DNA from: a virus
IMG/VR virus record: IMGVR_UViG_3300023184_000422
Coordinates: 1 to 28,263 of that record
Strand: one strand, 5' to 3'
Length of the DNA: 28,263 nt
Positions 1-28,263 of this stretch are shown piece after piece. Numbering within the stretch: the first letter of the stretch is position 1; each line of letters starts with the position of its first letter. Below the pieces are notes generated by a model. That model saw nothing but the letters and a program-made list of their open reading frames with translations. It was not told the DNA's origin and did no database searches. The position numbers and the translations under genes are program-made.

Positions 1-1040
1 GTCCAGTTGCCGGTGATGGGTATATAGCCAATGATACAGGTCGCCTTTGGGTATATGCAGGACCTACAACAAATCCATATTACGGATTTAATGATGTTGG
101 ACTTATAAGAGGAGTACAAGGTGTTACTGGTAATCAAGGTGTTATTGGCAATCAAGGTGTTACTGGGTCCACTGGTAGTACTGGTACTCAAGGCATTACT
201 GGTTTTACAGGATCAACTGGTACCCAAGGTGTATTAGGTACCCAAGGTGTATTAGGTACCCAAGGTGTATTAGGTAATCAAGGTGTATTAGGTAATCAAG
301 GTACTATTGGTACTGCTACTCAAGGTGTCCAAGGTCCACTTGGTGTACAAGGTGTTACAGGTAATCAAGGTGTTACAGGTAATCAAGGTGTTACAGGTAA
401 TCAAGGTGTATTAGGTAACCAAGGTGTATTAGGTACTCAAGGTACTCAAGGTCGCCAAGGTACTCAAGGTGTCTTAGGTAGTACTGGTACTCAAGGTGTT
501 ACAGGTAGTCAAGGTGTTACAGGTAGTCAAGGTGTTACAGGTAGTCAAGGTGTTACAGGTAATCAAGGTGTTTTAGGTACTCAAGGTGTTTTAGGCACCC
601 AAGGTATTTTAGGTAATCAGGGTGTTATTGGACCTGCTGTACAACCACTTGCTACTACTAATAGTCCAACATTTGCAGGACTTACTATAAATGGTAGTAT
701 TACTGCTACCGGAGATATTACTGCTTTCTATGGTACTTCGGATAAAAGACTTAAAGAAAATATTGTTAAGATAAAAGGAGCACTGGATAAAGTATCTCAA
801 ATTAATGGATATCATTATAATTATATTCATAGAACAGATGATAAGTTAGTTGGTGTTATTGCTCAAGAACTTGAAAATGTATTACCCGAGGCTGTATTCA
901 AACATATTCCTCCAGGGCTAGAAAATAAAAATGATCCTAACAATCCATTTAAGGCTGTTAGATATGATCTTATTATTCCATTATTAATTGAAGCCATTAA
1001 AGAATTAAATGAAAAAATTAATAAAATTGAAAAATCTTAA
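1..1040 (+). CDS. Tail fibre protein, collagen-like, C-terminal S74 chaperone (5' partial)
   Basis: The reading frame is open from the first full codon at position 3 to the TAA at 1038-1040, so the N terminus lies outside the window. The visible 345 residues start with a short module (GDGYIANDTGRLWVY), then about 175 residues of Gly-X-Y repeats of the types GVQ, GVT, GNQ, GVL and GTQ with almost no proline. After a linker comes a roughly 100-residue C-terminal domain starting SDKRLKENI at position 738. This is the intramolecular chaperone (Peptidase_S74) of trimeric phage fibres; in this family the chain cuts itself at the Ser-Asp bond once the trimer has folded. GVIAQELE and the terminal helix IIPLLIEAIKELNEKI are typical of the family. 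Role inferred: host-binding tail or side fibre. The next gene has the same architecture, so this is a tandem fibre pair. Confidence 0.88.
   Translation, partial: PVAGDGYIANDTGRLWVYAGPTTNPYYGFNDVGLIRGVQGVTGNQGVIGNQGVTGSTGSTGTQGITGFTGSTGTQGVLGTQGVLGTQGVLGNQGVLGNQGTIGTATQGVQGPLGVQGVTGNQGVTGNQGVTGNQGVLGNQGVLGTQGTQGRQGTQGVLGSTGTQGVTGSQGVTGSQGVTGSQGVTGNQGVLGTQGVLGTQGILGNQGVIGPAVQPLATTNSPTFAGLTINGSITATGDITAFYGTSDKRLKENIVKIKGALDKVSQINGYHYNYIHRTDDKLVGVIAQELENVLPEAVFKHIPPGLENKNDPNNPFKAVRYDLIIPLLIEAIKELNEKINKIEKS
111..635 (+). repeat. Gly-X-Y coding repeat of fibre 1
   Basis: A 9-base triplet-codon repeat (GGT-NNN-CAA and variants such as GGTGTTACA and GGTGTATTA) encodes an unbroken collagen-like run with Gly at every third residue. 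Several 18-27 base units are identical or nearly so (for example around 355-410 and 490-570). The DNA is therefore prone to slippage or intragenic recombination. Confidence 0.9.
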
Positions 1041-1060
1041 ATTTACATTAAAAATACTCA

Positions 1061-1068
1061 GGTAAATA
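1061..1068 (+). promoter_or_regulatory. Late promoter motif GGTAAATA (fibre 2)
   Basis: The octamer ends 7 bases before the ATG at 1076. It matches six of eight positions of the T4 late promoter TATAAATA and has the same AGGTAAATA form seen before gp13, gp18 and gp19. No Shine-Dalgarno site lies between it and the ATG. T4 spacing would put the RNA start about 2 bases before the AUG. Confidence 0.65.
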
Positions 1069-1075
1069 CTAAACT

Positions 1076-4000
1076 ATGGCACAACTCTTATCTGGAACAA
1101 GAATATACGGAACCGGTACCGTTGATACTCGACTAATTGTCAATGGTACTACTAATAGTACATCAACTACAACAGGTGCATTAACTGTTGCCGGTGGAGT
1201 AAGTATTGTTAAAGATTTATATGTTGGTGGTACTGTTTATATTTCAGGTACTATTCTTACTGGTACACAAGGTACCACCGGTAGTCAAGGTGTATTTGGT
1301 ACTCAGGGTACGTTTGGTAATCAAGGTACTACTGGTAATCAAGGTACCACCGGTAGTCAAGGTACCACTGGTAGTCAAGGAACAACTGGTGCCCAAGGTA
1401 GTAATGGTACACAAGGTATATTTGGCACTCAAGGTACACAAGGTACACAAGCAAGTCAAGGTACTACTGGTCTTCAAGGTACCACTGGTACAGCTACTCA
1501 AGGTGTTACAGGTACTGCTACTCAAGGTGCCCAAGGCACCATAGGCAATCAAGGCACCACAGGCAACCAAGGCACCACAGGTACAGCTACTCAAGGTACT
1601 ATAGGTAGTCAAGGTGTTCAAGGAGTTACTGGTTTTATTGGTAATACTGGAACGCAAGGTGTTATTGGTAATACTGGTACGCAAGGGGTTACTGGCAGTC
1701 AAGGAGTCCAAGGTGTACTAGGCCAACAAGGAGTCCAAGGTGTTACTGGTTTTATTGGTAGTACTGGTACACAAGGTCGTCAAGGTGTTCAAGGGTTAAC
1801 AGGAAATCAAGGTATACAAGGTACTACTGGTACTGGTACTCAAGGTACGCTCGGCAATCAAGGTATACAAGGCCTTACTGGTACTGCTACTCAAGGTGTT
1901 GATGGAACTGCTACTCAAGGTCGTCAAGGTGTTCAAGGTGTTACAGGTACTGCTACTCAAGGCGTTACTGGTACTGCTACTCAAGGCGTTCAAGGTTCGC
2001 AAGGTGTTTTAGGTGTACAAGGCCTTACTGGTACCGCTACTCAAGGCGTTACTGGTACTACTATTCAAGGTGCCCAGGGTGTACAGGGTGTACAAGGCCT
2101 TACTGGTATTGCTACTCAAGGTGTAACGGGTTCAACTGTAGGTTTGAACTTTGCTACTAGCCAGGGATGGGTAGCAGGGTTATCTGGCGACCAACTAGGT
2201 TACTACGGTGGAAACTTTACTCTAAACGGAACTTCCGCTGAAAACGTCATAGCCTATGGAACTGATCCGTTTGGCCGCCGTAGCATACTATGGGGTGCTC
2301 GTAGTAACGATGCAGCTAGTAACGACGACGGAGGTTGGAACAAGACCATTACTAGTGTAAGTTATCTCAAGAGTTACATGAGTGTGGTATATGTTAGACG
2401 AAACGGAACCAGCACCAATGGTAATTTTTATCACGGTTGTGACGGTGGTAATACTATTAATCTTGCCGGTAGTGCTGATACCAATCCTTATTTTGGTCCG
2501 TTTGGTATTAGTACTTTACCACAGGATGTGTGGTGTATAAGTATTGGATTTATACAAGCATACGGGGATACTAATGCTTCTAATACTGCACGAGGCGGCC
2601 TATATCGTATGGATACTGGGCAAAAGATTGTTGCCTATACAGACTTCAGAATGGCCAATGGTGCTACTCAACAAACACATAGAACATATCTATACTATTC
2701 CACTGATGCAGCAGCCAGTTTAGATTGGTGGGGACCCGGTTTCTACGAAATCAATGGCAATGAGCCTAACTTAGAACAACTGTTAGGCAGTAATAATGCA
2801 GGTTGGAGAAAAAATTGGTATGCACCGGCATATTATGACAGTGATGATAATGGTTACTATCTAGATCCTAATTCTACAGGTGTGGCATTAAGAGCAAGAG
2901 GTCAACTATATACAGGGCCTAATTCAAGTGGACGTTATACTAGATTTGGTGGGGATGGTGGTTCAGCAGATGAGGCAACCGTAAGTGCATCTAACGGAAA
3001 TTTACACATTGATTCAAAGACAGGATATGGCCTTTATTTAAACTATTATTCAAATGGTGACATTCATTCAAACAATGGAGGCGGCATTTTCTACAATTAT
3101 ACTCAAATGCGTTCACCTGTATTTTATGATTATAATGATACTACTTACTATATTGATATTAATGGAGCATATGGAACTAACAACAATGGGTTTACAGCGT
3201 TTAGTAAGATGCGTCTTGGATCAACGTACAAATTTAATACAGCACGTAACGATTACATTGGCGATAGTACTTATTGGAACGGTGCAATGGGGTGGGGTGT
3301 TACCGACCTAAACACTGTATTTGGTTGGGGAAACGGCTTTTGGGATTCATGGGGTAGTCCCGGTAATCAGCCTGCTGGTACTAGTCATTGGGATGGTATA
3401 AACGTTCAACATGCCCATAATGGAACATATGGATGGGGTTGGCAAATGACCATGGGTGCTGGTCAGCCTGGGTTAACATACATTAGAGGTGCATGGGGTG
3501 GAACTCCTGGTGATTGGTATAAAGTGCCTCTAATAGGAGTCAACTCTAGCGGCAATGTGTATGCAAGTGTCTACTACGATAGTGACAATACTGGTTATTA
3601 TGTTGATCCAAATAACAACTCATATGTATATAGTTTAACCGCTGCCTCGTATCTAAGATCTAATGGTAATGTCTTAATAGATGCCAATTACGGTTATAGT
3701 GTTATGGGTACATATTCATCAACACGTTACCAGGGTGTTTGGTCAATGGGAACAAGTTGGTATCTACCAGCCGATGGTACTACTACAGGTAATTTATATG
3801 GCCTAGCATGGAGTTATCCTAGTACCGGTGGTGCTGCTGCTAATTTAGCAAGTCATGGATTACTATGCTTAATCAATGGCGGATTTGCTTCGTCAATGAG
3901 TACTAACATAGTAGCATCGTCAGATGTAAGAGGTACTATTTTCTACGATTATAACGATACTGGTTACTATTGTGATCCAAATAATACTTCATTAATAAGA

Positions 4001-5200
4001 AGTTTATATTTAGGAGCACATGATTCGGGTGCTGCTGAATTTAGATTTGGTGAAGATTCAAGTGGTTGGTACGGTGATCGTTGGTATTGGGACAGTGGGT
4101 ATAATGTATACCGTTATAGTCGATATGCAGGTGCCGACAGTCTAATTCATTATCATGATACACGGGATACCACAAGAATTACATATGGTCGTAACATTGT
4201 ATTTGATAATTTTGGTAAAGGTATAGTTGGTAATTACGATTCTTATCGCTATCAGGGTGTGTTCTCAATGGGTGATAGTTATAAGTTGCCAGCTGATGGT
4301 ACTACTACAGGTAATTTATACGGCCTAGCATGGAGTCATCCTAATGCTGGTGGGGCAGCAAGTTATTTAGGTAGTCACGGTGTAATATTGTTAGAAAACG
4401 GAAGTTTCAAAGGTGCATGGGGTGGCGGAAGTTTTAGAACACCCGGCCGAGTCGACGGCACAATTTTCTATGATTGGAACGATTCTGGTTATTATTGTGA
4501 TCCCAACGGTTATTCATCAATGAATACTATGAGATTGTGGGGTAACGAATTTTATATTAGAGGAAGTTCACCTACTATACATTTCCAAGATACCGATCAC
4601 ATGAGTGCTGCCTTACATAACAATAGTAATCTATTTTATATTTTACGAGGTGGAGTTGATGATACTAGTTGGAGTACAGTTGGCTCTGGCTGGTGGCCTG
4701 CTTATTGGGATTTAAGCAATAATAATTGTACAATGGGTGGAACACTCGGTGTCTATAGTGATATCACAGCCTATGCGTCTGATGTACGTCTAAAAGAAAA
4801 TATTGTAGAAATTCCAAATGCCATTGATAAGATTAAAAATATACGTGGTGTAACTTTTGACTGGAATAATACAGCCGACGAAGTTGGGTTTATACCTGAT
4901 AGAAAATATAATGATTTAGGCGTTATTGCTCAAGAAATTCAAAAAGTATTACCACAGGCAGTTAGTCCGGCACCATTTGATAAATGGTCACCAGATCCTG
5001 GCGTAAACTACGAGCAATCATATCTTGATGAAAAAATGGGAACATCTCGATCAGGAGAAAACTATCTAACTGTTAAACTTGATAAAATTGTACCACTTTT
5101 AATTGAAGGTATAAAAGAACAGCAAGAAATGATTGAAAAACAAAATGAAAAAATTTCAAATTTAGAATTGTTAATAGAGAAATTTTTAAAAAATAAATAA
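1076..5200 (+). CDS. Large tail fibre protein, collagen-like with DPN repeats and S74 chaperone
   Basis: A 1374-residue fibre protein. Residues 1-62 form a head region with the GALTVAGGVSI...LYVGG pattern common in marine phage fibres. Residues 63-352 are Gly-X-Y repeats rich in Gln and Thr. Residues 353-1230 are a beta-rich shaft/tip carrying five copies of a (Y/F)YD..D.GYY.DPN motif, at residues 586, 683, 833, 956 and 1131. They also carry a duplicated segment built around RYQGV(W/F)SMG and PADGTTTGNLYGLAWS. The last 140 residues, from Ser1235 in SDVRLKENI, are the S74 intramolecular chaperone with GVIAQEIQ and a C-terminal coiled helix; self-cleavage is expected between Ser1235 and Asp1236. 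Role inferred: the receptor-binding fibre. The ATG follows a late promoter motif with no visible ribosome site. Confidence 0.9.
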   Translation: MAQLLSGTRIYGTGTVDTRLIVNGTTNSTSTTTGALTVAGGVSIVKDLYVGGTVYISGTILTGTQGTTGSQGVFGTQGTFGNQGTTGNQGTTGSQGTTGSQGTTGAQGSNGTQGIFGTQGTQGTQASQGTTGLQGTTGTATQGVTGTATQGAQGTIGNQGTTGNQGTTGTATQGTIGSQGVQGVTGFIGNTGTQGVIGNTGTQGVTGSQGVQGVLGQQGVQGVTGFIGSTGTQGRQGVQGLTGNQGIQGTTGTGTQGTLGNQGIQGLTGTATQGVDGTATQGRQGVQGVTGTATQGVTGTATQGVQGSQGVLGVQGLTGTATQGVTGTTIQGAQGVQGVQGLTGIATQGVTGSTVGLNFATSQGWVAGLSGDQLGYYGGNFTLNGTSAENVIAYGTDPFGRRSILWGARSNDAASNDDGGWNKTITSVSYLKSYMSVVYVRRNGTSTNGNFYHGCDGGNTINLAGSADTNPYFGPFGISTLPQDVWCISIGFIQAYGDTNASNTARGGLYRMDTGQKIVAYTDFRMANGATQQTHRTYLYYSTDAAASLDWWGPGFYEINGNEPNLEQLLGSNNAGWRKNWYAPAYYDSDDNGYYLDPNSTGVALRARGQLYTGPNSSGRYTRFGGDGGSADEATVSASNGNLHIDSKTGYGLYLNYYSNGDIHSNNGGGIFYNYTQMRSPVFYDYNDTTYYIDINGAYGTNNNGFTAFSKMRLGSTYKFNTARNDYIGDSTYWNGAMGWGVTDLNTVFGWGNGFWDSWGSPGNQPAGTSHWDGINVQHAHNGTYGWGWQMTMGAGQPGLTYIRGAWGGTPGDWYKVPLIGVNSSGNVYASVYYDSDNTGYYVDPNNNSYVYSLTAASYLRSNGNVLIDANYGYSVMGTYSSTRYQGVWSMGTSWYLPADGTTTGNLYGLAWSYPSTGGAAANLASHGLLCLINGGFASSMSTNIVASSDVRGTIFYDYNDTGYYCDPNNTSLIRSLYLGAHDSGAAEFRFGEDSSGWYGDRWYWDSGYNVYRYSRYAGADSLIHYHDTRDTTRITYGRNIVFDNFGKGIVGNYDSYRYQGVFSMGDSYKLPADGTTTGNLYGLAWSHPNAGGAASYLGSHGVILLENGSFKGAWGGGSFRTPGRVDGTIFYDWNDSGYYCDPNGYSSMNTMRLWGNEFYIRGSSPTIHFQDTDHMSAALHNNSNLFYILRGGVDDTSWSTVGSGWWPAYWDLSNNNCTMGGTLGVYSDITAYASDVRLKENIVEIPNAIDKIKNIRGVTFDWNNTADEVGFIPDRKYNDLGVIAQEIQKVLPQAVSPAPFDKWSPDPGVNYEQSYLDEKMGTSRSGENYLTVKLDKIVPLLIEGIKEQQEMIEKQNEKISNLELLIEKFLKNK
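1262..2131 (+). repeat. Gly-X-Y coding repeat of fibre 2
   Basis: About 290 codons keep Gly at every third residue, with frequent GTQ, GVQ, GVT and GTTG units interrupted by TATQ blocks. The repeat shares word-for-word stretches with the repeat of the upstream fibre gene (for example GGTACTCAAGGT). It gives spurious long antisense frames rich in Ser, Thr and Leu. Confidence 0.9.
2831..4507 (+). repeat. Five dispersed YYDxxDxGYYxDPN coding motifs
   Basis: Each copy is 42 bases long, at 2831, 3122, 3572, 3941 and 4466. The consensus is aromatic-Tyr-Asp-X-X-Asp/Asn-X-Gly-Tyr-Tyr-X-Asp-Pro-Asn. Copy 2 is the most diverged (TTYYIDIN). The copies stand about 290 to 525 bases apart and mark the boundaries of the tip modules. 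Confidence 0.85.
3692..4516 (+). repeat. Imperfect duplicated fibre-tip module
   Basis: Residues encoded by 3692-3991 and 4214-4516 are two versions of one module. Each has G-Y/N-Y-(S/D)S-x-RYQGV(W/F)SMG, then LPADGTTTGNLYGLAWS, a Gly/Ala-rich turn, SHG, a hydrophobic strand with NG, and the closing FYD..D.GYYCDPN motif. Nucleotide identity is very high around 3770-3815 against 4292-4336. Confidence 0.8.
5192..5199 (+). promoter_or_regulatory. Possible late promoter AATAAATA
   Basis: The motif overlaps the stop codon of the large fibre gene and lies 21 bases before the ATG at 5221. Between them is a clear AGGAG Shine-Dalgarno at 5211-5215. It could be a chance match in AT-rich DNA. Confidence 0.4.
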
Positions 5201-5220
5201 AAAAAGAGTCAGGAGATAAA

Positions 5221-5601
5221 ATGTCAATAACATATACATGGAAACTAACAAGTTTCAAAAAAGTAGAAAGCAGTAATATGCTTTCGAATATCATTTTTCA
5301 AACTCATTGGGAAAAAATAGGCACCGATGAACATGGCAATACTGGAAGATTTGTTGGTGCAACACCGTTTGATCCTGATAAAGTTGACCCTGATAATTTT
5401 ATTTCATACGATTCTCTTTCAGAAGAAATTGTATTAGAATGGATTAAACCTGTAGTAGTAGGTGACTATGAAAGACATGTTAATGAGCAAATTTCTAAAG
5501 AAATTGAAGCAAAGAAAACTGTAATTGCTGAAATTCATCCCACATCGTTCCCGTGGTCAACAGGAACCGTTTATATTCCTCCAGAATCTGCCCCTGTATA
5601 A
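5221..5601 (+). CDS. Conserved small phage protein of unknown function
   Basis: A 126-residue soluble protein with no signal peptide or membrane segment. It begins MSITYTWKLTSFKKVE and has a central segment QTHWEKIGTDEHGNTGRF followed by GATPF. This layout resembles a conserved hypothetical family encoded beside tail-fibre genes in T4-like cyanophages; the family is recalled, not searched. The C-terminal third (EEIVLEWIKPVVVGDYERHVNEQI) is acidic and helical, then it ends in a proline-rich tail. The start is supported by an AGGAG site 5 bases upstream. Position right after the fibre suggests a fibre-associated or tail-assembly role, but nothing in the sequence shows a function. Confidence 0.75.
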   Translation: MSITYTWKLTSFKKVESSNMLSNIIFQTHWEKIGTDEHGNTGRFVGATPFDPDKVDPDNFISYDSLSEEIVLEWIKPVVVGDYERHVNEQISKEIEAKKTVIAEIHPTSFPWSTGTVYIPPESAPV

Positions 5602-5604
5602 ATA
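5597..5604 (+). promoter_or_regulatory. Late promoter, perfect TATAAATA
   Basis: This is an exact match to the T4 late promoter octamer, overlapping the stop codon of the preceding gene. It lies 31 bases before the GTG at 5636, leaving room for a normal leader with an AGGAGA ribosome site at 5625-5630. Confidence 0.7.
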
Positions 5605-5635
5605 TCGTTAACAATGTACATAATAGGAGAACATC

Positions 5636-5830
5636 GTGAACGAACAAAAACAAACAGTTACATTAAAATTAGATATTAATCAACTTAATGCAGTATTGTC
5701 GGGTGTGGCTAAATTACCAATTGAAATAGGAATTGACACTTTTACAGAAATACAAAAACAGGCACAATCTCAACTAGGCGATCCAAACTCTACTTCATTA
5801 CCAGCAAGTGCTTTGGGAAAAATGAATTAA
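5636..5830 (+). CDS. Small unknown protein, GTG start
   Basis: A 64-residue protein with no recognised domain. The first half is predicted beta/alpha (QTVTLKLDINQLNAVLSGVAKLPIE), followed by an amphipathic helix FTEIQKQAQSQL and a short polar tail. GTG is chosen as the start because AGGAGA sits 5 bases upstream. Short proteins of this shape occur near fibre genes in T4-like marine phages, but I cannot assign a function. It is the last gene before a 76-base gap that carries the promoter of the next cassette. Confidence 0.7.
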   Translation: MNEQKQTVTLKLDINQLNAVLSGVAKLPIEIGIDTFTEIQKQAQSQLGDPNSTSLPASALGKMN

Positions 5831-5887
5831 AAACACTACTAGGATTTTGAAAAATTATCAATTATAATTAACTGAGTATTTTATTCA

Positions 5888-5895
5888 ACTAAATA
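5888..5895 (+). promoter_or_regulatory. Late promoter motif ACTAAATA (glycan-type cassette)
   Basis: The motif ends 11 bases before the ATG at 5907. T4 spacing gives a leader of only about 6 bases. It is the only promoter-like site seen for the four-gene run 5907-9873. The rest of the 5831-5906 gap is AT-rich and holds no clear terminator. Confidence 0.55.
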
Positions 5896-5906
5896 AAAGC
5901 TCAATT

Positions 5907-6887
5907 ATGACAAATCTTGCAAAATTCGCTCTAGATAGAGGCGGTAGCATACACCCTCTTATTATCCCGTCAGAGCAAACAAATGGTACGGGATTAATGA
6001 ACCCATCTATTTTAATAGATGACGGTAAGATTATTGTTAATATTCGACATGTTAACTATACATTTTTTCATTCTGAAAAGAAATTATTTCAACATCCATG
6101 GGGTCCGCTAACTTATTTGCATCCTGAAAATGATATTCATTTAAGGACTGATAATTTCTATTGCGAACTCAATGATGATTTTGAAATTACCAGAATTAAT
6201 AAAATTGATACATCTAAATTTGATACCTATGAACCCATGTGGGATTTTGTAGGATTAGAAGATGCAAGATTAATAAGATGGAATGGAAAGTTATATATAA
6301 CTGGTGTACGTAGAGACACCACTACTAATGGTCAAGGTAGAATGGAACTTTCTGAAATAGTAGTTTCAGAAAACGCTGTTACAGAAGTATCTAGATTTAG
6401 AATTCCTCCTCCTAAAGATTTAAATTCTTATTGTGAAAAAAACTGGATGCCTGTATTAGATGTTCCATATCACTATGTTAAATGGACTAATCCTACTGAA
6501 CTAGTAAGTATTAATCCAGAATCTCAAACTTCTAAAACAGAATATTTGAGTGGATCAATATGGTTACCTAGAGATATACGTGGTGGTTCTCAAGTAATGA
6601 AATTCAACGATGGGTATATTGCATTAACACACGAAGTAGATTTATTCAAAAGTGAAGTTGGTAGAAAAGATGCAGTATATAAACATCGATTTATCATCTG
6701 GGATAAAAATTGGAATGTAGTTAAATATACCAATGATTTTTCTATCATGGATGCTCATGTTGAGTTTTCTATAGGTATGTGCAAATATAAAGATGATATC
6801 TTAATTACATTTGGATTCCAGGATAACGCTGCCTACTTGCTAAAGTTCCCTGCAGAAGCACTTGAAAATTTTATAAATTCTTATTAA
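5907..6887 (+). CDS. Five-bladed beta-propeller protein, GH130/GH43-like
   Basis: A 326-residue cytosolic-type protein. The motifs NPSI (32-35), GLEDARL (116-122), EKNWMP (177-182), GGSQ (226-229) and VEFSIGM (285-291) recur at blade-like spacing and resemble those of the five-bladed propeller glycosidase/phosphorylase fold (GH130-like). Such proteins cleave or phosphorolyse glycosidic bonds, or act beside glycosyltransferases. Whether catalytic acids are conserved cannot be settled by eye, so the specific reaction is unknown. It heads a run with a methyltransferase, a radical SAM protein and a glycosyltransferase, so a part in making or trimming a glycan is inferred. Confidence 0.6.
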   Translation: MTNLAKFALDRGGSIHPLIIPSEQTNGTGLMNPSILIDDGKIIVNIRHVNYTFFHSEKKLFQHPWGPLTYLHPENDIHLRTDNFYCELNDDFEITRINKIDTSKFDTYEPMWDFVGLEDARLIRWNGKLYITGVRRDTTTNGQGRMELSEIVVSENAVTEVSRFRIPPPKDLNSYCEKNWMPVLDVPYHYVKWTNPTELVSINPESQTSKTEYLSGSIWLPRDIRGGSQVMKFNDGYIALTHEVDLFKSEVGRKDAVYKHRFIIWDKNWNVVKYTNDFSIMDAHVEFSIGMCKYKDDILITFGFQDNAAYLLKFPAEALENFINSY

Positions 6888-6894
6888 AAATAGT

Positions 6895-8184
6895 ATGAAA
6901 ACAAATAGCACACTTATCAATTTATTAGAAAAATTTATACATGACCCTGCGGATGCTGAAATTAATTTTTTATTGGCATTGCATTACAATAGCATAGGAC
7001 AAACAGCATCGGCAGTTTCATACTATATAAGAACTGCTGAAAGAACCAACGACGATTTGTTGAAATACGAATGTTTAGTAAAAGCCGCAAGATGTTTTGA
7101 AAAACAAGGAACACGGGCATTTTCTGTAAAAGGTCTATTGCAACATGCCATTGCATTGTTGCCAACTCGACCAGAAGCATATTTCTTTTTAAGTAGAATA
7201 CATGAAATTGAACAGAAAGAAGGTGATTGGTTTTTATGTTATATGTTATCATCTACAGGATTAGGTGTTTGCGATCATAATTCTACGCCACTGAGGACAG
7301 ATGTAGGATATCCCGGAATATATGGATTATTATTTGAAAAAGCAGTTAGTAGCTGGTGGTGTGGATTGTGTGAAGAATCTAGAACATTGTTCAAAGATTT
7401 ATTAGTTAATCATGAAATTGATGATACACATAGATCAGCTGTCATTAAGAATTTAAAATATTTTGAAGAAATTGGAATTAAAGAAAATAAATTAACTTTA
7501 TTCAATAAAGAAAAATATAGTCAACTAAAATTAAAATTCCCAGGTTCGGAAAATATTGAAAAAAACTTTGCCGAATCATATCAAGATATGTTTGTATTAA
7601 CTATGTTAAATGGAAAACGCAAAGGAACTTATTTAGAGATAGGTGCTGCTAATCCATTTTATGGAAATAATACAGCATTACTAGAACAAAACTTTGAGTG
7701 GACTGGGGTATCTCTAGATATAGATCAACAGTTTATTGATGCGTTTTCAAAAGAAAGAAAAAATCCATGTTTGTTAAAGGATGCAACATTAATAAATTAT
7801 GAGAAATTTTTACCAGGCTTAGATTTTTCTAACGATATAGATTATTTGCAATTAGATTGTGACCCACCTAATATTACATATAACATACTATTATCGATGC
7901 CTTTTGAAAAATATCGATTTGCAGTTATCACCTATGAACATGATTACTATTGTGATGAATCTAAGAAATTTAGAGAAAAATCAAGAAAATATCTAGAGTC
8001 GTTTGGATATGTTATGGTAGTAAATGATATTGCACCCGACGATTGGCGGAACTACGAAGACTGGTGGATACATCCAGATTTAATAGATCCAGTAATATTA
8101 GAAAAGATGAAACTTATTAATTCAACAACTAAAAAAGCAGAAGATTATATGCTTGGCAAAATTATAAATGAAACCAGAACATAA
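6895..8184 (+). CDS. TPR-like domain fused to FkbM-type SAM methyltransferase
   Basis: A 429-residue two-domain protein. Residues 1-190 are helical repeats of TPR type (for example DAEINFLLALHYNSIGQTAS and RPEAYFFLSRIHEIEQ). Residues about 225-415 form a class I methyltransferase. Its SAM-binding motif I is YLEIGAANP at 246-254, followed by the N-N-T of the FkbM family at 258-260. An acidic ribose-binding position is at SLDID (273-277), and motif IV-like DYLQLDCDPP is at 316-325. FkbM relatives O-methylate sugars or other small hydroxyl groups. The TPR part may dock partners. The gene starts 7 bases after the propeller gene and its end overlaps the next gene by 17 bases. Confidence 0.72.
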   Translation: MKTNSTLINLLEKFIHDPADAEINFLLALHYNSIGQTASAVSYYIRTAERTNDDLLKYECLVKAARCFEKQGTRAFSVKGLLQHAIALLPTRPEAYFFLSRIHEIEQKEGDWFLCYMLSSTGLGVCDHNSTPLRTDVGYPGIYGLLFEKAVSSWWCGLCEESRTLFKDLLVNHEIDDTHRSAVIKNLKYFEEIGIKENKLTLFNKEKYSQLKLKFPGSENIEKNFAESYQDMFVLTMLNGKRKGTYLEIGAANPFYGNNTALLEQNFEWTGVSLDIDQQFIDAFSKERKNPCLLKDATLINYEKFLPGLDFSNDIDYLQLDCDPPNITYNILLSMPFEKYRFAVITYEHDYYCDESKKFREKSRKYLESFGYVMVVNDIAPDDWRNYEDWWIHPDLIDPVILEKMKLINSTTKKAEDYMLGKIINETRT

Positions 8185-9088
8185 AATAAAAGTTTTTCCA
8201 GGAGTTTATATTGAGAAGTGGAGACTTTCTCGTTCCCCTACATTGGAAATTACTACAATAATTCCAAAAAAGGGATGTGTGGTTGATTGTGTGTTCTGTC
8301 CACAACGTATTTTAGAATCTAAATATAAAGGTGAACCAATTTTATCTATAGAAGGGTTTAGAACGTTAATAGATAAAGTACCTAAAGACATAAGAATTAC
8401 ATTTGCAGGATTTACCGAGCCGTGGATGAACAAATATTGCACAGATATGGTACTATATGCACACAATCAAGGCCATCCTGTATCTATATTCACCACTGGT
8501 ATAGGAATGTCCATAGAAGATATGGAACGTATTAAACATATTCCGTTTGCTGGAAATCCTAACGGTGGTTTTGTTCTTCATTTGCCTGATCAAGGACGTT
8601 TAGCAAAACATCCAATAACTAAAAGTTATATTAAACTTTTAGAATACATAAAAACAATTCAACATGAAATACATAATTTCCATACTATGTCTATGGGAAC
8701 TGAAATGCATGAAGATATTAGGCATATATATTCATCTGCACCGGTACATGAAATGTGGCACCGTGCAGGAAATTTGCTAGGTGAAGCATTATTAAAACCT
8801 GAGTTAGAAAATTTAAAAAATGAATATAAAACAGTATTTCATGGAAATCATGATATGACGTGTAATTGTGAAGAAAGATTATATCATAATGTTTTGTTGC
8901 CAAACGGAGATGTTTCTCTTTGTTGTATGGACTATAGTTTAGAAAATATTATAGGTAATTTATACAATCAAAGTTACGATGAAGTAATTCCAAACCCCTA
9001 CTCTACTTTTAAAATTTGCAGATCTTGTGAAAATGGAATAAAGTTGGATTCTGATGTAATTAAATTTGAAAAAGGTTTTATAAGATGA
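8168..9088 (+). CDS. Radical SAM protein with SPASM-like C-terminal cysteines
   Basis: A 306-residue protein. The cysteine triad C37-x3-C41-x2-C44 (GCVVDCVFCPQ) binds the 4Fe-4S cluster that splits S-adenosylmethionine. A Gly/Glu segment follows (ITFAGFTEPW). The C terminus carries C232, C234, C252, C253, C284 and C287 around LPNGDVSLCCMDY and ICRSC, which is the layout of a SPASM/twitch auxiliary cluster domain. Family members modify peptides or sugars by radical chemistry; the substrate here is unknown. The start lies inside the methyltransferase gene (17-base overlap), and the stop overlaps the next ATG as ATGA, so translation is probably coupled. Its position between a methyltransferase and a glycosyltransferase suggests a shared modification pathway. 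Confidence 0.8.
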   Translation: MKPEHKIKVFPGVYIEKWRLSRSPTLEITTIIPKKGCVVDCVFCPQRILESKYKGEPILSIEGFRTLIDKVPKDIRITFAGFTEPWMNKYCTDMVLYAHNQGHPVSIFTTGIGMSIEDMERIKHIPFAGNPNGGFVLHLPDQGRLAKHPITKSYIKLLEYIKTIQHEIHNFHTMSMGTEMHEDIRHIYSSAPVHEMWHRAGNLLGEALLKPELENLKNEYKTVFHGNHDMTCNCEERLYHNVLLPNGDVSLCCMDYSLENIIGNLYNQSYDEVIPNPYSTFKICRSCENGIKLDSDVIKFEKGFIR

Positions 9089-9873
9089 GCACACAACAAT
9101 CAATACCAGTCATCGGAACAGCAGTAGTTAATAGTAATTTTTGGGTAACTAGATTATTAATGAGTATCGATTATCCGGTTGATAATTTTGTTATTATTAA
9201 CAATAACGGCCGCGGTGAACTAGATGAAGATTTAGATAATTTAAAAAAAATAAATCATAAATTTGTTAAGAATATAAAAATAGTACATTTACCTGCAAAT
9301 ATAGGAGTTGCCGGTGCATGGAATCTTATAATTAAATGCTACATGAATAGTCCATACTGGATCATAACCAATGATGATGTGTCATTTGGTCCGGGCGTAT
9401 TGGAAGAAATGTCGACTAAGATAGAAAACGATTCTAACTTAGGGTTAATACATGGTAACCCAGGAGCATTTGGTGTTGGTAGTTGGGATTTATTCTTAAT
9501 AAGAGATATTATTATTCAAACATTTGGTTTATTTGATGAAAACTTATATCCAGCATATTGTGAAGATGCAGACTATATTATGAGATTTATACATAGACCA
9601 ATTAAAAAAATATTGTCCTTAGATAACCCATACTATCACGGATTAGAAATAAGCAACGGAGAATATCATTATCAAACACAAAAAAATGATCCTAGCTTAA
9701 AAGAAAAATTAGATGATGTTAATGCAATGAATATAGATTATCTGACAAAGAAATGGGGAACAGGATGGAGATTATGTTCACCTACGTTTACACCATTTGA
9801 AAATCAAGAAGTAAATTCTAATAAATCTAATTACGATTTAGAATTTGTTAGGAAGAAACACTTAGGATTTTAA
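9085..9873 (+). CDS. GT-A fold glycosyltransferase, family 2-like
   Basis: A 262-residue enzyme expected to move a sugar from a nucleotide-sugar donor. Visible marks are the nucleotide-binding beta start (IPVIGTAVVNS), VIINN, LPANIGVAGAWN (69-80), a DxD-like NDDV (96-99), and GLFDENLYPAYCEDADY (148-164), which is the acceptor/catalytic region typical of rhamnosyl- or other GT2 enzymes. There are no membrane helices. It starts in an ATGA overlap with the radical SAM gene. Its stop shares bases with the convergent Nudix gene (4-base overlap at 9870-9873). Donor and acceptor are unknown; virion proteins such as the Thr-rich fibres are possible acceptors. Confidence 0.82.
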   Translation: MSTQQSIPVIGTAVVNSNFWVTRLLMSIDYPVDNFVIINNNGRGELDEDLDNLKKINHKFVKNIKIVHLPANIGVAGAWNLIIKCYMNSPYWIITNDDVSFGPGVLEEMSTKIENDSNLGLIHGNPGAFGVGSWDLFLIRDIIIQTFGLFDENLYPAYCEDADYIMRFIHRPIKKILSLDNPYYHGLEISNGEYHYQTQKNDPSLKEKLDDVNAMNIDYLTKKWGTGWRLCSPTFTPFENQEVNSNKSNYDLEFVRKKHLGF

Positions 9874-10310
9874 AATAAATCCAATAATAATTCTAATTTA
9901 GCTCTAATAATTTTACTGCTAAATGAATTCTTTACAGCCCTATGCAATGGTTTAGGCCATTGATCGTAACTGGCCCATGCATAGCCATCATGTTCTTCAT
10001 TTAGTACAGGTATGAATTCTCTGTCAACAATCAATAGATAAGTGTTATACTGAAATTGTAGATCGTTGCTGATAAACAATTCTAGAGGAATTACTTTTTT
10101 TATAGTAGGCATTTTGCCTATTTCTTCATGGATCTCTCGTATAAGAGCATCATACGGAGTACTATCTGAAGGTTCTTTTTTACCGCCAACTAGTCCCCAT
10201 GTACCTGCTGTTTTAGATTGTGTTCTTGACAGAAATAAAAATCGTTTGGTATCTTTAGCAAGAAATAGCCCACCACTACATATTACTTGATTTAAAGAAT
10301 TATTCTCCAT
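9870..10310 (-). CDS. Nudix hydrolase
   Basis: A 146-residue Nudix-fold pyrophosphohydrolase, expected to cleave a nucleoside diphosphate linked to another group. The Nudix box runs over residues 43-65. REIHEEIG matches the consensus catalytic half, while the leading half GKKEPSD has Asp where Glu is usual and one extra residue before Arg58. The GTWGLVGG strand before the box is typical. Substrate cannot be read from sequence: nucleotide-sugar, oxidised nucleotide or NAD-type compounds are all possible. It is the third gene of the minus-strand gp14-gp15 unit and overlaps the end of gp15 by 19 bases, so it should be made late. Its 3' end meets the glycosyltransferase gene head-on. Confidence 0.85.
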   Translation of the reverse strand: MENNSLNQVICSGGLFLAKDTKRFLFLSRTQSKTAGTWGLVGGKKEPSDSTPYDALIREIHEEIGKMPTIKKVIPLELFISNDLQFQYNTYLLIVDREFIPVLNEEHDGYAWASYDQWPKPLHRAVKNSFSSKIIRAKLELLLDLF

Positions 10311-11686
10311 AATGCTGAACTATAAACGCCTTCATAACTCTTACTCCATGATCCGTTATCCCACTTATATTGTGTATTCGTGTATGAGTTAGTTATGTAT
10401 ATTATACTAGTAACAGTAGCAGAACTGAATACAATATTCCAGTTATTGCCATCCCACTCTATAATGTCATTGGCAAATGCCTGGAAATCTGTGTGATCAG
10501 AATTTTGCCATGCAACAGGTCCTTGATATCCCGTTTGTCCAAATAGCGGGTCGTTGTTAATATCTTCTAATATTAAATATCTTGTGTTTATTGTAACGGT
10601 GCCAGGATTAAAATTTTCAGGATTTATTACAGCATCAACTGTTCCTCTACCTGCAATAATTGTATTACTTGGTACAGTGTCTGTGTTTATGTTCAATCTC
10701 ATAGCAAAGTCATCACTGGGATCTAGACTCATATATGCAATTACTTCGTTACCACCTGATTGAGCAAATCTTAATTCACTTAACCCAGCTCTAAATTTTC
10801 CAGGGTATAGATCTAACACTCTATGCCACGATGCTGTATTTTTTGGTGCTGTAATATCAATATTCTCACCAAGACCATTGCTATGTATTAATCTAGCAGT
10901 GTTATTTAAAACTAGTAAATCATAATCACCAGGAGTTATTGTAATAGTTGTATCTGGCGAAATATTTGAAAATATATCAGCAGCATCTTCTACATTATAT
11001 AGACTAGCAATTGTTCCTTGTGGATTACCTGCAAATATATTAGATATAATTTTAGTAATAACTCCTAATTTTTTTACTTTAGCAGGAGGTGTGATCCATA
11101 CAGGAGTATCAAATGTCATAGTCATAATATCAATATCTTCTGTAACTCCTTGAGGAATTTGACGACTAGTCCAACTTACATCATCTAATCTAACGGTACT
11201 TAAACTTGTCCAATCAAGATAGTTGTCTGTGGTTTGTATTTCAAAACTTGGAGTAAAGAAAATTGCTATTTGTTCAAATATTTGTAATTTTTGATCGTTA
11301 CTGGTAGTCCATATATCTGCATTCAACGTTAATTTATAAGGACTTGGCATAATACGTTCAATGGTATAGTTATTACCTTTGGTATTTAGATATTGTTGAT
11401 TTTCGACGTCTCTTTCTATTATATTAATTTTACTAATAAAAGTTGGATCTTGTAGACGTTCTCTATCAAATTCCAATTCTTTGATATAGCAAGAAATAAA
11501 TGGAGCACTAGGAATTGTGTTCTCACTATTTTTTCTTAGTATTTGTCCAACTTGTCTAGTCATATCTCCGTAGCGAACAGGTACCTGTACCAGATTGCCC
11601 TTAGAATCTTTGTAGGCAAAATTACTAAGTATTTGAATAAATTGTGACAAATATCTACGTATTTGCCCATCATAAAAGTAGTCCAT
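10292..11686 (-). CDS. gp15: Tail completion/sheath stabiliser, gp15-like, with long C-terminal extension
   Basis: A 464-residue protein. Residues 1-225 follow T4 gp15. They open YFYDGQIRRYLSQFIQILSN and have VPVRYGDM (35-42), a SAPF segment, and SPYKLTLNADIWTT followed by IFEQIAIFFTPSFEIQTTD. They then have SRQIPQGV...IMTMTFDTPVWITPP, where gp15 homologues have RR.I.W.LTF....Y.PP. T4 gp15 (272 residues) caps the tail tube and locks the last sheath ring so that the head can join. Here about 230 extra residues follow, beta-rich, ending in short W/D-rich repeats (EWDGNNWN, KWDNGSWSK). The gene begins one base after the gp14 stop. Confidence 0.72.
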   Translation of the reverse strand: MDYFYDGQIRRYLSQFIQILSNFAYKDSKGNLVQVPVRYGDMTRQVGQILRKNSENTIPSAPFISCYIKELEFDRERLQDPTFISKINIIERDVENQQYLNTKGNNYTIERIMPSPYKLTLNADIWTTSNDQKLQIFEQIAIFFTPSFEIQTTDNYLDWTSLSTVRLDDVSWTSRQIPQGVTEDIDIMTMTFDTPVWITPPAKVKKLGVITKIISNIFAGNPQGTIASLYNVEDAADIFSNISPDTTITITPGDYDLLVLNNTARLIHSNGLGENIDITAPKNTASWHRVLDLYPGKFRAGLSELRFAQSGGNEVIAYMSLDPSDDFAMRLNINTDTVPSNTIIAGRGTVDAVINPENFNPGTVTINTRYLILEDINNDPLFGQTGYQGPVAWQNSDHTDFQAFANDIIEWDGNNWNIVFSSATVTSIIYITNSYTNTQYKWDNGSWSKSYEGVYSSALWRIIL

Positions 11687-11687
11687 A

Positions 11688-12887
11688 TTATAAATCTGCC
11701 CTTGGTTTCAATACTTGACTCAATGCTTGTCGTTCCGGAACAACTACACCAGAAATTGTACCAGTTGTTGTATTGTTGACAAAACTAGTTTTTAACTTTC
11801 TTCTTACCAATAATGGATTATCTGTTTGTGATTCTCCCATCATACTAGTAGTCATTCTTACATTATCTTCGTATTTGATCCAATGCACTCCATCAAATCT
11901 AAATAATCTATTAGGCAAATAATCAGTTCTCAAGAAAAAATCACCAAGTGCTGGAGTTGCAGGAAATATAATACCAAATCCATATGGAATTCCATTTGGT
12001 GGAATTCCATTTCCTGTTAAATATCCAATATAATAATTTTTACCAGGAGTATTTAATACAGCTGATGTATCTAAATATGATGATTCTGATGTAACATCAG
12101 TATTATCTATAGTTGTATCTGCTACGGATACTAATCCAGTTCCAGTATTTGAAATAGGTACAACATAAAACTGATCAGTTTGATATCCACTCTTTTCAAC
12201 GTCTGCTTGTGCTTGTTGAATAATTTGATTATTGATTTCTATATTTTTCTTATATGATGACATTAAATCACGTAATGTACTTCCGTCCTCTGCTCCAGAA
12301 TCTGCATCAAGTATTTCTTTAAATTCTTGACTATCAACTAATGGTGAACATTTTGCTCTAACTAAATGTGGATACCAAGTTTGGCTATATCCACTGGCAG
12401 GGCGTGTAACTTCTGAAACTACATAAAATCTTCTTAGTGCTACAAGACTATCATCTAACGCATACTCGTCTTTTTGATGTGGTAATTCTATAACGTCTCC
12501 TGCCATAATTTTTCTACCTAACGCATCAAAACTGCTGCGTAAATGAAAATTAATCATAATGTTGTCATTCTGAAGAAATAATCCAAATTGACTCAAATTA
12601 AAATCTAAGTCTTGCATGGTATATATTCCACGTATAACGTATATATCAGGATCGTAATGTCTATCTCTGTTTTCCATGAACAACAAATCTTGTATTCCTA
12701 ATTCTGGAATAGGATTAGAATTATTAGGTTGTGTAGGAGTGCTGTTTCCGTCTTCGGGATTGACAGGGCCAAGATATTTGTGTATATAAACATCTGTACC
12801 GCCCACTTGGAATTCTTCGTTAATTACACGATCTATAAATCTAAAATCATTGCCCTTTTCGGGCTTGTACATGGAAAGTCTTGGCAT
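11688..12887 (-). CDS. gp14: Neck protein, gp14-like
   Basis: A 399-residue protein when started at the ATG at 12887 (MPRLSMYKPEKGND). An in-frame upstream start at 12983 would run 68 bases into gp13 and through the promoter pair, so it is rejected. The N-terminal 200 residues fit the T4 neck protein gp14 plan: EEFQVGGTDVYIHKYLG, a central LSQFGLFLQNDNIMINFHL, then AGDVIELPH, where T4 has the GDLIYFP strand, followed by FYVVSEV. gp14 joins the finished tail to the head together with gp13. The C-terminal part is an extension holding GDFFLRTDYLPNRLFRFDG and W-K, a small beta module also seen in gp18. The promoter is a perfect TATAAATA 7 bases upstream. Confidence 0.68.
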   Translation of the reverse strand: MPRLSMYKPEKGNDFRFIDRVINEEFQVGGTDVYIHKYLGPVNPEDGNSTPTQPNNSNPIPELGIQDLLFMENRDRHYDPDIYVIRGIYTMQDLDFNLSQFGLFLQNDNIMINFHLRSSFDALGRKIMAGDVIELPHQKDEYALDDSLVALRRFYVVSEVTRPASGYSQTWYPHLVRAKCSPLVDSQEFKEILDADSGAEDGSTLRDLMSSYKKNIEINNQIIQQAQADVEKSGYQTDQFYVVPISNTGTGLVSVADTTIDNTDVTSESSYLDTSAVLNTPGKNYYIGYLTGNGIPPNGIPYGFGIIFPATPALGDFFLRTDYLPNRLFRFDGVHWIKYEDNVRMTTSMMGESQTDNPLLVRRKLKTSFVNNTTTGTISGVVVPERQALSQVLKPRADL

Positions 12888-12894
12888 AGTATTG

Positions 12895-12902
12895 TATTTA
12901 TA
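12895..12902 (-). promoter_or_regulatory. Late promoter, perfect TATAAATA (gp14-gp15-Nudix)
   Basis: Read on the minus strand, this is an exact TATAAATA ending 7 bases before the gp14 ATG (12887). There is no Shine-Dalgarno between. It lies back to back with the plus-strand gp13 promoter, with no base between the two octamers. Confidence 0.75.
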
Positions 12903-12910
12903 GGTAAATA
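12903..12910 (+). promoter_or_regulatory. Late promoter motif GGTAAATA (gp13)
   Basis: The motif ends exactly 5 bases before the gp13 ATG at 12916. With the T4 spacing (TATAAATA at -13 to -6) the first transcribed base is the A of AUG. No ribosome site is present. Confidence 0.68.
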
Positions 12911-12915
12911 TTGTT

Positions 12916-13674
12916 ATGACTGAAAACGAAAACGAACGCCAACAAATTGTAGAATACGTCAAATCCATGTTAGGTAGTGGCATGGTTGATGTAGAACTAG
13001 ACCCTGTACATTACAACACAGCAATTAACAGGGCATTGGCTAAATTTCGCCAACGCAGCAGTAATGCAGTAGAAGAAAGTTTTGGATTTTTAACACTTGA
13101 CGTGGATCAAAATGAGTATATTCTTCCACAAGAAGTTACCAATGTTCGACAGATTTTCCGTCGTAGCGTTGGCAGTAGATCAGGCGGCGGTCAAGGCGGC
13201 TCAGTATACGAACCATTTAATCTAGCATATTCTAACACTTATTTGTTAACTAGTACAAATATGGGAGGATTAGCAACTTATTACGCATTTGCCAGCTATC
13301 AAAAATTAGTAGGTAAAATGTTTGGTAGCGAAATTAACTTTACATTTAACAAAACTACTAAAAAACTTACTATTATGCAACGTCCACGAGCCGAAGAAGA
13401 AGTCATGTTGTGGTTATATAACTATCGCCCAGACTTTAATCTCATGCAAGATCAGTTTGCAGGACAGTGGTTAAAAGATTATTCATTAGCAACTTGTAAA
13501 CTTATGCTAGGTGAAGCACGTGAAAAGTTTGCCAGTATTGCTGCACCATCGGGCACCACACAATTAAATGGTGCAGCTCTCAAAGGCGAAGGTAAAGCTG
13601 AAATTGAAACACTAGAACTTGATTTGGTAAATTACAAAGATGGTGGCACACCACTTACTTTTGTAATTGGCTAA
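12916..13674 (+). CDS. gp13: Neck protein gp13
   Basis: A 252-residue protein. The N-terminal helices (VEYVKSMLGSGMVDVELDPVHYNTAINRALAKF) match T4 gp13, which opens with a LG...NVELT..Q....I..AL pattern. The C terminus (WLKDYSLATCKLMLGEAREKF, then LNGAALKGEGKAEIETLE) matches the T4 W(V/L)KDYATALAK and DG..L..EA..E...L pattern, ending in a short hydrophobic VIG. gp13 completes the head-tail connector after DNA packaging so that the tail can attach. It is shorter than T4 gp13 (309 residues). The gene is divergent from gp14, its usual partner, and the two start codons are only 28 bases apart. Confidence 0.85.
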   Translation: MTENENERQQIVEYVKSMLGSGMVDVELDPVHYNTAINRALAKFRQRSSNAVEESFGFLTLDVDQNEYILPQEVTNVRQIFRRSVGSRSGGGQGGSVYEPFNLAYSNTYLLTSTNMGGLATYYAFASYQKLVGKMFGSEINFTFNKTTKKLTIMQRPRAEEEVMLWLYNYRPDFNLMQDQFAGQWLKDYSLATCKLMLGEAREKFASIAAPSGTTQLNGAALKGEGKAEIETLELDLVNYKDGGTPLTFVIG

Positions 13675-13681
13675 CAAATTA

Positions 13682-13710
13682 TTGACATATTAACGTAATT
13701 GTAATAAATT
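13682..13710 (+). promoter_or_regulatory. Possible host sigma70-type promoter for dNMP kinase
   Basis: TTGACA at 13682-13687 is a perfect -35 box. With a 17-base spacer the -10 position reads TAAATT (13705-13710), four of six matches. This is the only clear -35 box found before a gene here, and the downstream gene is a nucleotide enzyme usually needed early. No TAAATA late motif lies in this gap. Confidence 0.4.
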
Positions 13711-13731
13711 ATAGTATTACTCAAGGATGCT

Positions 13732-14388
13732 ATGATCATAGGTTTTGTAGGTTTAATTGGCTCTGGAAAAGACACCGCCGCTGATTATTTGGTTAATTTT
13801 CACGGATTTAGAAGAGATAGTTTTGCTGGCACATTAAAAGATGCTGTAGCAGCCGTGTTTGGTTGGGATCGTACATTACTCGAAGGCCGTACAAAAGAAG
13901 CCCGAGAATGGCGAGAACAAGTAGATCCGTGGTGGGCCAAGCGGCTAGACATGCCTAATCTAACACCAAGGTGGATTCTTCAATGGTGGGGTACAGAAGT
14001 ATGCCGTAAAGCGTTTCATAATGACATCTGGATTGCTAGCTTGGAACATAAGTTATTAACCAGTAATGATAACATTGTTATTAGTGATGTACGCTTTCCT
14101 AATGAAATTGACGCAATTCATAAAGCCGGCGGCCTTGTGGTACGTATTAAGCGTGGTGATGATCCTAACTGGATTTCTGCTGCAAAATCATTTAATAGTG
14201 GACCGAACGGTAATACAACTTGGGCACTTAGTAGACAAAAACTAGAAAAAGCAAAAATACACGCCAGTGAATATTCTTGGGTAGGCGGCAAAATTGATCA
14301 TATAGTATCCAATGATAGTACCATTGATTCATTATTTGAACAACTTAAAAATCTGGTCGAAGATCTCCCTGCTTCCAAGGCAATTTAA
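13732..14388 (+). CDS. gp1: Deoxynucleoside monophosphate kinase (T4 gp1-like)
   Basis: A 218-residue kinase that phosphorylates dNMPs to dNDPs for phage DNA synthesis. The P-loop is GLIGSGKDT at residues 7-15, with Lys13. Next comes YLVNFHGFRRDSFAGTLKDAV, the lid/substrate region typical of the family. RWILQWWGTEVCR and NIVISDVRFPNE follow, the latter the Walker B-like strand and Asp/Arg turn seen in T4 gp1. An AAGGA ribosome site 6 bases before the ATG fixes the start. Its last 44 bases overlap the convergent small zinc protein gene. It sits among structural genes but has a sigma70-like promoter, so expression may be early. Confidence 0.88.
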   Translation: MIIGFVGLIGSGKDTAADYLVNFHGFRRDSFAGTLKDAVAAVFGWDRTLLEGRTKEAREWREQVDPWWAKRLDMPNLTPRWILQWWGTEVCRKAFHNDIWIASLEHKLLTSNDNIVISDVRFPNEIDAIHKAGGLVVRIKRGDDPNWISAAKSFNSGPNGNTTWALSRQKLEKAKIHASEYSWVGGKIDHIVSNDSTIDSLFEQLKNLVEDLPASKAI

Positions 14389-14680
14389 GTTTATGTAATA
14401 TGCGTTGACAATTGGCGCATACTGTCTTAAGATTTGTATATCTACAATTTGTTACATTACCATCGACGTAGAATACGTTAAATTGATCAGGGTATTTAGA
14501 TGTAAAACCACATTTATCACATGTGGTTTTCTTTTTATATCCTGCTTTTTCCCACAAAGGTATACCATCTTTGCGTTGACTTGCACAATGGTCACACTTG
14601 GATCTATAGAAGGCTTTACCTAATTTATAATAGTTAATTGCCACAGGCCTGTTACCGCATTCTTTGCATAAATCTCTCAT
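14345..14680 (-). CDS. Small four-CxxC zinc protein, degenerate HNH-like
   Basis: A 111-residue protein with four CxxC pairs: C5/C8, C29/C32, C54/C57 and C88/C91. Two structural zinc sites are therefore likely. The segment FYVDGNVTNCRYTNLKTVCA followed by NCQ resembles an HNH nuclease core (H-x-DGN-x2-N-x4-NL-x2-C-x2-C). The catalytic His before VDGN is Tyr71 here, and the closing H is displaced (ILHKL). Similar small proteins are common in T4-like cyanophages, where as I recall the His is often present. It may be an inactive relative used for DNA or protein binding. It ends in PWKQGDLRPDF. The gene is convergent with, and overlaps, the dNMP kinase gene by 44 bases. Confidence 0.78.
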   Translation of the reverse strand: MRDLCKECGNRPVAINYYKLGKAFYRSKCDHCASQRKDGIPLWEKAGYKKKTTCDKCGFTSKYPDQFNVFYVDGNVTNCRYTNLKTVCANCQRILHKLKLPWKQGDLRPDF

Positions 14681-14711
14681 TTTGCGCCCTTTTTGCTGCC
14701 CTTTTCACTAG

Positions 14712-14719
14712 TATTTAAC
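14712..14719 (-). promoter_or_regulatory. Late promoter motif GTTAAATA (small zinc protein)
   Basis: On the minus strand the octamer ends 31 bases before the ATG at 14680, with a weak purine-rich AAGGG site just ahead of the start. It is divergent from the gp18 promoter 21 bases away. Confidence 0.5.
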
Positions 14720-14740
14720 CCCTTGTTTTTTCATATACTA

Positions 14741-14748
14741 GGTAAATA
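14741..14748 (+). promoter_or_regulatory. Late promoter motif GGTAAATA (gp18)
   Basis: The AGGTAAATA form lies 31 bases before the sheath ATG. A TTAGGAG ribosome site follows at 14764-14770. The leader is of normal length, unlike the genes whose motif abuts the ATG. Confidence 0.7.
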
Positions 14749-14779
14749 ATTCAAGTAATCCAATTAGGAGAAATTACAT

Positions 14780-17728
14780 ATGGCAACATTGAATTCACCG
14801 GGCGTATTAGTAACAGTAATTGATGAGAGTTTTTATACTCCAGCGGCACCAGGAACTGTGCCTTTATTATTTGTAACATCTGCCCAAGACAAAACAAATG
14901 CAGGCGGCACCATAGCAGCCGGCACCACAGCAGCAAATGCTGGTAAATTATGGTTAATGACCAGTCAGCGTGATTTAGCTGACACATTTGGTGTACCACA
15001 ATTTTATACAGATGCTAGTGGTAATCCATTACATGGTAATGAGTTAAATGAATACGGTCTGCAAGCAGCTTATAGTTTGCTTGGTGTTAGTAGCAGAGCA
15101 TATGTTATTAGAGCCGACGTTAATACAACAGATTTAATCCCAACATCTAGTACGCCGAAGGGTAATCCAAATGCTGGACAATATTGGATTGATACCAATG
15201 ATAGCAAATATGGTATTAAAGAATGGGATTCAACCAAACAAATATTTGTTGATAAAACTCCTATTATATTAAACGACGATTCCGATGCAGGACAGTTTAG
15301 TGGTATTGCACCAGCTTCTACTGTTGGGAATATGGGAGATTATTGTTTAATTCTTACTAAAAATAATACCAATAGATTGTACTATAAGACTAGCGGAACA
15401 TTATGGGATGTTGTTCTTAATGCATCAAAAAATCTTGCAATGACCCCTCATTATCAAGTTCCTAATTGGAATGGTGGTACTGCTAACAAGAGTGTATGGA
15501 TTGTAACAACTACAGCCAACAATGGTGCTAACTGGAGTGTAAAACGTTTTAATAGTGCATCTCAGGGATGGGATAAACTAACAGCACCAATCTATGATAA
15601 GGTATTAGAAGCTACAGCAGGATTAGATCCAAAAGGTGGGTCGGCTATACCTATTGGATCTGTTTTTATTGAAACAAATTACGATAACAACTCAGCCAAT
15701 CCAATAGCAAACTTTAAGGCATGGAGACGTGCAAATACTGGAGCAACTACTATAGCTAGTAGTTTAAGTCCTAAATCTGGTGCAGGTACATATAGTTTTA
15801 CAATTAAAGAAACAACAGCAGGATCTACTACCTGGTCCGGTGCTACTACAATAACTGTCACAGGTGGTTCAACTACTACCAGCCTTGCATCTTTAATTCC
15901 AGGATTTATAGCGGCTGCGGGCCTTGTTAATATTGTTACTAATTATAATGCTGTAACTGATAGTATAACAATTTCGCACAAGTTAGGAGGCGATTTTGAA
16001 ATGACCGACGGCACCGCTGCTCCATTAGCTGCACTTGGATTTCGAGCAGATATAACTTCTAATTTATATACTCCTGCACCTGGAGATACTCCTGCAGCTT
16101 TTATTGCTACAAATTGGTCACCATTAAGTTATGTTGCATCGGATGATGCACCATATAATACTCCAGCTGATGGAACACTATGGTATAATTCAATAGTTGA
16201 CGAAGTTGATATTATGTATCATGACGGTACTCAATGGGTTGGTTATCGCACCGCTGGTGCATTTCCTAACTCAAGTCCCGGAGGTCCGATTGTTTCGGCA
16301 ACTGCACCTGCAAAATCTAATGGACAAAGTCTTGGAGGACCATTGGTAAATGGTGATATATGGATTTCCACCGCAGATATGGACCGCTATGGTAAAGACA
16401 TTTATGTTTATAGTACCACTGCCGGTTGGGTTAAACAAGATGTTACTGATCAATCAACCTCTAATGGTTGGTTATTTGCAGATGCTCGTTGGAGCGGCGC
16501 TGGCGATGATGTTGAACCAGATAGTATACAAAAATTGTTAACATACAATTATCTAGACCCAGACGCACCGGATCCTGCTATCTATCCAAGAGGTATGCGT
16601 TTGTTTAACACTCGTCGTAGTGGATTTAATGTTAAAGAATACATGACCGGCTATATTGATATATATGCTAACAGTGGTAGAAATCAACGGTATCCAAAAG
16701 TAACTGGTGAACTATTAGATGCATATAACACGGATCGTTGGGTATCAAAACATAATGTGGCCGAAGACGGATCTGGTGTATTTGGACGTCATGCACAGCG
16801 AGCACAAATTGTTGCGGCATTAAAATCTACAATTGATACAAATACAATTATTAGGGATACAGATACAGTTAACTTCAACTTAATGGCCGCACCTGGTTAT
16901 CCAGAAGCTATCCAAAATATGGTTGGTTTTAATGTTGACAGAGGGCAGACAGCATTTGTTATTGGTGATACACCATTCCGTTTGCACCCAACAGGAACTG
17001 CATTAAATGCTTGGGGCAAAAATACTGCACTAGCATATGACAATAATGACGACGGTGCAGTAACATATGATGAATATATGGCTATGTACTATCCAAGTGG
17101 TTATACTAACGATAATACAGGTAATTATATTGTTGTTCCACCAAGTCACATGATGTTACGTACAATTATCAACAGTGATGCAAAAAGCTATCAGTGGTTT
17201 GCACCAGCAGGTACACGTCGTGGTGGTATTGATAATGCTACATCAGTTGGATATATTACTAATGAAGGTGAGTTTAAAACTACTGCGTTATCACAAGGTA
17301 TACGCGATGTATTAGACTCAGTTAAAATTAATCCAATTGCAACTTTTACAGGTGTTGGAATTGTAGCATATGGTCAACGTACTCGTGCTAAAAATGCCAG
17401 TGCATTAGATAGAATTAATGTTGCTCGTCTAGTTTGTTATCTAAGACGTCAACTAGATGTTCTTGCAAGACCATTCTTGTTTGAACCTAATGATGCACAA
17501 ACTCGCAGAGAAATCAAAGCAGCAGCAGAAAGTCTAATGCTTGAATTAGTAGGTCAACGTGCATTGTATGACTATGTTGTAGTTTGCGATGAAACAAATA
17601 ATACTCCTTCAAGAATAGATCGTAGCGAATTATATATGGATATTGCAATTGAGCCTGTTAAAGCAGTTGAATACATTTATATTCCTTTAAGATTAAAAAA
17701 TACTGGCGATATTAAGGCCGGCCTATAA
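14780..17728 (+). CDS. gp18: Tail sheath protein gp18, enlarged
   Basis: A 982-residue contractile sheath subunit; T4 gp18 has 659. The N-terminal 120 residues (LNSPGVLVTVIDESFYTPA, TSQRDLADTFG, NEYGLQAAYSLLGVSSRAYV) and residues about 580-982 are conserved sheath. The latter include PRGMRLFNTRRSGFNVKEYM, FTGVGIVAYGQRT, RINVARLVCYLRRQLDVLARP and EPVKAVEYIYIPL. Between them, about residues 125-555, sit extra surface domains. They include several GD/GxxW...Y....W modules (QYWIDTNDSKYGIKEW, GTLWYNSIVDEVDIMYHDG, GDIWISTADMD) and a Thr-rich beta segment near 330-420. The subunits shorten around the tube to drive it through the cell envelope. A TTAGGAG site supports the start. Confidence 0.93.
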   Translation: MATLNSPGVLVTVIDESFYTPAAPGTVPLLFVTSAQDKTNAGGTIAAGTTAANAGKLWLMTSQRDLADTFGVPQFYTDASGNPLHGNELNEYGLQAAYSLLGVSSRAYVIRADVNTTDLIPTSSTPKGNPNAGQYWIDTNDSKYGIKEWDSTKQIFVDKTPIILNDDSDAGQFSGIAPASTVGNMGDYCLILTKNNTNRLYYKTSGTLWDVVLNASKNLAMTPHYQVPNWNGGTANKSVWIVTTTANNGANWSVKRFNSASQGWDKLTAPIYDKVLEATAGLDPKGGSAIPIGSVFIETNYDNNSANPIANFKAWRRANTGATTIASSLSPKSGAGTYSFTIKETTAGSTTWSGATTITVTGGSTTTSLASLIPGFIAAAGLVNIVTNYNAVTDSITISHKLGGDFEMTDGTAAPLAALGFRADITSNLYTPAPGDTPAAFIATNWSPLSYVASDDAPYNTPADGTLWYNSIVDEVDIMYHDGTQWVGYRTAGAFPNSSPGGPIVSATAPAKSNGQSLGGPLVNGDIWISTADMDRYGKDIYVYSTTAGWVKQDVTDQSTSNGWLFADARWSGAGDDVEPDSIQKLLTYNYLDPDAPDPAIYPRGMRLFNTRRSGFNVKEYMTGYIDIYANSGRNQRYPKVTGELLDAYNTDRWVSKHNVAEDGSGVFGRHAQRAQIVAALKSTIDTNTIIRDTDTVNFNLMAAPGYPEAIQNMVGFNVDRGQTAFVIGDTPFRLHPTGTALNAWGKNTALAYDNNDDGAVTYDEYMAMYYPSGYTNDNTGNYIVVPPSHMMLRTIINSDAKSYQWFAPAGTRRGGIDNATSVGYITNEGEFKTTALSQGIRDVLDSVKINPIATFTGVGIVAYGQRTRAKNASALDRINVARLVCYLRRQLDVLARPFLFEPNDAQTRREIKAAAESLMLELVGQRALYDYVVVCDETNNTPSRIDRSELYMDIAIEPVKAVEYIYIPLRLKNTGDIKAGL

Positions 17729-17730
17729 TA

Positions 17731-17738
17731 GGTAAATA
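17731..17738 (+). promoter_or_regulatory. Late promoter motif GGTAAATA (gp19)
   Basis: It starts 2 bases after the gp18 stop, in the AGGTAAATA form, 22 bases before the gp19 ATG. AAGGAG at 17748-17753 is the ribosome site. A separate promoter for the tube fits its very high copy number. Confidence 0.68.
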
Positions 17739-17760
17739 ACATAGATTAAGGAGCATTTAT

Positions 17761-18405
17761 ATGCCAGTTGCAAGTTTAAATAGATTTACAGTACCATTAG
17801 CGGCAAGTCAAGGGCCTAATACCCAAGGCTTGTTAATGCCAAAATTACAGTATCGTTTCCGTGTTACAATGGATCAGTTTGGTGTAGGTGGTCAACCAAG
17901 TACTGAATTAACTAAACAAGTTATGACTGTTACTCGTCCTGAAATTTCATTTGAAGAAGTTCCATTACATGTTTATAACAGTACAGTTAAACTTTTAGGA
18001 AAACACAAGTTTGGTGATGTTAAATTAAAAATTAGAGATGATGCCAGCGGCGTTGTTACTAAAAAAATAGGCGAACAAATGCAGAAACAGTTTGATTTCT
18101 TTGAACAAAGTGGAGCAGCATCTGGTTCAGATTATAAATTTAGAATGCGTGTTGAAATTCTTGATGGTGGTAATGGTGCTTACGAGCCTGTTACTTTAGA
18201 AAGTTTTGAATACTTAGGTTGCTGGATTAAACAGGTTACTTATGCAGGTGGTGATTACACAAAGAATGATCCGTTTGATATTGATATGTCAATTTGTATA
18301 GATAACGCTATTCAACTTGAAGCACCAGGTGGTGCAGCTAGCGGTATTGGATTAGATGTTGGTCGTGTTGTAAGAGCATCTAACGCCCAAGGTCTAGTTA
18401 ACTAA
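17761..18405 (+). CDS. gp19: Tail tube protein gp19
   Basis: A 214-residue tube subunit that stacks as rings to form the inner tail channel. It opens MPVASLNRFTVPL, then GLLMPKLQYRFRVTMDQFGV. ELTKQVMTVTRPEISFEEV and VKLLGKHKFGDVKLKIRDD are the conserved strands of the phage tube fold, followed by YEPVTLESFEYLGCWIKQVTYAGGDY. Length is slightly above T4 gp19 (163 residues), with a Gly/Ala-rich C-terminal tail. A strong AAGGAG site lies 7 bases before the ATG. The gene has its own late promoter after gp18 and ends just before a strong terminator. Confidence 0.93.
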   Translation: MPVASLNRFTVPLAASQGPNTQGLLMPKLQYRFRVTMDQFGVGGQPSTELTKQVMTVTRPEISFEEVPLHVYNSTVKLLGKHKFGDVKLKIRDDASGVVTKKIGEQMQKQFDFFEQSGAASGSDYKFRMRVEILDGGNGAYEPVTLESFEYLGCWIKQVTYAGGDYTKNDPFDIDMSICIDNAIQLEAPGGAASGIGLDVGRVVRASNAQGLVN

Positions 18406-18421
18406 TAATCGCGTAATAATT

Positions 18422-18449
18422 AAAAACCTGGATTAATCTCCAGGTTTTT
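18422..18449 (+). terminator. Intrinsic terminator after gp19
   Basis: An 11-bp perfect stem (AAAAACCTGGA with TCCAGGTTTTT) closes a 6-base loop, and the T-run is the 3' arm. The A-rich 5' arm would let it work on the other strand too. It separates the sheath/tube unit from the next late promoter, which begins 6 bases later. Confidence 0.88.
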
Positions 18450-18454
18450 CTTTG

Positions 18455-18462
18455 ACTAAATA
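18455..18462 (+). promoter_or_regulatory. Late promoter motif ACTAAATA
   Basis: The motif ends exactly 5 bases before the ATG at 18468, with no ribosome site. It directly follows the gp19 terminator, so a new transcript must start here. Confidence 0.7.
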
Positions 18463-18467
18463 TTACT

Positions 18468-19670
18468 ATGAGCGATACATTTAATAACTATATAACCAAC
18501 AAAGGGTTTGGTACAATACTCAAAACCTACGAACACGCAAATAGATTATATATTGGTAGCGGTAACAGTGCTTTTGCTAAATCACCTAAATTTAGTTTTT
18601 TATATTTTGTAAAATTTAATATAAATTCACTTAGTGTACAAGATAAAGAATGGGCTGAAAAAGATAGATTTAATGTTGGGTTATTGGCAAAGAAAGTTGA
18701 TCTTCCTAAATTTAACATTGCTACAGAAACATTAAATCAATATAATAGAAAAACAATAATACAAAAAAGTATAAGTTATAATCCTGTTAGTATAGATTTA
18801 CACGACGATAACACAAATATTACACATCTTCTTTGGGTTAATTATTATAAACGTTATTATGTTGACGGGCAACAAACTAATGCAGCATTTGGAGATACCA
18901 AATACGGAAATATTGATTATAATTATGGTAGATATGATGCTGGACTGAATACTAATTTTTTTAATTCTATTGAAATTTATGTAATGCATCAAGGAAATTT
19001 TACAAAATATACGTTGGTTAATCCTAAAATTAAAGATTGGAAACACGATAGTGTAGATCAAAGCTCAGGCGGTAAAACATTAGAAAATAAATTAACAGTT
19101 GAATTTGAAACAGTATTTTATGATCATGGAAAACTTCAAAAAAATGGTGATAATTATTTTGATTTAAAATATTACGATCAAACACCAGGCCCTCATACAG
19201 CAGGAAACGATCTTCTTTATGATAAAAGAGGAATATCACCATTTGATAAAACTTTACAGTCTCCAAGATTCAAATCAAGTAGACCACCAACTTCTATAAA
19301 TTCAGAATACGACAAAGTAAGTGATCCAAGACAATATGGAATAGTAAATCGTCCAGGAGCTTCAGATATATTAACTCAATTAGGAACCGTTGTACTTAAA
19401 AATTATGTTAATCAAAACGGTCTAACTAGACAAAATGCTACCGCATATAATATTGCAGGTAGTTTATTAAGCTATACATTAAATAGTGGTGCAGGAAAAT
19501 ATGGAAAATCTGGGCCTGCAAACGAATACTCTGAACCGGCTGCAAATGCACCGGGTGTGTTTACTTTGCCCGGCGGAGTTGGAATTAATATATTCAAAGG
19601 ATTTAATACCAGCGTTGATGGAAAAATTAGAGCTAATCCTGCGGCAATAATTTTTCCTCCTAAAGGTTAA
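18468..19670 (+). CDS. Tail tube/baseplate-type structural protein (gp54-like candidate)
   Basis: A 400-residue protein. Residues about 40-230 have a tube-like beta pattern: SFLYFVKFNI, KKVDLPKFNIATETLNQYNR, then ISYNPVSIDLHDD and LLWVNYYKRYY, and later LTVEFETVFYDHG. The LP.F..ETLNQYNR...I...Y.PVSI..HDD pattern resembles the gp19/gp54 tube-initiator class (in T4 gp54, a K.P.....ETDWNYN...I..REL.P..I.FR.D stretch). The last 120 residues are low-complexity and Pro/Gly-rich, ending in NPAAIIFPPKG. A baseplate or tube-end role is inferred from this and from its place after gp19; a true gp54 identity is not proven. It is the first gene of a five-gene late unit and is probably translated from a leaderless mRNA. 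Confidence 0.55.
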   Translation: MSDTFNNYITNKGFGTILKTYEHANRLYIGSGNSAFAKSPKFSFLYFVKFNINSLSVQDKEWAEKDRFNVGLLAKKVDLPKFNIATETLNQYNRKTIIQKSISYNPVSIDLHDDNTNITHLLWVNYYKRYYVDGQQTNAAFGDTKYGNIDYNYGRYDAGLNTNFFNSIEIYVMHQGNFTKYTLVNPKIKDWKHDSVDQSSGGKTLENKLTVEFETVFYDHGKLQKNGDNYFDLKYYDQTPGPHTAGNDLLYDKRGISPFDKTLQSPRFKSSRPPTSINSEYDKVSDPRQYGIVNRPGASDILTQLGTVVLKNYVNQNGLTRQNATAYNIAGSLLSYTLNSGAGKYGKSGPANEYSEPAANAPGVFTLPGGVGINIFKGFNTSVDGKIRANPAAIIFPPKG

Positions 19671-19672
19671 TC

Positions 19673-20155
19673 ATGACTCAATATTCTAATTTACCTCCAG
19701 CAGCATTACCATCTAATTCTAATACTGTAAATGTAATGGATAAGTATTATTCTAACCCTATTGAATTAAATCCAACGGTATTAGCAGCAATGACTGGATA
19801 TTTTACCAATAGAGGATTTGGTGAAGTTGCTGCCGAGTCAATTACATTAACTATTATGAAACAGTCTCAGACTGATGGTTATAACCCAATGCAAATATTA
19901 GATACATTAAAAGGTTTAACTAATGTTCAATTATCAGGATTAGTATCCGAACTATTAAATTATAATAGATTTAAATCTAGTAGTTTAGGGTATTCTCGAG
20001 GATTTACTCCTAATCCTCGAATACAAAGAAATATAATAGATGGCTACTACAACTTTAGTATATCAAATACATCTATTAACACAAGGTTTGCTTTGTTTGA
20101 TCAAAACGGAGAACTACTAACCAATGAAAATGGTCAAATTTTAACAACGGAATAA
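19673..20155 (+). CDS. Conserved T4-like phage structural-type protein, unknown role
   Basis: A 160-residue protein starting 2 bases after the preceding stop, with AAAGG as ribosome site. A helical core includes LAAMTGYFTNRGFGEVAAES, TIMKQSQTDGYNPMQILDTL and GLTNVQLSGLVSELLNYNRF, then SSLGYSRGF. This block resembles a family encoded in the structural region of T4-like cyanophages, often listed as virion structural protein (recalled, not searched). The last 25 residues (FALFDQNGELLTNENGQILT) are a small beta tail. No enzyme motif or signal is seen. Confidence 0.65.
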   Translation: MTQYSNLPPAALPSNSNTVNVMDKYYSNPIELNPTVLAAMTGYFTNRGFGEVAAESITLTIMKQSQTDGYNPMQILDTLKGLTNVQLSGLVSELLNYNRFKSSSLGYSRGFTPNPRIQRNIIDGYYNFSISNTSINTRFALFDQNGELLTNENGQILTTE

Positions 20156-20160
20156 TTAAT

Positions 20161-20883
20161 ATGCCAAAAATTACAGAGTTATCAATTACACCAACTATTA
20201 GCGATGCTACAACTTTTTTAGTAGTTAATAACGGTGCCGCAAAAAGATTTGCCTATCAAGATTTATCTAATCAGATATTAGCAAACGTACCAATAGCAAT
20301 ACAAGGAACCAACGGTACACAAGGAATTGATGGTGCCCAAGGAAGTAGAGGCTTACAAGGTCTAACTGGCCAAGGTACTCAGGGTGTCGGCGGAGCCCAG
20401 GGTAGCTCTACTGGATCACAAGGAGCACAAGGGCCAAATGCAGGGCAAGGTACACAAGGATTGACTGGACAAGGTGTACAAGGTGTTACAGGTCCTGGTA
20501 GTTCATATATTAGAGGTGTAGCTCAGGGTTCAACTGCAAACATTGCAGATAGTGCAACTGGTAATATTTCAATTACAGGATTTAAATCTTATTCATTACT
20601 AAAGGTGCAAACAAGTGCAGCAGCTTGGGTTCGACTATATATAACTAGTGCGGCAAGAACCAGCGACAGTGCAAGAGATCAAACTACAGACCCTACTCCA
20701 GGATCAGGTGTAATAGCTGAAGTAATTACAACAGGAGCACAAACACAATTAATAACGCCAGCTATATTTGGATTCAACGATGATACAACACCAGGCAATA
20801 CAATTTATCTAGCAGTAACTAATCTAAGTGGGTCAACAGCTTCAATAACAGTTACATTAACACTATTACGTTTGGAAACATAA
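20161..20883 (+). CDS. Short collagen-like virion protein with C-terminal beta-sandwich
   Basis: A 240-residue protein in three parts. Residues 1-48 form a small alpha/beta head (KITELSITPTISDATTFLVV). Residues 49-113 are imperfect Gly-X-Y repeats. Residues about 118-240 form a beta-sandwich with SYSLLKVQTSAAAWVRLYIT, GSGVIAEVITTGAQT, PAIFGFNDD and ITVTLTLLRLE. This C-terminal domain is one I recognise from collagen-like proteins of marine T4-like phages. A short fibre or virion decoration is inferred. It starts 5 bases after the preceding stop and ends one base before the peptidase gene, so the two are almost certainly co-translated. Confidence 0.78.
   Translation: MPKITELSITPTISDATTFLVVNNGAAKRFAYQDLSNQILANVPIAIQGTNGTQGIDGAQGSRGLQGLTGQGTQGVGGAQGSSTGSQGAQGPNAGQGTQGLTGQGVQGVTGPGSSYIRGVAQGSTANIADSATGNISITGFKSYSLLKVQTSAAAWVRLYITSAARTSDSARDQTTDPTPGSGVIAEVITTGAQTQLITPAIFGFNDDTTPGNTIYLAVTNLSGSTASITVTLTLLRLET
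20305..20499 (+). repeat. Gly-X-Y coding repeat
   Basis: About 65 codons with Gly mostly at every third residue (GTQ, GAQ, GLT, GVQ) but with several breaks (GQG, GSSTG). It is a shorter, more irregular version of the fibre repeats at 111-635 and 1262-2131. Confidence 0.85.
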
Positions 20884-20884
20884 A

Positions 20885-22144
20885 ATGTCTGACATAGATG
20901 AAAGTATTGAATCTACCAATTTAAAAGAATTTGATATTTCTGATATTAATCCACTATTTCGTATAGGAGATTATGTAGGACTCACACCACCGGCAGTTGC
21001 AATTGCTTATAACTTTCCTGCAAGTGACGGAGCAGGAGTTAAAATTGGTATTATTGCACCCATAGGTGGCGGATTTTTGCAAAGTGATCTTAATAAAACA
21101 TTTGATGATTTAAAATTTAGTGGATTAATTGCTGCAGGTACTACTGCACCTACAATTAACCAAGTATTATTAGATGGAACAAGTGGTACATTTACTGGAG
21201 CATCTCCAGATAATGAAAATACACTTGATATCTATGCAATAGCCACACTAGTTCCGGCAGCTAATATCACTATATATTTTAGTAGCGGTTTTACATCTGC
21301 ACTTAATAGAGCAATATCCGACGGCTGTCATATTATCAGTATAAGTTATACATACGTCAGCGGTGAGCCTAGTTCAGGTACCATGGCAACTATAGATAGT
21401 ATATTATCAACAGCATCTGCTGCTAAGATTGCAATTTGTGTGTCATCTGGAGATAGCGGGTCAACATTTACAGGATTATCAACTGTAAAAGTAGCATACC
21501 CAGCATCTAGCCCAAATGTTATTGCTGTAGGTGGAACAAAACTTACATTAAATTTAAATAACACAAGACAAAGTGAAACTGATGATAACAGAGATCTTGG
21601 CTTTTCAGCAACATGGGGCGGAGGTGGAGGTATAAGTGGATATTTTTCATTACCTAATTGGCAAGCTGGTCTATACTATACACCCATTAATAGTGGTACT
21701 ACTGGAACACAAACAGCATTAACTATGAGAGGAGTACCTGATATTTCAGGACCAATGAATGGGCATTTACTTTATTTTAATGGAGCCATAGTGTCGTATG
21801 GTGGGACTAGTGTTTCAGCACCAGTAATGGCAGGGATGCTGGCAAGAATGCAAGCATTAACAGGCAAACAACGATCATCTGCGGAATATAATACATTATT
21901 CTATAAGAATAAAAATTCATTTTACGATATAGTAGTTGGAAGTAATAACACTCTTATTACTAGTGGATATATTGGTACTACAGATTGGGATCCTGTTACT
22001 GGGTTAGGTCCTCCCACAGGAACTTTAGTTTACAAATATTTAAAAAATGGGTTACGACCTACTTCAGGTAAAATATTTCCTAATGATAAATTTAATCGTA
22101 GACCTGCATCTGGACAAATTTGGCCACGTAGTAAAACTTTATGA
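20885..22144 (+). CDS. Sedolisin-type serine-carboxyl peptidase (S53), no prodomain
   Basis: A 419-residue protein that aligns end to end with the mature catalytic domain of kumamolisin-like sedolisins. Visible marks: LTPPAVAIAYNFP (33-45) at the mature-domain start; VKIGIIAPIGGGF; Glu111 and Asp115 in ENTLD (catalytic E-x3-D); SISY; Asp190 in SSGDSGS (oxyanion acid); YPASSPNVIAVGGTKL (205-220); RGVPDISG (282-289); nucleophile Ser309 in GGTSVSAP. Asp348 and Asp369 (DWDPVTGLG) fit the calcium site. All four catalytic residues are present. Known sedolisins are secreted with a signal and a prodomain of roughly 150-200 residues; here neither exists. The last 30 residues repeat RP(T/A)SG(K/Q)I(F/W)P, perhaps a virion anchor. 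It lies between a collagen-like protein and gp4 (ATGA overlap), so it is a late and probably virion-borne protease. Confidence 0.87.
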   Translation: MSDIDESIESTNLKEFDISDINPLFRIGDYVGLTPPAVAIAYNFPASDGAGVKIGIIAPIGGGFLQSDLNKTFDDLKFSGLIAAGTTAPTINQVLLDGTSGTFTGASPDNENTLDIYAIATLVPAANITIYFSSGFTSALNRAISDGCHIISISYTYVSGEPSSGTMATIDSILSTASAAKIAICVSSGDSGSTFTGLSTVKVAYPASSPNVIAVGGTKLTLNLNNTRQSETDDNRDLGFSATWGGGGGISGYFSLPNWQAGLYYTPINSGTTGTQTALTMRGVPDISGPMNGHLLYFNGAIVSYGGTSVSAPVMAGMLARMQALTGKQRSSAEYNTLFYKNKNSFYDIVVGSNNTLITSGYIGTTDWDPVTGLGPPTGTLVYKYLKNGLRPTSGKIFPNDKFNRRPASGQIWPRSKTL

Positions 22145-22584
22145 GTTTAAAATTTAGTCAAGGTATCTACCAAGTAAAAAATATTGAAAAATATATTGGC
22201 AGTAAACCTCCCTATTGTAGAAGTAGTTGGGAAACCACATTTTGTATGTTTTGCGATAATAATCCTAGTATACAAGAATGGGCTAGCGAACCCGTGAAGA
22301 TACCTTATAGAGATCCACTAACAGGCAAGGCCACTGTATATGTTCCTGATTTCTTAATTTCTTATATTGATAAACACATGAAGAAACATGCAGAACTCAT
22401 AGAAATAAAACCTGCTAATCAGATGCTTAAAGAACGTGTAGGTAAAAATCCTTACAATCAAGCACAATTTGTTAAGAATCAAGCTAAGTGGGCCGCTGCA
22501 AGTAAATGGTGCCATCAACAAGGAATTAAGTTTCGAGTTATTAACGAGCACGATATTTTTTCCAATAGCAAAAAATCTAAATAA
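22141..22584 (+). CDS. gp4: Head completion nuclease gp4
   Basis: A 147-residue protein of the T4 gp4 (gp50/gp65) family, distantly TnsA-nuclease-like. Conserved elements are YCRSSWE (25-31), WASEPVKIPY, YVPDF (67-71) and ELIEIKP (85-91), giving the E...D...E-x-K set of a PD-(D/E)xK nuclease: Glu31, Asp70, Glu88, Lys90. In T4 this protein finishes the packaged head before the tail joins, probably by trimming or sealing DNA at the portal. Length equals T4 gp4 (150). The start overlaps the peptidase stop (ATGA), so translation is coupled. Confidence 0.85.
   Translation: MSLKFSQGIYQVKNIEKYIGSKPPYCRSSWETTFCMFCDNNPSIQEWASEPVKIPYRDPLTGKATVYVPDFLISYIDKHMKKHAELIEIKPANQMLKERVGKNPYNQAQFVKNQAKWAAASKWCHQQGIKFRVINEHDIFSNSKKSK
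22576..22583 (+). promoter_or_regulatory. Late promoter motif TCTAAATA (gp16)
   Basis: The motif overlaps the end of the gp4 gene and lies 9 bases before the ATG at 22593. The predicted leader is about 4 bases long. AAGAG between them is a poor ribosome site. Confidence 0.5.
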
Positions 22585-22592
22585 GTAAGAGT

Positions 22593-23075
22593 ATGACTAA
22601 AAAACTTGAAGATCTCCTAGAATTGCCACCCACTGTAGATGCAGTAATTACACCTACTTCTGTGGATGCTAATCCTATTCCTACTATTAATATAGAAGAT
22701 AAATTAGAAGAGTTTGATAAAATATCAGCTGCCCTACCACGTGTAAAAGGATTAGGCGATATCAGCGATGCCGAATTTGATGAACTTGCCGCTAAAGCAG
22801 AACAAGCCTATGATGATTTAATGGACTTGGGTATGAATGTAGAAGCAAGATATGGCAGTAGAATGTTTGAAGTTGCAGCATCTATGTTAACTGCTGCAAT
22901 TACCGCAAAAAGTGCTAAAATTGACAAGAAATTAAAAATGATCGATCTACAGATTAAGAAATTAGCTGTGGATAAAAAGCACGGAAACGAGGATAACGAA
23001 ACTGTAAACGGAGAAGGCTATATACTCACTGACAGAAATAGCATACTTGCTAAGTTAAAAGATTTGAAATCTTAA
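22593..23075 (+). CDS. gp16: Terminase small subunit, gp16-like
   Basis: A 160-residue acidic, mainly helical protein, the same size as T4 gp16 (164). The core has AEQAYDDLMDLGMNVEARYG, then FEVAASMLTAAITAKSAKID and KKLKMIDLQIKKLAVDKK. This is the long helical hairpin pattern of gp16 from T4-like marine phages, which forms rings that regulate the packaging motor and select DNA. The C terminus (GYILTDRNSILAKLK) may contact the large subunit. Identity rests on this pattern, length and position two genes before gp17; a direct T4 match is weak. Confidence 0.65.
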   Translation: MTKKLEDLLELPPTVDAVITPTSVDANPIPTINIEDKLEEFDKISAALPRVKGLGDISDAEFDELAAKAEQAYDDLMDLGMNVEARYGSRMFEVAASMLTAAITAKSAKIDKKLKMIDLQIKKLAVDKKHGNEDNETVNGEGYILTDRNSILAKLKDLKS

Positions 23076-23081
23076 TAAATA
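23074..23081 (+). promoter_or_regulatory. Late promoter motif AATAAATA
   Basis: It overlaps the gp16 stop and ends exactly 5 bases before the ATG at 23087. There is no ribosome site. Confidence 0.65.
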
Positions 23082-23086
23082 ATATT

Positions 23087-23677
23087 ATGAAAACATTTAC
23101 TCAATACCTATCAGAATCTACTAAAAAGTATGATTTTCGCGTGAAAGTAGCTGGTGGATTCACTACTGAACAAGAAGCTTCAATGAAATCATTGTTGAAC
23201 AAATATGCAGTTAGTGGGTTTAAAAAAACTGGTACTACTCCTATCCAAACATTACCATTAGACTTTCCTCAAGTTAAAAACTGCGAAGTGAATATCTATG
23301 AAGTAGTGTTAGATTACCCTACAACACAGCAAGAACTTACAGAATACTTAACTTCAGAGTTACGTGTTAATAAGACACACCTTGTGGTACGTAGTCCATT
23401 TGAACACACTGAAGAATATCAACATAATGATCCTAAGCGTGAAGGTGCATTGTTAGACGATAACAACTATTCAGAAGCCGGTAGTCCTAATTTTGAAGAT
23501 TATTACGGTGATAAGTACAACAGCGGTTTTGTTAAAGAATTAAACGATATTCTTAAACTTCAACGCAAAGCCCGTGGAGAAGAAATTCCCACAGAAAGTG
23601 CAGCTAAATTTAATACTGACACTGATGACAAGCAACCGAGCCTATTGAAATTTCAGGCCGAAGACCTAAGGAAATAA
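23087..23677 (+). CDS. Phage protein with T4-like capsid-targeting leader
   Basis: A 196-residue protein. The leader MKTFTQYLSES closely resembles the T4 capsid-targeting leader of internal proteins (MKTYQEFIAEA as recalled), and YLSE-S fits the gp21 prohead protease rule of cleavage after (L/I)-x-E. The body has a two-fold ferredoxin-like alpha/beta look: YDFRVKVAGGF, CEVNIYEVVLDYPTTQQELT, THLVVRSPFEHTEEYQ. A disordered polar tail follows. Similar proteins sit near gp16/gp17 in T4-like marine phages with no assigned role. It is inferred to be packed into the prohead and trimmed there. Its late promoter abuts the ATG. Confidence 0.65.
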   Translation: MKTFTQYLSESTKKYDFRVKVAGGFTTEQEASMKSLLNKYAVSGFKKTGTTPIQTLPLDFPQVKNCEVNIYEVVLDYPTTQQELTEYLTSELRVNKTHLVVRSPFEHTEEYQHNDPKREGALLDDNNYSEAGSPNFEDYYGDKYNSGFVKELNDILKLQRKARGEEIPTESAAKFNTDTDDKQPSLLKFQAEDLRK

Positions 23678-23679
23678 TT

Positions 23680-24513
23680 ATGCAAATGATCGATGTAATG
23701 AAGCGTTTAGCTGAACTTGATAGTAAAAATCCTACTATTGTTAAAGAAAACCAACAGGTAGAAGAATGTGGAATTATGCCTGAAATGGGTATGATGGGTG
23801 GAATGCCTGAGCGTCCTCCAATGCCAGCAAGTATTAATATGACAGCAGGTAGCGGTGAAGAACTTAGCGATATGCTTGCCACTATCATGCAATTAGCAGG
23901 TGTTAAACAACACGGTGCTGAAGAACCAATGGGTGCTGAACCGGCAATAGCACTAACTGCTGAACCAGAAATGGATGCAGGTGATCCAACATCTGATATG
24001 CGTTCTATGATTGATAAATTAAATCCCATGGACGGTGATGATCAAAGTCCAGATCAAGGCGGCGATGATGGAGTTAGTGCGGCACATGGCGATATTGATA
24101 ATGATGGCGATCATGACATGGCGGATCACGAAGCAGAAAAAGATGAAGAAGAAACAGACGAAGGTCAATACGACAATAGTCCATCTGATCCACGTAAGCC
24201 TCCTCCATTTAGTGCTAATCAATTTGCCAATAAAGAAAATCAACCCGGACAAGGTGATAGAATGGATGGCAATATGCCTAAGGCCACAATGGAACAACAA
24301 TTGATGGCGGCATACAAAGAATTTGTATCAGAAAGCAAACCAAGTGCTGGTATGAGCAAAGGTGAAAAATCTAGTTTAGTTAAGAAGGCTAAATCAGGCG
24401 GAGACATTGGCAAGCCAGGCAAGAGTTTTGATAAAGTTGCTGCCAAAGCCGGTGGTGGTGAAAAAGGCAAGAAGATTGCTGTTGCTGCTATGTGGAAGAA
24501 CGCAGCCAAATAA
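23680..24513 (+). CDS. Acidic Met/Asp-rich structural-type protein, unknown
   Basis: A 277-residue, mostly disordered protein. Order: a short helix (MIDVMKRLAELDSKNP, 3-18), a Met/Pro-rich patch (31-50), a helix ELSDMLATIMQLAG, and a strongly acidic middle (100-165). The middle includes a dockerin/EF-like loop D-I-D-N-D-G-D-H-D at 138-146. Next is YKEFVSES (212-219), then a basic C terminus GMSKGEKSSLVKKAKSGGDI and AVAAMWKNAAK. The basic tail is one I recall from several T4-like cyanophage proteins. Opposite charges at the two ends suggest a scaffold, core or DNA-associated internal protein. It starts 2 bases after the previous stop with AAGGA upstream. A terminator follows directly. Confidence 0.65.
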   Translation: MQMIDVMKRLAELDSKNPTIVKENQQVEECGIMPEMGMMGGMPERPPMPASINMTAGSGEELSDMLATIMQLAGVKQHGAEEPMGAEPAIALTAEPEMDAGDPTSDMRSMIDKLNPMDGDDQSPDQGGDDGVSAAHGDIDNDGDHDMADHEAEKDEEETDEGQYDNSPSDPRKPPPFSANQFANKENQPGQGDRMDGNMPKATMEQQLMAAYKEFVSESKPSAGMSKGEKSSLVKKAKSGGDIGKPGKSFDKVAAKAGGGEKGKKIAVAAMWKNAAK

Positions 24514-24531
24514 TACATTAGGATGTAATCC

Positions 24532-24559
24532 AAATAGGCTCTCCGGAGCCTATTTTTTT
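24532..24559 (+). terminator. Intrinsic terminator before gp17
   Basis: A 10-bp stem (AAATAGGCTC with GAGCCTATTT) closes a TCCG tetraloop and runs into seven T residues (24553-24559). It ends the gp16 unit. The gp17 promoter begins one base later. Confidence 0.9.
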
Positions 24560-24560
24560 C

Positions 24561-24568
24561 ATTAAATA
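24561..24568 (+). promoter_or_regulatory. Late promoter motif ATTAAATA (gp17)
   Basis: The motif ends exactly 5 bases before the gp17 ATG (24574), with no ribosome site and a strong terminator immediately upstream. Confidence 0.7.
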
Positions 24569-24573
24569 AACGT

Positions 24574-26154
24574 ATGGGATCAAAAAACTTAGACGGCCAA
24601 CTTGTAAAAAAGGCCCACAGCACACAAAAGTTTACAGAACAAGATATTGAAGATCTATTACAATGTTCTGATCCTATTACTGGCCCACATTATTTCTTAG
24701 AACATTTCTTCCACATACAACATCCTATCAAGGGTAAACTATTGTATGAGCCATATGAGTATCAACGTAGACTAATTGATAGTTATCATAACAATCGTTT
24801 TAATGTAAATCTACTTCCTCGTCAAACTGGTAAAACAACCACAGCGGCAGGATATCTACTCTGGTTTGCTATGTTTGTTCCAGATAGTACCATTCTTGTA
24901 GCAGCACATAAACACACGGGTGCCCAGGAAATTATGGCACGTATTAGATATGCATATGAACTATGCCCTGACCATATTAGATGTGGTGCTACAAGTTATA
25001 ATAAACAAAGTTTGGAGTTTGATAACGGTAGTCGTATTATTGCACAGACAACTACAGAAACAACAGGTCGTGGTATGTCATTATCATTACTCTACGCAGA
25101 TGAGTTTGCGTTTGTGCCACCTAACATTGCTAGTGAATTTTGGACTTCAATATCACCTACACTAAGCACAGGTGGTAAAGCAATTATTACAAGTACACCC
25201 AACAGTGACGAAGATCAATTTGCACAAATATGGAAAGAAGCAAACTATCAATTTGACGAATTTGGTAATGAACAAGAATTAGGTCGTAATGGATTTGCAC
25301 CATTTAGGGCATACTGGCACGAACACCCCGATCGCGATGAAGCATGGGCATCAGAAGAACGAGGACGTATTGGTGAAGAACGTTTCCGTCGTGAACATGA
25401 TTGCGAGTTCTTAGTATTTGATGAAACATTGATTAACAGTATGAAATTAGCCACATTAGATGGAATCAAACCTATAATGAACATGGGAGAGGCACGTTGG
25501 TATAAAAAGATCAATCCACAATCAACATATATCATTAGTCTTGATCCAAGTCTAGGTACGGGTGGAGATCCTGCTGCTATACAAGTTTTAGAAATACCTA
25601 GTTTTGAACAAGTAGCAGAATGGCAGCATAACTTAACCATTGTACAAAGTCAGGTACGTATATTGCGTGATATTTGTAATTACATTAATGATGAGTGTGC
25701 TAGAAAAGGCGGAACATCTAGTATATACTACAGCGTGGAAAATAATAATATAGGTGAAGCTGCATTAGTTGCTATCAACGAGATAGGTGAAGAAAGCATA
25801 CCTGGACTATTTCTTAGCGAACCTATTAAGAAAGGACATGTACGTAGATATCGCAAAGGATTTAATACCACACATTCAGTTAAAATCAACGCTTGTGCCA
25901 AGCTAAAATATCTAATAGAATCTGATAGATTAAAGATAAATTCACGTGCTTTTATCAGTGAATTAAAAACATTTGTGGCAAAAGGATTAAGTTTTGAAGC
26001 CAAAGTAGGAGCACATGACGACCTTGTTAGCAGTATGTTATTAGCAATTCGTATGACATTAGTGCTACAAGAATGGGATCCTGCAATCTACGATAGGATG
26101 CGTGAGGAGCGTGAGGATGAATTTATTATGCCCATGCCTATATACATAAGTTGA
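24574..26154 (+). CDS. gp17: Terminase large subunit gp17
   Basis: A 526-residue packaging motor; T4 gp17 has 610. The ATPase half has Walker A LPRQTGKTT (81-89, Lys87), Walker B LLYADE (172-177, catalytic Glu177) and coupling motif TSTPNS (206-211). The RNase H-like nuclease half has SLDPSLGTGGDP (322-333, Asp324), SVENNNIGE (387-395, Glu389) and AHDDLVSS (480-487, Asp482/483), the three metal-binding acids. It cuts concatemeric DNA and pumps it into the prohead. The early GPHYFLEHFFHI and PYEYQRRLID segments are typical of T4-like forms. The start is the first ATG after the terminator and late promoter, with no Shine-Dalgarno site. Confidence 0.95.
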   Translation: MGSKNLDGQLVKKAHSTQKFTEQDIEDLLQCSDPITGPHYFLEHFFHIQHPIKGKLLYEPYEYQRRLIDSYHNNRFNVNLLPRQTGKTTTAAGYLLWFAMFVPDSTILVAAHKHTGAQEIMARIRYAYELCPDHIRCGATSYNKQSLEFDNGSRIIAQTTTETTGRGMSLSLLYADEFAFVPPNIASEFWTSISPTLSTGGKAIITSTPNSDEDQFAQIWKEANYQFDEFGNEQELGRNGFAPFRAYWHEHPDRDEAWASEERGRIGEERFRREHDCEFLVFDETLINSMKLATLDGIKPIMNMGEARWYKKINPQSTYIISLDPSLGTGGDPAAIQVLEIPSFEQVAEWQHNLTIVQSQVRILRDICNYINDECARKGGTSSIYYSVENNNIGEAALVAINEIGEESIPGLFLSEPIKKGHVRRYRKGFNTTHSVKINACAKLKYLIESDRLKINSRAFISELKTFVAKGLSFEAKVGAHDDLVSSMLLAIRMTLVLQEWDPAIYDRMREEREDEFIMPMPIYIS

Positions 26155-26161
26155 TAATTTG

Positions 26162-26169
26162 AATAAATA
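26162..26169 (+). promoter_or_regulatory. Late promoter motif AATAAATA
   Basis: The motif lies 7 bases after the gp17 stop and ends exactly 5 bases before the ATG at 26175. No ribosome site is seen. Confidence 0.65.
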
Positions 26170-26174
26170 ACAGC

Positions 26175-28263
26175 ATGAAACCTATACAACTAATCTCCCA
26201 AGATCTTTTTGACAAAGTCCGCAGCCGTTTTACCAATTTAGAAATGGGCGACGAAACAGGTGCAGTCACTATTGACCCAGTAGAAGCACGTTTTTTTGAT
26301 TTTGACTTTGTTAACGAAGGCGTTGATCTTGGCCGTGTTAGTATTAGTTTAAATGATCTTGGCAGTTTAAAGATTTACTATAGCCAAGGTATTACAGAAA
26401 ATCAAGACGATGTTGCTACCCAAATGTGGTACAATTTTCTTAAAGAAATGAGATTATTTGCCATGCGTAGATTGCTGAGATTTGACACAAGAGACATTGC
26501 TAAGAATAATTTAGATAAAAACGATTTTCAACATTTGGCCGCAACACAAGGCCCTAAGGAAGAACCAGATATGAATACTATGAACGAAACTAAAAAAATT
26601 AAAAAGAGTGTGGCGGAAAACACAGGCCGCGAGATGACAAATACTCCACGTGATCGTTTGATATCAAGAATGAGTCCTAGTGTTGATAATAATGCATTAT
26701 TGCAAAAAGTTGGAAAAGTAGTAAACAGTCCAGAATTTAATAGTGATGCTATTTTAAAAATTGTAGATGCTGGTGATACTATGACACATCCTGTTGGACG
26801 TTATATCCAAAAAGAATTTGATGAGCTACAATATGATTTAGGTAGAGCATACGAAGATCATCCTGAAGAAGTTGCTGAAAAACTACTAGCAATGTTGATA
26901 GATAGAACACAACAAGGTGTGGCGGAAGGCTCGCATGAAGATCAAGTTGCAAGATTGGCTGCATATAATGAAAAAATGGCTGGCAAAAATCCACCAATTG
27001 AATTGGGTCTACGAGAAGTAGGCAACTGGGCAAAGGTTGGTCACTATGGTGATCCTATCAAAACAGCCTGGTTCAATATAGCAAAATACGGAATTAGAAA
27101 CAATAAATTCAATGATTCTGTTGACCAAGCAATGTCAGCAATAGGTGATTTCCCTGACAAGTATGATCTTAGCATACCCGAACTTGATACATTATATAGT
27201 GCCTATGAAACAGTATATGACCAATGGGAACAATCAAAAAGTGAACGAGGTGTAGCGGAAGGCCTGCAAGAATCACGTTGGAACCATAAGAGTTCCAGCA
27301 AAACTAGCCGAGCAGTACAAGGTAAGACAGAAGTTATTGTCCGACATGCACACAAAGTAGCAGAAACATATCCAGGCGCACGTAGTCAAAGTAAAAACAT
27401 CAAGGCAATCTTTATTCAAAACGCAGATGGCGAACGTTTCAAGTATCCATTTATACACACAGCAGGTGCGTTCGCAATGGCACAACACGTAGATCATGGT
27501 GGTGTTCCACATGATCCAGCAGGCAAAGCAATTATTAAAATGAGTGAGAATATTGCGAAGTTAGGCGAATTCCAACGACATATACAACGTAGTTCCTTGC
27601 ACGCCGATGCACATGGGATTGCGGAACGAGCCATAGGCCACATGAACGAACTTAAAGCACGAGTAGCAGCACTTGGAAAACGTCACCACTATCAAGCATG
27701 GAGAGAAGATTTTGAAATGTCAGGCATGGGTGATAACACAGACGAAATGGTTCTTGACGCAGTAACATTAGAAGATTATAAAAGTAAATTTACAGAAATA
27801 AATTTCCAAGAAGAACTAACAGGTTACTTCCCACTACTACATAGTATCATGAGTGAGACCAACGCAGTTGATCTTGAAGAATATGTTGGAGAAGCGGCAG
27901 CACCTTGGGAAGATGAGGACAAGGCTGATAATAAAAAAGATGAACCTGCAAATACCAAAGGCTCAGATGGTGCAGAACATGGCGGTCATTCTAGAGCAAG
28001 ACATTTAGCAAGACAGGCAATTCCAAAAGAAAAATCAGCAGCAGAAAGTATTGATACATTTGAAGAATGGGCAGATGCAAAAGAAAAAAATGAACTTACA
28101 TCTGATCAGATGAATAATCTCAAGACAGCAATTGAAGCATTACCACAAGGACCACAAGGACCACAATTAGACGCAGCAATAGCCAATGATTTCTTTAACG
28201 ATCCAGAAAAGGGCTTAACAGAATTACCAAATTTTGAAGAATTAACTCAGGCATTACAGAGAG
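26175..28263 (+). CDS. Large multi-module phage protein (3' partial)
   Basis: The frame runs open from the ATG at 26175 to the end of the window, giving at least 696 residues. Residues 1-130 form a globular module (MKPIQLISQDLFDKVRSRF, ARFFDFDFVN, LKIYYSQGITENQDD, MRLFAMRRLLRFDTRDI). I recognise it from long proteins that follow gp17 in T4-like marine phages, without known function. SVAEN (145-149), GVAEG (248-252) and GVAEG (359-363) then punctuate the chain between helical modules. The module after the third has ESRWNHKSSSKTSRAV, a beta segment with EVIVRHAHKVAETYPGARSQ and a PFIHTAGAFAMAQHV helix. The end turns acidic and disordered. It may be an internal capsid or scaffold-type polyprotein; function unknown. 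Confidence 0.8.
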   Translation, partial: MKPIQLISQDLFDKVRSRFTNLEMGDETGAVTIDPVEARFFDFDFVNEGVDLGRVSISLNDLGSLKIYYSQGITENQDDVATQMWYNFLKEMRLFAMRRLLRFDTRDIAKNNLDKNDFQHLAATQGPKEEPDMNTMNETKKIKKSVAENTGREMTNTPRDRLISRMSPSVDNNALLQKVGKVVNSPEFNSDAILKIVDAGDTMTHPVGRYIQKEFDELQYDLGRAYEDHPEEVAEKLLAMLIDRTQQGVAEGSHEDQVARLAAYNEKMAGKNPPIELGLREVGNWAKVGHYGDPIKTAWFNIAKYGIRNNKFNDSVDQAMSAIGDFPDKYDLSIPELDTLYSAYETVYDQWEQSKSERGVAEGLQESRWNHKSSSKTSRAVQGKTEVIVRHAHKVAETYPGARSQSKNIKAIFIQNADGERFKYPFIHTAGAFAMAQHVDHGGVPHDPAGKAIIKMSENIAKLGEFQRHIQRSSLHADAHGIAERAIGHMNELKARVAALGKRHHYQAWREDFEMSGMGDNTDEMVLDAVTLEDYKSKFTEINFQEELTGYFPLLHSIMSETNAVDLEEYVGEAAAPWEDEDKADNKKDEPANTKGSDGAEHGGHSRARHLARQAIPKEKSAAESIDTFEEWADAKEKNELTSDQMNNLKTAIEALPQGPQGPQLDAAIANDFFNDPEKGLTELPNFEELTQALQR

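Follow-up and report, generated by a model that had tools for sequence, protein, structure and literature searches.

Prodomain-free sedolisins of environmental phages and a fibre-linked protease slot common to S53 and S8 peptidases

Introduction

Sedolisins (peptidase family S53) belong to the acid-protease type and are usually secreted by bacteria and fungi, and the enzymes found on phage fibres and spikes are known mainly as sugar-cutting ones. Among isolated phages, S-CREM1, S-H9-1 and S-H38 encode proteins of phrog_9158, directly after a recurrent domain denoted dom below, that are annotated as 'peptidase' or 'subtilisin-like serine protease'. The characterised S53 enzymes are active at acid pH, and one of them, kumamolisin-As, is collagenolytic (PMC11294657). 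Here we analyze a sedolisin gene from a 28,263-nucleotide stretch of viral DNA (the window; positions 1 to 28,263 of the IMG/VR record IMGVR_UViG_3300023184_000422), together with its relatives and its genomic neighborhood.

Results

The sedolisin gene (20885..22144, plus strand) encodes a protein of 419 aa in an uninterrupted reading frame that extends from the ATG at 20885 to the TGA at 22142-22144. A phmmer search of PDB sequences aligned residues 33-383 with kumamolisin (1t1g, E 1.1e-36), and this range, along with the superposition on 4ne7, delineates the catalytic domain (20981..22033, plus strand). The Pfam match is PF00082 (E 1.5e-12), which is, together with the prodomain model PF09286, the only Pfam model seen to cover S53 proteins in this analysis. 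Both searches bear out the assignment to S53 that had been made from the letters alone (hereinafter the sequence-only reading). The motifs ENTLD, SSGDSGS, GGTSVSAP and DWDPVTGLG start at residues 111, 187, 306 and 367, respectively, and the alignment pairs the tetrad named in that reading, namely Glu111 (codon 21215..21217), Asp115 (21227..21229), the oxyanion residue Asp190 (21452..21454) and the nucleophile Ser309 (21809..21811; all on the plus strand), with E78, D82, D164 and S278 of kumamolisin 1t1g.

We predicted the structure with AlphaFold2 from 32 phage homologues (pLDDT 83, pTM 0.86). The top-ranked Foldseek match of the model is kumamolisin (E 9e-25; TM 0.73 by query, 0.85 by target), and VIA-align superimposed it on kumamolisin-As (4ne7) with Z 45.2 and rmsd 1.9 over 331 residues. 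The Z values were 44-45 for kumamolisins, 41 for the Pseudomonas sedolisin and no higher than about 26 for S8-type enzymes, so that the predicted fold is nearer to S53 than to S8 structures. Neither of the outcomes named as refuting the sequence-only reading was thus observed, as judged on superposition for the fold and on the phmmer alignment for the tetrad. The calcium-site pattern read at the C-terminus holds in part: D348 and D369 are conserved, but D367 occupies the position of kumamolisin G336. The dN/dS values against relatives are 0.25-0.33, and the gene is under purifying selection.

A survey of phages for homologues, suggested by the sequence-only reading, yielded 47 related loci in IMG/VR (two scans), most of them 36-84% identical across the best segment, and none in 50,697 isolate phage records, for which the queries were one cellular S53 protein, the window sedolisin and two diverged members of the phage family. 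Given that the window sedolisin as query picks up 51 plasmid records, we consider the isolate search to have worked. Among 32 aligned phage sedolisins, Glu111, Asp115, Asp190 and Ser309 are invariant at a mean column identity of 42%. In a maximum-likelihood tree of 58 catalytic domains, a branch with full support sets these 32 members apart, and their neighbors are kumamolisin-like cellular enzymes, with the proviso that the cellular sample is small and mostly from Actinomycetota, so that cellular members may yet fall inside the phage group. Literature searches found no paper on a phage sedolisin; one match, a Histophilus gene located in a mobile region and belonging to a cluster that mixes S8 and S53, was not accepted as such. 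The family is ordinary in its catalytic class and new in its setting, consisting of prodomain-free sedolisins that our searches met only on environmental phage contigs. Two loci (L003, 6885-8139; L034, 7911-9177) have a broken sedolisin frame, which could reflect either sequencing error or a decayed copy.

The sequence-only reading had also stated that the protein lacks both a prodomain and a signal peptide, and this proved correct. A search for PF09286 (Pro-kuma_activ) in all frames of the 28 kb record gave no match even at E 10, which rules out a prodomain encoded elsewhere in the record, and simple hydropathy over the first 40 residues found no signal-like segment (the best 13-residue value is 0.83). 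The same holds across the phage family: all 32 aligned members retain the tetrad and match PF00082, and PF09286 is found in none of them (0/32). The match to the catalytic-domain profile starts no more than about 65 residues from the N-terminus of phage sedolisins, which leaves no room for a prodomain of about 140 residues. Among the sampled cellular S53 proteins, 17 of 27 contain PF09286; a prodomain is usual in S53 but does not define membership of the family. When the model is aligned with pro-kumamolisin using VIA, the matching range starts at residue 10 of the phage protein, against residue 169; the short arm at the N-terminus may be the counterpart of the former linker, which we mention only as a lead from the model. 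In a slime mould, a sedolisin with hardly any propeptide, or none, has reportedly been described, and accordingly the phage family may not be alone in lacking a prodomain. The phage branch represents a natural set of prodomain-free sedolisins that is useful for asking what the prodomain does.

The gene is tightly coupled to its neighbors, as originally noted, with a 1 nt gap to the upstream gene and an ATGA overlap with the downstream one. The upstream fibre-like gene (20161..20883, plus strand; 240 aa) matches phrog_9627, phrog_15343 and tail-fibre families, and its product consists of an N-terminal region, collagen-like repeats and, at the C-terminus, dom, a recurrent partner domain of about 120 residues (20512..20877, plus strand) that is predicted to form a beta-sandwich (pLDDT 96) and itself matches both phrogs. 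Most of the sedolisin loci have dom immediately upstream, as a rule with a 1 nt gap, down to about 40% identity, and this adjacency persists where the remainder of the partner gene and all downstream genes differ. In all 79 IMG/VR loci with similarity to dom, the domain ends one residue short of the protein end. It is also present in 49 isolate phage records, nearly all from cyanophages, where the gene is annotated mostly as hypothetical, tail fibre, baseplate wedge/tail pin or structural protein; in the S-SCSM1 and S-CBS2 records the dom gene is labelled as a virion or structural protein. No clear structural relative stood out in Foldseek (best E 1.7e-3) or VIA (best Z 7.3, a tied list) searches, and we therefore assign no function to dom. 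A role of dom as a substitute prodomain acting in trans is disfavored, because the S8 enzymes described below have both dom and a probable propeptide, and unpaired S53 members have neither dom nor a prodomain. The final codons of the dom gene (TTG GAA ACA TAA, within 20869-20887) contain GGAA, which may be the ribosome-binding site for the sedolisin; several cyanophages have GAGG at the equivalent place.

The downstream gene (22141..22584, plus strand) encodes a T4 gp4-like head-closure protein (phrog_218 'head closure', E 4e-40; PF08722, E 6e-23). The weight that the sequence-only reading had placed on this gene and on the collagen-like stalk does not survive comparison with other loci. Gp4 directly follows the sedolisin only in the window and in L002, L003 and L008, its closest relatives among the loci seen, and most dom partner genes lack collagen-like repeats, which leads us to reject the stalk as the partner of the sedolisin; both features are incidental.

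The gene that follows dom most often encodes a peptidase of another family. In a non-redundant set of 50 downstream proteins, drawn from the 79 IMG/VR loci and excluding the S53 cases L002 and L008, 47 are S8 subtilases (PF00082). Isolates with an S8 subtilase directly after dom are S-MbCM7, S-CREM1, S-H9-1, S-CAM1, S-RSM4, ACG-2014e and S-H38. The gene after dom has no protease match in Sf-CH1b, S-CBS2 and S-SCSM1, and none was recognized by eye in PSS2; dom alone does not imply a neighboring protease. The best PDB profile matches of the N-terminal stretch of the S8 enzymes are subtilisin propeptides, with weak scores (E 0.25-0.39), and this stretch has no counterpart in the S53 enzymes of the slot. 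By the definition of a dom-protease cassette adopted here, the window locus qualifies in that its protease gene follows a dom gene and encodes an RPxSGxx[FYW]PR-type tail, a motif that often comes as a pair with a 15-residue period; the S8 domain of the usual occupant is absent. In L079 (4374-7298; S-MbCM7), L081 and L087, the S8 slot proteases extend beyond the tail motif into additional C-terminal regions that are cupredoxin-like or alpha/beta-hydrolase-like.

The tail in question is a pair of motifs, RPTSGKIFPN (residues 391-400) and RPASGQIWPR (residues 406-415), with a 15-residue period (22055..22129, plus strand), which falls in a low-confidence, disordered region of the AlphaFold2 model. 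An equivalent pair with identical spacing (for instance, RKVNGNVYPK and RPNDGQVWPR) occurs in many S8 slot proteins. Of 643 ORFs from the S53 loci scanned with a simple motif, 27 matched, and every one of these is a sedolisin. After removal of near-identical rows, all 18 dom-paired complete sedolisins have the RPxSGxxYPR-type tail and none of the 9 unpaired ones does (Fisher p 2.1e-7, an optimistic value given the relatedness of the rows), and tail and dom also go together in L040/L042, a separate lineage of the tree. A profile built from the 18 S53 tails alone and searched against 1,145 proteins retrieved 40 IMG/VR slot proteins and one isolate protein at E 1e-3 (58 and 4 at E 1), recovering most S8 slot tails; L002 and L008 contribute the remaining two matches with their S53 proteins, and none of the approximately 1,060 unrelated ORFs scored below E 1. 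Because the catalytic domains of the S8 and S53 enzymes differ and the tail is common to both, these observations point to exchange of the catalytic part with retention of the tail. Many phage sedolisins sit in a fibre-linked protease slot that they share with S8 enzymes.

The unpaired sedolisins mostly come after other fibre-like genes and either end in a repeated tail of another type (KTxxxTW) or continue into long fused C-terminal regions, as in L017/L018 (1,413 aa), L043/L044 (820-838 aa) and L032 (649 aa); judging from their make-up, the fused regions are probably structural. The 734 aa sedolisin of L011 has dom and a glycine-rich extension. The KTxxxTW repeats are found at the C-termini of the sedolisins of L028, L033, L035, L039 and L046, and several of the preceding fibre-like genes end in '...GDIWYQT'; these genes and sedolisins may represent a second pairing system.

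Elsewhere in the window, two collagen-like fibre genes (1-1060 and 1076-5200) have similar 'RLKENI...GVIAQE' ends, recognized by eye, which we take to resemble a self-cleaving fibre chaperone domain of the S74 type. The block at 5907-10310, which separates the fibre gene from the structural module, contains genes for a radical-SAM/SPASM protein, a family 2 glycosyltransferase and a NUDIX hydrolase and perhaps serves surface or fibre modification. A minus-strand ORF of 111 aa (14345-14680) overlaps the dNMP-kinase gene at the end of the latter and has conserved counterparts in L002 (1458-1793) and L003 (339-674); it shows cysteine-pair patterns and may encode an HNH-like or zinc-finger protein.

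Discussion

Taken together, the gene order, domain architectures and tail motifs suggest that the window protein is probably a serine-carboxyl peptidase of family S53 residing on the tail fibre or baseplate of the virion, docked to dom through its C-terminal tail and cutting proteins of the host surface or matrix; we infer its virion location, the contact between tail and dom, its activity and its substrate. Under this model, dom would mark the tip of the fibre, the sedolisin encoded 1 nt downstream of the fibre-like gene would be clipped to the dom fibre, probably by the RPxSG motif pair, and the fibre-borne enzyme would cleave proteins of the host surface or matrix as the phage attaches and enters. 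Downstream of dom, the slot is typically filled by an S8 subtilase with a probable propeptide and, in the lineage of the window, by a prodomain-free S53 enzyme instead. Since the characterised S53 enzymes act at acid pH, the neutral cytoplasm itself might hold the phage sedolisin inactive, which is a guess. A virion-borne protease was already among the proposals of the sequence-only reading, and that part of it is supported, on grounds other than the neighbors then stressed: the dom partner, the tail common with S8 slot enzymes, and the fusions to long phage proteins.

Much of the same genomic pattern would result if the sedolisin were an assembly or maturation protease that, within the host cell, trims the neighboring fibre or a different structural protein and need not stay in the virion. 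The close junction with the fibre gene and the lack of a signal peptide are compatible with such a role, as are the collagen-like repeats of the window partner, considering that kumamolisin-As is collagenolytic (PMC11294657). However, most dom partners lack these repeats, fusion of sedolisins to long phage proteins suits a resident enzyme better, and activity in a neutral cytoplasm would be unusual for S53 enzymes, which work at acid pH where characterised; we regard a maturation role as unlikely, although it is the alternative to which we give the most weight. Far less plausible, in our estimate, is a binding or scaffold protein that keeps the protease fold for attachment with little or no catalysis. 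Enzyme folds do get reused as binding heads on fibres, and the absence of a prodomain could mean poor folding to an active enzyme, but the invariance of the four catalytic residues in 32 members that share a mean column identity of 42% is hard to reconcile with the loss of catalysis. Equally improbable appears an auxiliary (moron) gene that functions in protein degradation or lysis within the host and has no link to the virion: S53 genes are indeed common in bacterial genomes and plasmids, but this one is located in the structural module, directly behind a fibre gene, its product carries a specific tail common to S8 enzymes of the same slot, and the phage sedolisins group apart from the sampled cellular S53 proteins.

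Extending the model of a fibre-borne peptidase beyond the window, we see about even chances that aquatic tailed phages possess a modular fibre protease slot in which a tip domain and a docking tail take on different peptidase families, with the prodomain-free sedolisin as the occupant here. Occupancy by S53 is perhaps linked to a different pH or host surface, the connection to acid waters being a guess. Such a widespread slot would tie two peptidase families with one tail motif to a fibre-tip domain, and it is testable now in isolated Synechococcus phages.

Among known systems, kumamolisin and kumamolisin-As resemble the phage enzyme in fold (Z 45; about 34% identity across 331 residues), in the Ser-Glu-Asp triad with the oxyanion Asp and, in part, in the calcium-site pattern; unlike them, the phage enzyme lacks the signal peptide and the prodomain of about 140 residues, is encoded next to a fibre gene and bears the extra RPxSG tail. 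The S53-like proteins predicted from metagenome assemblies of giant viruses (Barrevirus, Homavirus, Terrestrivirus and Sylvanvirus) are likewise virus-encoded and share the fold at no more than 33% identity, but are larger (521-972 aa). The S8 subtilases encoded after dom in Synechococcus myophages (phrog_9158) are alike in gene slot, upstream dom, C-terminal tail motif and, usually, a short junction, and differ in belonging to family S8 rather than S53 and in having an N-terminal stretch of their own that weakly resembles a subtilisin propeptide.
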